NCBI RefSeq assembly: GCF_007830055.1
Contig: NZ_VLLE01000006.1
Span: 496,001-560,000 of the forward strand
Direction: 5' to 3'
Source: Lacibacter cauensis
Lineage (GTDB): Bacteria > Bacteroidota > Bacteroidia > Chitinophagales > Chitinophagaceae
DNA length: 64,000 nucleotides
Position numbers and translations under genes: made by a program. Below, piece by piece: positions 1 through 64,000 of the stretch (position 1 is the stretch's first letter; every line of letters begins with the position of its first letter). The notes under the pieces are model-generated. The model did no database searches. It was not told where the DNA came from and saw only the letters and a list, made by a program, of their open reading frames with translations.

Positions 1-1
1 G

Positions 2-775
2 TTTGGGTGTACCAATAATTCCCCGGCAGATACAACCGAAAAACCGACTACGCCTGCCGCTAACAAAAAACTTGAAGCGCTGGAAAAACAAGTGGAAAGT
101 AATCCGCAGGCTGATAGTTTACGGGAAGGTTTGGTTGTGGAGCTGGTGCAAAACAATCAATACGATAAAGCATTGGCACAGGTTGAGCAGCTGCTGCAAA
201 AACAACCTGGCAACCCTGCTTACTTGTTTATGAAAGCCGATGCACTGGAACGAAAAGGCGATACCAGCAATGCCATCACCGCTTACCAGCAGTCCATCCA
301 ATCGGCAGGTGTGTTTAACGAAGCTGAATTAAGACTGGCATCGCTGTATGCCGAAACAGGGAATAAAACAGCCGTTGTGTTATGCGATGCGTTGCTGAAA
401 GATGCTTCGGCTGTACAAATGCGAAGCGATATTTTATTTGTGAAAGCAGCGTATTACAGCAAGGTAAAAGATGTTGCAAAAGCACTGTCCATTTATAACC
501 AGATCATCCGTGAAGATTACACCTACATGGAAGCGTACATTGAAAAAGGATTGCTGTTTTACGATCAACAGAAATATGCAGAAGCCTGGAAAATTTTTCA
601 GCAAAGTACCAATGTAAGTAACAAGTATGCCGATGGTTATTTTTGGATGGCCAAGGCGGAAGAGAAAATGAACAAAACAAAAGAAGCCATTGATAACTAT
701 AAACGTTCACTCGCACTCGATCAATCGATAACAGAAGCAAGAGAGGCGCTGAAGCGGTTGGGGGAAATCAAATAA
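2..775 (+). CDS. TPR-repeat lipoprotein, 5' end outside the window
   Basis: The reading frame is open from base 2, so the true start lies upstream of the window. The first visible residues are FGCTNNSPADTTEKP: a Cys preceded by Gly, followed by a Ser/Thr/Pro-rich linker, as at the lipobox of a lipoprotein. The body holds several tetratricopeptide repeats (for example QYDKALAQVEQLL, DTSNAITAYQQSI, KYAEAWKIFQQS, KTKEAIDNYKRSL), which normally form protein-binding helical arrays. A GTG at 92 could be mistaken for the start, but coding sequence clearly continues before it. Probably anchored in an envelope membrane facing the periplasm; the partner is unknown. It lies 86 bp before rpe. Confidence 0.8.
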   Translation, partial: FGCTNNSPADTTEKPTTPAANKKLEALEKQVESNPQADSLREGLVVELVQNNQYDKALAQVEQLLQKQPGNPAYLFMKADALERKGDTSNAITAYQQSIQSAGVFNEAELRLASLYAETGNKTAVVLCDALLKDASAVQMRSDILFVKAAYYSKVKDVAKALSIYNQIIREDYTYMEAYIEKGLLFYDQQKYAEAWKIFQQSTNVSNKYADGYFWMAKAEEKMNKTKEAIDNYKRSLALDQSITEAREALKRLGEIK

Positions 776-778
776 AAA

Positions 779-860
779 TAGTGAATGGTGAGTAGTGAAT
801 GAATACAGCCAATCATCAACCACAAACAAAAAACGATAAACAATAAACCATAAATTTTTC
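779..860. repeat. Intergenic tract of reiterated degenerate words
   Basis: Between the TPR lipoprotein and rpe. The first part repeats variants of GTGAATGGTGA/GTAGTGAATGAAT, the second part variants of ACGATAAACAATAAACCATAAA. A similar ACGATAAACCATAAAC string recurs at about 15481-15496. No ORF or clear hairpin seen. Confidence 0.5.
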
Positions 861-861
861 T

Positions 862-1509
862 ATGCCGATTGTAGCTCCTTCTTTATTAAGTGCCAATTAT
901 CTCAACCTGGAAGCCGATTGTAAAATGCTCAACGAAAGTGAAGCCGATTGGTATCACCTCGATGTAATGGATGGACGTTTTGTACCCAACATTACGTTTG
1001 GACCAATGGTGATCGATTTCCTGCGCAAAGCATCGAACAAAGTGTTTGATGTGCACTTAATGATTGAAGAACCCGAAAAATATACCGAAGCATTTAAAAA
1101 AGCAGGTGCTGATAATTTAACCGTACACATCGAAGCCTGTACGCACCTGCACCGTAATATTCAACAGATCAAAAGCCTGGGTATGAAGGCGGGTGTTGCT
1201 GTTAATCCGCACACACCTGTTTCGTTGCTGAAAGATATTTTGGCTGATATTGATCTTGTTTGTTTGATGAGTGTAAATCCCGGTTTCGGCGGACAAAGCT
1301 TTATTCCGCAAACACTGGTAAAAATCCGTGAGCTGCGTAACATGATCGACGAAAAAGGATTGAACGTGGATATTGAAATCGACGGCGGCGTTACACTGGA
1401 AAATGCCAAAAGCATTGTTGATGCCGGTGCAACCGTGTTGGTGGCAGGTAATACGGTGTTCAGAGCTCCGAACCCAACAGAAATGATTTCGTTGTTGAAG
1501 AAGATATAA
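862..1509 (+). CDS. rpe: Ribulose-phosphate 3-epimerase
   Basis: Interconverts ribulose 5-phosphate and xylulose 5-phosphate in the cytosolic pentose phosphate pathway. The 215-residue length is normal. The N-terminus IVAPSLLSANYLNL carries the conserved Ser, DVMDGRFVPNITFG the metal-binding/catalytic Asp, and DVHLMI the metal-binding His. MSVNPGFGGQSFI, DGGV and VAGNTVF near the C-terminus form the phosphate-binding loops of this TIM barrel. It stands alone, with a strong terminator directly downstream at 1539-1577. Confidence 0.96.
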   Translation: MPIVAPSLLSANYLNLEADCKMLNESEADWYHLDVMDGRFVPNITFGPMVIDFLRKASNKVFDVHLMIEEPEKYTEAFKKAGADNLTVHIEACTHLHRNIQQIKSLGMKAGVAVNPHTPVSLLKDILADIDLVCLMSVNPGFGGQSFIPQTLVKIRELRNMIDEKGLNVDIEIDGGVTLENAKSIVDAGATVLVAGNTVFRAPNPTEMISLLKKI

Positions 1510-1538
1510 GTAAGTCTGAAAGTCGGGATGAGATTAGT

Positions 1539-1577
1539 CCGGAAGAAAGAATATAGATTCTGTCTTCCGGTTTTTTT
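1539..1577 (+). terminator. Rho-independent terminator after rpe
   Basis: Stem CCGGAAGA (1539-1546) pairs with TCTTCCGG (1563-1570); the loop region extends the pairing with AGAAT/ATTCT. A run of seven T follows at 1571-1577. Confidence 0.85.
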
Positions 1578-1580
1578 ATG

Positions 1581-1669
1581 AATAGAAACGCAGACGACGC
1601 CGATTTGAGCAGAGTAAACGGATGTGATCTGTGGTCATCCGTTTCATCCGTGTTATCTGCGATTCTATT
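1581..1669. repeat. ~90 bp nested inverted-repeat element, copy 1
   Basis: Outer arms AATAGAAACGCAGA (1581-1594) and TCTGCGATTCTATT (1656-1669) are inverted with one mismatch. Inner arms AAACGGATG (1616-1624) and CATCCGTTT (1636-1644) are perfectly inverted. The whole could fold as a long hairpin or cruciform. Its minus strand shares AATCGCAGATAACACGGATG exactly with the second copy at 13701-13790. It starts 4 bp after the rpe terminator T-run. No coding potential. Confidence 0.75.
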
Positions 1670-1755
1670 TCTTCCTCTTCTTGGTTTTTAGTTCCAACCG
1701 AAAAAATAAGTTTCTCCGCTTTTCGTTTTAGCAGAAAGACTTAGTTTTATCCTTC

Positions 1756-4239
1756 ATGAAGGCAACCAAAACCTGCATTTTTTTCCTGCTGCTTGTGCTC
1801 ACCTCGGTTTCCTATGCCCAGAAAAAATCGGCAACGGTAACGGGTAAGGTATTGGACGAAAATGAAAATCCGCTCAGCAAAGTATCGGTGATTATTCTCG
1901 GTCGTTCCACCGGTGTTACCACGAACGACTCCGGCTATTTCAGCATAAAGGTGCCCGCCGAAAAAGCGTTTGCACTTATTTTCAGTTATACTTCCTATCG
2001 TTCCGAACAGCGTAATTTCTTTTTAAATGAAAACGAAAAAGAAAATATCGTACTCCGTTTGGAAAGAGGCGCCACCGAACTGCAGGAAGTGATTGTAAAA
2101 GACGACCGCATCCGTACACAGGCATCGGCTATGCGCATCAACCCAAAAAATGCATTACTGCTGCCAACAGCAACCGGTGGTGTGGAAGGATTGATCAAGA
2201 TCTTCACCAACTCCAACAACGAACTCTCTTCACAATATTCTGTACGTGGCGGCAACTACGATGAGAACCTCATTTATGTAAACGATTTTGAAGTGTATCG
2301 TCCTTATCTCGTACGCCAGGGTCAGCAGGAAGGTTTGAGTTTCATTAATGCCGAAATGGTGCGCAACTTAAATTTTTACAATGGTGGTTTCCAGGCACGC
2401 TTTGGCGATAAGATGAGTAGTGTGCTCGACATTCAATACAAACAGCCTAAGAAATTCGGCGGCTCGGCATATGTTTCCTTACTGGAACAGGGTTTACATT
2501 TTGAAGGTGGCAGCAAAGATGAAAAAGTAAGTTTCATCATCGGCGGAAGAAACCGCAGCAACCAAAACCTGCTGAGCAGTCAGCAAACAAAAGGCAACTA
2601 TGTGCCTTCGAGTAACGATGTGCAGGGTTATATCACTTATCAGCCCAACACAAAATGGCTGTTCGAAGCCATGATGAATTACTCCCGCACACAGTTTAAA
2701 CTATCGCCGGAGTTCAGCAGCCAAACCGCATCTGTGTTCTCTCCTTTCTTCACCGCCAACCTTGGTTTGGATATTTATTTTGCCGGTGCTGAGCGTGACC
2801 GTTACAGTACAGCCATGGCCGGTATTGCTACAACTTATCAGCCAAACAAAAATTTAAAACTGAAATGGATGCTCAGTCATTTCAGTAATAACGAAGAAGA
2901 GTCGTTCGATATACAAGGCGCCTACTTATTCGGTGAGCGAGATTTCGACAGAAGCCGTGCAACATTCGGTTTAATTGTAAACCCATTGGGTGCAGGTGTG
3001 TTCCAGAACTTCGCACGCAACCGATTAAACATTGCTACGCAAAATGCTACACACAAAGGCAGCTTATCCAAAGGCAAACATTTTTTCCAGTGGGGTCACA
3101 GTCTCGAACGTCAAACTATCAGCGATCAACTCAACGAATGGGAGCTGACAGACAGTGCCGGTTATACGTTACCGTTCGATCCCAATCAACTGCAGTTGAG
3201 TAAAGTCATCAAATCAAAAGCTGATCTTAGTTTCGTCCGCACCAGTGGTTATGTGCAGGACAATTATATTCTCAACGACTCACTGAACATGACGCTGCAG
3301 GTTGGTGTGCGTTACAATTACAACACACTTAACAATGAAGTATTGGTGCAACCAAGAGTACAATTTGCGATGCAGCCCCTGCATGGAAAAGATATTGTAT
3401 TTCGTGCAGCAGCAGGTGCCTATCATCAGCCTCCATTCTATAGAGAGTTACGCCGTTACGATGGCACGGTGAACGAATCGGTGAAAGCGCAAAAAAGCTT
3501 GCAGGTTGTTGCAGGTATTGATTATAATTTCAAAGGCTGGGGTAACCGTCCGTTTAAATTACAAGCTGAAGCTTATTACAAGCGCATGACCGATATTGTG
3601 CCCTACGATGTTGACAATGTACGCATCCGTTATTTCGGCAGTAACAGTGCCAAAGCTTATGCAACAGGTATTGAAGCCCGTTTGTTTGGCGAGTTGGTGA
3701 AGGATGCAGAAAGCTGGCTGAGTATTGGTTTGATGCGCACACGTGAAAACTTAGACAACGATCAATGGTATAATTACAAACTTGATTCGTTGAATCGTCC
3801 TATCGACAGTACATTAGTACAAGGCGGTTGGATCAGAAGACCAACAGACCGTTTGCTCTCCGTTGGTTTGTTTTACCAGGATTATCTTTCTACCAATAAG
3901 AATTTCAAGTTCACCATGAGTGGATTGTATGGTACGAACCTGCCGTACAACATACCCAACAGTGTAAAGTACCGCAATGCATTAACGATTGATCCGTACA
4001 TCCGTGTTGATTTTGGTTTCAGTGCGTTGTTGTTAGATGGAGAGAAAAGTAAACGCCGCAGCCGCAATCCGTTCCGTGAGTTTAATACTATCTGGGCAAG
4101 CCTGGAAATATTTAATGTGATTGATCGACCTAATACCATTTCTTATTTGCTGATTAAAGATTTCAGCAATACCGTTTTTTCAATCCCCAACCGTTTAACA
4201 CCGAGGCTCGTGAATTTTAAGATTGTGGCGAGGTGGTGA
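1756..4239 (+). CDS. TonB-dependent receptor with carboxypeptidase-like regulatory domain
   Basis: Outer-membrane active transporter energised by TonB; the substrate cannot be told from sequence. The 827 residues begin with a signal peptide (MKATKTCIFFLLLV...SYAQ). A CarboxypepD_reg-like beta-sandwich follows at roughly 25-105 (TVTGKVLDENENPLSKVSVII ... VTTNDSGYF). The plug domain at roughly 120-240 includes SSQYSVRGGNYDENLIYVNDF and NFYNGGFQARFGDKMSSVLDI. The rest is an outer-membrane barrel ending in Trp. There is no adjacent SusD gene, so it is not an obvious glycan-uptake pair. Monocistronic. Confidence 0.9.
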   Translation: MKATKTCIFFLLLVLTSVSYAQKKSATVTGKVLDENENPLSKVSVIILGRSTGVTTNDSGYFSIKVPAEKAFALIFSYTSYRSEQRNFFLNENEKENIVLRLERGATELQEVIVKDDRIRTQASAMRINPKNALLLPTATGGVEGLIKIFTNSNNELSSQYSVRGGNYDENLIYVNDFEVYRPYLVRQGQQEGLSFINAEMVRNLNFYNGGFQARFGDKMSSVLDIQYKQPKKFGGSAYVSLLEQGLHFEGGSKDEKVSFIIGGRNRSNQNLLSSQQTKGNYVPSSNDVQGYITYQPNTKWLFEAMMNYSRTQFKLSPEFSSQTASVFSPFFTANLGLDIYFAGAERDRYSTAMAGIATTYQPNKNLKLKWMLSHFSNNEEESFDIQGAYLFGERDFDRSRATFGLIVNPLGAGVFQNFARNRLNIATQNATHKGSLSKGKHFFQWGHSLERQTISDQLNEWELTDSAGYTLPFDPNQLQLSKVIKSKADLSFVRTSGYVQDNYILNDSLNMTLQVGVRYNYNTLNNEVLVQPRVQFAMQPLHGKDIVFRAAAGAYHQPPFYRELRRYDGTVNESVKAQKSLQVVAGIDYNFKGWGNRPFKLQAEAYYKRMTDIVPYDVDNVRIRYFGSNSAKAYATGIEARLFGELVKDAESWLSIGLMRTRENLDNDQWYNYKLDSLNRPIDSTLVQGGWIRRPTDRLLSVGLFYQDYLSTNKNFKFTMSGLYGTNLPYNIPNSVKYRNALTIDPYIRVDFGFSALLLDGEKSKRRSRNPFREFNTIWASLEIFNVIDRPNTISYLLIKDFSNTVFSIPNRLTPRLVNFKIVARW

Positions 4240-4280
4240 TTGTAATCCGATAGTTATTAGTTTGTAGTTGATAGTTTTTA
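4240..4280. repeat. Intergenic tract of reiterated GATAGTT-type words
   Basis: Degenerate repeats of GATAGTTATTAG / GTAGTTGATAGTT directly after the TonB-dependent receptor and before the DUF559 element. Similar in style to tracts at 779-860 and 14217-14294. Confidence 0.4.
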
Positions 4281-4293
4281 CCGGCAGAATATT

Positions 4294-4354
4294 TATCCCC
4301 TCTCGGGAGGGGTCGCAAGTTGTTACACAGAAACTTAACCGTAAGGGGTGGGTT
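4294..4354 (+). repeat. 61 bp palindrome-headed repeat, copy 1
   Basis: Starts TATCCCCTCTCGGGAGGGG (6 bp palindromic arms CCCCTC/GAGGGG), then a spacer with TGTTACACAGAAAC and TAACCGTAAGGGGTGGGTT. It aligns without gaps to 4419-4479 with only a handful of substitutions. Confidence 0.85.
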
Positions 4355-4418
4355 TAACTGATCAGCCGCTTGAAAATCTAAATTTTAGTTTCCATCTTTA
4401 TACAACATTCAAACTGTC

Positions 4419-4479
4419 TATCCCCTCCTGGGAGGGGCCGCAATATGTTACACAGAAACCTAACCGTAAGGGGTGGGTT
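4419..4479 (+). repeat. 61 bp palindrome-headed repeat, copy 2
   Basis: Same unit as 4294-4354. The palindrome core CCCCTCCTGGGAGGGG (4422-4437) has perfect 8 bp half-sites except for the central TG. The repeat ends 3 bp before the ATG of the DUF559 gene, so it forms the immediate 5' leader of that gene. Confidence 0.85.
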
Positions 4480-4482
4480 ATC

Positions 4483-4959
4483 ATGAAACGCACAATCATT
4501 CCATACACGCAACAAGCTTTAACGAACGCAAAATGCCTTCGAAAAAACATGACGTATTCTGAAGTAAAGCTGTGGATTGAATTACGCAACCGAAATATGA
4601 TGGGTTATGATTTCGACAGACAAAAGCCCATGCTGAATTATATCGTTGATTTTTATTGTAAAGATTTGATGCTCGCAATAGAAGTGGACGGAGTAACACA
4701 TGAAGACGAACATGTAACAATAAAAGATCCAATACGTCAGGAAGAAATTGAAGCTTATGGAATTTCTTTTTTAAGAATAAATGCTCTAGATGTAGTGCGG
4801 GATATGAAGAACACATTACGAACTATTGAGAACTGGATAATGGACTTTGAAGAAAAAAACGGTGTGAACGAATTTGTAAAAAGAAAACGAGCTCTTTTGG
4901 AGAAACTTGAAAACCCACCCCCACCCCTCCCAGGAGGGGATAACCCGGCAGATGACTAA
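4483..4959 (+). CDS. DUF559-family (Vsr/restriction-endonuclease fold) protein
   Basis: 158 residues from the ATG at 4483. I chose this start because the family domain begins there and the upstream frame is repeat sequence. Family landmarks are LRKNMTYSEVKLWIELRNR (Glu27), YIVDFYC (Asp56), LAIEVDGVTH (Glu67, Asp69, His73) and GISFLRI. These match DUF559 proteins, which are related to very-short-patch-repair and PD-(D/E)XK nucleases, so a DNA-cutting role is likely but unproven. The last ~15 residues (NPPPPLPGGDNPADD) are translated from an inverted copy of the flanking repeat, so repeat and gene are physically joined. No methylase or other restriction gene is nearby. Confidence 0.85.
   Translation: MKRTIIPYTQQALTNAKCLRKNMTYSEVKLWIELRNRNMMGYDFDRQKPMLNYIVDFYCKDLMLAIEVDGVTHEDEHVTIKDPIRQEEIEAYGISFLRINALDVVRDMKNTLRTIENWIMDFEEKNGVNEFVKRKRALLEKLENPPPPLPGGDNPADD
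4912..4942 (-). repeat. Inverted, shortened copy of the palindromic repeat inside the DUF559 3' end
   Basis: Read on the minus strand it begins TATCCCCTCCTGGGAGGGG, 19 bases identical to copy 2, then jumps to GGGGTGGGTT, lacking the ~30 bp middle of the other copies. Palindrome core at 4924-4939. It encodes the Pro-rich C-terminal tail of the DUF559 protein. Confidence 0.8.
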
Positions 4960-5066
4960 TTATTCAACTTTTGTAAATCATCACTCCTGCTAAAAGCAAG
5001 TAGCCGCATATCAAAACCACTGATAGCGCTTAATAATAAAGAATAACAAGTATATCTTCTCCCTCT

Positions 5067-5096
5067 TTGATTCACTCCAATCCTGCCCTACCTTTA
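5067..5096 (+). promoter_or_regulatory. Bacteroidota-type promoter (TTG-N19-TACCTTTA)
   Basis: TTG at 5067-5069, exactly 19 bp, then TACCTTTA at 5089-5096, one mismatch from the TAnnTTTG -7 consensus. It lies 18 bp before the ATG at 5115. Confidence 0.65.
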
Positions 5097-5114
5097 TACC
5101 GTAAATAAGCAGGT

Positions 5115-5747
5115 ATGAAAAAGATAATTGCAGCATGTACGCTATTACTGATCAATGTTGTTGCGTTTACACAAGCAACCGACCCCTACCTCGTATTCCC
5201 CATTGAACTGAAATTTTTCCAGGCCAGCAATACCGGTCAACAAAATAACCTGCGTTGGCTGGCGCCCTGCATTACCGATGAAGCAACGTTTGAAGTTCAG
5301 CACTCAAATGATAATAAAAACTTCAACATACTTACTACCATTACTGCAAATCAGGCTCGCTGCAGTGAGCCGTTTGATTATACAGATGCTGTTCGCAGAA
5401 GCGGCAACAACTATTACCGCATCCGTTTAATTACACCTGCCAATACATCTGTACATTCCTTTACAGTGGTTGTGTTAAATAAAGCAAGCGGGTTCGAACT
5501 AAATGCTTTGCTGCCATCGTTGGTAACCACAACAGCGACCCTCAGCATTTCATCAGCAACAAAAGACCGTCTTGCCATTACCGTTACCGATATCAACGGC
5601 CGTCAATTCCTTGTTCAGCAACAGGAATTACTGCCGGGCACAAACCAAGTTCAATTGAATTTACAGGGTTTACCTGCCGGGCAATATTTTATTAAAGCCA
5701 TCAACAGTAAAGAAGAACAAAAACAGCTTCGCTTCATTAAACAATAA
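5115..5747 (+). CDS. Secreted protein with T9SS type A-like C-terminal sorting domain
   Basis: 210 residues. The signal peptide MKKIIAACTLLLINVVAFTQ is followed by a fibronectin/Ig-like segment (LKFFQASNTGQQNNLRWLA ... FEVQHSNDNKNFNILTT) common in Bacteroidota surface proteins. The C-terminal ~70 residues (LAITVTDINGRQFLVQ ... LNLQGLPAGQYFIKAI) look like the type A sorting domain that directs proteins through the type IX secretion system. No enzymatic domain is visible. The sprA homologue in this window supports a functional T9SS. Own promoter at 5067-5096. Confidence 0.75.
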   Translation: MKKIIAACTLLLINVVAFTQATDPYLVFPIELKFFQASNTGQQNNLRWLAPCITDEATFEVQHSNDNKNFNILTTITANQARCSEPFDYTDAVRRSGNNYYRIRLITPANTSVHSFTVVVLNKASGFELNALLPSLVTTTATLSISSATKDRLAITVTDINGRQFLVQQQELLPGTNQVQLNLQGLPAGQYFIKAINSKEEQKQLRFIKQ

Positions 5748-5809
5748 AGCACATCCGTTTTGTGGCTGCAGATAATTTTCAGTAGCTTACAATACCAAAA
5801 CGTATTGTT

Positions 5810-7453
5810 ATGCCCGCATCCACCCCACTGCAGAAATTTCTTGAAAACGTAGATCAATATCCCAACGAAATTTATTTACGTCAGCCAATAAATGGCCAAT
5901 GGATCACCTGGACATGGAAACAGGCCGATGACGAATGCCGACGTATTGCCGCAGCTTTGCATTCGTTACAGTTACCCAAAGGCTCGCATATAGCTATTCT
6001 TTCAAAAAACTGTGCACAGTGGATGATGGCAGATATTGCTATTATGATGGCAGGCTGTATTTCCATTCCTGTTTATCCCACGTTAACTGCACATGCTATT
6101 CAACCCATACTGGAACACAGCGAAGCAAAAGCCATTTTCATTGGCAAGCTCGACGATTTCAGTACACAGGAAGCGGGTATTCCTCCACACTTGATACGCA
6201 TAGGTTTTGATTTATATGGCCGCAACGAACGTTACAACTGGAACGAACTGATTACACAACACGAACCATTGCAGCATGCGCATGAATGGACGCAGGAAGA
6301 ATTGCTCACGATCATCTACACTTCAGGAACAACAGGTAAACCAAAAGGCGTGATGCATACCGCAGGTAATTTCGATCGTGTATTAGGTGCAGCAACAAAA
6401 GAAATTCATTTACGAAAACATGCTGCCTTATTTTCGTATTTACCACTCAGCCATATTGCCGAACGCATGGGTGTTGAAATGAACAGCATTTACAATGCCT
6501 GTGTTGTTTCTTTTGCAGAATCGGTTGAAAGTTTTGCCAGTAATGTACAGGAAATACAACCCGAAGTATTTTTTGCAGTGCCTCGTTTGTGGAATAAATT
6601 CAGGGAAGGTATTCTCACAAAAATTTCGCAAAAGAAATTAAATCTGCTGCTGTCGATCCCGGTTATCAATTCGGTTATCCGCAAAAGCATTAAGAAAAAG
6701 CTGGGTTTATCAAGAGCAAGACATATTTACAGTGCCTCTGCACCGATTTCGGTTGATGTTTTGAAATGGTTTGCAAAACTTGATATAAACATTACTCAAG
6801 CGTTGGGCATGACAGAGGATTGTGTGTATGCACACTTTGAACGTTATTACGATTACAGACATGGTTCGGTTGGAAAACCGTTTGCAGGTTTGCTGGTAAA
6901 AATTACAGAAGAAGGTGAGCTGCGGGTTAAAAGTCCGAGCAACACATTGGGCTATTACAAAGAACCCGAAATGACGGCTGAGTTGTTTGATGAAGAAGGT
7001 TATTTACGTACCGGCGATATATGCGAATACGATCATGATGGTTATTTGTTTGTGACAGGCCGTTTAAAAGATCAGTTTAAAACCGATAAAGGCAAATTCA
7101 TTTCGCCTGCCCCCATTGAAATGAAACTGCTTGCCAACCCCGATATTGAACAGTGTTGTGTAGTGGGCATGTCTATTCCGCAGCCGATTGCATTGATTAC
7201 ACTTTCAGAAATCGGCAAAGCAAAAACAAAACAGGAAGTTGAAGAAAGTTTGGCAGCTTCACTTGCCGCAGTAAATCCGGATTTGGAAAATTATGAACGC
7301 ATGGCAAAAGCAGTTGTAATGAAAGAAAACTGGACCATTGAAAACGGTTTGCTTACACCAACGTTGAAAGTAAAACGCAACCAGGTAGAAAAAATTCATC
7401 AGCAGTTTTATCCCAAGTGGTTTGAAGAAAAAGGAAAAGTGATTTGGGAATAA
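5810..7453 (+). CDS. AMP-forming long-chain acyl-CoA synthetase
   Basis: Activates a carboxylic (probably fatty) acid with ATP to an acyl-adenylate, then to acyl-CoA. At 547 residues it is a typical ANL-superfamily member. The phosphate-binding loop IIYTSGTTGKPKGVMHT is at about 165-181, YLPLSHIAER lies in the substrate-binding part, and the A5-like motif is TQALGMTED. YLRTGDICEYDHDGYLFVTGR carries the hinge Asp. The C-terminal adenylation Lys probably lies in NGLLTPTLKVKRN. The closest family style is eukaryote-like long-chain synthetases, but the substrate is inferred. A methyltransferase gene follows after 27 bp. Confidence 0.88.
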   Translation: MPASTPLQKFLENVDQYPNEIYLRQPINGQWITWTWKQADDECRRIAAALHSLQLPKGSHIAILSKNCAQWMMADIAIMMAGCISIPVYPTLTAHAIQPILEHSEAKAIFIGKLDDFSTQEAGIPPHLIRIGFDLYGRNERYNWNELITQHEPLQHAHEWTQEELLTIIYTSGTTGKPKGVMHTAGNFDRVLGAATKEIHLRKHAALFSYLPLSHIAERMGVEMNSIYNACVVSFAESVESFASNVQEIQPEVFFAVPRLWNKFREGILTKISQKKLNLLLSIPVINSVIRKSIKKKLGLSRARHIYSASAPISVDVLKWFAKLDINITQALGMTEDCVYAHFERYYDYRHGSVGKPFAGLLVKITEEGELRVKSPSNTLGYYKEPEMTAELFDEEGYLRTGDICEYDHDGYLFVTGRLKDQFKTDKGKFISPAPIEMKLLANPDIEQCCVVGMSIPQPIALITLSEIGKAKTKQEVEESLAASLAAVNPDLENYERMAKAVVMKENWTIENGLLTPTLKVKRNQVEKIHQQFYPKWFEEKGKVIWE

Positions 7454-7480
7454 ACGTTAATGCGCTGTTTCTTTGCAGCT

Positions 7481-8116
7481 ATGCAGCTGCAAACGCAAAT
7501 AAAAAATTTTCAATTCGGGGAATACCAATTCAATGCATTGATACCCGATAAAGAAGCATTGCAGCAATGGTATCAACAACAGCTGAAAACAAATAAACAG
7601 GCTCCTGCTCCTTACTGGGCGCAGGTGTGGGCAGCAGCGTATGCACTCTGCAATTTTCTTGCAGACAGAAACGAATTCATCAACAAAAAAACTGTTCTTG
7701 AATTAGCAGCCGGGCTCGGCCTTCCTTCTTTTCTTGCTGCACAAACATCAACCGCTGTTACCTGCAGTGATGTATCGCCCGATGCAGTGGAGTTGATGCA
7801 ACAATCAATCGCACAAAACAAATTCAGCAACTGCACTGCAACTGTACTTGATTGGAATCAATTGCCTGCCGATCTTACTGCCGATGTACTCTTACTCAGC
7901 GATATCAATTACGAGCCACAGGTATTTGCAACTTTGTACAAAGTGCTTGTTTCGTTTTTAGAGAAAGGCGCAACTATTATTCTTTCTACTCCGCAACGAC
8001 TAATGGCGAAACCGTTTATTGAACAACTGCAGCCGTTTGTCATTGAACATTATTCGGAAACGATCACAGCTGTTGAACCGCATACAGACTGTTCGGTTTT
8101 TGTGTTGAAGAAATAG
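7481..8116 (+). CDS. Class I SAM-dependent methyltransferase (METTL/lysine-methyltransferase-like)
   Basis: About 211 residues if started at ATG 7481 (MQLQTQIKNFQFGE); an ATG at 7460 would add seven residues (MRCFFAA) and cannot be excluded. Motif I is VLELAAGLGLPSFLAA, the acidic loop is TCSDVSPDAVELM, and the post-I region contains ATVLDWNQLP. LLLSDINYEP resembles the D/E-x-x-Y motif of the METTL protein-methyltransferase group. PYWAQVWAAAYALCNFL before motif I also fits that group. The substrate is unknown. It follows the acyl-CoA synthetase closely and may be co-transcribed. Confidence 0.75.
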   Translation: MQLQTQIKNFQFGEYQFNALIPDKEALQQWYQQQLKTNKQAPAPYWAQVWAAAYALCNFLADRNEFINKKTVLELAAGLGLPSFLAAQTSTAVTCSDVSPDAVELMQQSIAQNKFSNCTATVLDWNQLPADLTADVLLLSDINYEPQVFATLYKVLVSFLEKGATIILSTPQRLMAKPFIEQLQPFVIEHYSETITAVEPHTDCSVFVLKK

Positions 8117-8165
8117 CTTAGGTACAGAGAAAGAAGAAAAAGAGGAATTCGCAAAGTTGGAGTTA

Positions 8166-8242
8166 GACCTGACAGGTTAAGCTCACTTTATCCGCATCAA
8201 AACAATTAGCACACAACTCTATTTAACGCAACCTGTCAGGTC
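8166..8242. repeat. Inverted pair of ACCTGACAGGT palindromes
   Basis: GACCTGACAGGTT (8166-8178) and its exact inverse AACCTGTCAGGTC (8230-8242) are separated by 51 bp. Each 13-mer is itself an odd-centre palindrome (ACCTG-A-CAGGT). They lie in the 199 bp gap between two convergent genes. No T-run follows, so this is not a standard terminator; it may be a small dispersed repeat. Confidence 0.6.
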
Positions 8243-8315
8243 AATCCGTAGTAATCATTTGCTGGGAAGTTTTTCTTCGTGCACGTTCGTGCCTTTGAGT
8301 CTTTGTGGCAAATAC

Positions 8316-8744
8316 TTATTTATTCAACAACTTTTCCAAACGTTTCAAATCAGTTATTTCAGCAGTTGATAAAATTTCGTTGTTGTCGTATTTCGCTTTT
8401 AAGAACAACACCTGTTTATGCTGCGGATACTTTGCAAGTATAGCATCAATGATTGCACCGGTTGCCTCATCTTTTGTAAACATGGGTGTTGCCGCACTTG
8501 CAGCACTGCGTTCTTTGGTGGGCTTACGTAAAATTATCGCTTCAAGTGTGGCCAGTTTATGCGCAGGAATTTCCGGCACTTTTAATGCTTTCAACCGTAA
8601 TCCTTCCAATTGCTTTTTACTGAGTCCGCCACGTTCGGCATATTGAAAAGCGAGGCTTTGCACAAAAGTTGAATCAGGTCTTGCTGCAAGCAACAGGTCC
8701 AGCACATCTTTCACCACATCTACATCTATTTTTTTCCGTTGCAT
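8316..8744 (-). CDS. Uncharacterised small helical protein
   Basis: 142 residues, no signal peptide or membrane segment, Lys/Leu/Ala-rich and predicted to be helical. It contains repeated acidic-basic helices (VDVVKDVLDLLLAARPDSTF, KKQLEGLRLKALKVPEIPAHKLATLEAIILR and a C-terminal AEITDLKRLEKLLNK). I do not recognise the family. It ends the minus-strand run 8316-12377 and starts 5 bp downstream of the tcdA-like gene, so it is probably co-transcribed with it. Confidence 0.7.
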   Translation of the reverse strand: MQRKKIDVDVVKDVLDLLLAARPDSTFVQSLAFQYAERGGLSKKQLEGLRLKALKVPEIPAHKLATLEAIILRKPTKERSAASAATPMFTKDEATGAIIDAILAKYPQHKQVLFLKAKYDNNEILSTAEITDLKRLEKLLNK

Positions 8745-8749
8745 GTTGG

Positions 8750-9490
8750 TTACTGCTGTTCAGCTTTTACCTGTTTGATTAAATCTCGAATAACTACTGA
8801 TGCAGTTGTTGCACCAAACACCGCCGGCAGATAAGAAATCGTTCCGTAAGCCGATTTCTTATAATTTTTTCCATCTGTCAGCATCAAACTTTCCTTGATC
8901 GGTTCTTCGGGAGAGAACACCACTTTTACACCACGACGGATACCATGATTTTTTAAATTCTTCCGTATCTGTTGTGCAAAGGGACAGTTATAGGTTTTCG
9001 AAATATCTACCACCCGCAATTGTGTGGGGTCGAGTTTTGCGCCGGCCCCCATACTGCTTACCAGCGACAAACCACTTTCGTACGATAAACGAATGAAGGT
9101 GATCTTCGGTGTAATACTATCAATCGCATCAATGATATAATCGGGTTTGAATGAGAGTTGCTGCAGCACCATTTCGGGATTGACAAACTCCTTCACCACA
9201 TTCAACTCCAGTTCCGGATTAATGGCCTGTAAACGTTCGGCCATGATCAAGGCTTTCGATACACCATGATTGGTTGCCAGCGCCGGTAACTGCCTGTTAC
9301 GATTAGTCGGATCTACCACATCGCCATCAATGATGGTCATTTTACCAACTCCGCTGCGGGCAATGAATTCGGCTGCAAATGAACCCACACCGCCCATACC
9401 TACAATCATCACATGTTTTTTAGTGAGTGCACGAACGGTTTCTTCGCCGATTAATAAACTGGTGCGTGAAAGCCAGGAAATATCATTCAT
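8750..9490 (-). CDS. tcdA: tRNA threonylcarbamoyladenosine dehydratase (E1/ThiF family)
   Basis: ATP-dependent cyclisation of t6A to cyclic t6A at tRNA position 37 is the known role of the TcdA/YgdL/CsdL group. The 246 residues show the adenylate-forming Rossmann motif GMGGVGSFAAEFIARSGVG, then IDGDVVDPTNRNRQLPA with the Asp and Arg residues that hold ATP and Mg. IDAIDSITPKITFI is the following loop. CPFAQQIRKNLKNHGIRRGV and VVFSPEEP are typical of TcdA rather than ThiF or MoeB. Start ATG at 9490; it lies 3 bp after the TatD gene, probably in the same operon. Confidence 0.88.
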   Translation of the reverse strand: MNDISWLSRTSLLIGEETVRALTKKHVMIVGMGGVGSFAAEFIARSGVGKMTIIDGDVVDPTNRNRQLPALATNHGVSKALIMAERLQAINPELELNVVKEFVNPEMVLQQLSFKPDYIIDAIDSITPKITFIRLSYESGLSLVSSMGAGAKLDPTQLRVVDISKTYNCPFAQQIRKNLKNHGIRRGVKVVFSPEEPIKESLMLTDGKNYKKSAYGTISYLPAVFGATTASVVIRDLIKQVKAEQQ

Positions 9491-9493
9491 CTT

Positions 9494-10147
9494 TTAAAAT
9501 ATTACTGCGCCAAAAACTTTAGCTGCATTTTTCGAAAGCTGCAAACTAAGCGAATCTTTATCAATTTGAAAAGCGGCAGCTGCAAGTGAATAAATTTCTT
9601 CGATGTTAGCAGTACTGTTATCGGTTTCCAGCAGCACCTGATCAATTGGCAAAGCGGCTAACACCATGCGCAGATTTTCTTTCACCAACCCATGTCCAAA
9701 CGATAAATAATACCCCTGCGCTATTAACTGCAAAGCCAGCTCTTTGCTTTTTGTAAAGCCATGAAACAAAACCGGCACTTTTACTTTTTGTTGTTTCAGC
9801 AACTGCATTGCTTCAGCATGTGCACGCACACAATGCACAATCAATGGCTTTTGTAATTCATTCGCCAGTTGTATGTGCGCAGCGAACACTGTTTGCTGTA
9901 ATGTAAAATCTGTTGTGCATACTTTATCCAAACCTGCTTCACCAACCACCACTACATTCTGTAGCAGACATTTTTCTTTTACTGTTTCAAATTGTTGCTG
10001 CCAGGTTTCTGCTGTAATAAACCAGGGATGCAATCCAACCGAATAGAAGCTATCTGCTTCAATGGTATCAAAATTTTTATACAAGTTGCCGATACTGATG
10101 ATTCCTTCAACCGGTTGCGTATGATGTGTATGAACGTTGATGTACAA
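9494..10147 (-). CDS. TatD-family metal-dependent hydrolase
   Basis: 217 residues, slightly short for TatD DNases (about 255-265). Metal-ligand motifs are NVHTHH at the N-terminus, VVGEAGLDK, PLIVHCVRAHAEA, PVLFHGFTKS and LLETDNS. The first motif HTHH replaces the usual HxHLD, typical of a divergent Bacteroidota subgroup. TatD enzymes are usually 3'-5' exonucleases or tRNA/DNA-processing hydrolases, but the activity of this subgroup is unproven. Packed 3 bp upstream of the tcdA-like gene. Confidence 0.82.
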   Translation of the reverse strand: MYINVHTHHTQPVEGIISIGNLYKNFDTIEADSFYSVGLHPWFITAETWQQQFETVKEKCLLQNVVVVGEAGLDKVCTTDFTLQQTVFAAHIQLANELQKPLIVHCVRAHAEAMQLLKQQKVKVPVLFHGFTKSKELALQLIAQGYYLSFGHGLVKENLRMVLAALPIDQVLLETDNSTANIEEIYSLAAAAFQIDKDSLSLQLSKNAAKVFGAVIF

Positions 10148-10158
10148 TTATTACTTTT

Positions 10159-11466
10159 TTACCTGTTGTATTCGCTTAGCCAATGAAACTGACGCTCGGC
10201 CAACTGAAAATGCCGTTTGCTTTTTGTTAATACGGCAAATACCGAATCGTTCCTGATTTTCCCTTTTAGTATAATCTTGTTACTGTCGGGTATTTCGTAG
10301 TGCAAGGTAAACAAATCGAAAGTTTGAAACGCCCAGTTGTTTTTACTAAAAGCCAGTGTCTGTTTTGCACTGTCAGCTTTTGTACTAAAATAGCCACGCC
10401 TGTACATTTGACGGAAAATTGTATCCGTTGTATTTACACTTCCTCTTCCATTTTTTTCAAACACCACATCCCGCCAACGGATTGTATCGCTTACAGTAAG
10501 CGGAACAGTATCGTTGTTGACAATAAACAACGGCACATCATACAAACCAGCCGGGATGGGCGATGAAGCTGCAGGTGGTTCGCCCGGAAATAACCCTTGT
10601 ACCAATGGCATTACAAGCCCCGTTGCAAGTACAAATAACTTTAAAACGATACGACCGATGCGCATCCACTTTTTGGGGAACCGCACATCATACAAATAAC
10701 TGCTGTCGGCATTCCGGTTACTGAAAAAGAAATGCAGAATCCGTTTGTAATCGAACAGCAGCAACAATACGGCAGCAAGCAGCAAATGCAGTGAATACAA
10801 TTTTACCGGAATATCATAACTGATATTCATCATAAACACATTGGCAAAAATGCCGGCAGCCAGCAATGTGCCGAATGTTGAGGTACGTCGAAAAAACAAA
10901 AACAAACCTGCAACCACTTCCATTAAACCGGAGAAAAACTGGTACGTATCAGAATAGCCCATAAACATCCAGCTTAACCGCATCGGTAAAAAATCGCCCA
11001 ATGGTGTAGCCAGCTGACTTAACGAAGGAAACGGCATCTGTTGCAGGAACACTTTTGCAAATCCATAACCCAGGCAATTGAAGATTAAAAAATAACGGAG
11101 TACAATCCGTAGCCAATAAGCCAATCGGTTATAATGTTCACGCTTTCTATCGATAGCTGTCCATAAAAGACAGATGAACAATGCCAGTAACAGATACAGT
11201 TTTAGTTGCGTATAGGCCCACGATGTATCGCCACTGCCATTTGGTTGTACTAACTGCTTGTACGTTTTAAACAGATGTGTATTGGCCGAGTTCACTAACC
11301 AATCGACAAACTGTGTATAAAAATTAAGCACATAGCCAACACCCGGAATACTGCTGAACAAATTCCACGGCTCAATCATTAAAATAAAATACACGAATAA
11401 AAAACGAAAAAGCAGGCGTTGCCACAAAGGCCATTGCTGATTACCGGGCCATACAGTTTGATACAT
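10159..11466 (-). CDS. DoxX-like polytopic membrane protein
   Basis: 435 residues with about six to eight hydrophobic segments in the first 290 (for example LLFRFLFVYFILMI, LYLLLALFICLLW, LRYFLIFNCLGYGFAKVF, FFSGLMEVVAGLFLFF, LYSLHLLLAAVLLLLF). A soluble C-terminal part of about 120 residues follows (PLFIVNNDTVPLTVSDTIRWRD ...). The GLMEVVAGLFLFFRR stretch resembles the DoxX/SURF4 fold. Function unknown; possibly quinone- or redox-linked by family analogy only. Start ATG at 11466. The TatD gene begins 11 bp downstream. Confidence 0.7.
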   Translation of the reverse strand: MYQTVWPGNQQWPLWQRLLFRFLFVYFILMIEPWNLFSSIPGVGYVLNFYTQFVDWLVNSANTHLFKTYKQLVQPNGSGDTSWAYTQLKLYLLLALFICLLWTAIDRKREHYNRLAYWLRIVLRYFLIFNCLGYGFAKVFLQQMPFPSLSQLATPLGDFLPMRLSWMFMGYSDTYQFFSGLMEVVAGLFLFFRRTSTFGTLLAAGIFANVFMMNISYDIPVKLYSLHLLLAAVLLLLFDYKRILHFFFSNRNADSSYLYDVRFPKKWMRIGRIVLKLFVLATGLVMPLVQGLFPGEPPAASSPIPAGLYDVPLFIVNNDTVPLTVSDTIRWRDVVFEKNGRGSVNTTDTIFRQMYRRGYFSTKADSAKQTLAFSKNNWAFQTFDLFTLHYEIPDSNKIILKGKIRNDSVFAVLTKSKRHFQLAERQFHWLSEYNR

Positions 11467-11534
11467 ACAATTGGTTTTGCCGATAAGATATTATTTTTTG
11501 CAGAACTGCAAAAGCAGCGAAGAGAAAATTATAC

Positions 11535-12377
11535 TTAAAACAACGAAAGCTGGCGCTGATCTTTAACCGGCTTTTGTTTTTTGCGTGTTGCTGTTGGAAC
11601 AGACAAAGGTGCTCCATCAATGCAAAACAATTCCGACTCTTCGTAGCGTGAAGCAACAATCACTTTTGTTGTGCCGGCATGCGGCTGAAACAATGCATCC
11701 ACCACTTCAGGCTTATTATTATTTTTTGACAGATGCGATAAAATAAGATGACTGAGTTGGGGTGTACGATAGTTGAAGAAAACATCCAAGGCCTGTTCAT
11801 TGGAAAGATGCCCTTCATCGCCACTGATGCGGCGTTTGAGATGATACGGATAATCGCCGTTGGCCAGCATGGTTTCGCAATAATTACTTTCTAAAAAAAC
11901 AGCATGGCTTTTCTGAAAATGTGTGAGAACCTGTTTGCAGGCATAACCTATATCGGTGATCACCGATACATTAATGCCGTTGCTGCTGATCATAAAACTG
12001 TAAGGATCGGCCGCATCATGCGATTTGGAAAAACATTTTACCTGCAATCCATCAAGCAGCACCTGTTCATCTTTTCGAAAATGTTTCAGCAGCTGCACGT
12101 CAACAGAAAGATTGGTATTGTTCCATGTTTTCTCCGACACATAAACAGGCAGCTGATGTTTCTTACTCAACATTTCTACACCAGTAATATGATCGCTGTG
12201 TTCATGCGAAATAAAAATGGCTTTCACCTGTTTCATGTCAAGCCCCAAACGTTGCATGCGTTTCTCCGTCTCACGACACGATAAACCGGCATCAACCAGC
12301 ACTGCTGTAACACCATTACTTACGTAATAGCAATTGGCATTACTTCCCGAGTTTAACGAAGCAAAATAAACAGGCAT
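11535..12377 (-). CDS. MBL-fold metallo-hydrolase (YycJ/WalJ-like)
   Basis: 280 residues. The N-terminus MPVYFASLNSGSNANCYYV and LVDAGLSCRE are typical of the YycJ/WalJ group of metallo-beta-lactamase-fold exonuclease-like enzymes. The zinc-binding motif is FISHEHSDHITG (HxHxDH); further ligands are likely in SKSHDAADPYSF, VITDIGYAC and the late LSHLSKNNN. A Lys-rich C-terminal tail ends KKQKPVKDQRQLSLF. Relatives are linked to DNA repair or cell-wall signalling, so the role here is uncertain. It heads the minus-strand run 8316-12377. Confidence 0.82.
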   Translation of the reverse strand: MPVYFASLNSGSNANCYYVSNGVTAVLVDAGLSCRETEKRMQRLGLDMKQVKAIFISHEHSDHITGVEMLSKKHQLPVYVSEKTWNNTNLSVDVQLLKHFRKDEQVLLDGLQVKCFSKSHDAADPYSFMISSNGINVSVITDIGYACKQVLTHFQKSHAVFLESNYCETMLANGDYPYHLKRRISGDEGHLSNEQALDVFFNYRTPQLSHLILSHLSKNNNKPEVVDALFQPHAGTTKVIVASRYEESELFCIDGAPLSVPTATRKKQKPVKDQRQLSLF

Positions 12378-12645
12378 CGGGTAAAATTAAGCAAAGCACA
12401 ACAGCAGTAACTACTTTTCATGTATACGGCTTTTTTTCTTTACCAACTCTTAACGTTTCCACAAGCTGTGAATAAGTAACTTTATGAAAATCGGTTTCTA
12501 TAAAGTAATATTGAAACAGATGGAAGGGTTAGAAGTATCACACCCAGAATGATACTATTTGTGAACAAGGTCAGGTGCAGAAATCTTACTGCGAAGGCGC
12601 AACGCAGCACAGCAATTCCGGTACCAGCCGCTAAACTGAAAAGCT

Positions 12646-13635
12646 TTGACAGAAACGATCATCAACCTCGAAACCGTTAACCCGATTGAATTTTTTGGCG
12701 TTAACAATGGCAAGCTCGACATCCTCAAGAAAAAATTTCCACTCTTAAAAATTTTATCACGTGGCACACAGATCAAATTAAGTGGCAGCCCCGAACAGGT
12801 TGACCAGGCAAAGGAAAAGATTGATCTGCTGATTGCTTACCTCGAAAGAAACGGACAACTCAGCGAAAATTATTTTGAACAGATCCTCGGCGGCGACGAC
12901 CAGGAAACCGTTGATGCATTTGTAGAACGCAACCCCAGCGAAGTATTGGTATTTGGCCCTAACGGACGCACCGTTCGTGCACGCACACAAAACCAAAAGA
13001 AGATGGTGGCAGCTGCAGACAAAAACGACATTGTGTTTGCCATTGGCCCTGCCGGTACGGGTAAAACGTATACCGCTGTTGCATTGGCTGTTCGTGCATT
13101 AAAAAACAAACTGGTCAAGAAAATTATTCTTACACGCCCTGCAGTAGAAGCTGGCGAAAGCCTTGGTTTCTTACCCGGCGATCTCAAGGAAAAAATCGAT
13201 CCGTATCTGCGTCCTTTATACGATGCATTGGATGATATGATTCCTGCAGATAAACTCGGCTACTACATGAGCACACGTGTAATTGAAATTGCACCGCTGG
13301 CTTATATGCGTGGCCGTACGTTGGATAATGCGTTCATCATTTTGGATGAAGCGCAGAACACTACCGATCTGCAGTTGAAAATGTTCCTCACCCGTATTGG
13401 CGCCAATGCAAAGGCTATCATCACCGGCGATCTGTCGCAGGTAGATTTGCCGAAGAACCAACGCAGCGGTTTGGAAAAAGGGATCCGCATCTTAAAGAAC
13501 ATCGATGGTATCAGTCATATTGAACTGGATGAAGAAGATGTGGTACGTCACCGTTTGGTGAAAGCCATTATCCGTGCGTACGACAAAGATCACAAAGAGC
13601 AGCCAGAGCAGCCCAATATGTACCATCGCCGATAA
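12646..13635 (+). CDS. PhoH-family ATPase
   Basis: 329 residues, cytosolic. An N-terminal KH-like region (roughly 1-110, SRGTQIKLSGSPEQVDQAKEKI) precedes the PhoH ATPase domain. Walker A is GPAGTGKTYTA at about 133-143, Walker B is FIILDEAQN, and the sensor-like motif is ITGDLSQVDLP. Family members are thought to act in RNA metabolism, often beside YbeY. The start is TTG at 12646: no in-frame ATG precedes the conserved N-terminus, although TTG is an uncommon start. A strong terminator follows at 13669-13698. Confidence 0.9.
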   Translation: MTETIINLETVNPIEFFGVNNGKLDILKKKFPLLKILSRGTQIKLSGSPEQVDQAKEKIDLLIAYLERNGQLSENYFEQILGGDDQETVDAFVERNPSEVLVFGPNGRTVRARTQNQKKMVAAADKNDIVFAIGPAGTGKTYTAVALAVRALKNKLVKKIILTRPAVEAGESLGFLPGDLKEKIDPYLRPLYDALDDMIPADKLGYYMSTRVIEIAPLAYMRGRTLDNAFIILDEAQNTTDLQLKMFLTRIGANAKAIITGDLSQVDLPKNQRSGLEKGIRILKNIDGISHIELDEEDVVRHRLVKAIIRAYDKDHKEQPEQPNMYHRR

Positions 13636-13668
13636 CTGTACTTACACCGCAGCATAAACAACCGCAAT

Positions 13669-13698
13669 CCCGTTTCAGCAATGAGGCGGGTTTTTTTT
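13669..13698 (+). terminator. Rho-independent terminator after phoH-like gene
   Basis: Stem CCCGTTTCA (13669-13677) pairs with TGAGGCGGG (13682-13690) using two G-T pairs, loop GCAA, then eight T. Confidence 0.85.
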
Positions 13699-13700
13699 AT

Positions 13701-13790
13701 AAAATCGCAGATAACACGGATGCCGCGGATACAATGGATTTTCTTACCTGTTAAAATCTGCTTCACTCTGCGTTATCCGTATTTCTATAA
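13701..13790. repeat. ~90 bp inverted-repeat-like element, copy 2
   Basis: Shares AATCGCAGATAACACGGATG (13703-13722) exactly with the minus strand of 1581-1669 and ends with a similar CTCTGCG...TTTCTAT. The middle has diverged, leaving imperfect arms (ATAACACGGAT / GTTATCCGTA). As with copy 1 it begins directly after a terminator T-run. It ends 11 bp before the putative -7 box of the next gene. Confidence 0.7.
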
Positions 13791-13801
13791 AATCCCTTTT
13801 G

Positions 13802-13809
13802 TACATTTG
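13802..13809 (+). promoter_or_regulatory. -7 box TACATTTG directly before the start codon
   Basis: Perfect TAnnTTTG match ending 3 bp before the first of two tandem ATG codons (13813, 13816). Transcription would begin at or within the start region, giving a leaderless or near-leaderless mRNA. No TTG at the expected -33 position; that region is covered by the repeat element. Confidence 0.5.
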
Positions 13810-13812
13810 GGC

Positions 13813-14217
13813 ATGATGAAAAAGCTGTCAGTTATCCTCTTTATCGCCGTTGGCTTATATGCCTGTAAACAAAAACGTGAACGTCCTGCAGATGCGTTGG
13901 ATACCGCCCGTGCGTTTATTGAAAGCTCTTTAAAAGGCGATTATGCCTGGGCAAGAGAACTGATGATTAAAGACAGTTTAAATCTGTACGAACTCGATAT
14001 TATTGAAAAGAAGTACAAAGATGAAATGAGTAAAAAGGATAAAGAGGGTTATAAGAATGCAACCATTGTCGTGCATTCGGTTGACAACGTAAGCGACTCT
14101 GTTGTGATTGTTAACTACTCCAACACGTACAAAAACAAACCCATGCCGCTGAAGGTGATTAAACGAGATGGTATCTGGCAGGTTGATTTCAATTATACAT
14201 TTACGGGAAACCTTTAA
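13813..14217 (+). CDS. Small lipoprotein with DUF4878-like domain
   Basis: 134 residues from ATG 13813 (or 13816). I rejected the longer frame from 13681 because it runs through a terminator and a repeat. The lipoprotein signal MMKKLSVILFIAVGLYAC is followed by KQKRERPADALDTARAFIESSLKGDYAWARELM, the pattern of NTF2-like DUF4878 domains. VVIVNYSNTYKNKPMPLKVIKRDGIWQVDF forms the later strands ending in the typical W-x-V-D-F. Probably periplasmic membrane-anchored; the ligand is unknown. Confidence 0.78.
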   Translation: MMKKLSVILFIAVGLYACKQKRERPADALDTARAFIESSLKGDYAWARELMIKDSLNLYELDIIEKKYKDEMSKKDKEGYKNATIVVHSVDNVSDSVVIVNYSNTYKNKPMPLKVIKRDGIWQVDFNYTFTGNL

Positions 14218-14294
14218 AGAAAGCCGATAGCCGGCAGTTTATAGTCGTTAGTACCACACTAATAACTATCGGCAAACAACTAACTACTCAACGC
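14217..14294. repeat. Intergenic inverted tract of GATAG/TTAGT words
   Basis: GCCGATAG (near 14223) and CTATCGGC (near 14267) are inverse of each other and enclose further inverse pieces (TCGTTAGT and ACTAATAAC). The tract resembles other reiterated-word spacers in the window and lies just before crcB. I see no fluoride riboswitch signature. Confidence 0.5.
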
Positions 14295-14295
14295 A

Positions 14296-14658
14296 ATGCT
14301 CAAAAATATTCTCCTCGTTGGTCTTGGCGGTGCTGCAGGCACTATGTTGCGGTATGCGTTTTCGGTTTGGTTTAAATATGTATCCTTTCCAATTGCCACC
14401 TTTCTGGTAAACATCATCGGCAGTTTTATTATCGGTGCCGTGTTTGCCTATGCCCTGCGCAGCGAACAGTTTGCCAACAACTGGCGCTTGTTTTTAGCTG
14501 CAGGTATCTGTGGCGGTTTTACGACCTTCTCTGCTTTTTCGCTGGAAAGTCTGGCAATGTTGCAGCAGCAACGCATTGGCATGTTTGCCTTGTATGTTGG
14601 CGCAAGCATCCTGCTTGGATTAACGGCTACCTGGCTGGGGTATAGCCTTGTAAAATAA
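14296..14658 (+). CDS. crcB: Fluoride channel CrcB (Fluc)
   Basis: Exports fluoride from the cytosol as a dual-topology dimer. 120 residues with four membrane helices. Conserved features are GGAAGTMLRYAFS near the N-terminus, FPIATFLVNIIGSFIIG with the Asn of the pore, and GICGGFTTFSAFSLESL with the Phe-box and Na+-site glycines/threonines. A single gene implies a homodimer. The next gene starts 24 bp later. Confidence 0.95.
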   Translation: MLKNILLVGLGGAAGTMLRYAFSVWFKYVSFPIATFLVNIIGSFIIGAVFAYALRSEQFANNWRLFLAAGICGGFTTFSAFSLESLAMLQQQRIGMFALYVGASILLGLTATWLGYSLVK

Positions 14659-14682
14659 TCACTCAAGAATTACTTCTAAAAG

Positions 14683-15402
14683 ATGCCACAACTAACAAAA
14701 CTCGAATTATGGCAAAATCTTGAAACGTATCAGTTCAACGACCTTGTTCCTCCAAATGCATGGAACAGATTAACAGAATTATTTGGCGGTGAAAATGCAT
14801 CTACAAAAGCATTTGCCGATAAAATAAGTCGTAAGCACCAATGGAGTTCGAGGTTTGCCCTTTTCGCCATACATGAATACAAAAAGTTTGTTTACCTCGG
14901 TATTATCAGCAACTTCCAGGTTACACCATCCAAAGTAATTGATGTTGTTTGGCACGAACATTTACTGTTTACAAAACCTTACAGGGATTTTTGTGAAACC
15001 GTCATACAGTACAAATTCGATCATCATCCTGAGCTAATACCAATTGACGAACAAACAGAATTATTTGCAGAACAATATGTAAAAACGCTGCTCCTTTACC
15101 GTTCTGAGTTTGGCAAAGATGCCCCGGTTGAAATATGGAACCTGCCAAAATTTAATGAGACCCAACTGAAGCGTGCAAAACAGGTATACACAGATGGCAC
15201 CAGCGATAGTTCCGGTTGGTCATACGATCATACTCCGCTTGCTTCTCATTTCGACGATAACAACTTTTCCGATTTTGAAGGAGGCGATTTTGGAGGTGCA
15301 GGTGCCGGAGGTGATTACGGCGACAGTTCCGATTCATCGGATGGTGGTAGTGACGGCAGCAGCTGCAGCAGCGGCTGTGGCGGCGGATGTGGGGGTGATT
15401 GA
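14683..15402 (+). CDS. Glycine-rich GRDP-like (DUF1399-type) protein
   Basis: 239 residues, no signal peptide. The central segment VIDVVWHEHLLFTKPYRDFCETVI matches the D-x-x-WHxH ... Y-x-x-F/D-C pattern of glycine-rich-domain-containing-protein-like families known mostly from plants and fungi. The conserved His and Cys could bind metal. The last ~45 residues are a low-complexity Gly/Ser/Asp tail ending in a Cys/Gly knot (SSCSSGCGGGCGGD). Function unknown. It lies between crcB and parB on the same strand. Confidence 0.65.
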   Translation: MPQLTKLELWQNLETYQFNDLVPPNAWNRLTELFGGENASTKAFADKISRKHQWSSRFALFAIHEYKKFVYLGIISNFQVTPSKVIDVVWHEHLLFTKPYRDFCETVIQYKFDHHPELIPIDEQTELFAEQYVKTLLLYRSEFGKDAPVEIWNLPKFNETQLKRAKQVYTDGTSDSSGWSYDHTPLASHFDDNNFSDFEGGDFGGAGAGGDYGDSSDSSDGGSDGSSCSSGCGGGCGGD

Positions 15403-15573
15403 TCTGTCAAGAATAGGCTATCCAAATAAATTTTGTTAACCTACTGACAGAAGATAAAGCCGCTAACCGTGCCATAACATCGAACGATAAACCATAAACT
15501 TCAAACTCCTTCTCTACTGTCTTGCCATTTCGATTTTTTTCAGGTACTTCGCAAACTGTAATTCAGAATAATT

Positions 15574-16485
15574 ATGTCTACACCCGGAAAAAAAGATGCG
15601 TTAGGAAAGGGAATCCGTTCCCTGCTGAAAAGTATTGACGATGACCTTAAAACCACAGCCGGTCAGCTGAAACCAACGATAACGGAAGCCGTTACCGGTA
15701 TTCTGCGGATTCCTGTGGCTGATATTGAGATCAACCCCAAACAACCCCGTCGTGATTTTGACGAGCAGGCCTTGAAAGAGTTGAGCGACAGTATTAAAAT
15801 GCACGACATCATTCAGCCGGTTACCGTATCCAAACTTCCTTCGGGTAAATACCGACTTATTTCCGGTGAACGTCGCTGGCGTGCATCGAAACTGGCAGGG
15901 TTAGTAGACGTTCCTGCTTACATCCGCCAGGCCAACGACCAGGAACTGTTGGAACTGGCCCTGCTCGAAAACTTACAGCGTGAAAACCTGAATGCTGTAG
16001 AAATTGCCCTCAGCTACAAGCGGTTAATGGAAGAATTGGATTACACCCAGGAGCAGGTGGCCGAACGTATGGGAAAAGACCGTACAACGGTTACCAACTA
16101 CATCCGTTTATTGAAATTGCCACCCGATATTCAGCTGGCTGTGCGTACCGGTACACTCAGCATGGGCCATGCACGTGCACTCATTAATGTTGATACGGTT
16201 GATAAACAGCTGTATGTTTATCAGCAAATCAAACAGAAAGAATTATCGGTACGCCAAACCGAAGCACTGGTGCGTCAATTATATAAATCGGCACCTGTTA
16301 ATAAAGCTGCAAAAAACACACTGCCGCCCGCTTTTCAGCGTATTCAGGATAATTTAGCATCGCAATTCGGCACCAAGGTTAAGCTCAGCCACAGCAAACA
16401 AGGCAACGGAAGTATTTTTATTGAATACTATTCGCTGGAACAGTTTAACCAGATTTTGAAAGTGCTTGGTACCGATGTTGAATAA
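15574..16485 (+). CDS. parB: Chromosome-partitioning protein ParB
   Basis: 303 residues. The N-terminal CTPase/ParB box region contains NPKQPRRDFDEQAL and LISGERRWRASKLAG (GERRxRA motif). LLENLQRENLNAVEIA follows. The helix-turn-helix that reads parS is YTQEQVAERMGKDRTTVTNYIRLL. The C-terminal dimerisation part ends at VLGTDVE. No parA lies next to it, although many relatives have parA just upstream. DUF5683 and dapB follow, a gene order familiar in Bacteroidota. Confidence 0.95.
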   Translation: MSTPGKKDALGKGIRSLLKSIDDDLKTTAGQLKPTITEAVTGILRIPVADIEINPKQPRRDFDEQALKELSDSIKMHDIIQPVTVSKLPSGKYRLISGERRWRASKLAGLVDVPAYIRQANDQELLELALLENLQRENLNAVEIALSYKRLMEELDYTQEQVAERMGKDRTTVTNYIRLLKLPPDIQLAVRTGTLSMGHARALINVDTVDKQLYVYQQIKQKELSVRQTEALVRQLYKSAPVNKAAKNTLPPAFQRIQDNLASQFGTKVKLSHSKQGNGSIFIEYYSLEQFNQILKVLGTDVE

Positions 16486-16488
16486 ATC

Positions 16489-17082
16489 ATGAGGCAGATA
16501 ATATTCTTTCTATTCCTTTTTATTGGCGTAGCTGTTAGTTCGCATGCGCAGGATAGTGTTGTTGCAGTTAAACCCGCAGCTGCAGATACTGCTTTTACAA
16601 AAAAAGATTCGGTAAAACCTAAACCCGAACATTCGCCACGCAAAGCAACCATCCGCTCGGCCATTATTCCGGGTTGGGGACAGGCATACAATAAAAAATA
16701 CTGGAAGATCCCGATCGTTTACGGCGCATTAGGTACCGCAGCCGGTTTCTTTATTTACAACCGGAAAGAGTATACCGATGCCAGAGATGCTTACCGCAAC
16801 ATGATGGATGGAGATCCTTCCAACAACAATCTCATTAAACCCAGATTTCAGCCGGTAGATCCGGAAGCTGTACGCCAATACCGTATTGCTGTGAGGCAGT
16901 ATGTAGATTATTCCGTACTGGCATTTATAATCTTATGGGGTTTGAATGTGGTGGATGCCACTGTTGATGGCCACCTGAAAGCATTTGAAGTAAACGATAA
17001 TCTTTCGCTGCACATCAACCCTTCTTATTCGCCGCAAACAAGGCAGGCAAATGTGGGCCTTGTACTAAAGCTGGGCAAATAA
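16489..17082 (+). CDS. DUF5683 membrane-associated protein
   Basis: 197 residues. Signal peptide up to SSHAQ (about 1-21), a Lys/Pro-rich linker, then RSAIIPGWGQAYNKKYWKIPIVYGALGTAAGFFIYNRKEY, the signature of DUF5683. Two hydrophobic segments are visible (IVYGALGTAAGFFIY and YSVLAFIILWGLNVVDATVD). The function is unknown. It follows parB by 3 bp and almost certainly shares its transcript, with dapB after it. Confidence 0.85.
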   Translation: MRQIIFFLFLFIGVAVSSHAQDSVVAVKPAAADTAFTKKDSVKPKPEHSPRKATIRSAIIPGWGQAYNKKYWKIPIVYGALGTAAGFFIYNRKEYTDARDAYRNMMDGDPSNNNLIKPRFQPVDPEAVRQYRIAVRQYVDYSVLAFIILWGLNVVDATVDGHLKAFEVNDNLSLHINPSYSPQTRQANVGLVLKLGK

Positions 17083-17159
17083 AACCTCACAGCCGTTAAC
17101 CTGTTTATCATTTACTTTGCACAACAGCATTTTTGTTTTACTATCATATACCAACTTAC

Positions 17160-17876
17160 ATGAACATTGCATTGATCGGGTACGGCAAAATGGGTAAAGC
17201 CATTCATGAAATTGCAAAAGAACGTGGCCACGAAGCCGTATTGATTATTGATGCCGATAACCTCGGCGATCTTACGCCGGAAAATATTCGTAAAGCCGAT
17301 GTAGCAATCGAGTTTACCAGTCCGCATACAGCGTATAACAATGTAAAGTTCTGTTTGGAAAATAAAGTTCCGGTGGTATGTGGCTCCACCGGCTGGCTAG
17401 ATAAGCTGGATGAAATGAAAGCATTGGCTGCAGAAAAACAAACGGGTTTAATTGTTGCCAGCAACTTCAGCGTTGGTGTAAATATTTTCTTCGAAATAAA
17501 TAAACGTTTAGCCCAGTTAATGGCTCCTCAAACGAACTATGAAGTAACGCTGAAAGAAATTCATCATACGGCTAAAAAAGATGCACCCAGCGGCACCGCT
17601 ATTTCATTGGCCGAACAGGTGCTGGAAGAGTTGGGCCGTAAAGAAAAATGGGTAAACGAAGAGTCGGCTCATCCCGGCGATCTGTCCATCATCAGCGAAC
17701 GTATTGATCCGGCTCCGGGAACACACTTTGTAAAATACAGTTCGGCTATTGATGATATTGAAATCATCCACACCGCTCATAACCGCACCGGCTTTGCGTT
17801 AGGCGCTGTGCTGGCAGCAGAATTTCTAAAAGACAAAACAGGATTTTTTGGAATGAAAGAAGTGCTTAACTTGTAA
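17160..17876 (+). CDS. dapB: 4-hydroxy-tetrahydrodipicolinate reductase
   Basis: NAD(P)H-dependent step of the diaminopimelate/lysine pathway. 238 residues from ATG 17160 (MNIALIGYGKMGKAIHEIA, the dinucleotide-binding GxGxMG); a longer frame from 17133 is less likely. Catalytic motif is LKEIHHTAKKDAPSGTAISLAE with His-His and Lys. FTSPHTAYNNV, VCGSTGW and ASNFSVGVNIF are typical. The C-terminus has HNRTGFALGAVLAAEFL. Third gene of the parB-DUF5683-dapB cluster; the kinase gene starts 7 bp later. Confidence 0.95.
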   Translation: MNIALIGYGKMGKAIHEIAKERGHEAVLIIDADNLGDLTPENIRKADVAIEFTSPHTAYNNVKFCLENKVPVVCGSTGWLDKLDEMKALAAEKQTGLIVASNFSVGVNIFFEINKRLAQLMAPQTNYEVTLKEIHHTAKKDAPSGTAISLAEQVLEELGRKEKWVNEESAHPGDLSIISERIDPAPGTHFVKYSSAIDDIEIIHTAHNRTGFALGAVLAAEFLKDKTGFFGMKEVLNL

Positions 17877-17883
17877 GCACCAT

Positions 17884-19701
17884 ATGTTGTCGCCTAAAAC
17901 CGCAATCTTCTTTTTTTTATTTTTTGCAGCTGCCGTTGTACAAGCGCAGGATACAACGGTTGACAGTTTGCGTGCAGGTATTCAACGTTCAAAAACAGAT
18001 GAAGCACGCTTAAAAAGCTATGTATTACTGGCAGGCAAACTCAGCCTCATCAGTTTTAATGAAACCATTAAAGTAGCCGATCAGGGTTTACAACTGGCAA
18101 GCAAACTCAACGACTCAATTGCCTATGCCGAGCTCACCCGCTACCAGGGAACAGCCCATTACTTTAAAGGCGAGTACGAAAAAGCAGCCAATTATCTTTT
18201 TACTTCTGCCGGCATTTACGAACGTCGTAATCTGCAAAAACAACTGGCAACAGTTATCAACGACATTGCAAAACTCTACCGCAAAACAAGAGATTTAAAA
18301 CGGGCTCTTTCTTTTTACGATCAGGCATACCGGCTGTTTACATCTTTGAAAGATTCAAGTGGTATGCAAATGATTTTGAACGAAAGTGGTGTGGTATATG
18401 AATACCAGGGTAATTATGAAAAAGCAATTGCACATTACCGCTCTGCATTAAAAATGGCTACGCTGTTAAAAGACGAAGCCGGCCGCTCATGGTCGTTAAA
18501 CTTTTTAGCAGGCGTGTATGTGTTACAAAGCAAATTTACCTTGGCAGAAGATTTTAACCTGCAAGCGTTGGGCATTCGTCAAAAACTAAGAGACAGTTTT
18601 GCGATTGCATTAAGCTACTCCGATCTTGGCGTTATGTACGGCACTTGGGGCAAGTACGAGCGTGCCGTTTATTACTTAGAAGAAAGCAATAAGGTGGCTG
18701 AAAAAATGCAGTACAAAGAACTGCTCTCGAACAACTATGCTGAGCTGAGCCGTATTGCTAATGTTACTGGCGATTACAAGAAAGCTCTTGATTACTACAC
18801 CTGGCATACACAGTTAAAAGATTCGCTTTTTTCTGCACAGAAAACAAGACAGATTGAAGAACTGAGCACGCTGTACGAAACCAATAAAAAAGAACAACAG
18901 ATAGAAGTACAGCAGCTCACCATCAAAAAAAGAAACCAGCAGATTTTTCTTATTCTGTTGTTTGTATCACTTGCAGCTGTAGTTGCCTTCCTGTTTTACA
19001 ACAGGTACAAATGGAAACAACAGGTAAAGCTGCAGGAAGAAGTATTAAAACAACAGGAGCTGGCTACAAGTCTTGTACTGGAAGCCGAAGAAAAAGAACG
19101 CAGTCGTATTGCCAAAGATCTGCACGATGGTGTGGGGCAAATGATGAGTGCTGCACGCATGAACTTATCTTCTTTTTACAACGATATTAAATTGCCCGAC
19201 CCTGATCAGAATAAATCACTCGCCAATATTATTCAGCTGATAGATGAAAGTTGTAAAGAAGTAAGAGCTGTATCGCACAGTATGATGCCTGCAGCTTTGC
19301 TGAGCAAGGGTTTACCGCAAACACTCGAAGAAATCGCCAGCCGCATCAGCACCAACGATTTTACTTTTCATTTTTACAGCGAAGGGTTTACCGAACGGCT
19401 CGACTCCAATACCGAAACTATTCTCTTCCGTGTTATACAGGAATGTATCAACAACACCATCAAGCATGCACAGGCTTCAACACTCGATATATCGTTGATA
19501 AAAGATAAAGATGGCATCAGCGTTACCATTGAAGATAATGGTAAAGGGTTTGCCTACGATCCTGCAAAAACAACCGAGGGTATTGGTCTCAACAACATTC
19601 ATAGTCGTATACAGTTCCTGAAAGGAAGTATTGATATAGATTCAGCGCCCGGCAGAGGAACATTAATTGCCATTCATCTCCCAAACCATACTAATGCATA
19701 A
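17884..19701 (+). CDS. TPR-domain sensor histidine kinase (HisKA_3 type), first of a tandem pair
   Basis: 605 residues. Signal peptide (MLSPKTAIFFFLFFAAAVVQAQ), then about six TPRs (roughly 60-320; for example GEYEKAANYLFTSA, GNYEKAIAHYRSALKMA, GDYKKALDYYTWH). A coiled coil leads to one membrane helix (IFLILLFVSLAAVVAFLFY, about 357-376). The cytoplasmic DHp domain carries the phospho-acceptor His at about residue 414 (AKDLHDGVGQMM). The ATPase has N-box ECINNTIKHA, G1 DNGKGF and GIGLNNIHSRIQFLKG. The sensor is therefore a periplasmic TPR array; the signal is unknown. The second kinase starts 6 bp later and a response regulator ends the run. Confidence 0.92.
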   Translation: MLSPKTAIFFFLFFAAAVVQAQDTTVDSLRAGIQRSKTDEARLKSYVLLAGKLSLISFNETIKVADQGLQLASKLNDSIAYAELTRYQGTAHYFKGEYEKAANYLFTSAGIYERRNLQKQLATVINDIAKLYRKTRDLKRALSFYDQAYRLFTSLKDSSGMQMILNESGVVYEYQGNYEKAIAHYRSALKMATLLKDEAGRSWSLNFLAGVYVLQSKFTLAEDFNLQALGIRQKLRDSFAIALSYSDLGVMYGTWGKYERAVYYLEESNKVAEKMQYKELLSNNYAELSRIANVTGDYKKALDYYTWHTQLKDSLFSAQKTRQIEELSTLYETNKKEQQIEVQQLTIKKRNQQIFLILLFVSLAAVVAFLFYNRYKWKQQVKLQEEVLKQQELATSLVLEAEEKERSRIAKDLHDGVGQMMSAARMNLSSFYNDIKLPDPDQNKSLANIIQLIDESCKEVRAVSHSMMPAALLSKGLPQTLEEIASRISTNDFTFHFYSEGFTERLDSNTETILFRVIQECINNTIKHAQASTLDISLIKDKDGISVTIEDNGKGFAYDPAKTTEGIGLNNIHSRIQFLKGSIDIDSAPGRGTLIAIHLPNHTNA

Positions 19702-19707
19702 TTGAGA

Positions 19708-21639
19708 ATGATAAAATTTGTATTACCCTTGCTTATTGTTTGTTGTTGCACTAATCATATTGCAGCACAAAAAAACAAACCGGTTATTGACAGTTTGGAA
19801 AAACTCGCCGGCGAACAAAAAGACAGCCAGCTGGTAAAAATCTACAACGATCTTACCTGGGAGTATCGTTTGGTAAACAGGGAGAAGGCCATTGCGTATG
19901 GCTTTAAAGCAATTGAACAGGCAAAGAAAACCAATTATCCAAAAGGTTTGGCACAAGCTTATAACGACCTTGGAATTTTATTATACGATCAGGAGAAATA
20001 CGATAGCGCTATTTCGTTTTACAAACAATCGGGCAAAATAAGAGAACAGCTGAACGATGGATTAGGCATTGCCAAAGTGTACAACAAAATCGGCATTGTG
20101 TACCAGAAGAAAGGTGCATTTGATAAGGCATTGGAAAATCAGCTGCTTGCCTTATCGCTGTTTACAAAATATAAAGACGACATCGGCATCTCCTACTCGC
20201 TCAACAACATTGGCATTCTTAACCAGAACCTCGGTCGCTACGATGAAGCGATTAAATACCAATTGCAATCCATTGAAATAAAGGAGAAGCTGAAAGACAA
20301 TTACGGCCTTGCAGGTTCGTTTGTAAACATTGCCAATATTTACAAAATAAAAGGCGATGATGAGAAAGCTGCCGATTATTACAACAAAGCCATCGGCATC
20401 AGCCGCAGCATACAGGATAAGGAATACCTGGCGAACGCTTTAAACAACATCGGCGCACTGTACCTCAAGAAACAAAAGTATCAACAGGCATTTGCCTCTA
20501 TTTCCGAATCGCTGCAACTGCGTAAAGATTTAGGCGACACCAAAGGGCAGGTTAGCTGTATGAATAACCTGGGTTTGGTATTGCAACAGCAGAAACAATA
20601 CGATTCATCCATTGCAGTTCTGAAGGCTGCATTAAAACTGGGCAGAACTGCAGTGAACTGTTTACCCGAAGTCAATCAAACATACCTGGCACTTTCAACT
20701 TCATATGAGGCCCTCAACAATAACGATGAAGCGCTTGTGATGTACAAGTATTATGCATCAACCAAAGATTCATTGTTTACCGATAACCTTTCGGAACAAT
20801 TTGCCGAGCTTGAAACGAAATATGAAACGCTGGAAAAAGAAAAAGAAATTCAACGCCAGCAATATGTCATTGCACAAAAGAATTATTGGATTACCGGTAT
20901 TGTTGCAGCGCTTTTGCTCCTTTCGTTGCTTGCACTTTCGTACTACCGCCGTTATAAATTAAAACAGGAAGCACGCATGCAACAAGCGTTACTGGAGCAA
21001 CAGCAACAAGCGGCTGCAGCAGTTATGAAAGCCGAAGAAAACGAACGGCAGCGTATTGCCAAAGACCTGCACGATGGTGTTGGACAAATGATGAGTGCAG
21101 CCAAAATGAATCTTTCTGCATTTGAAAACGATCTGCAGTTCAGCAATACCGAGCAGAAACTTTCGTTTGAACGCATTATTAGCCTGGTTGACGAAAGCTG
21201 TAAAGAAGTAAGGTCGGTTAGTCACCAGATGATGCCGAACATTTTACTGAAGTCGGGGCTTGCAAATGCTGTAGCCGACTTCCTCGACAAAATCGATCAG
21301 CGGAAATTAAAAGTATCGCTGCATACAGAAGGGTTGAATGAGCGGCTGGATGAGAATACCGAAATTGTATTGTACCGTGTGCTGCAGGAATGCGTAAACA
21401 ATGTAATAAAACATGCAGATGCTTCGCAGCTCGATATTGCATTGATTAAAGACAAAGACGGCATCTGCGTTAGCATTGAAGACAACGGCAAGGGTTTTAG
21501 CCCCAACGACCTGGGCGAAGATGCAGGCATTGGTTTAAAAAATATGCAGGCAAGAATCGATTACCTCTATGGTACAATCGACTTCGATTCTGCACCGGGC
21601 CGAGGCACCCTTGTAGCTATACATATACCTGTAGTTTAA
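19708..21639 (+). CDS. TPR-domain sensor histidine kinase, second of a tandem pair
   Basis: 643 residues from ATG 19708; TTG at 19702 would add two residues. Same architecture as the preceding kinase: signal peptide ending near AAQ, a TPR array (GLAQAYNDLGILLYDQEKYD, GISYSLNNIGILNQNLGRYD, EYLANALNNIGALYLKKQKY), and a membrane helix WITGIVAALLLLSLLALSYY. The DHp His is at about residue 455 (AKDLHDGVGQMM). ATPase motifs are ECVNNVIKHA, DNGKGF and GIGLKNMQARIDYLYG. The two kinases are clearly paralogous, nearly identical around the DHp box, but their TPR sensors differ. They may sense different ligands and feed one regulator, or form heterodimers. Confidence 0.92.
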   Translation: MIKFVLPLLIVCCCTNHIAAQKNKPVIDSLEKLAGEQKDSQLVKIYNDLTWEYRLVNREKAIAYGFKAIEQAKKTNYPKGLAQAYNDLGILLYDQEKYDSAISFYKQSGKIREQLNDGLGIAKVYNKIGIVYQKKGAFDKALENQLLALSLFTKYKDDIGISYSLNNIGILNQNLGRYDEAIKYQLQSIEIKEKLKDNYGLAGSFVNIANIYKIKGDDEKAADYYNKAIGISRSIQDKEYLANALNNIGALYLKKQKYQQAFASISESLQLRKDLGDTKGQVSCMNNLGLVLQQQKQYDSSIAVLKAALKLGRTAVNCLPEVNQTYLALSTSYEALNNNDEALVMYKYYASTKDSLFTDNLSEQFAELETKYETLEKEKEIQRQQYVIAQKNYWITGIVAALLLLSLLALSYYRRYKLKQEARMQQALLEQQQQAAAAVMKAEENERQRIAKDLHDGVGQMMSAAKMNLSAFENDLQFSNTEQKLSFERIISLVDESCKEVRSVSHQMMPNILLKSGLANAVADFLDKIDQRKLKVSLHTEGLNERLDENTEIVLYRVLQECVNNVIKHADASQLDIALIKDKDGICVSIEDNGKGFSPNDLGEDAGIGLKNMQARIDYLYGTIDFDSAPGRGTLVAIHIPVV

Positions 21640-21689
21640 CTACCGATTATTACTTAAAAAATTAATACCTTCGGTTTACCTCCACTTGT

Positions 21690-22334
21690 ATGTCGACCAC
21701 AAAAACCAAACTTGTCATCGTAGATGATCATCAAATCGTAATAGACGGTTTGCGATCGCTGCTGAAAGGATACGATCAATACGAAATCGTACTCGAATCT
21801 ACCCATCCGTCTACTATTGTTCAGGCATTACAGCATCTGCAGGTTGATATTTTATTGACGGATGTAATGATGCCCGAAATGAACGGACTTGATCTTGCAA
21901 AACAGGTTCGGCAGCATTATCCTTCCATAAAAATTATTGCCCTGTCGATGAACGGTGAAGGCAGTTTGGTAAACCAGATGATCGATGAGAGCGACATCAG
22001 CGGTTACCTGCTCAAGAACATCGGGCAAACAGAGTTTATTGCAGCCCTCAACAAAATTGCAGCAGGCGGTATTTATTTTAGCGAAGAGGTGTTGCAGGAA
22101 ATGCTGAAAGCAAGTGAGCGTAAAAAAGAAGATGCTGAAGTAAACCTTACTGTTCGTGAAATTGAGATCATTGGTCTCATTGAAAAGGAATACAGCAATA
22201 AAAAAATTGCGGAAGAGTTATTCCTGAGCGAGCGTACGGTTGAAACACACAGGAAAAACATCTTCCGCAAAACCAAAACCAATTCGGTTATTGGCTTAAT
22301 TAAATATGCTTACGAACATAAACTCATTCACTAA
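21690..22334 (+). CDS. NarL/LuxR-type response regulator
   Basis: 214 residues. Receiver domain with acidic pair VIVDDHQIVIDG, phospho-acceptor Asp at about residue 58 (LLTDVMMPEMNG) and Lys in SGYLLKN. The C-terminal HTH_LuxR is LTVREIEIIGLIEKEYSNKKIAEELFLSERTVETHRKNIFRK. It lies 50 bp after the second TPR kinase and is the natural partner of the HisKA_3 kinases before it. A TACCTTCG box at 21666-21673 may allow extra transcription. Its stop overlaps tail-to-tail by 3 bp with the next, opposite gene. Confidence 0.92.
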   Translation: MSTTKTKLVIVDDHQIVIDGLRSLLKGYDQYEIVLESTHPSTIVQALQHLQVDILLTDVMMPEMNGLDLAKQVRQHYPSIKIIALSMNGEGSLVNQMIDESDISGYLLKNIGQTEFIAALNKIAAGGIYFSEEVLQEMLKASERKKEDAEVNLTVREIEIIGLIEKEYSNKKIAEELFLSERTVETHRKNIFRKTKTNSVIGLIKYAYEHKLIH

Positions 22335-22852
22335 CGGATAGCAATACCCAATTTCGCCACTACACTGTTCGATCCGCCACTGGTATTTTTTGTTTGCCAG
22401 CCATCGTAATGCACACTTGCATGAAAAATATTGAAGCTGAACCCGGCACCGATATCGTAAGCAAACCTGCTTTCTCTTGCATCAATGGTTTGATCCTTCA
22501 GCAAAGCAATACCTGCATTACCGGTTAAAAAGAAATTATTGGTTGGATAGATACGCAAACCTGCCTTTAATGGAATAGAAGTGATTTTGCCATAATACAC
22601 ACCATCAAAACTATTCGGATCGGGAGCATACGATTGAAAGCCCAGTGTGCCTGTTACGTACACATTCTGTGCTACTCCGAATCCGGCAAGTCCTTCAATA
22701 CCTGTTACACCTTTATAATCGGTTCTGAAATCGCCGGTTGGTATACCAATGATAACGTTACCACCAAAAATAGCTTTGCCCTTTTGAGCAAACACCCCAC
22801 TTGTAAATCCAATAGTTGCTACAAGCATGGAAAAGATGATCTTACTGTTCAT
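22331..22852 (-). CDS. Outer-membrane beta-barrel-like protein, paralogue A
   Basis: 173 residues. Signal peptide MNSKIIFSMLVATIGFTSGVFAQ, then amphipathic strands (IFGGNVIIGIPTGDFRTDYKGV, NVYVTGTLGFQSY, ITSIPLKAGLRIYPTNNFFLTGNAGIALL, FAYDIGAGFSFNIFHASVHYDGWQ). The pattern is that of small OmpA/OmpW-like barrels. It is clearly related to the next minus-strand gene (22961-23467) over its full length. Probably a structural or sensor-associated barrel; function unknown. Confidence 0.75.
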   Translation of the reverse strand: MNSKIIFSMLVATIGFTSGVFAQKGKAIFGGNVIIGIPTGDFRTDYKGVTGIEGLAGFGVAQNVYVTGTLGFQSYAPDPNSFDGVYYGKITSIPLKAGLRIYPTNNFFLTGNAGIALLKDQTIDARESRFAYDIGAGFSFNIFHASVHYDGWQTKNTSGGSNSVVAKLGIAIR

Positions 22853-22960
22853 ACGATAGATTTTATACTACCCTTTTCCAATACTGTACCAATAACTTAA
22901 AAAACGGCGGCTCTTTTCTTTTTTTTAACAAGCAAGCGCAGCAGCTCGCCAGTATCGTCG

Positions 22961-23467
22961 CTATTTCAATGCTAACCCTAATTTTAATTGAATTGCGCCC
23001 GATGCCCCGCTTGTGTTTTTACGTTGCCATGCATCGTAATGTAAACTTACCTGGCCTAAAATAAAATGAAAGCCCAATCCGGCATCGTACATAAACCGGC
23101 TGCTGCGATTAGTGGTTACTTCATCTTTTAAAAAACCAACACCGGCATTTCCTGACAGAAAGAAAAAGTTGCCCGGGTAAATACGTACACCCGCTTTAAC
23201 AGGTATAACCGAAATTTTTCCATAGATGTTGCCCGATTGTGGTTTGTACGACAAATAGCCTACCGTACCGATCGCATATACATGTTTACTGCCAAAACCC
23301 AGCGAGGCATCTACACCGGTACCTATTTTATAACCGTTCTTGAAATCGTCTTGCGGGTAACCGATGATAATATTACCCCCGATAAACGATTGGACCTTAT
23401 TTTGTGCAGCTGCCTTTTGAACAAACCCAAGGCTGCAGCAACACAGCAGAAACATGATTTTGTGCAT
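22961..23467 (-). CDS. Outer-membrane beta-barrel-like protein, paralogue B
   Basis: 168 residues from ATG 23467 (MHKIMFLLCCCSLGFVQKAAAQ signal peptide); a start at 23494 would add nine polar residues before the signal and is less likely. Strand pattern and motifs match paralogue A: FIGGNIIIGYPQDDFKNGYK, HVYAIGTVGYLSYKP, ISVIPVKAGVRIYPGNFFFLSGNAGVGFL, FMYDAGLGFHFILGQVSLHYDAWQRKNTSGASGA. A tandem duplicate separated by 108 bp. Function unknown. Confidence 0.75.
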   Translation of the reverse strand: MHKIMFLLCCCSLGFVQKAAAQNKVQSFIGGNIIIGYPQDDFKNGYKIGTGVDASLGFGSKHVYAIGTVGYLSYKPQSGNIYGKISVIPVKAGVRIYPGNFFFLSGNAGVGFLKDEVTTNRSSRFMYDAGLGFHFILGQVSLHYDAWQRKNTSGASGAIQLKLGLALK

Positions 23468-23548
23468 ATACTTTTTTTGCGATAAATGTAGCACCTTTGT
23501 TTGCGGAGCAAATACCCGCTACCACTTACTTTAAACGTTTTGTAAACG

Positions 23549-23953
23549 ATGCTTTCAAAAAAAACGCAATACGCATTTCAGGCACTGAGCTATATGGCCC
23601 AGCAAAAAAACAATGAGCCGATCCTTATTGCCGAAATTGCCAAGAAGAAAAAAATACCCCTGAAGTTTTTAGAAAACATTCTGCTGGTAATGCGTAAAGA
23701 CGGCATTCTTGAAAGCAAGAAAGGGAAAGGTGGTGGTTATTATTTTAAAGCAAAACCTTCGCAGATTACGCTTGCCCGTGTTATCCGTTTACTCGACGGA
23801 CCAATTGCTCCCCTCTCCTGCGTAAGCCTGCATTTTTACGAACGCTGCAAAAACTGTGATGAGAAACATTGCGGCCTGCACGACATGATGATTAAAGTGC
23901 GGGATGCCAACCTCAAGATCCTCGAAAACAAAACTGTTGCCGATATTACCTGA
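23549..23953 (+). CDS. Rrf2-family transcriptional regulator
   Basis: 134 residues, winged helix-turn-helix. The N-terminus MLSKKTQYAFQALSYMAQQ and IAEIAKKKKIPLKFLENILLVMRKDGILESKKGKGGGYYFKA are classic Rrf2. Four cysteines follow in SCVSLHFYERCKNCDEKHCG (C-x8-C-x2-C-x4-C). Rrf2 proteins such as IscR and NsrR use a three-Cys cluster site in this place, so redox, Fe-S or NO sensing is plausible but unproven. It overlaps the acylphosphatase gene by one base. Confidence 0.9.
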   Translation: MLSKKTQYAFQALSYMAQQKNNEPILIAEIAKKKKIPLKFLENILLVMRKDGILESKKGKGGGYYFKAKPSQITLARVIRLLDGPIAPLSCVSLHFYERCKNCDEKHCGLHDMMIKVRDANLKILENKTVADIT

Positions 23954-24225
23954 TGCGGAAAACGATAGCCATAACCGTTAGAGGCAAGGTACAGGGTGTA
24001 TGGTTTCGCAAGTACACACAGGATAAAGCCATAGAGTTGCAGCTTACCGGTTCGGTACGTAATACCGACGAAGGTGATGTAGCCATTGTTGCCACCGGCA
24101 CCAGCGATCAGTTAACCGATTTTATTGAATGGTGCTGGATGGGCTCGCCCAAGAGTAAGGTTACTGCTGTAATTACAAGTGATGTGGAGCTGCAGGAGTT
24201 TGATCGGTTTGAGGTGGTGAGATGA
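23953..24225 (+). CDS. Acylphosphatase
   Basis: 90 residues, the normal family length. Hydrolyses carboxyl-phosphate bonds such as acetyl phosphate or carbamoyl phosphate. Catalytic Arg in GKVQGVWFRKYTQ and Asn in TGSVRNTDEGDVAIVATG; CWMGSPKSKV follows. The start codon overlaps the stop of the Rrf2 gene (TGATG), so translation is probably coupled. The pair suggests a small operon. Confidence 0.93.
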   Translation: MRKTIAITVRGKVQGVWFRKYTQDKAIELQLTGSVRNTDEGDVAIVATGTSDQLTDFIEWCWMGSPKSKVTAVITSDVELQEFDRFEVVR

Positions 24226-24272
24226 ATGCTTTCGCCCAACAAAACCAGTTAGCTATTTTTTTAACCTTCGCC

Positions 24273-24296
24273 ATTGTTGGTCGCCTGACCAACAAT
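24273..24296 (+). repeat. REP palindrome 1 (loop GCCT)
   Basis: Perfect 10 bp arms ATTGTTGGTC / GACCAACAAT around GCCT. It lies 5 bp beyond the 3' end of a decayed RAYT fragment, in the same relation that palindrome 2 has to the intact RAYT gene. Confidence 0.9.
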
Positions 24297-24301
24297 GAAC
24301 T

Positions 24302-24367
24302 TCAAGAATGGTAATGCGTTAGAAACGAAAACCAATTTATTCCTGTCTCGTAATATGCAGCGCTGCT
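24302..24367 (-). pseudogene. Remnant of a second REP-associated transposase (C-terminal 21 codons)
   Basis: On the minus strand this reads SSAAYYETGINWFSF then LTHYHS and a stop, matching the C-terminus of the intact transposase at 25044-25565 (SSAAFYETGINRFPF then LTHYRS). Similarity begins at the shared AGCAGCGCTGCA and continues through the stop codon into the adjacent palindrome, about 95 bp in all. Upstream the sequence is unrelated, so the rest of this copy was deleted or replaced. Confidence 0.85.
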
Positions 24368-24437
24368 ACACGTATTTTTTTGAAAACATCTTTTGGCGAG
24401 TTTTATGGAGACGGTTTACTCTTGCATCTTAGTCAAA

Positions 24438-24977
24438 ATGAATATAACTTTGAAATCATTTCCACTTTCTGCTTTTTTGCTTTTCGTCTTATTCGCTTGT
24501 GAGCAAACAACAAACAATCAGGCAAAAACGACTACAGCAAATACACATAGTATTGACTCGTCTAATTATACAATCCTGCAGTTTGATAAAGCTAATACAT
24601 GGCTTTCAAAAAACATTAAGCCCACCAGTTTGACAAAAAGTGAGATCGAAGAAATTGAAATCATCCTTAAGCAGTGTTTAGAAAAATACAATCCTGATCA
24701 AAAACTTCGCTTTGACACAATTTCAAAAAAGCATCCCGAATACAATTTAAAGATTGAATACTTTGTAATAGACTTATCAAAATACAAAAGACAGTATGTA
24801 CCCTTCATCAACTCTGCTGGACAAAAAGAAGTTTGGGTGAATTGCTTTTGTTACGAGTTCCCCGATTGGAGAAATGAAATATTAGAAGTAAATGACGGAG
24901 GTAACTGCTTTTTTAATCTAACCATCAACCTGACGACGAAAACATTTTCCAAATTTATGGTTAATGGAGAAGCGTAG
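24438..24977 (+). CDS. Uncharacterised lipoprotein between two RAYT-related ends
   Basis: 179 residues from ATG 24438; the longer frame from 24393 adds 15 residues before a good lipoprotein signal (MNITLKSFPLSAFLLFVLFAC). The mature part starts with a Thr/Asn-rich linker, then NTWLSKNIKPTSLTKSEIEEIEIILKQCLEKYNP and VWVNCFCYEFPDWRNEILEVNDGGNCFFNLTINL. I do not recognise the family with certainty. The gene looks more A+T-rich than its neighbours and lies between the RAYT remnant and the intact RAYT locus, so it may have arrived with a rearrangement there. Confidence 0.7.
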   Translation: MNITLKSFPLSAFLLFVLFACEQTTNNQAKTTTANTHSIDSSNYTILQFDKANTWLSKNIKPTSLTKSEIEEIEIILKQCLEKYNPDQKLRFDTISKKHPEYNLKIEYFVIDLSKYKRQYVPFINSAGQKEVWVNCFCYEFPDWRNEILEVNDGGNCFFNLTINLTTKTFSKFMVNGEA

Positions 24978-25013
24978 AAAGATACTAGTCAACAAGGAAT
25001 TATTCTTTCTCGC

Positions 25014-25039
25014 CTTTGTTGGTCGCCTGACCAACAAAG
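25014..25039 (+). repeat. REP palindrome 2 (loop GCCT)
   Basis: Perfect 11 bp arms CTTTGTTGGTC / GACCAACAAAG around GCCT, 4 bp beyond the stop codon of the RAYT gene. Confidence 0.93.
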
Positions 25040-25043
25040 AACC

Positions 25044-25565
25044 TCAAGAACGGTAGTGCGTTAGAAACGGAAACCTATTTATTCCCGTTTCATAAAATGC
25101 AGCGCTGCTCCATTCATATTCTTCCGGCAATATTGCAAGATTCCATTTTGGCTGAACAGGATTATTGTGGACATAATCCAGTTTCTGTGAAAATACTTTC
25201 TCAGTAAACAAATCAATGCTTAACGAATTACGCTCCCACACCTGAAATTTCCTGTCTGCCGCTTTTACTTCTAACATTTTCAGCAACGGATCATCGTGCA
25301 TACGCATGAAGTTTAAAATACTCCGTGCTGTAAACTTTAAAAAATCCCGTTGAAATTCTGCACGATTGATACCATCATGTAATTGCCAGATTAAGTGAAG
25401 ATGGTTCGGCATTAATACAAATCCATAGATTGTTACCTGGTCTAACACAACTCTTCTTGCAATCGCTTCAAGAATTATTTGTTTGTGATAATCGTTCTGT
25501 AAAACTGGCTGCCAATTTAAATTGGTAATGGTAATAAACTGCGGAAGGTGTTCGTAGCGAATCAT
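25044..25565 (-). CDS. REP-associated tyrosine transposase (RAYT, Y1/HUH family)
   Basis: 173 residues, complete. A single-strand DNA transposase of the IS200/IS605-related Y1 superfamily. The HUH metal motif is MPNHLHLIWQ (His55, His57) and the likely nucleophile Tyr131 lies in KLDYVHNNPVQ, the typical RAYT YxHxNP box. The N-terminus RYEHLPQFITITNLNWQPVL and C-terminus YEWSSAAFYETG fit the family. The gene is framed by palindromes with opposite loop orientation (25014-25039 and 25623-25650), plus a third at 25680-25719. RAYTs are thought to copy or spread REP palindromes and are usually single-copy, domesticated genes. Confidence 0.93.
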   Translation of the reverse strand: MIRYEHLPQFITITNLNWQPVLQNDYHKQIILEAIARRVVLDQVTIYGFVLMPNHLHLIWQLHDGINRAEFQRDFLKFTARSILNFMRMHDDPLLKMLEVKAADRKFQVWERNSLSIDLFTEKVFSQKLDYVHNNPVQPKWNLAILPEEYEWSSAAFYETGINRFPFLTHYRS

Positions 25566-25622
25566 CCTCTAAACTATAAAACAGCTACTTCCATCGCAAG
25601 AGTTATGGACAGATTTTTAAAT

Positions 25623-25650
25623 CCCTTGTTGGTCAGGCGACCAACAAGGG
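25623..25650 (-). repeat. REP palindrome 3 (loop AGGC, inverted)
   Basis: Perfect 12 bp arms CCCTTGTTGGTC / GACCAACAAGGG around AGGC, the reverse of the GCCT loop in palindromes 1 and 2. It lies 57 bp upstream of the RAYT start codon, so the gene is bracketed by inverted REPs. Confidence 0.93.
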
Positions 25651-25679
25651 CGTCGTTTTCAAATCATCCGATTATATAT

Positions 25680-25719
25680 CTGTAGCCTTTGTTGGTCACC
25701 TGACCAACAAAGGCTACAG
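25680..25719 (+). repeat. REP palindrome 4 (18 bp arms, loop ACCT)
   Basis: The longest palindrome in the locus: CTGTAGCCTTTGTTGGTC and its exact inverse around ACCT. The core TTTGTTGGTC is shared with the other three; the extra outer bases CTGTAGCC/GGCTACAG are specific to this copy. Together with palindrome 3 it forms a closely spaced pair with opposed loops, like a BIME of other bacteria. Confidence 0.93.
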
Positions 25720-25741
25720 AATCACTAACGGCAACAATAAC

Positions 25742-26197
25742 CTACCGTTTATTAAAACAATACCGGTAATCGTAACCACTGCCATTCATAAATGCAAACA
25801 GGCTTCTGCCCGAATTTCGAAAATCAAACCGATCGAAATACCAATCGATCACTCGGTTACTGGAAAAATCGTACAGCTTCAGCCACAACACATTTTTTGT
25901 TTCGGAATGCCAGTTGCCATCGTTGTCTCTATAACCGTTATCAATACTGCGTATTTCCCAACTGCCCTGCATGGTTCCGTTGGCATCGGCATAACGAGCT
26001 GTGCGGTCTTCGAAGAAAGTAAAGGTGCCACTTTTGTACTGCGATTGTACATTTTCATTGGCAAACGGCCTGCGTTTCTGAATTTCGGTTAACTGCCAGC
26101 TTCCTTCAATCCGGTTTTCGGGCAACCATTTTTTACAGGAGCTAAATGTAACAACAAGGAGAACGATGAAAGAAAGTGAGTAGAGTTTTGCTTGCAT
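25742..26197 (-). CDS. Lipocalin-like small lipoprotein
   Basis: 151 residues from ATG 26197 (MQAKLYSLSFIVLLVVTFSSC lipoprotein signal); a start at 26233 would add 12 residues. The mature part EGSWQLTEIQKRRPF, SGTFTFFEDRTARYADANGTMQGSWEI and VLWLKLYDFSSNRVIDWYFDRF has the G-x-W and short-strand pattern of lipocalin-like domains common in Bacteroidota lipoproteins. Function unknown. It lies downstream of icd beyond a terminator, just beside REP palindrome 4. Confidence 0.75.
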   Translation of the reverse strand: MQAKLYSLSFIVLLVVTFSSCKKWLPENRIEGSWQLTEIQKRRPFANENVQSQYKSGTFTFFEDRTARYADANGTMQGSWEIRSIDNGYRDNDGNWHSETKNVLWLKLYDFSSNRVIDWYFDRFDFRNSGRSLFAFMNGSGYDYRYCFNKR

Positions 26198-26265
26198 AGA
26201 TGATGGTTTGCTGAAATGCAGCAAATACAACACCAGCGATTGTTAGCAAAAAACTAAACTGTAAC

Positions 26266-26299
26266 AAAAAATCCCCCGGCAAATGCCGGGGGATTTTTT
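26266..26299 (-). terminator. Terminator after icd
   Basis: Stem TCCCCCGGCA (26272-26281) with TGCCGGGGGA (26284-26293), flanked by A and T runs on both sides, so it works in either direction. It serves the isocitrate dehydrogenase gene that ends at 26322. Confidence 0.9.
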
Positions 26300-26321
26300 A
26301 TTGTAAGCTTAACTTATTTCA

Positions 26322-27554
26322 TTATCCAAGCTTTGCTTTCAGGTTACTATCAATTGCATCCAGGAATTCTTCTGTATACAAATAATGCTCACCATGATTT
26401 ACTTTGTTGCCATGGATACAAACAGCTAAGTCTTTCGTCATCTTACCGCTTTCTACTGTTTCAATACAAACAGCTTCCAGTGCGTTAGCGAAATCGATCA
26501 ATGGCTGGTTACCATCTAACTTACCACGGAAAGCCAAACCACGTGTCCATGCAAAAATAGATGCGATGGGATTGGTAGATGTTGGTTTACCTTTCTGATG
26601 CTCACGGTAGTGACGTGTTACTGTACCATGTGCTGCTTCTGCTTCCATTGTTTTACCATCAGGTGTAATTAATACAGAAGTCATTAAACCAAGCGAACCG
26701 AAACCTTGTGCAACCGTATCGCTCTGTACATCGCCATCGTAGTTCTTACAAGCCCAAACGAAATTACCGTTCCACTTCAATGCACTCGCCACCATGTCAT
26801 CGATTAAACGATGTTCGTACACAATACCTGCAGCATCAAACTGTGCTTTGAATTCGTTTTGATAGATCTCTTCAAAAATATCTTTGAAGCGGCCATCGTA
26901 TTTTTTAAGGATGGTATTTTTTGTAGAGAGGTACAAAGGCCATTTTTTGCTCAAGGCCATATTGAAACAACTGCGTGCAAACCCTTTGATACTTTCATCG
27001 GTGTTATACATCGTCATTGCAACACCATCGCCTTTGTAGTTGTATACTTCAAACACCTGTGGTTCGCCACCATCTTCAGGTGTAAAGGTCATCGTTAATT
27101 TTCCTTTTCCTTTGATCACCGTATCGGTTGCACGGTATTGATCGCCGAAGGCATGACGACCAACAATGATGGGCGCTGTCCAGTTAGTAACCAAACGGGG
27201 AATGTTGTTGATTACGATTGGCTCACGAAACACGGTACCATCGAGGATGTTGCGGATAGTGCCGTTCGGGCTCTTCCACATCTGCTTCAGATTAAATTCT
27301 TTTACACGTTGTTCATCGGGAGTAATGGTTGCACACTTGATACCAACACCATATTGTTTAATGGCGTTTGCTGCATCAATCGTTACCTGGTCGTTGGTTT
27401 CATCTCTGTACTCAACACCAAGGTCGTAGTATTTAATATCCAGTTCGAGATAAGGAAGAATCAATTTCTCTTTAATGAATTTCCAGATGATACGTGTCAT
27501 CTCATCGCCATCCAGTTCTACCACCGGATTGGCTACTTTAATCTTTTCAGCCAT
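26322..27554 (-). CDS. icd: NADP-dependent isocitrate dehydrogenase (eukaryote-like type)
   Basis: Oxidative decarboxylation of isocitrate to 2-oxoglutarate in the TCA cycle. The 410-residue length and [20 protein letters not shown] are those of the homodimeric IDH1-like group rather than the E. coli type. Metal-binding Asp residues lie in [34 protein letters not shown]-binding motifs are [17 protein letters not shown] and [15 protein letters not shown]. Aconitase, the preceding TCA enzyme, is encoded 7 kb away on the other strand. A TATATTTG box lies upstream at 27608-27615. Confidence 0.96.
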
Positions 27555-27607
27555 CAGTTTGCTTTTAAATATGAATAATGCAGAAGTCTACCTTGTTAAA
27601 GGGAGAG

Positions 27608-27615
27608 CAAATATA
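27608..27615 (-). promoter_or_regulatory. -7 box TATATTTG upstream of icd
   Basis: Perfect TAnnTTTG on the minus strand, 53 bp before the icd ATG. No TTG at the ideal -33 distance, so moderate support. Confidence 0.45.
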
Positions 27616-27640
27616 AACTGCTCTGTTGAATAAAACACGC

Positions 27641-28894
27641 CTAATCTGCAAGCAGGGAGCGGATTGTACGGTAAAACTCAACTTTAAATTCATCGTAGAA
27701 GTGACCGGTACCCGGACCAAAGAAGCCTTGGTGAATTACGGAAACGTTCCCGGACTTTGTAAGGAAGATGGTTGTAGGAAACGAACGAATAGGCGTTAGC
27801 TGTGGTAATGTTTTTTCGGTTCGCTGCTCATCGCTTACGGTTACAGGAGGAATAAGCACAGGGTATTGAATACCGAAACGTTTGATAAATTTTTGAATGC
27901 TTGCTTTAGAGCGATTGAAGTCAGTGCTGTATTCGTACGCCAGTGCAAGCACTTCAACACGCTTGCTTTTATATTCTTTATAGAAGCTGCTGAGGAATTT
28001 GCTTTCGTCCATACAGTTGGGGCACCAACTGCCCATGATCTGGATGACCACTACTTTGTTTTTGAAACGGGCATCGTTGATGGAAACAGTTTTGCCGTTT
28101 ACATCTTTAAACGAAAAGTTGAGTTTGCTTTCGCCGGGTTTTAATTGTGTTACAGGAGTAGTATCGGGCAATGCAGCAGTATTGTTTTTTGTTGCACGCC
28201 ATGGTTCAACAGGCGATGCACTGCTGAAAAATTTTCCGTTACTGATTTCGTTACCGTTGATGGTTGCAGTGAAGTAATACGCATGGCTTCCATCGAAACA
28301 ACTCAATTGCATTTCGTTACCGTTAACCACACCTTCGAGAAAACGATAATCGCCGCTGGGCGTTAAGAAAGTGCCGGTTAATGCTGATCCATTTTGTTTA
28401 AACTCAGCAATGGCTGGACGATCAGTTCCATTGGGTCTTGTAAAACTTACCTGCCAACGACCGGTGGCGTTTTGTGTGGTGGCTTCGCTAACAGTAAACC
28501 GTTCTTTTTGTCCATACACAAATGTTACCGGAAACTCCAGCAACTTTAAACTACCTGCTTTAAACCATTTGCCTTTTAACGATCCATCCGGTTGCAACTG
28601 CAAACGGAAATACGATTCAAAGAATGGCATTTCGATATGCACCGAATCGCCTTTTACTTTTATATCATCTACCAGTAAACGTTCTGTTGCATTGCGGATG
28701 TACAGTAACTGTTTTCCATTTTTTTGTTGCAACTCCGCATTAAAAATAATAACAGCACCATCTTCCCTGGCAATGGCTGCACGATACCAACCTGTACGGA
28801 GTTGCTTTGTTTGTGCATGCACATTTACAACAAACAGGAATACGGTTACAATAAAACCAACTAAGGACTTCGGAAAAAATACAGCTGCTTTCAA
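27641..28894 (-). CDS. Secreted TlpA-like thioredoxin-fold protein
   Basis: 417 residues. Signal peptide (LVGFIVTVFLFVVNVHAQ), a long beta-rich region at about 30-250 typical of DUF4369-like parts, then a TlpA/AhpC domain. The redox motif is IQIMGSWCPNCMDESKFL (C-x2-C); the later cis-Pro segment is IRSFPTTIFLTKSG. Probably a periplasmic thiol-disulfide reductase or redox chaperone. The start is TTG at 28894, 1 bp after the stop of the interrupted gene upstream, suggesting translational coupling. No in-frame ATG gives a better signal peptide. Confidence 0.85.
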   Translation of the reverse strand: MKAAVFFPKSLVGFIVTVFLFVVNVHAQTKQLRTGWYRAAIAREDGAVIIFNAELQQKNGKQLLYIRNATERLLVDDIKVKGDSVHIEMPFFESYFRLQLQPDGSLKGKWFKAGSLKLLEFPVTFVYGQKERFTVSEATTQNATGRWQVSFTRPNGTDRPAIAEFKQNGSALTGTFLTPSGDYRFLEGVVNGNEMQLSCFDGSHAYYFTATINGNEISNGKFFSSASPVEPWRATKNNTAALPDTTPVTQLKPGESKLNFSFKDVNGKTVSINDARFKNKVVVIQIMGSWCPNCMDESKFLSSFYKEYKSKRVEVLALAYEYSTDFNRSKASIQKFIKRFGIQYPVLIPPVTVSDEQRTEKTLPQLTPIRSFPTTIFLTKSGNVSVIHQGFFGPGTGHFYDEFKVEFYRTIRSLLAD

Positions 28895-28895
28895 A

Positions 28896-29393
28896 CTATG
28901 ATTTACGTTTTTGCTTTTTTGTTTTTTGTTCGGGCTTGTTCGTTGCGGGCTTTATTATTTCGGTTACAGTGTACTCATGAATGACAAACTGCAGTTTTGA
29001 ATCATCTTTATCCTCTTCAAAAAAAGTGATTGTTGTATTACCATTTTCACTTTCAAGTATCATGATGGATTTCATTGACTGTCCATCTTTATCTACAACA
29101 ATTCTGTATTCTGTTTTGCCGTTTTTCAAATATTCACTCCACTCACAGGATACAATTTCAACAATATCGCCTTCCAGTGTTTCTGTTTCGCCTTTGAACG
29201 ATCCTGTTAAAACCAATTTTGCCGAATCGATCGTAATAACCGTTTCCATTGCAAGCTCCTCTGCCTGCATATTAGTTTTCAATCCTCTTGCCTTACTACT
29301 CTGCAGTTTTACAATTTTCGGATCGCATTATGCAGAAGCAGTTTGAATTGCAAGAAATAATAATGCCGATAAAACGGTAAGGAGCTTGTTCAT
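28896..29393 (-). pseudogene. Secreted protein gene interrupted by a stop codon after the signal peptide
   Basis: From ATG 29393 the frame encodes a clear signal peptide (MNKLLTVLSALL ... QTASA, 21 residues). A TAA at 29328-29330 follows exactly where Gln normally stands in the AQ ending of Bacteroidota signal peptides. The same frame then stays open for 143 codons to 28896 (IVKLQSSK, later LVLTGSFKGETETLEGDIVEIV and TITFFEEDKDDSKLQFVIHEYTV). A CAA-to-TAA change would explain this. A restart at TTG 29282 or ATG 29270 would give a protein without export signal. Family not recognised. It may be a true pseudogene, a recent mutation or a sequencing error. Confidence 0.75.
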
Positions 29394-29413
29394 AAGTTAA
29401 AGTTGTGTTTGGT

Positions 29414-30352
29414 TTATAAGTTTTCGAACATGTCTTTTGTCATGGCAGCAAGATCGTATTCGTGTTTCCAGCCCCAATCGGCTCTTGCCACACTATCATC
29501 AATGCTTTGCGGCCAGCTATCGGCAATTTGCTGACGGTAATCGGGCTTGTAACTCATTTCAAACCCAGCACGGTGTTTCGCCACTTCGGCTGCAATTTCC
29601 TTCGGAGAAAAACTCATCGATGAAATATTATACGAATGGCGAATAGATATTTTAGATGCAGGTGCTTCCATCAGTTCAATGGTAGCACGGATAGCATCGG
29701 GCATGTACATCATCGGCAGATAAGTATCTTCCTTCAGGAAACACTCGTACTTGTTTTCTTCCAACGCTTCGTGAAAAATTTCTACTGCATAATCGGTAGT
29801 ACCTCCGCCCGGTGCTGATTTGTAAGAGATCAAACCCGGATAACGCAAACTTCTTACATCTACACCAAAACGCTGATGATAATAATTGCACCAAAACTCG
29901 CCTGCATATTTACTGATGCCATACACCGTTGTTGGTTCAATAATGGTTTGTTGCGGACAATTTTGTTTGGGACTAGTTGGTCCGAACACAGCAATAGAAG
30001 AAGGCCAGTACACTTTGTAAATCTTCTCTTCCCGTGCAATATCCAGAACGTTCAGCAAACCCGTCATGTTGAGGTTCCAGGCAAGGTTGGGATTTTTTTC
30101 GCCCGTAGCAGAAAGAATAGCCGCCAGCAGATAAATCTGTGTGATGTTTTGGCGGATAACCTGCACATGCAGCATTTCTTTGTTCATTACATCGAGGCTA
30201 ACATACGGACCGGTTCCTTCCAGCAAAGGATTCTGTTCACGCAAGTCAGATGCTATCACGTTCTGGTTACCATAAATTTTACGCAGTGCAAGGGTAAGCT
30301 CCACTCCAATCTGACCGGAAGCGCCGATCACCAATATTTTTTCTCGAATCAT
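29414..30352 (-). CDS. NAD-dependent epimerase/dehydratase, L-threonine dehydrogenase-like
   Basis: 312 residues from ATG 30352 (MIREKILVIGASGQIGVELTLAL); the longer frame to 30505 has no conserved content. The extended-SDR Rossmann motif is GASGQIG and the catalytic motif is YGISKYAGEFW (YxxxK), with Ser/Thr in YWPSSIAVFG. The segment LRYPGLISYKSAPGGGTTDYAVEIFHEAL is characteristic of bacterial SDR-type L-threonine 3-dehydrogenases related to the human TDH group. Likely reaction: L-threonine to 2-amino-3-oxobutyrate. Confidence 0.85.
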   Translation of the reverse strand: MIREKILVIGASGQIGVELTLALRKIYGNQNVIASDLREQNPLLEGTGPYVSLDVMNKEMLHVQVIRQNITQIYLLAAILSATGEKNPNLAWNLNMTGLLNVLDIAREEKIYKVYWPSSIAVFGPTSPKQNCPQQTIIEPTTVYGISKYAGEFWCNYYHQRFGVDVRSLRYPGLISYKSAPGGGTTDYAVEIFHEALEENKYECFLKEDTYLPMMYMPDAIRATIELMEAPASKISIRHSYNISSMSFSPKEIAAEVAKHRAGFEMSYKPDYRQQIADSWPQSIDDSVARADWGWKHEYDLAAMTKDMFENL

Positions 30353-30529
30353 AACGGCAATTTGTGCGGCAAAAATAGGTGGAAAAACAACTGAGCAAAC
30401 ATTCATTCGTTTGCGCAAGAGTCTGCACCATGATTTGGGCAGATTAACCGATTTACAGGATAAGATAGAAGCCGGGGTGCATCTAACTTCTAAATCAGCC
30501 ATCATACATCCTCCATCAGAAACCCAATT

Positions 30530-30560
30530 CGTACCTCGTACTTCTTACTTCGTACTTACT
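30530..30560. repeat. Reiterated CGTACTTC tract at the kdsA promoter
   Basis: Words CGTACCTCGTACTTC and TTACTTCGTACTT repeat in tandem. The inverse form occurs at 44893-44927 after the cobalamin adenosyltransferase gene. Confidence 0.5.
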
Positions 30561-30562
30561 GT

Positions 30563-30570
30563 TATCTTTG
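30563..30570 (+). promoter_or_regulatory. -7 box TATCTTTG just before kdsA
   Basis: Perfect TAnnTTTG ending 4 bp before the kdsA ATG (30575), implying a leaderless or near-leaderless transcript. No clear -33 TTG. Confidence 0.5.
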
Positions 30571-30574
30571 CCGC

Positions 30575-31396
30575 ATGGAACAATATGTAAAAGAGCTGTT
30601 TGCCAATCAGTCGTACGACGAAAAGAATTTCTTTTTAATTGCCGGCCCCTGTGTGGTTGAGAGTGAAGAATTAGTAATGGAAGTGGCCGATAAAGTTTCA
30701 ACCATTTGCAAAAACCTCGGCATACCGTACGTGTTCAAAGCATCGTACAGGAAAGCCAACCGTACAAGTGCATCTTCTTTTACAGGCTTAGGAGATGATA
30801 CCGGTTTGAGTTTAATTGATAAAGTGCGGAAAACATACAATCTTCCTGCCACCTCCGATATTCATGCGCATGAAGAAGCAGCAATGGCCGCTCCCTATTT
30901 AGATATTTTACAGATACCTGCATTCCTTTGTCGCCAAACAGATTTGCTGGAAGCTGCTGCTGAAACAGGCAAAATTGTAAACGTGAAAAAGGGACAGTTC
31001 CTCAGTGGACCATCGATGAAGTTTGCAGTAGAAAAAATTAAGAAAGCAGGCAACAACAAGGTTATGCTTACAGAACGTGGTAATACGTTTGGCTACACGG
31101 ACCTTGTAGTTGACTACCGCAACATTACCTGGATGAAAGAATTGCATGTACCGGTAATTATGGATTGTACACACTCGCTGCAACAGCCCAACCAAACAAG
31201 CGGTGTTACGGGAGGTAATCCGCAACTGATCGGCACTATTGCAAAAGCAGCCATTGCAACCGGTGTGGATGGTTTGTTTATTGAAACGCATCCCAACCCT
31301 GCCGTTGCAAAAAGTGATGGTGCCAACATGCTGCAGTTAGATAAACTGGAGCCCCTGTTGGAACAACTGGTAAAGTTGCGGAAGGCTGTTTTATAA
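30575..31396 (+). CDS. kdsA: 3-deoxy-8-phosphooctulonate synthase
   Basis: Condenses phosphoenolpyruvate and arabinose 5-phosphate to KDO-8-phosphate for lipopolysaccharide. 273 residues, normal length. Motifs are IAGPCVVESEEL, FKASYRKANRTSASSFTGLG, TSDIHAHEEAA, IPAFLCRQTDLLEAAAETG, VNVKKGQFLSG, LTERGNTFGYTDLVVDYRN and DCTHSLQQP. The C-terminal metal/substrate motif is DGLFIETHPNPAVAKSDGANML. Cytosolic. A terminator follows at 31420-31445. Confidence 0.96.
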   Translation: MEQYVKELFANQSYDEKNFFLIAGPCVVESEELVMEVADKVSTICKNLGIPYVFKASYRKANRTSASSFTGLGDDTGLSLIDKVRKTYNLPATSDIHAHEEAAMAAPYLDILQIPAFLCRQTDLLEAAAETGKIVNVKKGQFLSGPSMKFAVEKIKKAGNNKVMLTERGNTFGYTDLVVDYRNITWMKELHVPVIMDCTHSLQQPNQTSGVTGGNPQLIGTIAKAAIATGVDGLFIETHPNPAVAKSDGANMLQLDKLEPLLEQLVKLRKAVL

Positions 31397-31419
31397 AAAT
31401 TGATTTCGCTATAAAAGTT

Positions 31420-31445
31420 GAGGCTCTTAATAAAGAGCCTCTTTG
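31420..31445 (+). terminator. Terminator after kdsA
   Basis: Stem GAGGCTCTT (31420-31428) with AAGAGCCTC (31433-31441), loop AATA, then TTTGTTTT. The remaining bases to 31663 hold nothing I can identify. Confidence 0.85.
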
Positions 31446-31662
31446 TTTTGGGTTTGGATACCAAACGTTTTCAAAAGGATGCAACGACACAAAATTTACC
31501 CAACGGGTAAACGGGTTGAAGTATAATGGCATCGCTGTTAACGATCAATAATAAAAATGTGGAGTGGCTAAGGGAAAGCGGAACTAAAATAAACAGGTGT
31601 ATGCTTCAATAAGAAAGAAGATGTTTAAAGTTAGCCATTTTGAAACGCAGCAGAAAAATTTT

Positions 31663-32649
31663 TTATACTTCGCTTGGTAACAAGCCAAATTCCTTTTTAA
31701 ACGCCAGCGAAAAATTACTGAGGTTGGTATAACCCAATTGCGTACCTACTTCTTTTACATTGTACTTACCGGTAAGCAGCATAGCCTTGGCCTTAAGCAT
31801 CCGGTTTTTTTGATAGTACTCGTAAATACCAGTTCCGTATACTTTTTTGAATGTACTTTTCAATTTCGATACACTCATATTACTCAGCCCGGCAAGTGTT
31901 ACAATGGTTGGTGGCGGCTGGCCGAAATCACGCACCAGGATGGCTTCAATCTCCATCAGCTTACTCAAATCGGCAGGCTTCACTTTCCGCTGACCGGCAT
32001 CCGGATTTTCTTCCATCTTACGATGCACTTTCGACAGAAAATTTTCCAGCAGCAACATAATCCTGTTCTTCACAATCATCTGCTGCATGGGGTTTGCTTC
32101 TTCTGTTTCAAACACCTCGTCAAACAAAATTCTGTTTTGCGCATCAAAAGGTTCGGGATAAGAGATACTGTTCTGCTGCTGGTTAAACCGCATGAGCAAA
32201 TGCAACTCATTAAACCTGTTAAGATGACTGTTGATCCATTGTTCGGGCAACAGCAAGTTAATGGTACGGGCTTTAGTTTTTGCTTTTACAGTAAAGCTCA
32301 TATCGTGTGTACTGTTTACAAGCGATATACCGGAACGGCGGATGCTTTTATCAACATGCTTTTTACCGTTGCGTTCAAACTGTAAAGGTTCACTCAATGC
32401 AGAATCATTAAAGTACAGCACGCAGTAATATTCTTCTGTTTTTAAGCGCTTATAAGTAACATCTGTGTTATACTCAATATCGGAAAGCAGGGCCTGTAAT
32501 CCGTTGGGCAAATCAACCACCTTATAAAACCCTTTTCCAAAATGCGGTGGTATCTGCAACACATTATTCTCCAATGAGCAATTTAACTGCGCAGCAAAAC
32601 TTTGCAGCAAAGCATGGTAATCGGTATGTTGCAGTTCAAGTGTAATCAC
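31663..32649 (-). CDS. AraC-family transcriptional regulator, paralogue 1
   Basis: 328 residues. The N-terminal ~220 residues have no recognised ligand domain. The C-terminal AraC double HTH is at about 230-325 (PTIVTLAGLSNMSVSKLKSTFKKVYGTGIYEYYQKNRMLKAKAMLL ... VKEVGTQLGYTNLSNFSLAFKKEFG). The ending LLPSEV is typical. It lies 15 bp downstream of a paralogue with the same layout, forming a two-gene unit. The targets are unknown. Confidence 0.9.
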   Translation of the reverse strand: MITLELQHTDYHALLQSFAAQLNCSLENNVLQIPPHFGKGFYKVVDLPNGLQALLSDIEYNTDVTYKRLKTEEYYCVLYFNDSALSEPLQFERNGKKHVDKSIRRSGISLVNSTHDMSFTVKAKTKARTINLLLPEQWINSHLNRFNELHLLMRFNQQQNSISYPEPFDAQNRILFDEVFETEEANPMQQMIVKNRIMLLLENFLSKVHRKMEENPDAGQRKVKPADLSKLMEIEAILVRDFGQPPPTIVTLAGLSNMSVSKLKSTFKKVYGTGIYEYYQKNRMLKAKAMLLTGKYNVKEVGTQLGYTNLSNFSLAFKKEFGLLPSEV

Positions 32650-32664
32650 CTTTACAATTCTGTA

Positions 32665-33654
32665 TTATGCGTTTGTAAACTCCGATGGCTCTTGGTTCAT
32701 GTATTTCTTAAAGGCAATGGTAAAATTGCTCATGTTGCTGTAGCCTATAATACCTGCAACTTGCTTTACCGAATACTTACCGGTACTCAACAACTCTCCT
32801 GCCCGCTGCATACGCTTCTGTTGGTAATATTCATAAATAGGAACTCCATATACCGATTTAAAAATCTTTTTCAGCTTGGTGGAACTCATAGTTGCCCTGC
32901 GTGAAAGTTCTTCGATAGATTTTGGTTTTTCTGAAAAATTTTCAACCAATAACTTTTCAATTTTAAATACCGTATAAATATCGTCCTGTTTAATATTTGT
33001 TTCTACATCGGCAAGCGACACCCGTGAATGGATCCGTGTAAAAAAACGTTCAAGTAAAAGCTGCACCCTGTTTTCGATATACAGATGCGGAAACGGCATA
33101 TCCGGATCTTCCTGCATGATTTCTTTCATCAGCTGATAGTACACCGTGTCGAGCGGCTCCATATTAAAACTGCGGCTCTTCAATGCAATATAGGCAGGCA
33201 GAATATCATCAAATACTTCAATACCCATCAGTTTTCCCAGCCATGCTTTGGGGATAAGAATATTTACCGCTTTAAACGTCGTTCCTTTTGTTCCGTGATA
33301 AAACCAATCAAACAAGGAACTGGTAAGGTATGCCACAGCAACTGTTTCTTTTTGTTTCTCCACAACATCGGCATCAATACCAATTTTGATATTCTTCTCC
33401 AGCGTCAGCTCATCAAAACGAAGGGTGTAGTATTCGGTATCGTCGCTTTTACGGCGCAACAACCAATCTTTATTAATACGGCAATTGATAATATTTACAT
33501 CGAGCCCGTTGGAAAGTTGCAACACCCGGTAATAACCGCTGGCCACATCTTCTGGAAAAAACAACCAGTTATCTTTTGTTTTTACCCCCAGCTGTACAGC
33601 CAGATCGTTGATCATATCGCTGTAACTGGTATGTATGTACTCAAAAGAAAACAT
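32665..33654 (-). CDS. AraC-family transcriptional regulator, paralogue 2
   Basis: 329 residues with the same plan as the downstream paralogue. Similar N-terminal phrases appear in both (VASGYYRVLQLSNGLDVNII here, FGKGFYKVVDLPNGLQALLS there). The C-terminal HTH is KSIEELSRRATMSSTKLKKIFKSVYGVPIYEYYQQKRMQRAGELLSTGKYSVKQVAGIIGYSNMSNFTIAFKKYMN. The pair arose by tandem duplication and may heterodimerise or regulate each other. A PspC gene lies just upstream on the same strand. Confidence 0.9.
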   Translation of the reverse strand: MFSFEYIHTSYSDMINDLAVQLGVKTKDNWLFFPEDVASGYYRVLQLSNGLDVNIINCRINKDWLLRRKSDDTEYYTLRFDELTLEKNIKIGIDADVVEKQKETVAVAYLTSSLFDWFYHGTKGTTFKAVNILIPKAWLGKLMGIEVFDDILPAYIALKSRSFNMEPLDTVYYQLMKEIMQEDPDMPFPHLYIENRVQLLLERFFTRIHSRVSLADVETNIKQDDIYTVFKIEKLLVENFSEKPKSIEELSRRATMSSTKLKKIFKSVYGVPIYEYYQQKRMQRAGELLSTGKYSVKQVAGIIGYSNMSNFTIAFKKYMNQEPSEFTNA

Positions 33655-33721
33655 GGATTTAGGATTGATTGTTTGTTGAAATTAAACAATCAGCACTCAA
33701 AAAACAATGATTGCAAAAGGC

Positions 33722-33940
33722 TTAGTAACGCAACGGGTTTCTTTTGCTGAACCAGATGTACTGACGAATGTTCACCCAGAACCCGATAAACATATAAATA
33801 ATCACAGGTGAGCCCATTGTAAGGAAAGACAAATAGATAAAATATTTACGGATGGTGCTGGTTGCAATACCCATTCGTTCGCCAAGCCAGGTACAAACAC
33901 CAAACACATTCCACTCAATCATTCGTCTAATGCGGTTCAT
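33722..33940 (-). CDS. PspC-domain small membrane protein
   Basis: 72 residues, one PspC domain: WNVFGVCTWLGERMGIATSTIRKYFIYLSFLTMGSPVIIYMFIGFWVNIRQYI. It contains the FGVCxxLGE-like core and one or two membrane segments. PspC proteins sense or counter membrane stress in other bacteria. It lies 67 bp upstream of the AraC pair and may share a transcript with it. Confidence 0.88.
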   Translation of the reverse strand: MNRIRRMIEWNVFGVCTWLGERMGIATSTIRKYFIYLSFLTMGSPVIIYMFIGFWVNIRQYIWFSKRNPLRY

Positions 33941-34160
33941 AAGTATTTATTTCTGTTACAAAATTAATAGTATCAACAATTCTTTAGTGCAGTTGGTTTA
34001 AAATGTATACGATTTATCGGTAAATTCGCAGCCTCTAACAGCCAACCGGGAACAGGAGAAGGCGCTGTTCGGGCAATTTTCATTGTTTCTCAATCTTTTC
34101 TGCCTGAAAACCGCTCTTATTTCCGGATAGCTACTATTCATCATTATCAAATTCTTCTTC

Positions 34161-36431
34161 ATGGTATTCGATCTCGACCTCATTAAAAAGACGTACAGCG
34201 AAATGCCTGCCAAAGTGGATGCAGCCCGAAAAGCATTGGGACGTCCTTTAACACTGGCAGAGAAAATATTATACTCTCACCTCTGGAAAGGAGTTGAACC
34301 CAAAGATTTCGAAAGAGGTAAAGCGTACGTTGATTTTGCTCCCGACCGTGTGGCAATGCAGGATGCAACTGCACAGATGGCTCTTCTGCAGTTCGACACA
34401 ACAGGTCGTAAGAAAGTAGCAGTTCCTTCAACCGTACATTGCGATCACCTGATTGTTGCTAAAACAGAAGGTAAGCAGGATCTGGTGAAAGCCGTTACTG
34501 ATAATGAAGAAGTGTACAACTTCCTGTCTTCGATTTCTAATAAATACGGCATCGGTTTCTGGAAACCCGGCGCTGGTATCATTCACCAGGTGGTGCTGGA
34601 AAACTATGCTTTCCCCGGTGGTATGATGATTGGTACCGACAGCCACACCGTAAATGCTGGTGGCTTAGGTATGATTGCGATTGGTGTGGGTGGTGCTGAT
34701 GCCTGCGATGTAATGGCAGGTTTAAGCTGGGAATTGTTGATGCCGAAGCTGATTGGTGTGAAGCTTACCGGTAAACTCAATGGCTGGACAGCTCCAAAAG
34801 ATGTGATCTTAAAAGTGGCGGGTATTCTTACTGTAAAAGGTGGTACCAACGCTATTGTTGAATATTTCGGCGAAGGTGCAACAAGCATGAGCTGTACCGG
34901 TAAAGGCACTATCTGTAACATGGGTGCTGAAATTGGGGCAACCACTTCTACATTCGGTTACGATGAGAGCATGGCTCGCTACCTGAAAGCTACCGGCCGT
35001 GCAGAAGTTGCAGATGCTGCAGATGCTATTAAAGAATACTTAACCGGCGATGCTGAAGTATATGCAAACCCTGAAAAGTATTTCGATAAAGTAATTGAAA
35101 TTAACCTTAGCGAACTGGAGCCACACTTAAACGGACCTTTCACTCCGGATTTAGCTACCCCTATTTCGCAAATGAAAGAAATGGCAGCTAAAAACGGATG
35201 GCCTACAAAAGTCGAAGTAGGTTTGATCGGTAGCTGTACCAACTCTTCTTACGAAGACATCAGCCGTGCAGTAAGTCTTGCAAAACAGGTTGCTGAAAAA
35301 GGTTTAAAAACAAAAGCGGAGTTCACCATTACCCCCGGCAGTGAACTGGTGCGTTATACAATTGAAAGAGATGGTTACCTGAGCACATTTGAAAAAATTG
35401 GTGCCACTGTATTTGCAAACGCATGCGGACCTTGTATTGGCATGTGGGATCGTATGGGTGCAGAAAAGCAAGAACGCAACACCATCGTTCACTCATTCAA
35501 CAGAAACTTTGCCAAGCGTGCTGATGGCAACCCGAATACATTGGCGTTTGTTGCAAGTCCGGAATTGGTTACTGCATTGGCAATCGCTGGTGATCTTACC
35601 TTCAATCCAGTAACTGATACATTAACTAATGAAAAAGGCGAGCAGGTAAAACTCGATCCGCCAAGTGGTGATGAATTACCTGTAAAAGGTTTTGCGGTTG
35701 AAGATGCCGGCTACCAGGCTCCTGCTGAAGACGGCAGTGGCGTGGTGATTGATGTAAAAGCAGACAGCAAGCGTTTACAACTGCTGTATTCGTTTGCTCC
35801 TTGGGAAGGCACAGATCTTAAAGGATTGAAACTGCTCATCAAGGCTAAAGGAAAATGTACAACTGATCATATCTCAATGGCTGGTCCATGGTTGAAATTC
35901 CGTGGTCACCTCGATAATATCAGTAACAACATGTTGATTGGTGCAGTAAACTTCTTCAACGAAAAAACAGATAACGTAAAGAACCAGTTAACTGGCGAAT
36001 ACGGTCCTGTTCCTGCAACGCAGCGTGCTTACAAAGCAGCGGGTGTTGGTTCAATTGTTGTTGGTGATGAAAACTATGGTGAAGGTTCAAGCCGTGAACA
36101 TGCGGCGATGGAACCACGTCACCTTGGTGTGCGTGTGGTATTGGTGAAATCATTTGCACGTATTCACGAAACTAACCTGAAGAAGCAAGGTATGCTGGCA
36201 TTAACGTTTGCCAACAAAGAAGATTACGATAAGATCCTTGAAGATGACAGCATTGATGTTATTGGCTTAACCAGCTTTACGCCTGGCCAACCGTTACAAC
36301 TGGTGTTGAATCACAAAGATGGCAGCAGCGAAACCATTACCGTTAACCACAGCTACAACGCTCAGCAAATTGAGTGGTTCAAAGCTGGTGGTGCGTTGAA
36401 TGTGATCCGTGCTGAATTTGCAAAAGGATAA
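34161..36431 (+). CDS. acnA: Aconitate hydratase
   Basis: Citrate-isocitrate isomerisation in the TCA cycle, a 4Fe-4S enzyme. 756 residues, the size of the mitochondrial-type aconitase. Cluster cysteines lie in [12 protein letters not shown] and [13 protein letters not shown]. Substrate-binding motifs are [57 protein letters not shown] and [22 protein letters not shown]. The symbol follows common usage; the enzyme is closer to mitochondrial ACO2 than to E. coli AcnA or AcnB. Own transcript, terminator at 36482-36511. Confidence 0.95.
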
Positions 36432-36481
36432 AAACAATCGGGCCGCTAACAAGGCCTGCATGTTTTTACTTCATAAACTTC

Positions 36482-36511
36482 AATCCCGCTGTAATAGGCG
36501 GGATTTTTTAT
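36482..36511 (+). terminator. Terminator after aconitase
   Basis: AATCCCGC (36482-36489) pairs with GCGGGATT (36498-36505), followed by a T-run. Confidence 0.85.
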
Positions 36512-36530
36512 CTGCATTGAAAAAATATTC

Positions 36531-37010
36531 ATGAGTCAATTAACAAAAGAAGATTTCATGCGTGAAGCGATTCGCCTTTCCATTGAAAATGTTGAAAACG
36601 GGAAAGGCGGACCATTTGCAGCTGTTATTGTGAAGGACGGAAAGATTATTGCAACCGGTGTAAATGAAGTAACATCAACAAACGATCCTACTGCGCACGC
36701 CGAGGTAGTTGCCATAAGAAATGCATGCAACTCCTTAAACAGTTACCAGCTTGACGGTTGCGAAATTTATTGCAGTTGCGAGCCTTGCCCAATGTGCTTG
36801 GGCGCTATCTACTGGGCAAACGCATCAAAAATCTATTTTGCCAATACAAAGGAAGATGCAGCGGCTATCGATTTCGACGACAATTTCATTTACCATGAGA
36901 TTGCACTGCCGTTTAAAAATCGCCAACTGCAAACAGAACAGCTGCTTCGTGAAGAAGCATTGCAGGCATTTGAACAATGGGAAAAAAGTCCGCTCAAAAA
37001 AATGTACTGA
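36531..37010 (+). CDS. Nucleoside deaminase, guanine-deaminase-like
   Basis: 159 residues, cytidine/deoxycytidylate deaminase fold. Zinc site DPTAHAEVVAIRNAC (His56, Glu58) and CEPCPMCLGAIYWA. The C-terminal segment FIYHEIALPFKNRQLQTEQLLREEALQAFEQWEKSPLKKMY resembles guanine deaminases of the GuaD type rather than TadA. Probable reaction guanine to xanthine. It ends exactly where the opposite-strand gene ends. Confidence 0.87.
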   Translation: MSQLTKEDFMREAIRLSIENVENGKGGPFAAVIVKDGKIIATGVNEVTSTNDPTAHAEVVAIRNACNSLNSYQLDGCEIYCSCEPCPMCLGAIYWANASKIYFANTKEDAAAIDFDDNFIYHEIALPFKNRQLQTEQLLREEALQAFEQWEKSPLKKMY

Positions 37011-37658
37011 TTAATTGAGTAGTACTTTCTTTTCTGCAGGAAAGAATGGGTTGTCACGTGCCAATAAAAGAATCGCTGCAATTACTGCTATTACAAGCAA
37101 CATAGCAATTTGTAAATACGACTGAATAACGGTTACGCCTATTATTGATTTCGAACTGTTTTGAAGTAAGTCGCCTTCTTTTGCTTGCAAATTATTTAGC
37201 TCAGTTAAAGAAGTTTGTGCCGCCAAAAAATGTTTATCCAGCAAATCTGCAGATGTTGTACTACTGTTAGCGGAATAATTTGTTGCTGCTGTTTTATAAG
37301 CAGCAAGACTTGCGAGCAGTTGTTTCCAGTGCTGTTGCTCATCTTTTGTTAAATAGGTCTTTTCGTAAGCATCAATAAGCCGGGCTATTGCTTCATCATG
37401 TTTCTGTAGTTCAGCGTTCAGCTGTACAGCAGCTACGGTTTCATTCATGTGTAATATTTTCTTTTGATAAAGATGATCGTTGATCTCAAACAAATAACCC
37501 GCCGGCATCAACCTGTCTTTGTACATCGACGACATATTTTTATCTAACTCCCGGTAATCCTTCTCATATAACAGCTGATTCAGCCCTACAGCAATCAACA
37601 CCACAAATAAAACTGCAGCCGCTACCCGTTTTTCTCTGATAGAAATAAATTGTTTCAT
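37011..37658 (-). CDS. Membrane protein with four-helix-bundle MCP-like sensor domain
   Basis: 215 residues from ATG 37658 (MKQFISIREKRVAAAVLFVVLIAVGL); a start at 37682 adds eight residues. One membrane helix at the N-terminus and one at the C-terminus (YLQIAMLLVIAVIAAILLLA) enclose a helical periplasmic domain of about 150 residues. That domain resembles the 4HB_MCP sensor of chemoreceptors (MSSMYKDRLMPAGYLFEINDHLYQKKILHMNETVAA). There is no HAMP, kinase or signalling domain after the second helix, so it is a stand-alone sensor or adaptor. Partner unknown. Confidence 0.75.
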   Translation of the reverse strand: MKQFISIREKRVAAAVLFVVLIAVGLNQLLYEKDYRELDKNMSSMYKDRLMPAGYLFEINDHLYQKKILHMNETVAAVQLNAELQKHDEAIARLIDAYEKTYLTKDEQQHWKQLLASLAAYKTAATNYSANSSTTSADLLDKHFLAAQTSLTELNNLQAKEGDLLQNSSKSIIGVTVIQSYLQIAMLLVIAVIAAILLLARDNPFFPAEKKVLLN

Positions 37659-37822
37659 ACAGCAAGATTTAATCGTTCGCAAGTATCAAATTACAATTAA
37701 ATCTGCTGTGTTCAAAAAACACATTGAGAATATCTGTTACTTAAACAATACATTAACCACTTATCACAGAAGCTGTGTTATAAATGATCTCTTCCTAACT
37801 TTAAAACACTAAACTTCAACGC

Positions 37823-39721
37823 ATGAGAAAATTTTTTCTTTTATCACTCATCACAACTTCTTCACTGCTGGGTGTTGCTCAGCAAACACAAAAGCCTGTA
37901 CTGCATGGAAAAAACTGGATGGCTATTACCGGTAAACCATTGGCGGCAACAGCAGGCAGTATGATTTTTCAGAAAGGAGGCAACGCTGTTGATGCTGCCT
38001 GTGCCATGCTCGGTGCTACCTGCACCATGTGGGATGTGTTAAGCTGGGGCGGCGAAACGCAAGCACTTATTTATAATCCGAAAACAGGAAAAGTAATTGG
38101 CATTAATGCGTTGGGTGTTGCACCAACAGGAGCAACAGCGGAATATTACAAAAGCAAAGGATATAATTTTCCGCCGGAATATGGTCCGTTGGCAGCAGTA
38201 ACTCCGGGTACCGTTGGTGGTCTTTGTTTAATGCTGGCCAACTATGGCACTATGAGTTTAAAAGATGTGCTGGCACCGAGTATGCAATTGGCTGCAGGTT
38301 ATGCTATTGATGCACAAACAGCCAACAGCATGGAGCGTGGAAAGCAAATGATTAAACAGTGGCCTTACAGCAAAAAAGTTTTTCTGCCACATCTTGGCGA
38401 AAAAAGAGAAGCGCCGGAAGGAGGAGAAATTTTTGTACAAAAAGAATTGCTGGAAACACTCACCAAAATGGTAGAGGCTGAACAGCTGGCATTGAAAAAA
38501 GGTAAAAGCCGTAAAGAAGCGATCATGGCTGCATACGATCGCTTTTATAAAGGCGATATTGCACAGGAATTTGTACGTGGCTGCCAAGAACAGGGTGGTT
38601 TAATTACTATGCAAGATCTCGCCAATTGGAAACCGATTGAAGAAGAAGCCATGCATGTTAATTACAAGGGCATAGAAGTGTACAAACTCAGCCAGTGGAC
38701 ACAAGGCCCCATGCTGTTACAGAGCCTTAACATATTGGAGAATTTTGATTTGAAGAGTATGGGTTATAACAGCACACGGTATATCCATACATTATATCAA
38801 ACCATGAACATGACGTTCGCTGACCGGGATTTTTATTATGGCGACCCTTACTTCCCACCAGCCGAACCTATACAAGGTTTGTTGAGTAAAGACTATGCAA
38901 AGTTCAGAGCCAAACAAATTGCAATGGAACGGAATGATCCGTTAGCGGGACCAGGCGATCCATATCCGTACGAAGGAAAAACAAATCCATACATTGATGT
39001 ACTGAAGAAAAGAGGTTTCAATATGGATACGACCTCTACACAACGAAGAAATTTTGCTCCAGCGCATGATGTGCGTAACGAAGCTGTTGCAGCAATTGAT
39101 GCTGATTATATGGATCGGTTATGGAGAGGAACTACATCTGTTGAAGCAGCTGATGCAGAAGGCTGGGTTGTTTCCATTACACCATCAGGTGGTTGGCTAC
39201 CTGCCTGCATTGCAGGTAACACAGGTGTTGGGATGAGTCAACGTGGACAAAGTTTTGTGCTCGATCCGTCATTGAATCCGTTCAATGTTATTGAGCCGGG
39301 CAAACGACCACGTGTTACATTAACACCCACTCTTGCATTGAAAGATGGCAAACCATTTTTATCGTTTGCAGTGCAGGGTGGCGATACGCAGGATCAGAAT
39401 TTACTGCAGTTCTTTTTGAATATTGTTGAGTTTGGTATGAATGTGCAGGAAGCCTGCGAAGCAGCAAACATTAACACCAATCAACTCTGGCTATCGTTGG
39501 GAGGAAGTAAAGTAGATGATCGCAAACCAAGACCAGGCAGTTTGTTATTACACGATAACACACCGGAATGGGTGCGGAAAGAATTAAGACAGATGGGTTA
39601 CACACTAACATTCGACGATAGAACAAGCGGCCCTATCAATGCTATCTATTTCGACTGGAAACACAAAACATTCTGGGGTGGCAGCAGCAACCATGGTGAA
39701 GATTATGGGATAGGCTGGTAA
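37823..39721 (+). CDS. Gamma-glutamyltransferase-family N-terminal nucleophile hydrolase
   Basis: 632 residues. Signal peptide MRKFFLLSLITTSSLLGVAQ, then ASTAGSMIFQKGGNAVDAACAMLGATCTM typical of the family. The autoprocessing/nucleophile site is probably Thr437 or Thr438 in RGTTSVEAADAEGWVVSITPS, aligned with the TTHxSVVD box of true GGTs, but the His is missing. GVGMSQRGQSFVLDPS and RPRVTLTPTLALKDGKPFL follow. Members cleave gamma-glutamyl or acyl amide bonds in the periplasm; the divergence leaves the substrate open. Confidence 0.85.
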   Translation: MRKFFLLSLITTSSLLGVAQQTQKPVLHGKNWMAITGKPLAATAGSMIFQKGGNAVDAACAMLGATCTMWDVLSWGGETQALIYNPKTGKVIGINALGVAPTGATAEYYKSKGYNFPPEYGPLAAVTPGTVGGLCLMLANYGTMSLKDVLAPSMQLAAGYAIDAQTANSMERGKQMIKQWPYSKKVFLPHLGEKREAPEGGEIFVQKELLETLTKMVEAEQLALKKGKSRKEAIMAAYDRFYKGDIAQEFVRGCQEQGGLITMQDLANWKPIEEEAMHVNYKGIEVYKLSQWTQGPMLLQSLNILENFDLKSMGYNSTRYIHTLYQTMNMTFADRDFYYGDPYFPPAEPIQGLLSKDYAKFRAKQIAMERNDPLAGPGDPYPYEGKTNPYIDVLKKRGFNMDTTSTQRRNFAPAHDVRNEAVAAIDADYMDRLWRGTTSVEAADAEGWVVSITPSGGWLPACIAGNTGVGMSQRGQSFVLDPSLNPFNVIEPGKRPRVTLTPTLALKDGKPFLSFAVQGGDTQDQNLLQFFLNIVEFGMNVQEACEAANINTNQLWLSLGGSKVDDRKPRPGSLLLHDNTPEWVRKELRQMGYTLTFDDRTSGPINAIYFDWKHKTFWGGSSNHGEDYGIGW

Positions 39722-39736
39722 CGACATTACTTTATT

Positions 39737-39778
39737 AAATCAGCAAGCCCTCTCAAGTTTGAGAGGGCTTGCTGATTT
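39737..39778. terminator. Bidirectional terminator between convergent genes
   Basis: Perfect 18 bp stem AAATCAGCAAGCCCTCTC / GAGAGGGCTTGCTGATTT around loop AAGTTT. It lies between the stops of the GGT-like gene (39721) and the T9SS protein (39797). Confidence 0.88.
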
Positions 39779-39796
39779 ATAACCTTTACTTATTCT

Positions 39797-41086
39797 TTAC
39801 TGTTTCGTAAACTGCGTATAATAACGCATGCCCGTTTTGGGTTGATAAAGTTCCATAAAATAAGATCCTGTTTGCAACGATTTAATGGTAACCGACGGAT
39901 TGGAAGCAGATACATTACTGGTTAATACCATTCGTCCTTCAGCACTATACATACGGCAAACATAAATACCATTCTGATCTGGAAGACTGATCCGTACAGC
40001 ATCACTGCTGGGGTTTGGAAATACTTTTACTGTTAAAGATTGTCCGCTGCTTAACCTGATCTTCTGCACATTACTGTACGTTGTTATTTTATCTTTTCCA
40101 ATAACCTTAATTCTGTAAGCAGACTCAACATCCCGTACGGTTATTTTATCTTTAAATTCATATTTTTCTTCCGTCACATTATCTGTTCCCATTACCAGGC
40201 CGATTGTTTTAAACTCGCCATTATTATCCTTCCGCTGTACTTCAAAATAATCAATCAATTGATTGTTTTCCGAATTCCATTGCACCTGTACATGATTCAA
40301 TTTATCTGTAACATTTGCATCAACAGCTTTACCTGCTAATACACCGTTGATGGGTGTAATGAAATTCACATCTTCTTTTCCAATAGTTATCGGATTTGTA
40401 TTTACGTTAGATCCGCAACTACTAGCATCAAATGGTTGATAAGGATTACCTTCATTACCTTCTCTAAGAATTACAACTGCGATATCCTTATAAGCATCCG
40501 TAAGATTTCCGTTATGGCCTCCATTACTTTTTTCAAGGAACTGAGCTATAAACTCGGGATCTCCAAACCCATAGTCAGGATCCGTGAGGTGATAATAAGC
40601 CGGATTGTTATTGTCTAACGTAAAATAAATGTCAATTAAAATCGCCATCTGTCCGGCGGCAAGAGTTAACCCATTGGTGCAACTTGTAGTTGAACGATTG
40701 ATATATCGTTGTTGCATGACTTTTGTACCACCAGTATTTATTGTTGCTGTTCGTTGTGTTCCAACGATAGGATCAATATTTGCAACATTTGCAGCATTAT
40801 CAGGGCCGATGAAAGTAAGGTAGGCCGCATCATTTAAACCAGTCATATAGCTATTGTAACCAGCAAAAGATACGTTTGCTTCATTATACTGAATACCAAA
40901 ACGCCAACCCATCAATCGTGTTTGTCCTGAACTTGAACCGGTAGGGTTACGTAAAGCTAAACGTATAACAACTCTATTACTTGCACTTTGCCAAAATGCA
41001 TTGCCGTAAACTTCGGCACTTTGAGAATAAGAAGTGTTTTGCAGGTATGTTATTACAACCAGCAACAAGAGTAACTTTCTAATCAT
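39797..41086 (-). CDS. Secreted protein with T9SS type A sorting domain
   Basis: 429 residues. Signal peptide MIRKLLLLLVVITYLQNTSYSQ, an N-terminal beta-rich region (AFWQSASNRVVIRLALRNPTG ... WRFGIQYNEANVSFAGYN) and a fibronectin-like stretch (HVQVQWNSENNQLIDYFEVQRKDNNGEF). The C-terminal sorting domain is TVKVFPNPSSDAVRISLPDQNG ... MVLTSNVSASNPSVTIKSLQTGSYFMELY. It should be exported by the T9SS whose SprA translocon is encoded at 48306-55592. No catalytic domain visible. Confidence 0.85.
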   Translation of the reverse strand: MIRKLLLLLVVITYLQNTSYSQSAEVYGNAFWQSASNRVVIRLALRNPTGSSSGQTRLMGWRFGIQYNEANVSFAGYNSYMTGLNDAAYLTFIGPDNAANVANIDPIVGTQRTATINTGGTKVMQQRYINRSTTSCTNGLTLAAGQMAILIDIYFTLDNNNPAYYHLTDPDYGFGDPEFIAQFLEKSNGGHNGNLTDAYKDIAVVILREGNEGNPYQPFDASSCGSNVNTNPITIGKEDVNFITPINGVLAGKAVDANVTDKLNHVQVQWNSENNQLIDYFEVQRKDNNGEFKTIGLVMGTDNVTEEKYEFKDKITVRDVESAYRIKVIGKDKITTYSNVQKIRLSSGQSLTVKVFPNPSSDAVRISLPDQNGIYVCRMYSAEGRMVLTSNVSASNPSVTIKSLQTGSYFMELYQPKTGMRYYTQFTKQ

Positions 41087-41223
41087 ATAGAAAAGTTTTA
41101 ATTGTTAACTGGTTTCCGTAGGTGTGGGAGATTAAAGTAGGGCTTTTTCAGGGAGATCGTAAAGCAAAAGTAATATCCATAACCGAGTATAGCAAGCAGA
41201 ACTGTAGATATTTTTAAAGAAAG

Positions 41224-41243
41224 TTGTCGTAAATCTACGACAA
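41224..41243 (-). terminator. Possible weak terminator after the SET gene
   Basis: TTGTCGTA / TACGACAA with a 4 bp loop, 8 bp beyond the stop at 41251; on the minus strand it is followed by CTTTCTTT rather than a clean T-run. Confidence 0.4.
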
Positions 41244-41250
41244 GGATGAT

Positions 41251-41658
41251 CTATTTGGCTTCGAACCAAAGAGGCTTCATATCGTCCCAATTACCGTTAT
41301 AGTTGATTGTAATCTCTTCGCCGGGCTCAATTTGCCGGACTGATTTGATAAACATCCATCCCTCTTCAAAATCCATAAAGTACTCTGCATTACTGGTGTA
41401 AGAATGATTGTACACCGCAATCCAGCCTAAAGCCATAGCGCATTGCGTCTTATCTTCGCCCCACTCAAAAATATAGTCATGTAATAGTGTCTGATCCAGT
41501 AATACCCGTTCTGCGGCACTCATTACAATTACGGGCGCCATTTCAATTATCTCCCCAGCCTCAATTCCCTGTTCAGTAAAAACACCCCGGCCTTTATCAG
41601 CAGTATTCGTAATAAAAAGATCGGGTAAACGCATTCGGTTTTGTTTTAGCAATTTCAA
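41251..41658 (-). CDS. SET-domain protein (putative lysine methyltransferase)
   Basis: 135 residues from ATG 41658; ATG 41634 (MRLPDLFITNT) is an alternative. Compact SET domain: KGRGVFTEQGIEAGEIIEMAPVIVM, then the NHSYTSNAEYFMDF motif (NHS-x3-N), then PGEEITINYNGNWDDMKPLWF with the catalytic-type Tyr. No pre-SET or DNA-binding part, as in the small single-domain bacterial SET proteins. The substrate is unknown. Confidence 0.87.
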   Translation of the reverse strand: MKLLKQNRMRLPDLFITNTADKGRGVFTEQGIEAGEIIEMAPVIVMSAAERVLLDQTLLHDYIFEWGEDKTQCAMALGWIAVYNHSYTSNAEYFMDFEEGWMFIKSVRQIEPGEEITINYNGNWDDMKPLWFEAK

Positions 41659-41762
41659 AGAAACTAACTTTCTGCTACATTGTCGAAGAGTAAGTTTAGC
41701 CTTCCTTCCCTCGCTTTAACTTAAATTGCAGGTGTGGAATTTAATTTTAAAACAGCAGCAGT

Positions 41763-43157
41763 ATGAGTTTGGAACTGGAACCCGAAGTTTCATTAAAAGA
41801 GCAATTTGAAGCCCTGATGATCAGGGAAGACAAGTTGGATATTCAGGATTTTTTAAATAACCAGAACATCAGCGATGTCGCCGAACTTGTTGACGAATTT
41901 CCTGATTATGAAGGACAGATTCTGGCCAATATGAGCGTGCATAGGGCTGTAAGCGTGTTTAAAATTCTGGACCTGCCCACACAAAAACACGTTATTAAAG
42001 AGCTCCCTCCATTTAAAACGGCCGAATTACTAAACGAACTGCCTGCCGATGACCGTACTTCTTTTCTGGAGGAATTACCCAGCAACGTAGTGCGTGAGCT
42101 GATTAAACTCCTGAACCCCGAGGAACGAAAGATTACACTTTCGTTGCTTGGCTACCCCGAAAACAGTATTGGCCGATTGATGACACCCGACTATGTATAC
42201 ATCTACCCTTACAATACCGTGTCGGAGGTTTTTGACACCATCCGCAAGTATGGTAAAGACAGTGAAACGATTAACGTACTCTATGTAATTGATGAGAAAG
42301 GAGAGTTAATAGATGATATCCGCATCAGGGACATTATTCTCGCCGCACCAGATAAACGTGTGGAAGAGTTGATTGACGGACGCTTTATTGCACTGAAGGC
42401 TTACGACGACCAGGAAACAGCTAATGAGGCGTTTAAAATGAACAACCGTGTGGCGTTGCCGGTAGTTAGCAACACCAACAAACTGCTGGGCATTGTTACC
42501 ATCGATGACGTTCTTTGGGTTGCCAACGAAGAATTTAGTGAAGACATGCAGAAAATGGGTGGTACCGAAGCTCTCGATGAACCTTACCTTGAAACGCCCT
42601 TAATAAAACTCTTCAAAAAAAGAGTTGTTTGGCTCATTGTACTTTTCCTGGGCGAATTATTAACCGCATCAGCAATGGCGTTTTTTGAAGATGAAATTGC
42701 CAAAGCTGTGGTACTTGCTTTGTTTATTCCCTTGATTATTTCCAGCGGTGGTAACAGCGGCTCACAGGCTTCTACACTGGTTATACAAGCAATGGCTGTG
42801 GGCGAAGTAACACTCTCCGATTGGTGGAAAGTAATGCGTCGGGAAATTATTCAGGGTTTGATGTTGGGTACAGCACTCGGCCTTATCGGTTTTGTGCGCA
42901 TTTTTATCTGGCACTCCATTTCGCCGGAAATATATGGCAACAATTGGGATGAAATTGGTTATGTGGTTGGCCTTTCATTGGTAGGAGTAGTGCTTTGGGG
43001 AACGCTTAGCGGCTCGATGCTGCCTTTGTTTTTGAAAAAACTCGGCGCCGATCCTGCTGTTTCTTCCGCACCATTTGTAGCCACCTTGGTTGATGTTACA
43101 GGATTGATCATTTACTTCTCAACAGCTTTCCTCTTCTTAAAAGGAATCTTGCTGTAG
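41763..43157 (+). CDS. mgtE: Magnesium transporter MgtE
   Basis: 464 residues, inner-membrane Mg2+ channel. The cytosolic MgtE_N superhelix (about 20-135) precedes two CBS domains (about 140-265, for example MTPDYVYIYPYNTVSEVFDTIRKYG and RVALPVVSNTNKLLGIVTIDDVL). Five membrane helices follow from about residue 285, with the pore motif FIPLIISSGGNSGSQASTLVIQAMA. Mg2+ binding to the N and CBS domains closes the channel in characterised homologues. GatC follows on the same strand. Confidence 0.96.
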   Translation: MSLELEPEVSLKEQFEALMIREDKLDIQDFLNNQNISDVAELVDEFPDYEGQILANMSVHRAVSVFKILDLPTQKHVIKELPPFKTAELLNELPADDRTSFLEELPSNVVRELIKLLNPEERKITLSLLGYPENSIGRLMTPDYVYIYPYNTVSEVFDTIRKYGKDSETINVLYVIDEKGELIDDIRIRDIILAAPDKRVEELIDGRFIALKAYDDQETANEAFKMNNRVALPVVSNTNKLLGIVTIDDVLWVANEEFSEDMQKMGGTEALDEPYLETPLIKLFKKRVVWLIVLFLGELLTASAMAFFEDEIAKAVVLALFIPLIISSGGNSGSQASTLVIQAMAVGEVTLSDWWKVMRREIIQGLMLGTALGLIGFVRIFIWHSISPEIYGNNWDEIGYVVGLSLVGVVLWGTLSGSMLPLFLKKLGADPAVSSAPFVATLVDVTGLIIYFSTAFLFLKGILL

Positions 43158-43212
43158 TAATGTAATCGACTTTCCGTTTATCGAAAACCCAAGGTTCACC
43201 ATTCAATTTGCT

Positions 43213-43220
43213 TATTTTTG
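43213..43220 (+). promoter_or_regulatory. -7 box TATTTTTG just before gatC
   Basis: Perfect TAnnTTTG ending 4 bp before the gatC ATG (43225), the same close spacing as at kdsA and 13813. -33 TTG not evident. Confidence 0.45.
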
Positions 43221-43224
43221 AAAG

Positions 43225-43515
43225 ATGGAAGTAAATCATGCTTTAATTGACAAACTAAGCCTGCTGGCAAGACTGGATATTAAACCTGCCGAAAAAGAAA
43301 AGCTGCGGACCGACCTGGAGCAAATGATTGGCTTTATTGAAAAATTGCAGGAGCTTGATACCACGGGTATTGAACCCCTGATGCATTTAACCGAAGAAAT
43401 AAATGTGCTTCGTGCCGATGAAGTAAAAGGATCTGTTGCAATTGATGCGGCTTTGCAAAATGCCCGTTTAAAAAAAGATCGTTTCTTTATGGTGCCCAAA
43501 GTGATCAAAAAATAA
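43225..43515 (+). CDS. gatC: Asp-tRNA(Asn)/Glu-tRNA(Gln) amidotransferase subunit C
   Basis: 96 residues. GatC stabilises the GatAB amidotransferase that converts Glu-tRNA(Gln) or Asp-tRNA(Asn). Conserved features are [12 protein letters not shown] near the start, [31 protein letters not shown] and [11 protein letters not shown] at the end. gatA and gatB are not in the window. The ABC ATPase starts 13 bp later. Confidence 0.93.
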
Positions 43516-43528
43516 ACTTATCATCTTT

Positions 43529-44230
43529 ATGCAGTCAGTTATCCATCTTGAAAATCTCCGCAAAAGCTATTACCTCGGCAAACAGGAATTACCTGTACTA
43601 AAAGGCATTAACCTCGATATTTTTAAAAACGAGTTTGTAGCGCTGATGGGTCCGTCGGGTTCGGGCAAGAGTACTCTCATGAATATTCTCGGCTGCCTCG
43701 ATACGTTGAGCGATGGCAAATATGTGCTTAATGGAAAAGATGTTAGCCGCATGAGCGATAATGATCTTGCGGATATCCGTAATCAGGAAATCGGTTTCGT
43801 GTTTCAGCAGTTTAACCTGCTTCCACGTTTGTCGGCTTTGGAAAACGTAGCACTGCCATTAATTTATGCGGGCGTTTCAAAAAAAGAACGCAACGAGCGA
43901 GCAATGGAAATGCTGGAGAAAGTAAAGCTTGCCGATCGTTATCATCATAAACCAAACGAATTAAGTGGGGGTCAAATTCAGCGTGTAGCCATTGCCCGTG
44001 CACTGGTAAACCGTCCTTCCATTATTTTGGCAGATGAACCTACCGGTAACCTCGATTCGAAAACATCGGTTGAAATTATGCACCTGCTTACCGATATTCA
44101 TCAACTGGGCAATACAGTTGTACTGGTTACACACGAAGAAGATATTGCCGGCTATGCCAAACGTGTTGTTCGCTTACGTGATGGATTGATTGAAAGCGAC
44201 AAAAAGAAAGAAGAACTGATAACAGGTTAA
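43529..44230 (+). CDS. LolD/MacB-type ABC transporter ATP-binding protein
   Basis: 233 residues. Walker [17 protein letters not shown]-loop [18 protein letters not shown], signature [15 protein letters not shown], Walker [15 protein letters not shown]-loop [13 protein letters not shown]. This is the MacB/LolD/FtsE-like group that drives periplasmic lipoprotein release or efflux with a FtsX-like permease. No permease is adjacent. It lies 13 bp after gatC. A second ATPase of the same group is at 44994-45659. A terminator follows. Confidence 0.9.
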
Positions 44231-44254
44231 TTACCTGCTTTAACTTTATAAATG

Positions 44255-44281
44255 TGGAGAGTTTACAGCTCTCCATTTTTA
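44255..44281 (+). terminator. Terminator after the ABC ATPase gene
   Basis: TGGAGAG (44255-44261) pairs with CTCTCCA (44269-44275), followed by a T-run. Confidence 0.75.
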
Positions 44282-44330
44282 TTTACAACCTTTTGAAGTC
44301 TACTTTTGTTAACACTAGAATTGACGAAAT

Positions 44331-44891
44331 ATGGCACACAAGATTTACACAAAAACAGGCGACCTCGGTAAGACAAGTTTAATTGGCGGAACTAAAGTTC
44401 CGAAAAGCCATATTCGTATTGAAACCTATGGCACAGTTGATGAACTCAATTCCTACATTGGTCTTGTTACCGATCATGTAGCCGATGTGCATACAAAAGC
44501 TGTATTAAAAGAAATTCAGGACCGATTGTTCACCATTGGATCTTCACTTGCCTGCGATCCCGAGAAAGAACCCAGGATGAAAATTCCAGACCTGAAAGAA
44601 AGTGATGTGGAGCTGCTGGAAAAAGAAATGGACAAGATGAATGAAGCGATTCCACCCATGAAGTTTTTTGTACTGCCCGGCGGTCATGTTTCTGTAAGTA
44701 CCTTGCATGTGGCCCGTTGTGTATGCCGCCGCTGCGAACGTTTATGTGTGCACATGCAGCAGGAAGAAATGTTTGTTGAACCGCTCGTGATCAAATACAT
44801 CAATCGCTTAAGCGATTATCTATTTGTGCTGGCCCGTTATACGGGGCATCAATTGGGTGTAGAAGAAATTCCATGGAAGCCAAGAGTGTGA
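44331..44891 (+). CDS. ATP:cob(I)alamin adenosyltransferase (PduO type)
   Basis: 186 residues; makes adenosylcobalamin. N-terminal ATP-binding TKTGDLGKTSLIGGTKVPK, then ETYGTVDELNSYIGL, and the C-terminal active-site region FVLPGGHVSVSTLHVARCVCRRCERLCV with ADYLFVLARYTGHQLG-like ending (here SDYLFVLARYTGHQLG). No B12 biosynthesis or B12-dependent enzyme gene is in the window. No B12 riboswitch seen upstream. Confidence 0.93.
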   Translation: MAHKIYTKTGDLGKTSLIGGTKVPKSHIRIETYGTVDELNSYIGLVTDHVADVHTKAVLKEIQDRLFTIGSSLACDPEKEPRMKIPDLKESDVELLEKEMDKMNEAIPPMKFFVLPGGHVSVSTLHVARCVCRRCERLCVHMQQEEMFVEPLVIKYINRLSDYLFVLARYTGHQLGVEEIPWKPRV

Positions 44892-44892
44892 G

Positions 44893-44927
44893 AAGAAAGT
44901 ACGAGGAACGAAGTTAGAAGTACGAAC
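44893..44927. repeat. Reiterated GTACGAAG tract
   Basis: AAAGTACGAGGAACGAAG followed by TTAGAAGTACGAAC; the inverse of the tract at 30530-30560. Lies between the adenosyltransferase and a convergent ABC gene. Confidence 0.5.
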
Positions 44928-44993
44928 TAATTGCCGCAATAAATACCTTCCGTATACTTGAAGCAATCTGGTGATGTTAATACATCGTGTCCA

Positions 44994-45659
44994 TTAATTG
45001 GCACTTCCATTCACAATTTTGCCGTCTTTCATGTGCACAGTTCTGTCGCATTGAGCTGCTAACTCTTCATTATGCGTAACAATTAAAAAAGTTTGGTTGA
45101 ATTGTTTGCGCAGATCGAAAAACAATTGGTGTAACTCACGGGCATGCGTACTATCTAAATTACCGGTAGGCTCATCGGCCATAATAATATCCGGGTTATT
45201 GATGAGTGCTCTTGCAACAGCTACACGTTGTTGCTCACCCCCACTTAATTCAGCAGGTTTGTTGTTCATCCGTTCAGCCAAGCCAAGCATCTTCAATAAT
45301 TCAATGCCTCTCGTTTCAACTTCTTTTTTCCTCTTATTACCCAGCCATCCCGGAATGCACACATTTTCCAAAGCGGTAAACTCCGGCAATAGATGATGAA
45401 ACTGGAAAACAAAGCCAATGTGCTTGTTGCGGAATGCAGCCAGTGCGTTGCCCTTTAGCTTATCTACCTGCACATTATTCAACAGCACCTGTCCCCCATC
45501 AGCCTCATCCAGCGTGCCTAAAATATGCAGCAAAGTGCTTTTTCCTGCCCCGCTGCTTCCTACCAGGCTCACAATTTCGCCTTTTGCAATTTCAAGGTCT
45601 ACTCCCTTCAGCACCTGCAGACTTCCGTATTGTTTTGTTATCTGTTTACAACTTAACAT
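44994..45659 (-). CDS. LolD-type ABC transporter ATP-binding protein
   Basis: 221 residues. Walker [20 protein letters not shown]-loop [18 protein letters not shown], signature [15 protein letters not shown], Walker [15 protein letters not shown]-loop [20 protein letters not shown] is characteristic of LolD, so lipoprotein sorting with LolC/E-like permeases is the likely role. Those partners are not adjacent. Start ATG at 45659. Confidence 0.9.
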
Positions 45660-45762
45660 GCATCTTATCTCCGTTATACAAACCTAAGCTATTGAACCGT
45701 AGCACCAAACAGGCAATAAAAATTCCTTTTATGCTGTTATGCACATACTTAACAAAGCAGAT

Positions 45763-45792
45763 TTGGTTATTTCAGCAGGAGAGTTACATTTG
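45763..45792 (+). promoter_or_regulatory. Consensus promoter TTG-N19-TACATTTG
   Basis: TTG at 45763-45765, exactly 19 bp, then TACATTTG at 45785-45792: a full match to the Bacteroidota housekeeping promoter. It lies 22 bp upstream of the DUF2795 gene. Confidence 0.8.
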
Positions 45793-45814
45793 CGGAAAAT
45801 TAAAGGGTTACCTT

Positions 45815-46036
45815 ATGTTCTGGACACTTGAATTAGCCTCGTACCTCGAAGACGCTCCCTGGCCTGCTACAAAGGATGAATTGATTGATTATTCGATCCG
45901 CAGTGGTGCACCCATTGAGGTAGTAGAGAACCTGCAGGAGTTAGACGACGAGGGCGAAATTTACGAAAGCATTGACGACATCTGGCCTGATTATCCAAGC
46001 CAGGAAGACTTCTTCTTTAATGAAGATGAATATTAA
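45815..46036 (+). CDS. DUF2795-domain small protein
   Basis: 73 residues from ATG 45815, chosen because a consensus promoter ends at 45792 and because the longer frame from 45434 runs antisense through the ABC gene. The sequence FWTLELASYLEDAPWPATKDELIDYSIRSGAPIEVVENLQELDDEGEIYESIDDIW matches DUF2795. The tail is strongly acidic (EDFFFNEDEY). Function unknown; highly conserved in Bacteroidota. Confidence 0.88.
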   Translation: MFWTLELASYLEDAPWPATKDELIDYSIRSGAPIEVVENLQELDDEGEIYESIDDIWPDYPSQEDFFFNEDEY

Positions 46037-46082
46037 GCAAGCTGTAAGTTTACAGCTTTTAGCTAGTAGCTAAAACATTATT

Positions 46083-46115
46083 CAACCCTGCCCCAAATGG
46101 CAGGGTTTGTTTTTC
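46083..46115 (+). terminator. Terminator after the DUF2795 gene
   Basis: AACCCTGCC (46084-46092) pairs with GGCAGGGTT (46099-46107), then TGTTTTTCTT. A second small hairpin (TCACC/GGTGA) follows near 46132-46146. Confidence 0.8.
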
Positions 46116-46200
46116 TTCTGAGCTTGTCTGATCACCCGAAAGGTGACTGTACAAGTAACGCTATTTTAGACGATGCCAGCAACTTTCAGGCGACCATACA

Positions 46201-46590
46201 TTAAACCGTCAGCTCAATTCTGTTTTTCTCGGGATCGAGTATAACACTTTCATAGTACCCATCACCGGTAGTTCTTGGCCCATCCAGCACTTCAAAACCA
46301 TCGGCTTTAAATTTTGCAGTCATCTCATCCACCTTTTCTTTACTGCCTAATGAAATGGCGAAATGAATAAGCCCGGTGAACTGTTTGTAAATATCATCAT
46401 TTGTATCAGGCACGGTTGGCATCTGCATCAACTCTAACCTTGGCCCTTCGGCAAACGAAAGAAAATACGATTGAAATTGTTTTACAGGGTTGATGTATTT
46501 ACTGTTAGCTGTTGCAGCAAAATAATTACAATAAAAATCTTTCATCAACTCCAGGTCTTTTACCCAAATAGCAAGATGTTCAATATGCAT
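46201..46590 (-). CDS. VOC-family (glyoxalase/dioxygenase fold) protein
   Basis: 129 residues. MHIEHLAIWVKDLELMKDFYCNYF carries the first metal His; IHFAISLGSKEKVDEMTAKFKADGF and DGYYESVILDPEKNRIELTV supply the second module with the late Glu. The family includes lactoylglutathione lyases and dioxygenases; the substrate is not evident. It starts 3 bp after the SemiSWEET gene and is probably co-transcribed. Confidence 0.88.
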   Translation of the reverse strand: MHIEHLAIWVKDLELMKDFYCNYFAATANSKYINPVKQFQSYFLSFAEGPRLELMQMPTVPDTNDDIYKQFTGLIHFAISLGSKEKVDEMTAKFKADGFEVLDGPRTTGDGYYESVILDPEKNRIELTV

Positions 46591-46592
46591 GA

Positions 46593-46856
46593 TTATTTCT
46601 TAAACGTGTATTTGAAATAAAGCAATACCAACGACAGAAGGAAAATGAATCCATTACACAATACAACCGGCAACAGTACCGGGTTATTGAAAAAACCATA
46701 CACCAACCAAACCAGTGTACTGGTTGTTACAATGAGGATGGTGTACAAGCTCAGATCACCCACACTTTTACTTTGCCAGGCTTTATACACCTGCGGCACA
46801 AACGTAATACTGCTGAGGAACGAACCAAAAAGACCAACGGCTTCTACCCAATTCAT
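46593..46856 (-). CDS. SemiSWEET-family sugar transporter
   Basis: 87 residues, three membrane helices in one PQ-loop repeat. LFGSFLSSITFVPQVYKAWQSKSVGDLSLYTILIVTTSTLVWLVYGFFNNPVLLPVVLCNGFIFLLSLVLLYFKY carries the PQ motif and the conserved Asn of the binding pocket. Works as a dimer moving small sugars. Followed by the VOC gene after 2 bp. Confidence 0.93.
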   Translation of the reverse strand: MNWVEAVGLFGSFLSSITFVPQVYKAWQSKSVGDLSLYTILIVTTSTLVWLVYGFFNNPVLLPVVLCNGFIFLLSLVLLYFKYTFKK

Positions 46857-46874
46857 AAGCTTTACTTTAAAATT

Positions 46875-46909
46875 AAAAAGTTGACAGGCATAGAACCTGT
46901 CAACTTTTT
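46875..46909 (-). terminator. Terminator after fabI
   Basis: Stem AAAAAGTTGACAGG (46875-46888) with CCTGTCAACTTTTT (46896-46909). Near-symmetric, so it could act in both directions; it serves fabI ending at 46953. Confidence 0.85.
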
Positions 46910-46952
46910 TAATTGTTTATCTACAACAATAAAACATGTTGTGTACACTGTT

Positions 46953-47771
46953 TTATTCTTTTTCCATCTGCTCAATTACTTCAGCTGTCACACCGGTAAA
47001 GCTGAAACCACCATCGTGGAAAAGATTTTGCATGGTTACCATACGTGTAAGATCGCTGAACATTACGGCAATATAATTTGCGCAATCTTCTGCACTTGCA
47101 TTACCCAGCGGACTCATTTTTTCTGCATAGTTAATAAACCCATCAAATCCTTTTACCCCACTGCCTGCGGTTGTTTTGGTTGGCGATTGTGAAATGGTAT
47201 TAACACGTACTTTCTTCTTAACAGCATAGTGGTAACCGAAGCTGCGTGTTACACTTTCCAGCAGCGATTTTGCATCAGCCATTTCGTTATAGTCGGGGAA
47301 CACACGTTGTGCAGCAATATAAGTAAGCGCCACTACGCTTCCCCAATCGTTAATGGCATCCATATCCCACGCTGTACGTAACACACGGTGCAGGCTCATT
47401 GCAGAGATATCGAGTGTTTTTGCATTCCACTCATAATTCAGTTCTGTATAATGTTTGCCTTTACGAACGTTTAAGCTCATACCAATTGAATGCAGTACAA
47501 AATCAACTTTACCGCCAAAATGTTCCATCGACTTTTCGAACAGATTTTTCAAATCGTCCATATTGGTAACATCGGCACCAATTACAGGAGCATTACCACA
47601 AGCTTCAGCCAGTTTATTGATTTCGCCCATACGCAAAGCCACAGGCGCATTGGTTAACACAATCTGTGCACCTTCTTCGTAGCACTTCAACGCTGTTTTC
47701 CATGCAATTGATTTCTCATCCAATGCACCGAAGATGATGCCCTTTTTTCCTTTCAATAATTGATGACTCAT
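46953..47771 (-). CDS. fabI: Enoyl-[acyl-carrier-protein] reductase (NADH)
   Basis: Last reductive step of type II fatty-acid elongation. 272 residues from ATG 47771 (MSHQLLKGKKGIIFGALDEKSIAWK); the longer frame to 47879 is rejected. Divergent-SDR cofactor motif GALDEKSIAW, then FVLHSIGMSLNVRKGKHYTELNYEW. The catalytic region is VVALTYIAAQRVFPDYNEMADAKSLLES, with the Tyr and Lys of the Y-x6-K pair. RVNTISQSPTKTTAGSGVKGF is the substrate loop. fabH lies 9 kb away. Confidence 0.94.
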   Translation of the reverse strand: MSHQLLKGKKGIIFGALDEKSIAWKTALKCYEEGAQIVLTNAPVALRMGEINKLAEACGNAPVIGADVTNMDDLKNLFEKSMEHFGGKVDFVLHSIGMSLNVRKGKHYTELNYEWNAKTLDISAMSLHRVLRTAWDMDAINDWGSVVALTYIAAQRVFPDYNEMADAKSLLESVTRSFGYHYAVKKKVRVNTISQSPTKTTAGSGVKGFDGFINYAEKMSPLGNASAEDCANYIAVMFSDLTRMVTMQNLFHDGGFSFTGVTAEVIEQMEKE

Positions 47772-47788
47772 AAACTTTGATTTGGGGT

Positions 47789-47817
47789 CAAAAGTAAGGA
47801 AGATGGAGCAGAAACAA
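47789..47817 (-). promoter_or_regulatory. Promoter of fabI (TTG-N18-TACTTTTG)
   Basis: On the minus strand TTG (47817-47815), 18 bp, then TACTTTTG (47796-47789), a full -7 match, 17 bp upstream of the fabI ATG. Confidence 0.65.
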
Positions 47818-47880
47818 GACACGGGAAGTAAGGCCAGAGCGAAAGGCACAAGTGACAAGGTACAAGAGCCAAAACACAAG
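47818..47880. repeat. Purine-rich reiterated ACAAG-word tract
   Basis: Variants of GGCACAAGTGACAAGGTACAAGAGCCAAAACACAAG in tandem between fabI and the GNAT gene. No ORF or strong hairpin. Same style as the other reiterated-word spacers. Confidence 0.45.
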
Positions 47881-47919
47881 CGGAAAGCTTTACAGCCATA
47901 GTTTACTTACTTTTAATGT

Positions 47920-48201
47920 ATGATGACGATTCAACAAACCGACAATGGTAAAAAAGGTGCGTTTTACATGGAAGAAAACGGCGAACGCCTTGCAGAGATG
48001 ACCTATGTATGGGCTGTTTCAGGCATGTTTATCATTGACCATACAGAGGTTAGTGATAAGCTTGCAGGTAAAGGTGCAGGCAAACAGTTAGTAGCAAAGG
48101 CTGTAGATTTTGCAAGGGAGCAGAAAGTAAAAATTAAACCACTTTGCCCGTTTGCTAAATCGGTGTTTGATAAAACACCGGACTACCATGATGTATTATG
48201 A
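47920..48201 (+). CDS. Small GNAT-like N-acetyltransferase (YjdJ type)
   Basis: 93 residues. The motif EERLAEMTYVWAVSGMFIIDHTEVSDKLAGKGAGKQLVAKAVDFAREQ is the short GCN5-related fold with the acetyl-CoA loop GKGAGKQL. PLCPFAKSVFDKTPDYHDVL is the typical C-terminus of the group (C-P-F/Y-x-K-x-F/W). Substrate unknown; human NATD1 is a member of the same fold. Shares a bidirectional terminator with sprA. Confidence 0.87.
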   Translation: MMTIQQTDNGKKGAFYMEENGERLAEMTYVWAVSGMFIIDHTEVSDKLAGKGAGKQLVAKAVDFAREQKVKIKPLCPFAKSVFDKTPDYHDVL

Positions 48202-48254
48202 TGTTTCTGCGAACAACCAGCAGACATGTATTAAAACGTTACCCGTTTCTGCAA

Positions 48255-48295
48255 TAAACAAAAACGCCTCGGAAAAATCGGGGCGTTTTTGTTTA
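48255..48295. terminator. Bidirectional terminator between GNAT gene and sprA
   Basis: TAAACAAAAACGCC (48255-48268) and its inverse GGCGTTTTTGTTTA (48282-48295), with T-runs on either strand. Confidence 0.88.
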
Positions 48296-48305
48296 TCATC
48301 ATTGC

Positions 48306-51300
48306 TTACTGTGCTAAACTGATATTGATCTGCACACCGGCTCTTGTGTTTACTACCGGCGGCGGTGTTGCAATATAACCGGTAACCCTGTTTTGTTCGA
48401 AGAACAAACGTAAACGGATACGGTTGTTCAATACATAATCGATCGATGGATTGATGGACAGAATTTTCTGCCCGCCTGTTGGAATAGTGTTGCGCTGATC
48501 GAGAATGTTGTTGGATGTTGCATTATCCCGATACGTAAGATCGAAACGGAATGTAAGATCGTTCGATAATGTTTTACTGTCATTTTTGCTGAACGGCACT
48601 TTAAACGGCAGTTTCAATCCACGCTTGCGGTAACCTGCTCCAACAGTTATTTCTACACTGCGCACTTCACTCACCTGGAAATCGATCAAACTTAAACTGA
48701 TGGTACGACTACGGCCATAATCAAGCTTAAAGTTTACCTGGCTGGTTGTTTGCACATCAATACCAATCAATGGTGAGAAACGTTCGCTGATGGTTAAGTT
48801 GGGTACAATGAAGAACGGTACAAAATTGTTCGACACCGGATCAACAAACGATGGGAAACCATAACCAAACTGATCGGCATACAGCAATGCACTTGTAAAG
48901 TTGTTCATGCTGAGGTTGCTGCTGTAACCATGCGTAATGCTGAAGTTGGTAAACAACCGATCCATGCCCGGCAAACGTGTTAAACCATTATACGTTAAAC
49001 GCCAGTTGGGCTTTGGAAAATAACGCTTGAACGGATTATCGTTAATACGTTTATTCGACTGATCTATCAATCCCACCTTCAACGGATCCTGATCGGTATA
49101 CGCTGCTATAAATGCAGGAATCAATACATCCTGTGCATAACGTCCATAACCTTTGTAGTAGTTGTCAGCATTAGGAGTTTGACTGTAAGGATTCGCTTCA
49201 CCCAATCGCTTCGACAGAATCAAACGGTTGGCTTCAAACTGCAGGAACGTTTCGCCGGGTGTGGTTGCCGAAAATTTCCTAAACATGGTTTGGTAAGAAA
49301 TAAAGCTGATGTCGAAACCACCACTTGCTAACGGACTCAAATGACCGAAAGTTCCGTTACCCGTTGTATCCTTAAACAGTTGCGAGTAGTTTTTACTGAA
49401 CGAACGTGTAAGGTTTAAGTCAATTGTAAAATCTCTAAACGGCTCTACAGTAGCTTCTGCTTTCAGCTCTTGTCTGTAACTCTGCGTAAACAGGTAGTTA
49501 AAGTTGGTGTCTCTTGTAATCCATCCTTTTTGTGCAGCACTGTTCAGCCATGCATTATCCGGTTGTTTACCGAAAACATAGCCGAGGCTTGGCGCACCAC
49601 TTCGCCAGTTCTGACCAAGATATTGTGTACTGTCGAGATAGCCCGGCAGTCTTGAATTAAACGACTCGTTATAATTGAGGTTAATGCTCTTTACAGAAGT
49701 AAGCAACTGGCCAAAGAAACGTGCTGCACCCGATGGTTCGTATTGCAGGCTCTTATCTTTCTTGGCTTCTAAACGGTTTAACCTGCGGAATAATTTTGCT
49801 ACATATTTTTTGCTTTTACCAACAGTATCTTTTGGATTGAACTTAATATTAGGCGATGCGAGTGCAGCAGGTGCATTCGGATCTTTTTCGGTTTCGAGCG
49901 CACGCAGGAACTTCGATTTCTGGTACAGTCTGTTAAAATCGAGCTGGCCTGTAAACACTCTTGTTTGAGAATTTTCAATTGTGTTACCAAGACTTACTGC
50001 AAGACGTGATGCACCGATCCAGTTGTACGTTGTTGAATAATTGAATCGTGCAGTAGTCCAATCAAGTGCCGGAATTTTCGCCAGCGGCAAATTGTACGAT
50101 GCGTTTGCTGTTTGACGATAGATGGTATTCCTACCGCCTTTCAGCAGGTTTGTACGCACACTGTCTTTTTTCTGTTTTGTATTGATGCGTCCAAACGGCT
50201 CATCCACACGTGAATTATTTGTGGCACTGAAATCGATATTGATGGAACGTGTAAGATCCCAACGCATGTTGTACACACGGTCGAACACAAAATACTTATC
50301 GTAGGTTTCCGGAATTTTAAACGGACTTGGCGCTACACCCGGTATGGTTACTTCTCTTGCACGCACAGCACCAAACTGGCGGTTGATATCGGCACGGAAA
50401 CTCAATAAGCTCGGGCGGTAGTTGAAATTGAAATCTTTTACAATATTCCACCAGGGGCTTCTGTACTTGATCATTTTCTTAAACGGCTCAATAAACTTCG
50501 GTTGTGGTGCATAGTTGTAACCAAGACCGGCATAATGTTTTTCCACTACATCGTTTTCAATAAGCGGATTACGTTTTTCGGTTTTGGTGTACGAATAACT
50601 CACATCAAAGTTGGAAACATCATAAATCTGTGCGGGCTTACCATTGGTTTTATTTTTCCGCATGTTGGTTACGTTCACCGTTGTAATAGCAGAAAAATCC
50701 TGTGCAAGATTTTTAACCGAGTCTTTGTTGTTTACAGTTTGAAGTTTGTCTTTAAACTTCACATCCTGGTCGTATGGATCGTATTCAGGATTCATTACCG
50801 TTTGCGAATAGCTTGCGTAGAACGGAATTTCCAATCCTGCTTTCTTTGGTAACAGTTTACCTAACTGTAAATTAGTAGCAGCATCAAACTGTGTAAAAAA
50901 TTCACGGCTGCGTTCGTTTACTCGTTGTTCAATAGTACCAAAGCCTGCGCTGCGTGCAGATGCTGAAACGGAAATGGTGCCAAGATCTGCCAACTGAATA
51001 TCTACACGACCGGTAGCAGCCCAACCGCCTTTTTCATCGAGTCCGCTTAAACGCAATTCGTTTATCCAAACTTCTGTACAAATAGAAGCGGTGTTATCGT
51101 TCTTGTTATTTTCAATACCAACAAGGAAACCCTTTACCTCTCCAAGATTCGGATTACCCTTTACTGCCCAACGGATACCATTGCCCCTGTCTTCGCTGTA
51201 CATCATACTTACCGAACCGGTACGGCGCAATTTAAACCGCACCAATTCTTCCAGATTCACATCAAACTGGTTGGCATTGGGCCATTGTGCACTTGTGCTA

Positions 51301-54300
51301 TCGTCTACTTTAGGTCTGGGATAAGTTCCCCAAGGTGTAACCTTCAACGGCATCCGTACTTCATAAAAGTTATTTACAAAGTCGGTACCAAAGCGAATTA
51401 CTGCAATGGCTTCTCCGTCTTTCAAATTATCGGTTTTACCTCTCGACTCTGCATGCATAAACATGCGTACACGTTTGTACTGGCGTAAATCGTGATTGAG
51501 TGTTTTAAATACTGCACGGGCATCACCATCCTGTAAATCGCATACCTGCATACTTAACGAAGCTTCGTTTTGCAACAGGTTTACACCATTGTTACTTAAC
51601 TGCTGTACACGCTCTACGCCCTGTGGTGTTACATAATTTACAGGCACACGGTTATCGTTCTCTTCAATATTTACTGCTGTTACGTTAAACGAAGTAATAC
51701 CCTGGTTTTGCAATGGCAGATACTGCCCTGTTGTATCGAGTGTGTATGGATGTGAACGCCACATATTACGCACCAGTTCCAGTTTACCAAAACGCATCAC
51801 CAACGAATCTTCAAAGCCCGTCATAAACATCCGCATAAAACGGATCGATTTAAAGTCGGGGATATTGCCCACTTTCTGTTCGTAATCTTTAATTGGAATA
51901 CGGAAAAGGAACCAGGTTTCTTTACGTGTGTTTCCATCTGCAAGCTTTACATCTACTTCTCTTCTGTCTGCAATATAGTTTTGCCCTACCTGCATCAGCG
52001 GATCAGTTTTCGGACGCAATTCTAAATGATACTGGAAGTATTCTTCTACTTCATTCAACGTATTATCCCGGTTCAGATCTTCATTATCCGGATAAAGTGT
52101 TGATGCAGATGTGTACTCAACATTGTTGTTTGCAATAGGACTGTTGCCTTGCGGATTGTTGAAATTTTTATAGCGGCTAAGAATGCTTGCATTATCGGGC
52201 TGATCGACACGGAAGTGTTTATAGTTATCACTTGAAGGATCGGCCAGCAAACGTTGATAAGCAGCGCCTGTACCAAAATTGTTACTGAACTGTGTAAGGA
52301 ATGAATTGAACACTCTCACCTCTGCACTGTCGCTACGTCCATCAAAACCAACATCCTGTTGCGGACGTTCTTCAGGTATATTACTGAAGGCTTGTGCAAT
52401 CTGGATTGGATTGCGGGGAACACGAGCCCAGTTACTGAAATCTTCACGGGCAGGTGTTTGTGTTGTGCTTAATCCGTTCTCGTAAAAACGACGACCATCT
52501 TTTAAAATGTCTTCCGAAATATTACCGAGGTTGAAGTACATCTGTCCGCCCGTACTTGTGGGATTAAGAATGAACGGATCCTGCACCCACATTTCTATAA
52601 ACTCGATATTGTTTGTTTCAAAATCAATCTGGTCGATGGCACGCATAATACCACCCCATCTTCTTGTTGGATTCAACAGGCGACCGTTGGAAGGATTGAT
52701 GCTGCCATTGCGTGCATCAAAATTATACGGACCACGTTCTGTTGGATAGAACGCCATATCAAAAGTAACCAACTGGTTTTGCCCGAGGTCGGGTGTTACC
52801 TGCGGAAATATTTCCTGTCTGTTTACAAAACGTACACGTGGATCGGACAATGCAGCTAAATTATCGCCCAACGGATTATTCGGATCACGACGTTGCTGCA
52901 GCACCGGTTCAATATTATACCAGGCGAGTTTTGCACGGTTGTAACCGTATTGCAGATCATCGCTTAAACCGGCTTCAGGAAATAATTCCACACCAAAACG
53001 ATCTTGCGCTTTAAAAGGCGTTGACGCAAGCGACCACGCAATGAACGGAAAGCGCAGATCAATACCGTTACGTGTTCCTTCAAAATCATCTATATACACT
53101 AAACCGCCACCACCTTTTTCGGGGCGAATCTGTTTAGCAGTACTAGGAATAAGTTGTGCACCCTCTCCATACATTGTAATGGACGATGGTGTTTTTGTTG
53201 AGTAGAATGGTAATGCATCGAGCCACTTGCTGAGGCGCTTCCAATCGCTGCGGTAATTCACATCTCCACCAATCATGGTATTCCGGATGGGATCATCACC
53301 ATAATTCATTTTGGTAAAGAAAGGCCGCTCACCTAAACGCATTACAGCTGCACCAAGGTTCAACTGTTTGTTTTGTTTTTCGATGGCTTTATAATCTAAC
53401 CGCAATGCCATGAAGTTGCGGTTTTGCATACCGAACGTAGCATTGTTTTCAAAACTTGCATTAATAGGCACTCCCGAATTAACAATTGCCTGGTTAATGA
53501 TGCGGACAGTACCTAAATTATAATCGACGGTGTAGTCAACATTTTCACGCAACATTTGTCCGCCGGCAGAAACGGTTACCGAACCTTGTGGCACATTGAA
53601 TGCACCAAGCGAAATATCGCCGCCACCACCTGCACTGCGAGATGCACCACGGAACACATAACGGTTCAATTGCGGCGATTGCTGTGCCACCCATTTAATC
53701 GAGTCGTAAAGAGGATAGAATAAATATTTCTGTCGCAGTTCAATAGAGTCCACACCACGGAAAATATATTCAAGGTCTTTACCAAACGGTTCGAGTGTTG
53801 GGAAAATAACACGGCTTAATTGCGAGTTAACCGTAAAGCCTTCCACATAATCAAATACACCATCGGGCTGCGGATCGTTTTGATTATTTAAACGATCAAG
53901 ATTCACCAGCTCAAGAATAGGACGGCCCTTTTCTTCGCCCTCGGGGATATATCTTTTTTCGCCACCACCGGGTTCCTGATAAAGAATATTCAGTTTAAAA
54001 TCTTTACGTTCCAGCTGACCATAACCAACCGAATACACGTTCTTCATCATCAAATCCCAAATGGGCAACAACGAACGTTGCGATGTTGCTTTCAGCATTT
54101 TCAGGAACAATACTTTTTGTGTGCCGCTGTTATTTGCCGTTGTATCGGGCGTAACATCGTTCGAAAATTCGCCCACCTGGTAAACTTTACCATTGACAGT
54201 GTATTGGAAAGCAATACCCAATACTTCATCGGGTTGCAGAACTGTGTTGAGTGAAAGAAAACCGATTTGCGGATTGAAATAAAATTCTTCGGGGCGGAGC

Positions 54301-55592
54301 TTACGTGCAAAGGTGCGTTCGAAATCCTGTACTGCTGTTAAACCAAAACTGGTTAAGCGGTTGGTTACAAGCGAAGCATCACGTGTTGCCGGATCGTTCA
54401 CCATCCGCTGATACAGATCGTTCGCATCGTTCGATGGCAGTTCGGAAGAAGTTAATGGAAATACATTGCTGTTGTAAGGTTGCGATTCGCCCAAATCCAT
54501 CAACGCTACAACATTTCTGTTTTCGGTTGTTGATCCTGTGCGGTTGGTAACCCACACTTCCATACGAAGAATTTGTACAGGCGTTGTTACCGCCGGCACA
54601 TTCTTCATGTTCTTGTTATAATTTTTACGGAAGTACTGCGCCATTAAGAAGTGGCGGTTCTCTTCGTACTCATCGGCTTTTACCTGGAACTGTTGCAAAC
54701 CTGTACCACCTGCAAGCTGCATTTGCTGCCGGTTAGAGTTTTGATTGGCCAGTACTGCAGTAATGTACAACTTACCAAACTGCAACTCTGTTTTTAACCC
54801 AAACAAAGCGGAAGCACCCGGCATTAAAGTACCCTTTGCAGGAAACTGGATATTACCTGCTTCAATACGTTTAATGATGGCATCGTTATTACCGGAATAG
54901 TCCAGCTTCAGCTGGTTTTCGAACTGGAAGTTGGCAAGTGTATTATACGTAACGGGGAAATTCAGCTTGTCACCAATCTTGGCGTTTAAACCAAAGTTGG
55001 CGTTCATATCAAAATCGAAGGTTCCGTTTTTACGGGCACGTTCGGGTAAGGTTGGGTTTTTAATATTCTGCCCGAGATAACCGGCTGTTAACGTAACATC
55101 TCCCTGCGGACGGATTTCAACTTTAGGAATACCGGTTGTGCTGAATAAACGGTTAAAAAAGCTGGGGCGTACCTGCAGCTTGGGGTCTTGTATTTTACGG
55201 TTAAGGTTAAGCGTTGTGTTTAAGCGACGCTGGAAATACTCCCGTTCGTCCTGTCGGCTTTTGTAAGCCAGCATTTCTTCGAAGGTGAGATAGCTTGGCT
55301 TGCGAAACCAGCTACGGCCGATCTTTTCGTAAATGTAATAGCGCTTGGTTGCCGGATCGTACGCAATAGAATCTTTGATATTCGAAGGTCGTTGCAGATC
55401 GAACGTATTTCTATTGGGCTCGGTAAAGGCATCGCCACGACGGTCGGTAAGCGGGAAACGCAGACTATCTTTTCCGGGAACAGTATCTCTTACAGGAATA
55501 TCGAACGAATGAGCACCACCGTAACTTGCCAATGACAGGCAGGTAGTTACAATGGTCAGAAGGGCATAGATGCCAGTTATGGTGCGTTGCAT
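48306..55592 (-). CDS. sprA: Cell-surface protein SprA, T9SS outer-membrane translocon
   Basis: 2428 residues from ATG 55592; a TTG at 55601 would add three. SprA (Sov in Porphyromonas) is the giant 36-stranded outer-membrane barrel through which T9SS cargo leaves the periplasm, and it is needed for gliding in Flavobacterium. The full family length (about 2400) is intact. There is a signal peptide (TGIYALLTIVTTCLSLASYG), early phrases such as RVEIRPQGDVTLTAGY-type (here VEIRPQGDVTLTAGYLGQNI), TFDFDMNANFGLNAKIGDKLNFPVTYN, and repeated barrel strands to the C-terminal NTRAGVQINISLAQ. Two or more T9SS cargo proteins are encoded in this window. ruvA lies just upstream on the same strand. Confidence 0.96.
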   Translation of the reverse strand: MQRTITGIYALLTIVTTCLSLASYGGAHSFDIPVRDTVPGKDSLRFPLTDRRGDAFTEPNRNTFDLQRPSNIKDSIAYDPATKRYYIYEKIGRSWFRKPSYLTFEEMLAYKSRQDEREYFQRRLNTTLNLNRKIQDPKLQVRPSFFNRLFSTTGIPKVEIRPQGDVTLTAGYLGQNIKNPTLPERARKNGTFDFDMNANFGLNAKIGDKLNFPVTYNTLANFQFENQLKLDYSGNNDAIIKRIEAGNIQFPAKGTLMPGASALFGLKTELQFGKLYITAVLANQNSNRQQMQLAGGTGLQQFQVKADEYEENRHFLMAQYFRKNYNKNMKNVPAVTTPVQILRMEVWVTNRTGSTTENRNVVALMDLGESQPYNSNVFPLTSSELPSNDANDLYQRMVNDPATRDASLVTNRLTSFGLTAVQDFERTFARKLRPEEFYFNPQIGFLSLNTVLQPDEVLGIAFQYTVNGKVYQVGEFSNDVTPDTTANNSGTQKVLFLKMLKATSQRSLLPIWDLMMKNVYSVGYGQLERKDFKLNILYQEPGGGEKRYIPEGEEKGRPILELVNLDRLNNQNDPQPDGVFDYVEGFTVNSQLSRVIFPTLEPFGKDLEYIFRGVDSIELRQKYLFYPLYDSIKWVAQQSPQLNRYVFRGASRSAGGGGDISLGAFNVPQGSVTVSAGGQMLRENVDYTVDYNLGTVRIINQAIVNSGVPINASFENNATFGMQNRNFMALRLDYKAIEKQNKQLNLGAAVMRLGERPFFTKMNYGDDPIRNTMIGGDVNYRSDWKRLSKWLDALPFYSTKTPSSITMYGEGAQLIPSTAKQIRPEKGGGGLVYIDDFEGTRNGIDLRFPFIAWSLASTPFKAQDRFGVELFPEAGLSDDLQYGYNRAKLAWYNIEPVLQQRRDPNNPLGDNLAALSDPRVRFVNRQEIFPQVTPDLGQNQLVTFDMAFYPTERGPYNFDARNGSINPSNGRLLNPTRRWGGIMRAIDQIDFETNNIEFIEMWVQDPFILNPTSTGGQMYFNLGNISEDILKDGRRFYENGLSTTQTPAREDFSNWARVPRNPIQIAQAFSNIPEERPQQDVGFDGRSDSAEVRVFNSFLTQFSNNFGTGAAYQRLLADPSSDNYKHFRVDQPDNASILSRYKNFNNPQGNSPIANNNVEYTSASTLYPDNEDLNRDNTLNEVEEYFQYHLELRPKTDPLMQVGQNYIADRREVDVKLADGNTRKETWFLFRIPIKDYEQKVGNIPDFKSIRFMRMFMTGFEDSLVMRFGKLELVRNMWRSHPYTLDTTGQYLPLQNQGITSFNVTAVNIEENDNRVPVNYVTPQGVERVQQLSNNGVNLLQNEASLSMQVCDLQDGDARAVFKTLNHDLRQYKRVRMFMHAESRGKTDNLKDGEAIAVIRFGTDFVNNFYEVRMPLKVTPWGTYPRPKVDDSTSAQWPNANQFDVNLEELVRFKLRRTGSVSMMYSEDRGNGIRWAVKGNPNLGEVKGFLVGIENNKNDNTASICTEVWINELRLSGLDEKGGWAATGRVDIQLADLGTISVSASARSAGFGTIEQRVNERSREFFTQFDAATNLQLGKLLPKKAGLEIPFYASYSQTVMNPEYDPYDQDVKFKDKLQTVNNKDSVKNLAQDFSAITTVNVTNMRKNKTNGKPAQIYDVSNFDVSYSYTKTEKRNPLIENDVVEKHYAGLGYNYAPQPKFIEPFKKMIKYRSPWWNIVKDFNFNYRPSLLSFRADINRQFGAVRAREVTIPGVAPSPFKIPETYDKYFVFDRVYNMRWDLTRSINIDFSATNNSRVDEPFGRINTKQKKDSVRTNLLKGGRNTIYRQTANASYNLPLAKIPALDWTTARFNYSTTYNWIGASRLAVSLGNTIENSQTRVFTGQLDFNRLYQKSKFLRALETEKDPNAPAALASPNIKFNPKDTVGKSKKYVAKLFRRLNRLEAKKDKSLQYEPSGAARFFGQLLTSVKSINLNYNESFNSRLPGYLDSTQYLGQNWRSGAPSLGYVFGKQPDNAWLNSAAQKGWITRDTNFNYLFTQSYRQELKAEATVEPFRDFTIDLNLTRSFSKNYSQLFKDTTGNGTFGHLSPLASGGFDISFISYQTMFRKFSATTPGETFLQFEANRLILSKRLGEANPYSQTPNADNYYKGYGRYAQDVLIPAFIAAYTDQDPLKVGLIDQSNKRINDNPFKRYFPKPNWRLTYNGLTRLPGMDRLFTNFSITHGYSSNLSMNNFTSALLYADQFGYGFPSFVDPVSNNFVPFFIVPNLTISERFSPLIGIDVQTTSQVNFKLDYGRSRTISLSLIDFQVSEVRSVEITVGAGYRKRGLKLPFKVPFSKNDSKTLSNDLTFRFDLTYRDNATSNNILDQRNTIPTGGQKILSINPSIDYVLNNRIRLRLFFEQNRVTGYIATPPPVVNTRAGVQINISLAQ

Positions 55593-55628
55593 CAGGGTCA
55601 AGGTCTCTAAGCAAATAAGTTTTGTCGG

Positions 55629-56213
55629 TTACAGGCACTTTAGGGCCGCCTTTATCAGCTCCTGAACTTCGGCAAACTCCGTATTAATTTGCCTTGCCTT
55701 TTTTATAGCTGATTCGGCTGCATTGCGGGCAATGCCTAAAGCAGTCATAGCTGTTAACGCATCAAGGTCTAAACTATTGTGGTTCAGCGGAGAAATATTC
55801 ACCTCCACCGGACTTTTCGCCAGTTTATCCCTTAACTCCAAAACAATTCGCTGTGCGGTTTTCTTTCCAATGCCTTTTACACTTTCCAGCAGTACCACAT
55901 TTCCGTTCAAAATAGCCTTTACCACCTCCTCGGGCTGTAACGACGAAAGCATCATACGGGCCGTAGTTGCGCCTACTCCACTTACGCTCAAAAGGTGCAG
56001 AAACACATCTTTTTCGGCTTTATCGTAAAAGCCAAACAGGATATGTGCATCTTCCCGTACCAATAAATGGGTAAACAAAGTGCCCTCATCAAGATTTTGG
56101 ATTTTAGAATAGGTATGCAGGCTCACCTGCACTTCGTAGCCTACGCCGTGCACATCTACATGTACAACAGTTGGGGTTTTAAGCGTAAAGATTCCTTTCA
56201 GGTATGCAAACAT
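55629..56213 (-). CDS. ruvA: Holliday junction DNA helicase subunit RuvA
   Basis: 194 residues, normal length. Binds four-way junctions and loads the RuvB motor. N-terminal OB fold (MFAYLKGIFTLKTPTVVHVDVHGVGYEVQV), helix-hairpin-helix pair LLSVSGVGATTARMMLSS and LESVKGIGKKTAQRIVLELRDK, and a C-terminal RuvB-binding three-helix domain (LDLDALTAMTALGIARNAAESAIKKA). It precedes sprA by 36 bp and could share a transcript. ruvB and ruvC are not in the window. Confidence 0.95.
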   Translation of the reverse strand: MFAYLKGIFTLKTPTVVHVDVHGVGYEVQVSLHTYSKIQNLDEGTLFTHLLVREDAHILFGFYDKAEKDVFLHLLSVSGVGATTARMMLSSLQPEEVVKAILNGNVVLLESVKGIGKKTAQRIVLELRDKLAKSPVEVNISPLNHNSLDLDALTAMTALGIARNAAESAIKKARQINTEFAEVQELIKAALKCL

Positions 56214-56340
56214 GGAACGAAAATAGCGGTTTTAGAAAGCGTAACCAACCTTGCCCACGGTTCTGCCATTTTTTTCAATGAAAGTTAAACCACTGGCAGC
56301 CCGATTGTTAGCTGCTAACAACTCCTTGCTTTTCAAAACG

Positions 56341-56348
56341 TATATTTG
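56341..56348 (+). promoter_or_regulatory. -7 box TATATTTG upstream of fabH
   Basis: Perfect TAnnTTTG, 44 bp before the fabH ATG. No TTG at the ideal -33 distance. Confidence 0.5.
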
Positions 56349-56392
56349 CGCCTGAAAAACAGGACGCCCCTGTTGTAAATACATTAAACCAC

Positions 56393-57394
56393 ATGAGCAA
56401 TAAAATTAGTGCAGCTATTACGGCTGTTGCAGGATGGGTTCCTGAAGACAGGTTAACCAACTTCGACCTGGAGAAAATGGTAGATACAAACGATGAATGG
56501 ATCCGTACACGTACCGGTATTTCTGAAAGAAGAATTTTAAAAGGCGAAGGACTTGCTACCTCCGATATGATTGCGCCTGCGGTGCTGGAGCTTTGCAAAA
56601 AGCGTGGCATCGACCCCAAAGAAATTGATTGTATGATTGTGGGCACTGTTACTCCTGACATGGTTTTTCCTTCTACAGCCAATGTGGTGTGCGATAAAAT
56701 TGGTGCAACGAATGCATTTGGTTTTGATGTGAGTGCAGCGTGCAGCGGATTTCTTTTTTCGCTTACAACAGGAGCATCTTACATTGAAAGCGGTCGTTAT
56801 AAAAAAGTTGTTGTTGTTGGCGCCGATAAAATGAGCGCTATTATTGATTATACCGACAGGAACACCTGTGTAATTTTTGGCGATGGTGCCGGATGCGTAT
56901 TACTGGAGCCAAACGAAGAAGGTTATGGTGTGCAGGACAGCATTTTAAAAAGTGATGGTGCTGGCAGAAACTACTTGAACATGAAAGCTGGCGGAAGTTT
57001 ACGTCCGGCCAGCATGGAAACAGTTGCCAACCGTGAACACTATGCTTACCAGGAAGGACAAACCGTTTTCAAATTTGCTGTAAAAGGCATGGCCGATGTG
57101 AGTGCCGAATTATTAGAACGTAACAATTTAACAGGAGAAGATATTGCATGGCTGGTGCCTCACCAGGCGAACCTGCGCATTATTGATGCCACTGCCAACC
57201 GTATTGGTTTACCAAAAGAAAAAGTAATGATCAACATTCAGCGATATGGCAACACCACTGCCGGTACTATTCCGCTTTGTTTGTGGGAGTGGGAAAACCA
57301 ATTAAAAAAAGGCGACAATGTTGTATTGGCTGCTTTTGGTGGTGGTTTTACCTGGGGTGCTACCTGGATTAAATGGGCATACGATCCGAAGTAA
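56393..57394 (+). CDS. fabH: 3-oxoacyl-[acyl-carrier-protein] synthase III
   Basis: Starts fatty-acid synthesis by condensing an acyl-CoA with malonyl-ACP. 333 residues. Catalytic triad: Cys117 in [14 protein letters not shown], His in [14 protein letters not shown], Asn in [12 protein letters not shown]. The N-terminus has [16 protein letters not shown] and the C-terminus [16 protein letters not shown]. Bacteroidota homologues can use branched starters, so the primer is not fixed by sequence. Terminator at 57424-57451. Confidence 0.96.
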
Positions 57395-57423
57395 TTAGAC
57401 ACAATGATAAACATTATTAAGAG

Positions 57424-57451
57424 AAGCGGTTGTGAAAACAGCCGCTTTTTT
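57424..57451 (+). terminator. Terminator after fabH
   Basis: AAGCGGTTGT (57424-57433) pairs with ACAGCCGCTT (57438-57447), one G-T pair, loop GAAA, then a T-run. Confidence 0.88.
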
Positions 57452-57482
57452 ATTGGCACTACAAATTGCAAAAACAGGACAA

Positions 57483-59471
57483 TTAAAACTCAAGTTTCCA
57501 TACTTGCCTTTGATAAATATCACCACTTACTGTTGTACCTGCCACATACATGTTTCCTTTTGCAGTGATAATAATGGGAGTATGTATCGATTGATTTAAA
57601 ACACCGATTGACCATATTTTCGCTAGCGGATCGTAGATGTCGAATTTATTTTTTGTTTGCCCTTCAGATACAAAGAATACAGCTTTACCATTCAGCAGAC
57701 CTGAACCAAATGAAGAAAAAGAATTAGGTTGAAACAAACAGGAAAACGAAGTTGTATTTGAAAGTGGTTCAAACATTTCAACTTCATTTGATGCGGATCC
57801 TGAAACTACTCCACCAGCCAAGATTAAACTTCCAGCAACTAACCCCGACATACCATATTTAGGCTTACTCAATTGAGAAACCGACCACGAATCTGTTGCA
57901 GGATCGTAAATATCAATACGTGCTGTCGGGCTTAAGGTTGATTTATTGGTAACGCCTCCTGAGAAATATAATTTACCTTTTACATTGGTTGCTGTAGCCA
58001 AATACCGTGGCTGGCCGAAGTTAATTGTTGTCCACCTTTTATTTGCGGTGTCATATATATCAGCGTAATAACCACCAAGAATTACCAGCTTATTTCCAGA
58101 AGCTAAGGCGGTTAATAAACCATCGGCATGGGGCATTTCAAGTACCGACCAACCATCCGTAGCAGCATCATAAATATCAATGCGTGATGTTAACCCCACA
58201 CTACCTGAAGCAAGAATACCAGTGCCTCCTGCAAAAAACACTTTCGTTCCCATTACAGCAACTGCCATTCCCGATCTTGCCTGACTTAGATTTGCTGTGC
58301 TCCATACATTTGTTGTTATATCATAAATATTAACTGTCGATGAAAATTTATTGGGGCCTGGCCCTGTCGGAACCGGAGTTCCCCCAGCAAAAAGAATTTT
58401 ATTTTCAACGGCAGCAACCACACTTATTTTTCTTGGATCGCTCAACGTTCCTATTGAAGTAAGTCGTGCATTAATCAATGGTCTGTTGCTGTACACGGTA
58501 TTTACAACAATCGTATCATCAGCAATAGCACCATCATTATCTGTAACTCTAAGCCGAAACCTATACGAACCCGGCACAAGTCCAGTAACTGTTGTAACAG
58601 ATGCTGTAGGGTTAGCTATTACAGCTGAAAAACTTTCTGCGAAAACCAACGACCACTGATAAGAAACTATTGTACCATCCTTATCCCTTGACAACCTCCC
58701 ATCTAATGTAATGCTTGATGGTTCCATTCTGCAGTTTTGCAGATCATAAGTAATGGATAAATCATTTCCTGCCTCAGCTACGGGCGATTTATTGGGTGAG
58801 ATATTCACTGTTAGCTGCATTGTATCGGTTGAAGACAATCCACCTGCATCTGTAACTGTTAACTCAAAAATGTAAACGCCATTTGTAAGATCTAATGCTT
58901 CAGCTTTTACCGCAACCGGATCTGAAAAAACTGAATTAGAGGGCCCTGCAATTTTTCTCCAGGCGAATCCAATAATATTATTGTCAGGGTCAGTTGAAGC
59001 GCTTCCATCAAGCATTGCCTTGTTCACCGGCAATGTTATAGTTTGATCTTGCCCTGCTCTTGCAACAGGAGGCCTGTTCGGCACTGTTGCACTGTCTACA
59101 ACAATCTTAATTGTGTCTTTTGCAAAAAGACCTTCATTATCCGTTACTTTCAATTCAAAACTGTATACGCCGGGTACTAATTTATTGATGGAAGTTATAT
59201 TTTTAACTGTATCTTTTATCATGTAAGAAGATGGTCCTGTTATTTTTCTCCATAACCATTCTGTTATTCTTCCATCAGGGTCAGTTGAAGCGCTGCCATC
59301 TAGTAAAGTACTATCCATTGGCAATTTGATTGTTTTATCAGCACCAGCTTTAGCAATCGGAGGTCGATTTTCTCCTTTGCAGTTTTCGCAGGAATATTCC
59401 TGTTTACAGCCAAGCTGCAAAAACAAATTCAATCCAACAAAAATACTTGAGAAACTGAACCACCCCTTCAT
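57483..59471 (-). CDS. PKD/REJ- and Kelch-repeat lipoprotein
   Basis: 662 residues from ATG 59471 (MKGWFSFSSIFVGLNLFLQLGC lipoprotein signal); a start at 59522 would add 17 residues. Three PKD-like modules occupy about 35-330, each with ADKTIKLP or QDQTITLP, LDGSASTDPDG and W-R-K-I-x-GPS. A Kelch beta-propeller of about five or six blades follows (ISVVAAVENKILFAGG, MAVAVMGTKVFFAGG, LTALASGNKLVILGG, GMSGLVAGSLILAGG). A ligand-binding surface lipoprotein, partner unknown. Confidence 0.88.
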   Translation of the reverse strand: MKGWFSFSSIFVGLNLFLQLGCKQEYSCENCKGENRPPIAKAGADKTIKLPMDSTLLDGSASTDPDGRITEWLWRKITGPSSYMIKDTVKNITSINKLVPGVYSFELKVTDNEGLFAKDTIKIVVDSATVPNRPPVARAGQDQTITLPVNKAMLDGSASTDPDNNIIGFAWRKIAGPSNSVFSDPVAVKAEALDLTNGVYIFELTVTDAGGLSSTDTMQLTVNISPNKSPVAEAGNDLSITYDLQNCRMEPSSITLDGRLSRDKDGTIVSYQWSLVFAESFSAVIANPTASVTTVTGLVPGSYRFRLRVTDNDGAIADDTIVVNTVYSNRPLINARLTSIGTLSDPRKISVVAAVENKILFAGGTPVPTGPGPNKFSSTVNIYDITTNVWSTANLSQARSGMAVAVMGTKVFFAGGTGILASGSVGLTSRIDIYDAATDGWSVLEMPHADGLLTALASGNKLVILGGYYADIYDTANKRWTTINFGQPRYLATATNVKGKLYFSGGVTNKSTLSPTARIDIYDPATDSWSVSQLSKPKYGMSGLVAGSLILAGGVVSGSASNEVEMFEPLSNTTSFSCLFQPNSFSSFGSGLLNGKAVFFVSEGQTKNKFDIYDPLAKIWSIGVLNQSIHTPIIITAKGNMYVAGTTVSGDIYQRQVWKLEF

Positions 59472-59568
59472 CGGATAAACATACAATTTTAAGTGCAGGA
59501 GAACAAGTGCACATTCTTTCAACCAAACAAAATCGACACTTAAAGATTAATTTTTAGTTTAGTTTCAC

Positions 59569-60036
59569 ATGGAAAAACTGAAACAAACGAATAAAAGCAA
59601 AATTAAAACAGTTTTTGATGCCACAATGAGAGAAGAATTGATCAGCCATATCAATTCTTCAACTTCTGAAAACAATCCACAATGGGCAATTTGATTGTTT
59701 CCAAAATACTGAGACACTGTGCAATGTTATATTTTCGGCAAAATAAAGGTTAAGCCTGAGTTTATTGTCCGGCTTATCAGGCTGATCTTGCTGAAAAAAG
59801 CATTTAAAAACGATAGTGGCTTTGGAAAAAAACTACCTATCAGGCCGCTATTAAAACTCTGGTAAAAAATGAGATTTTGCTACACAAAAAATGAATGGAC
59901 ACGTAAAATTGAGCAACTCGAAGGCTTCAACAACAACAATTTTGTACACTCTTTTTTCGGACCACTGACCAAAGAGCAGATAGGTATGTTTACTTATAAG
60001 CATGCCAATCATCAATTACGGCATTTTGAAGTATAA
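59569..60036 (+). pseudogene. Decayed DUF1569-family gene
   Basis: A conserved DUF1569-like protein can be read only by changing frame. It starts at ATG 59569 (TKSKIKTVFDATMREELISH, then NPQW). The frame then shifts to GNLIVSKILRHCAMLYF, returns to FGKIKVKPEFIVRLIRLILLKKAF, passes to AAIKTLVKNEILLHKK, and ends with EWTRKIEQLEGF, FVHSFFGPLTKEQIGMFTYK and HANHQLRHFEV plus stop at 60036. At least four frame changes, with in-frame stops at 59692 and 59710. DUF1569 proteins belong to the DinB-like four-helix fold. An intact DinB protein lies nearby at 60609-61103. Confidence 0.82.
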
Positions 60037-60063
60037 GAACCATGACATCATACAAACTACTCT

Positions 60064-60585
60064 ATGCTCATTCAAGAATACACTACAAGCTGGACTCTTA
60101 ATTTTCAATGCATCAAAACAATACTTGCTGATGCGTTAACAGGTATTGCTGTTTCATTTGAACATGTAGGCAGTACGGCAGTTCCGGGTCTTGCAGCAAA
60201 GCCAATTATCGACATTGATATTATACTGGCAAACAGAAAAGATTTTGAAAGCATCAAAGAAAAGTTAGCACAAATCGGTTATTATCATAACGGCGATCAA
60301 GGCATCGCAGACAGGGAAGTATTTAAACGAACAGGAACACTTACTCTGCACAATGTACTGGATCGAATTGCTCATCACCTCTATGTTTGTCCTGCAGAAA
60401 GTGAAGAACTGAAACGGCATCTGCTGTTCAGAAACTATTTGCGCTCCAATAAACAGGCAAGCAACGAGTACCAACAATTGAAACAACAATTAGCAGAAGA
60501 AGCAAACCATGATCGCAAGCTTTATGCGCAACTGAAAGAAGAAAAAGCATTTATCGAAAGCATTCTTGCGAAAGCAAACGAGTAA
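60064..60585 (+). CDS. GrpB/UPF0157-family protein (nucleotidyltransferase fold)
   Basis: 173 residues. Core FEHVGSTAVPGLAAKPIIDIDIIL is the G-S-T-[AS]-V-x-G-x-x-[AG]-K-P-I-[IV]-D signature of GrpB, a nucleotidyltransferase-like fold. LTLHNVLDRIAHHLYVCPAESEELKRHLLFRNYLRSN completes the domain. Function is not known in general. It follows the DUF1569 pseudogene by 27 bp and converges on the DinB gene. Confidence 0.9.
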   Translation: MLIQEYTTSWTLNFQCIKTILADALTGIAVSFEHVGSTAVPGLAAKPIIDIDIILANRKDFESIKEKLAQIGYYHNGDQGIADREVFKRTGTLTLHNVLDRIAHHLYVCPAESEELKRHLLFRNYLRSNKQASNEYQQLKQQLAEEANHDRKLYAQLKEEKAFIESILAKANE

Positions 60586-60608
60586 TTTGTAAGATCCGCC
60601 ATCAAGCG

Positions 60609-61103
60609 TCAGACACGTGTCCGGTACCAATGTACAAAATCTGTTGCAGGAATTGTTTCGACGCCTAACTCCCGCATCATCGTTACCAATTGTCCACGAT
60701 GGTAGGTGCCGTGATTGAACAGATGATGCACAACTGTCCATACGGCAGAAGTAAACGGCTCGCCTTTTAAGTTGGTGTAAGCAAATTCACGATGCAGGTC
60801 TTCATCGGTACTACGTTGCAGAAAACGCTCCCACTCTCCTGCCTGCTGCAGTAATCCGTTGATTGCTTCTTTCATTGCAGGATTAAACTGCTTGCTTGGT
60901 ATCACCAACTGCTGATGACCTTCCATGCGTTGCCACCAGATGCTTTCGGCATCCCACAAATGCAAAACTGTCGCATACAAATTCGGAAAGCTGCTTTTTA
61001 CAATCTGCTGATGCAGATGTTCATCCATTTCGAGAATAGTATTGGTAATTTGTTCGTATGCCCAGCGATTATAAGTGGCATATGCCTGCAGCAGTTCTTT
61101 CAT
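60609..61103 (-). CDS. DinB/YfiT-family putative metalloenzyme
   Basis: 164 residues, four-helix bundle. The three metal His sites are likely in ATVLHLWDAESIWWQRM, VVHHLFNHGTYHRGQLVTMMRELG. DinB-superfamily proteins include thiol transferases and damage-induced proteins, with substrates mostly unknown. No damage-box regulation is visible upstream. Confidence 0.9.
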   Translation of the reverse strand: MKELLQAYATYNRWAYEQITNTILEMDEHLHQQIVKSSFPNLYATVLHLWDAESIWWQRMEGHQQLVIPSKQFNPAMKEAINGLLQQAGEWERFLQRSTDEDLHREFAYTNLKGEPFTSAVWTVVHHLFNHGTYHRGQLVTMMRELGVETIPATDFVHWYRTRV

Positions 61104-61261
61104 AAAAATGTTTGATTTGAAATTAATGAATTATTCAAAACAAAATTGCAACAAAGGTTACCAACCGTTAAAAGGTTAGCAACCCTGTCAAATCTTTAAG
61201 AACGGTCGGCTGCAAGTTTTATTAATGCGTACTTTTAAACACTCATAGCAAAAAGCAAGCA

Positions 61262-62389
61262 ATGGAATTTTCTACACGCATTATACACGAAGACAATATT
61301 GAAGATGGCAGCGGAGCAGTAATGTCGCCGATTATTTTATCAACCACTTTCGAACGTGGCGAAGATGGCATCAGCTATCCCGGCGGATATTTTTACTCAC
61401 GTTACGATAACCCTAACCGTCACGCACTCGAAAACAAACTAGCAAAGATGGAAAACGGTGCAGCCTGTGTAAGTTTTGCATCGGGCCTTGCAGCAGCAAC
61501 CAATGTGTTTCAAAGTTTGAAAAGCGGCGACCACATTATTATTCCCGATGATACTTATTTTTCCATCCGCTCTATCCTTGATCAGATGTTTGGTGCTTTC
61601 GGCATCAGCTATACTTTGGTTGATATGACGGATCATGCAGGAGTTGAAAACGCCATTCAACCCAATACTGTACTCATCTGGATGGAAACACCATCCAACC
61701 CATCATTGAAAATAACCGACATTGAAGCCATTGTCCGCATTGCAAAAAAACACAACTGCTTTACCGTTGCAGATAATACATGGGCTACGCCGTTTTATAC
61801 AAAGCCAACCGATCTTGGCGTTGATATTACACTCCACTCAACTACAAAATATTTAGGCGGCCACAGCGATATTCTGGGAGGCGCCTTGATTTTTAAAGAA
61901 ACCAATGAACGCTACGAACGCATCCGTGCCTTTCAGAAATTAGGTGGCGCCGTTCCATCGCCTTACGATTGCTGGTTGTTGTGCCGAAGTCTTACAACCT
62001 TTGTTGCACGCATGCCCATTCATTCAAACAATGCAATGCAACTCGCAAGCTATCTTGAAACGCATCCAAAAATTGAACGTGTCTTATATCCTGGGCTTCC
62101 ATCACATCCGCAACATAGCGTTGCCGCTAAACAAATGCAGAATGGTTATGGCGGTATGCTTTCCATTTTAGTAAAAGGCGATCGTGCTGCTGCATTACAA
62201 CTTGCAGGCGAATTAAAACTGTTTACACATGCAACAAGTTTAGGTGGAGTAGAAAGTTTAATTGAACACCGTAAATCAATTGAAGGAGATGCTTCTCCAA
62301 CGGCAGACAACCTGTTGCGTATTTCAGTTGGTATTGAAGACATCAAAGATTTGATTGCAGATTTTGCACAAGCGTTGGAAAAAATATAA
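61262..62389 (+). CDS. Trans-sulfuration PLP enzyme (cystathionine gamma-synthase/lyase family)
   Basis: 375 residues, fold-type I PLP enzyme. Pyridoxal Lys196 in VDITLHSTTKYLGGHSDILGG. N-terminal TRIIHEDN and PIILSTTFER, the aromatic YSRYDNPNRHALENKLA, SGLAAATNVF, VADNTWATPFYT, and late TSLGGVESLIEHR. The typical role is cystathionine cleavage or gamma-replacement in Met/Cys metabolism; synthase, lyase and methionine gamma-lyase cannot be told apart from sequence alone. Confidence 0.92.
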   Translation: MEFSTRIIHEDNIEDGSGAVMSPIILSTTFERGEDGISYPGGYFYSRYDNPNRHALENKLAKMENGAACVSFASGLAAATNVFQSLKSGDHIIIPDDTYFSIRSILDQMFGAFGISYTLVDMTDHAGVENAIQPNTVLIWMETPSNPSLKITDIEAIVRIAKKHNCFTVADNTWATPFYTKPTDLGVDITLHSTTKYLGGHSDILGGALIFKETNERYERIRAFQKLGGAVPSPYDCWLLCRSLTTFVARMPIHSNNAMQLASYLETHPKIERVLYPGLPSHPQHSVAAKQMQNGYGGMLSILVKGDRAAALQLAGELKLFTHATSLGGVESLIEHRKSIEGDASPTADNLLRISVGIEDIKDLIADFAQALEKI

Positions 62390-62463
62390 CGCTTTGTAAC
62401 AGGAGTAATGTTCTTGCGACAGATAGGTACGTTATCATTCAGAATACCATAAACAACATCATC

Positions 62464-64000
62464 ATGAGAAAATTTTTACTGCTGGTTGCTGCATCCATCA
62501 GCATAGAGGCGGGCTTTACCCAAAAAACAGATAAGCGTTTAGACGGGCTTGATACCTTTATTACCCGTGTTTTAAACGAATGGAAAGCTGCCGGTGTATC
62601 TGTTGCCATTGTTGAAAAAAATAAAGTGATACTTGCAAAAGGGTTTGGCTATAAAGACTACGAAAACAAAGTGCCTGCAACAGAAAACACCTTGTTTGCC
62701 ATTGGCAGTTGTACCAAAGCATTTACGGCGGCACTTCTCTCCTTTCCAATGAAAGAAGGCAAACTCGATCTGGATAAACCGGTTAATCAATACTTACCTG
62801 AATTGCGTTTTATTGATGATGAGTTAACCAACAATGTTACTGCAAGAGATATGATGAGCCACCGCACCGGCTTACCCCGTCACGACCTTGCGTGGTATGG
62901 CGCACCAACAAGAAGAGACAGTTTACTTTACAACATCCGCTTCTTCGAAAAAACTGCACCGCTCCGACGCCTTTGGCAATACAACAACTTTATGTTTTTA
63001 GCACAAGGTGTGCTGGCTGAAAAACTAAGTGGTAAACCATGGGAAACGTTGGTGAAGGAACAGTTCTTTACTCCATTAGGAATGACCACTTCCAACACTT
63101 CGATGAATGATCATGTAAAAGCGCCTGATTATTCATTTGGCTATAACGAAAAAGATGGCAAAGTAGTAAAGATGAAATTTGCCAATATTGATGCAATAGG
63201 CCCTGCAGGTTCCATCAACTCCAATGCAAAGGATATGGCAAACTGGGTGATGATGTGGATCAACGGCGGTAAGTTCAACGGCAAAGAAGTTATTCCTGCT
63301 TTGTATTTTAACCAGGCCATCAGTTCGCAAATGATCATTAGCGGTGGCCTACCTACAAAAGAACAACCCGATGTATTCTTCAGCAACTATGGTTTAGGTT
63401 GGTTTCTTGCAAATTATCGTGGCCATTACCGTGTTGAACATGGTGGTAATATTGATGGGTTTAGTACAAGCACTTCTTTTTTTCCAACAGACAGTATCGG
63501 CATTTTTGTTTCAGTTAATCAAAACGGCTCAGCTATTCCTTCCATAATCCGCAATACGATTGCCGATCGGTTACTGAACTTAAAAGCAAAAGACTGGCAA
63601 CGTATACAACGCTCTGCTTATGAAAAAAACATGGCTGCTGCCAAAGAAAAACAAAAAGCAGACAGCTCCATGCGTAAGTTGGGGACTAAACCATCGCATG
63701 CATTAACTGATTATACCGGCACCTATACTGCAGATGGCTATGGCAGTATTGTTATTGAACAAACCAAAGATGGACTGTCGGCACAGTACAATGCGCTCAC
63801 ATTTAAAGCGAAACATTATCATTTCAATTATTTCAGTTTTGTTCCTGTTGAAGAAGGAATGGATGCTGATGAAAATGATGCACTGAAAGGACAGTTTGCA
63901 ATCAACATTAAAGGCGAAATTGAATCACTCTCTTTACCGTTAGAAGCAAGTGTAAAAGATATTGTGTTTAAAAAACAGGCGGTAACAATTGACGTATCAA
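62464..64000 (+). CDS. Serine hydrolase (class C beta-lactamase/penicillin-binding fold), 3' end outside window
   Basis: Open from ATG 62464 to the window edge, 512 codons and continuing. A likely signal peptide (MRKFLLLVAASISIEAGF) precedes the AmpC-like domain at about 25-360. Catalytic Ser82 and Lys85 lie in IGSCTKAF, the Tyr motif is WQYNNFMFLA (YxN), and the third motif is VEHGGNIDGF (HxG). A linker with KEKQKADSSMRKLG and a DUF3471-like C-terminal domain (LTDYTGTYTADGYGSI) follow. Probably a periplasmic esterase or D-aminopeptidase-like enzyme; antibiotic hydrolysis cannot be assumed. Confidence 0.9.
   Translation, partial: MRKFLLLVAASISIEAGFTQKTDKRLDGLDTFITRVLNEWKAAGVSVAIVEKNKVILAKGFGYKDYENKVPATENTLFAIGSCTKAFTAALLSFPMKEGKLDLDKPVNQYLPELRFIDDELTNNVTARDMMSHRTGLPRHDLAWYGAPTRRDSLLYNIRFFEKTAPLRRLWQYNNFMFLAQGVLAEKLSGKPWETLVKEQFFTPLGMTTSNTSMNDHVKAPDYSFGYNEKDGKVVKMKFANIDAIGPAGSINSNAKDMANWVMMWINGGKFNGKEVIPALYFNQAISSQMIISGGLPTKEQPDVFFSNYGLGWFLANYRGHYRVEHGGNIDGFSTSTSFFPTDSIGIFVSVNQNGSAIPSIIRNTIADRLLNLKAKDWQRIQRSAYEKNMAAAKEKQKADSSMRKLGTKPSHALTDYTGTYTADGYGSIVIEQTKDGLSAQYNALTFKAKHYHFNYFSFVPVEEGMDADENDALKGQFAINIKGEIESLSLPLEASVKDIVFKKQAVTIDVS

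Follow-up and report, generated by a model that had tools for sequence, protein, structure and literature searches.

In the REP/REPIN systems, a single chromosomal gene for the enzyme RAYT (TnpA-REP), an HUH Y1 transposase, lies between inverted hairpin repeats. The repeats of these flanks also occur dispersed in tens of copies, singly or in pairs, each consisting of a hairpin and a short conserved tag (GTAG/CGTC), and they outlast the enzyme. EDxHD homing endonucleases, such as I-Bth0305I, are associated with group I introns and inteins, invade conserved genes and are distributed patchily; a DUF559 gene has already been placed in this family (PMC9403480). Rickettsia palindromic elements (RPE) are palindromic repeats found in frame in coding genes, where they are tolerated (PMC2229807), and as far as described they have no enzyme gene. 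Finally, the DUF559 protein VsrA of Caulobacter was reported to cause an SOS response unless YGCCGGCR motifs carry their cytosine methylation and was proposed to be a mismatch-repair enzyme; as far as described, neither repeats nor mobility is reported for it (PMC12907096).

The locus described here lies in a window of 64,000 nucleotides from Lacibacter cauensis, the whole stretch of DNA that was analysed. Similar to REP/REPIN and RAYT, it combines one chromosomal enzyme gene between inverted hairpin repeats with tens of dispersed solo or paired copies of the same repeats, which also consist of a hairpin plus a short conserved tag and also outlast the enzyme. Different from RAYT, its enzyme is a nuclease of the EDxHD/Vsr type, its tag is CCTCACCCC or AACCCACCCC (GGGGTGGGTT in the window and GGGGTGAGG elsewhere), and many units are in frame within essential genes. 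With I-Bth0305I it shares a related catalytic domain, the invasion of conserved genes and a patchy distribution. Unlike the EDxHD homing endonucleases, however, no self-splicing intron or intein is evident around the DUF559 module, with the reservation that their motifs were not searched; the module has as its boundaries palindromic repeats that are dispersed on their own as well, occupies many unrelated sites and is nearly absent from phages. Similar to RPE, a solo repeat was found in frame in LeuRS and the repeats encode linkers and tails of proteins, but the autonomous form encodes a nuclease. Inverted ends are common to this element and classical insertion sequences; the protein that it encodes is a DUF559 nuclease rather than any known transposase, and the candidate duplication is sequence of the element itself. 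No known family fits on all defining features: the element is not a RAYT, not an insertion sequence and not clearly an intron-borne homing endonuclease. We interpret the locus, with a probability of about 0.8, as a putative undescribed mobile element that is organised like REP/RAYT with a nuclease in place of the Y1 transposase. The initial annotation had raised this possibility, and it remains the reading best supported by the repeat copies, the flank statistics and the recurring tail. Although its parts are known, we could not find the DUF559-repeat partnership in the open-access literature: no open-access report linking DUF559 to palindromes or to in-frame insertion was found, nor any described enzyme for these palindromic repeats. 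Most sources were covered at the level of title and abstract only and subscription journals were not covered, so an earlier description is possible.

The features of the locus are listed in Table 1. Between 4293 and 4945 their order is R (62 bp), R (62 bp), DUF559 gene and an inverted short R'. R1 and R2 are direct repeats with 90% identity across 61 bp, and both are headed by the palindrome CCCCTC-N4-GAGGGG. A third palindrome (4924–4939) lies inside the open reading frame, within the inverted and shortened repeat copy, and this region of the frame encodes NPPPPLPGGDNPADD. These are the only three matches to the palindrome in the whole window, versus 0.42 expected. Thus, the direct repeats, the palindromes and the DUF559 gene described in the initial annotation were confirmed from the window sequence, as was its claim that a third copy encodes the tail of the nuclease. 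It had also pointed to the octamer CCGGCAGA on both sides. Both positions were verified, but as a footprint of insertion, that is, a target-site duplication, the octamer was rejected: the right copy is part of the element's conserved right end, which at other insertion loci too reads GGGGATAACCCGGC(A/G)G..TGA, and the left copy falls within a leader that is conserved in the repeat. Neither a target-site duplication nor an excision product was found for the element. An AT-rich stretch, tagtttgtagttgatagt (4234–4280), is located between the upstream receptor gene and R1, and it recurs before repeats in congeners.

Table 1. Features of the DUF559 locus, in window coordinates.
Feature	Coordinates	Strand	Remarks
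R1, solo long repeat	4293..4354	+	palindrome 4297–4312; tag GGGGTGGGTT at 31–34 nt
R2, long repeat, left end of the putative mobile unit	4418..4480	+	palindrome 4422–4437; last base 2 bp 5' of the start codon
DUF559 (PF04480) nuclease gene	4483..4959	+	158 aa; ATG 4483, stop codon 4957–4959
R', short inverted repeat, right end of the unit	4912..4943 (approximate)	-	tag 2–5 nt from the hairpin; encodes the C-terminal PPPPLPGGDN of the nuclease
Entire putative mobile unit (R2, gene, R')	4415..4955	+	conserved at two other loci, in five congeners
Left octamer CCGGCAGA	4281..4288	+	within the conserved leader of R
Right octamer CCGGCAGA	4945..4952	+	within the conserved right end of the unit

The assignment of the gene to DUF559 in the initial annotation was borne out by Pfam (90.7 bits versus a cut-off of 20.6, E = 6.9e-26), and no Y1 domain was among the Pfam matches of the protein. 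All 14 residues that were invariant among 28 aligned sequences are kept in it. In a search of solved proteins with the DUF559 profile, 3hrl (4e-36) and the homing endonuclease I-Bth0305I (3r3p, 3e-5) were matched, and the match to Vsr was not significant (0.2). The predicted structure of the protein (mean pLDDT of 87.6) also had 3hrl and I-Bth0305I as its top fold matches, the latter at rank 2–3. By profile and structural model, the nuclease is a predicted member of the EDxHD/Vsr branch of the PD-(D/E)XK fold. Its dN/dS ranged from 0.07 to 0.11 against five relatives and from 0.04 to 0.12 in all pairs among the relatives, suggesting that the nuclease is under purifying selection.

Absence of the repeat from the rest of the genome and from relatives would have refuted the idea of a REP-like system. 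Pattern searches, on which all genome-wide copy counts are based, found 24 copies of the palindrome CCCCTCCNNGGAGGGG in the 4.95-Mb genome (at most 2 mismatches) and none of the reversed pattern; 10–23 copies were present in five related species with this nuclease. The copies align as one unit, in which the hairpin TTATCCCCTCC..GGAGGGG precedes the GGGGTGGGTT tag. In solo copies the distance between hairpin and tag was bimodal, being 31–34 nt in 16 copies and 2–5 nt in 5. The window gene has a long-type repeat as its left end and a short-type repeat as its right end, so each of the two ends of the element is also represented among the dispersed solo copies. Some of the dispersed repeats are located inside other genes. 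The genome contains only two DUF559 genes. The second one, on contig C2, lies between inverted copies of another palindrome, CCCCATCCCCTGAAGGGG, of which there were 17 copies and no control match. It is positioned at the argF-argB junction, in frame into ArgB, where the distal repeat codes for a short peptide within ArgB. About 35 host codons are also enclosed by these two repeats; thus, the unit is not always clean. Chance or low complexity as the source of the repeats was ruled out by the reversed-pattern controls and by the shifted-window controls given below.

Homologs of the window element were identified in 5 of 13 congeners, always as R-gene-R' and always with a repeat-coded tail (PPQPLPGGDNPAVE and variants). 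They occupy two other loci, lipoprotein/RidA (G151, G154 and G159) and tyrA/aroF (G156 and G157). When the elements of all three loci were aligned, the homology extended from about 4415, at R2, to about 4955, from repeat to repeat, and the flanks differed between loci. At the window locus, which follows a TonB-type receptor gene, a solo R without the nuclease gene is present in six congeners and a decayed R in a seventh, and R is absent in others. The aroF locus, occupied in G156 and G157, carries a solo R in the L. cauensis genome. At the RidA locus no repeat was found in unoccupied congeners. Moreover, the nuclease of G157 at the aroF locus was nearer to the RidA-locus nucleases of G151 and G159 than to the nuclease of G156 at the same locus. 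The argB junction is empty in seven congeners and occupied in L. cauensis, G152 and G156; in G154, G157 and G158 it contains an inverted repeat pair without a nuclease, similar to a REPIN or MITE. In these three genomes (L295, L297 and L296, respectively) the nuclease-less pair takes the place of the argB start and provides ArgB with a new N-terminus (MQKAFFNSEVTTSSPPGRSGGA...). The order of events between solo R and occupied site is unrooted, and a solo repeat might also be what remains of an element that was lost; at the aroF locus, for instance, recombination between two direct R copies would leave a single R. A point against a mobile unit is that repeats also occur in genomes without this nuclease: compared with 10–23 copies in the six genomes that have it, three such genomes have 25 (G150), 12 and 4 copies, and the remainder have 0–1.

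Beyond the genus, the modules are often part of other proteins. Of 114 DUF559 domains from the same family, inferred to be Chitinophagaceae, 60 were located in long frames, and about half were in frame within, or fused to, other proteins through repeat-coded linkers, which read LTPNPSPKERG ... SPSPLERELEGEV. The host families of these insertions and fusions, confirmed with Pfam, number more than 20 and include LeuRS, MetRS, an IleRS-like enzyme, chorismate synthase, MetH (at several sites), CinA, Lhr helicase, adenine deaminase, a GHMP kinase (homoserine kinase by sequence), HisA/HisF, ArgB, GcpE, a methylmalonyl-CoA mutase fusion, HsdR, HsdS, MmeI-like and Eco57I-like enzymes, PriA and UvrC. 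The host frames are continuous through the insert and no intron is needed, as judged from open frames only, with no search for intein or intron motifs. Unspliced production of the interrupted host proteins is thus an inference from these open frames. Two sites in LeuRS were found in different states. Site A is empty (12–15 residues between anchors), carries an in-frame solo repeat (25 residues, L097) or contains a full module (159–182 residues); site B is empty (19–28 residues, with no repeat) or contains a full module (151–197 residues). In L053 and L055, one LeuRS gene each contains two DUF559 modules, at sites A and B. Insertions of this kind into essential enzymes lie outside the window and hence were absent from the initial annotation.

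In a tree of 189 domains (115 columns), of which many forks were unresolved, short-branch clades mixed MetRS, CinA and adenine-deaminase hosts as well as chorismate-synthase (AroC) and LeuRS hosts. Host labels required 12 changes on this tree versus 36.8 when shuffled. The presence of closely related modules in unrelated hosts implies that the module moved between unrelated genes along with its repeats. The type of repeat also followed the nuclease clade in the whole set (18 changes versus 36 shuffled), but not significantly in the cross-phylum subset alone (10 versus 12.5). A strict one-to-one match between repeat type and nuclease clade is supported by these figures for the whole set only.

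Comparative genomics thus demonstrates, at the level of sequence, the structure of the unit, its association with repeats, its movement between loci and hosts, the dispersal of its repeats, the existence of both occupied and unoccupied sites, and purifying selection. The DNA cutting and the copying are inferred, as is binding or cutting by the nuclease of its own repeat; neither cleavage nor movement was observed directly. In our reading, the DUF559 endonuclease gene is enclosed by two hairpin-forming repeats in inverted orientation, of which the left one is long and the right one short, and R-nuclease-R' moves as one whole. The ends also exist as dispersed non-autonomous copies, either as solo R or as nuclease-less R-R' pairs. 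In the proposed mechanism, the nuclease may nick or cut DNA at or near the palindrome, or at a target, and a repair process may then copy either the complete unit or just its ends into the cut site, in the manner of endonuclease homing. A unit landing in a gene would persist if the whole insertion is in frame and in a tolerant loop, and would be translated within the host protein without splicing. Any single cutting route is less probable than the mobile-element reading.

A tentative alternative, which we regard as possible but unlikely, is that the repeats are independent, of the REP or MITE type, and that DUF559 is a homing endonuclease that targets the palindrome and is flanked by it because it invades it. 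Consistent with this, of the three loci that are occupied in the genus, two carry a solo R in relatives, which suggests that pre-existing palindromes are a preferred target; moreover, the nuclease fold is closest to that of a homing endonuclease, and each genome has one nuclease and many repeats. However, no repeat is found at the unoccupied RidA and LeuRS site-B sites, where the repeats may have arrived only with the element, distinct long and short ends travel with it, and the repeat family varies by nuclease clade, with the statistical reservation given above. Because homing and the mobile element have most predictions in common, our confidences in the two overlap.

The mobile element organised like REP/RAYT may have a counterpart in Escherichia coli. 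The repeat CCCCTCGCCCCTCTGGGGAGAGGGTTAGGGTGAGGGG is located on the downstream side of ycjD, a DUF559 gene of E. coli. Of 5426 E. coli genomes, 5395 contain this repeat, with a median of 18 places in each. The name 'box C' may apply to it, but no confirmation was found in the open-access literature. In K-12 MG1655 (L313), the final SPSP of YcjD is coded by a hairpin arm. Thus, the repeat-coded proline-rich tail, whose recurrence the initial annotation had left to be asked, recurs both in the congener homologs and in YcjD, and the anatomy of YcjD appears similar to that of the window nuclease. On the upstream side of ycjD no matching repeat was found, so this case is one-sided. Both L313 and L312 were recorded as instances of the same nuclease-repeat partnership.

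That the ycjD repeat is near-universal in E. coli also speaks for the proposal that these are domesticated systems for repair or regulation. In such a system the nuclease would act on cruciforms or mismatches, and the repeats would be either the sites at which it works or elements that regulate it, to the benefit of the host. The effect of Caulobacter VsrA on the SOS response is in vivo evidence that DUF559 proteins damage DNA, and its proposed role in mismatch repair means that some DUF559 members may be domesticated (PMC12907096). As a general explanation, however, domestication is improbable: DUF559 is distributed patchily (77 of 150 genomes of the same family) and is located at different loci in sister species, and these features, like the insertions within essential enzymes and the nuclease-less pairs, point to a selfish element more than to a regulatory one.

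Having inverted palindromic flanks is characteristic of DUF559 in general. In our test, the 250-nt upstream flank was aligned locally to the reverse complement of the downstream flank, and a score of at least 30 was counted as a pass. In the same family, where 112 loci with the 114 domains were retrieved, 65 of 113 domains passed versus 0 of 316 outward-shifted windows of the same loci; when the downstream flank was swapped for one from another genome, about 5% passed. An independent scan of named genomes found inverted flanks at 47 of 75 usable loci versus 4 of 1299 matched windows. These loci came from at least ten phyla, including Bacteroidota, Chloroflexota, Pseudomonadota, Cyanobacteriota, Acidobacteriota, Omnitrophota, Nitrospirota, Patescibacteria and Ignavibacteriota, and the commonest flank motif, CCTCACCCCnAACCCCTCTCCnnnGGAGAGGGG, was much alike across phyla. 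Eight more loci were taken from large replicons of Cyanobacteria, Deinococcus and Proteobacteria, and inverted repeats were seen at seven of them. Lack of any association between DUF559 and palindromes in relatives would have refuted the initial annotation; instead, 58–63% of domains were flanked versus 0–0.3% of matched windows. It had also asked whether DUF559 genes are always flanked; about 40% of the loci had no inverted pair by this test, some of them with one-sided or degenerate repeats, which counts against the mobile-element reading. In addition, within the same family DUF559 was present in 26 of the 31 genomes that contain the palindrome CCCCTCYCCNNNGGRGAGGGG and in 51 of the 119 that do not (Fisher p = 4e-5, or 1.5e-4 once genomes with only nuclease-adjoining copies were removed; not corrected for phylogeny). 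DUF559 is rare on plasmids and phages (3 of 50,697 phage records). That dispensable DUF559 genes merely gather repeats that insert everywhere, as the dispersal of the repeats, within other genes too, might suggest, is very hard to reconcile with inverted pairs tens of nucleotides away on both sides, with a block that is kept between loci and jumps with its repeats between unrelated host genes, and with purifying selection on the nuclease.

We lean, with less confidence than for the mobile element itself, towards a broader proposal: that DUF559 nucleases are the missing enzymes behind the pan-bacterial CTCACCC-tagged repeats, including the roughly 18-copy ycjD repeat, and that together they form a new class of mobile elements that spreads by cleavage and repair and survives in frame and unspliced in essential enzymes. 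Bacterial genomes are strewn with such palindromic repeats, which leave odd peptides (LTPNPSPKERG, PLPSPxGEG) in annotated proteins, and DUF559 is a candidate partner enzyme for this large class of unexplained repeats, one of them in E. coli. If true, a dedicated nuclease would explain the origin of the repeats, reveal a second independent route to REP-like elements, and add a homing-type element that tolerates translation within LeuRS, MetH or chorismate synthase. The similar ycjD arrangement makes the idea directly testable in E. coli K-12. Finally, many DUF559 'domain fusions' in databases would be mobile insertions.

Some further arrangements of in-frame modules were observed. In L049, a type I restriction HsdR contains a GIY-YIG domain plus an in-frame DUF559 module. 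In seven Pedobacter genomes (L221, L225, L238, L249, L252, L255 and L264), DUF559 is fused to the N-terminus of HisF through the repeat-coded linker PPLGGGGG. In L165, the neighbouring frame ends with a repeat-coded tail (ASPNPSKGGA).
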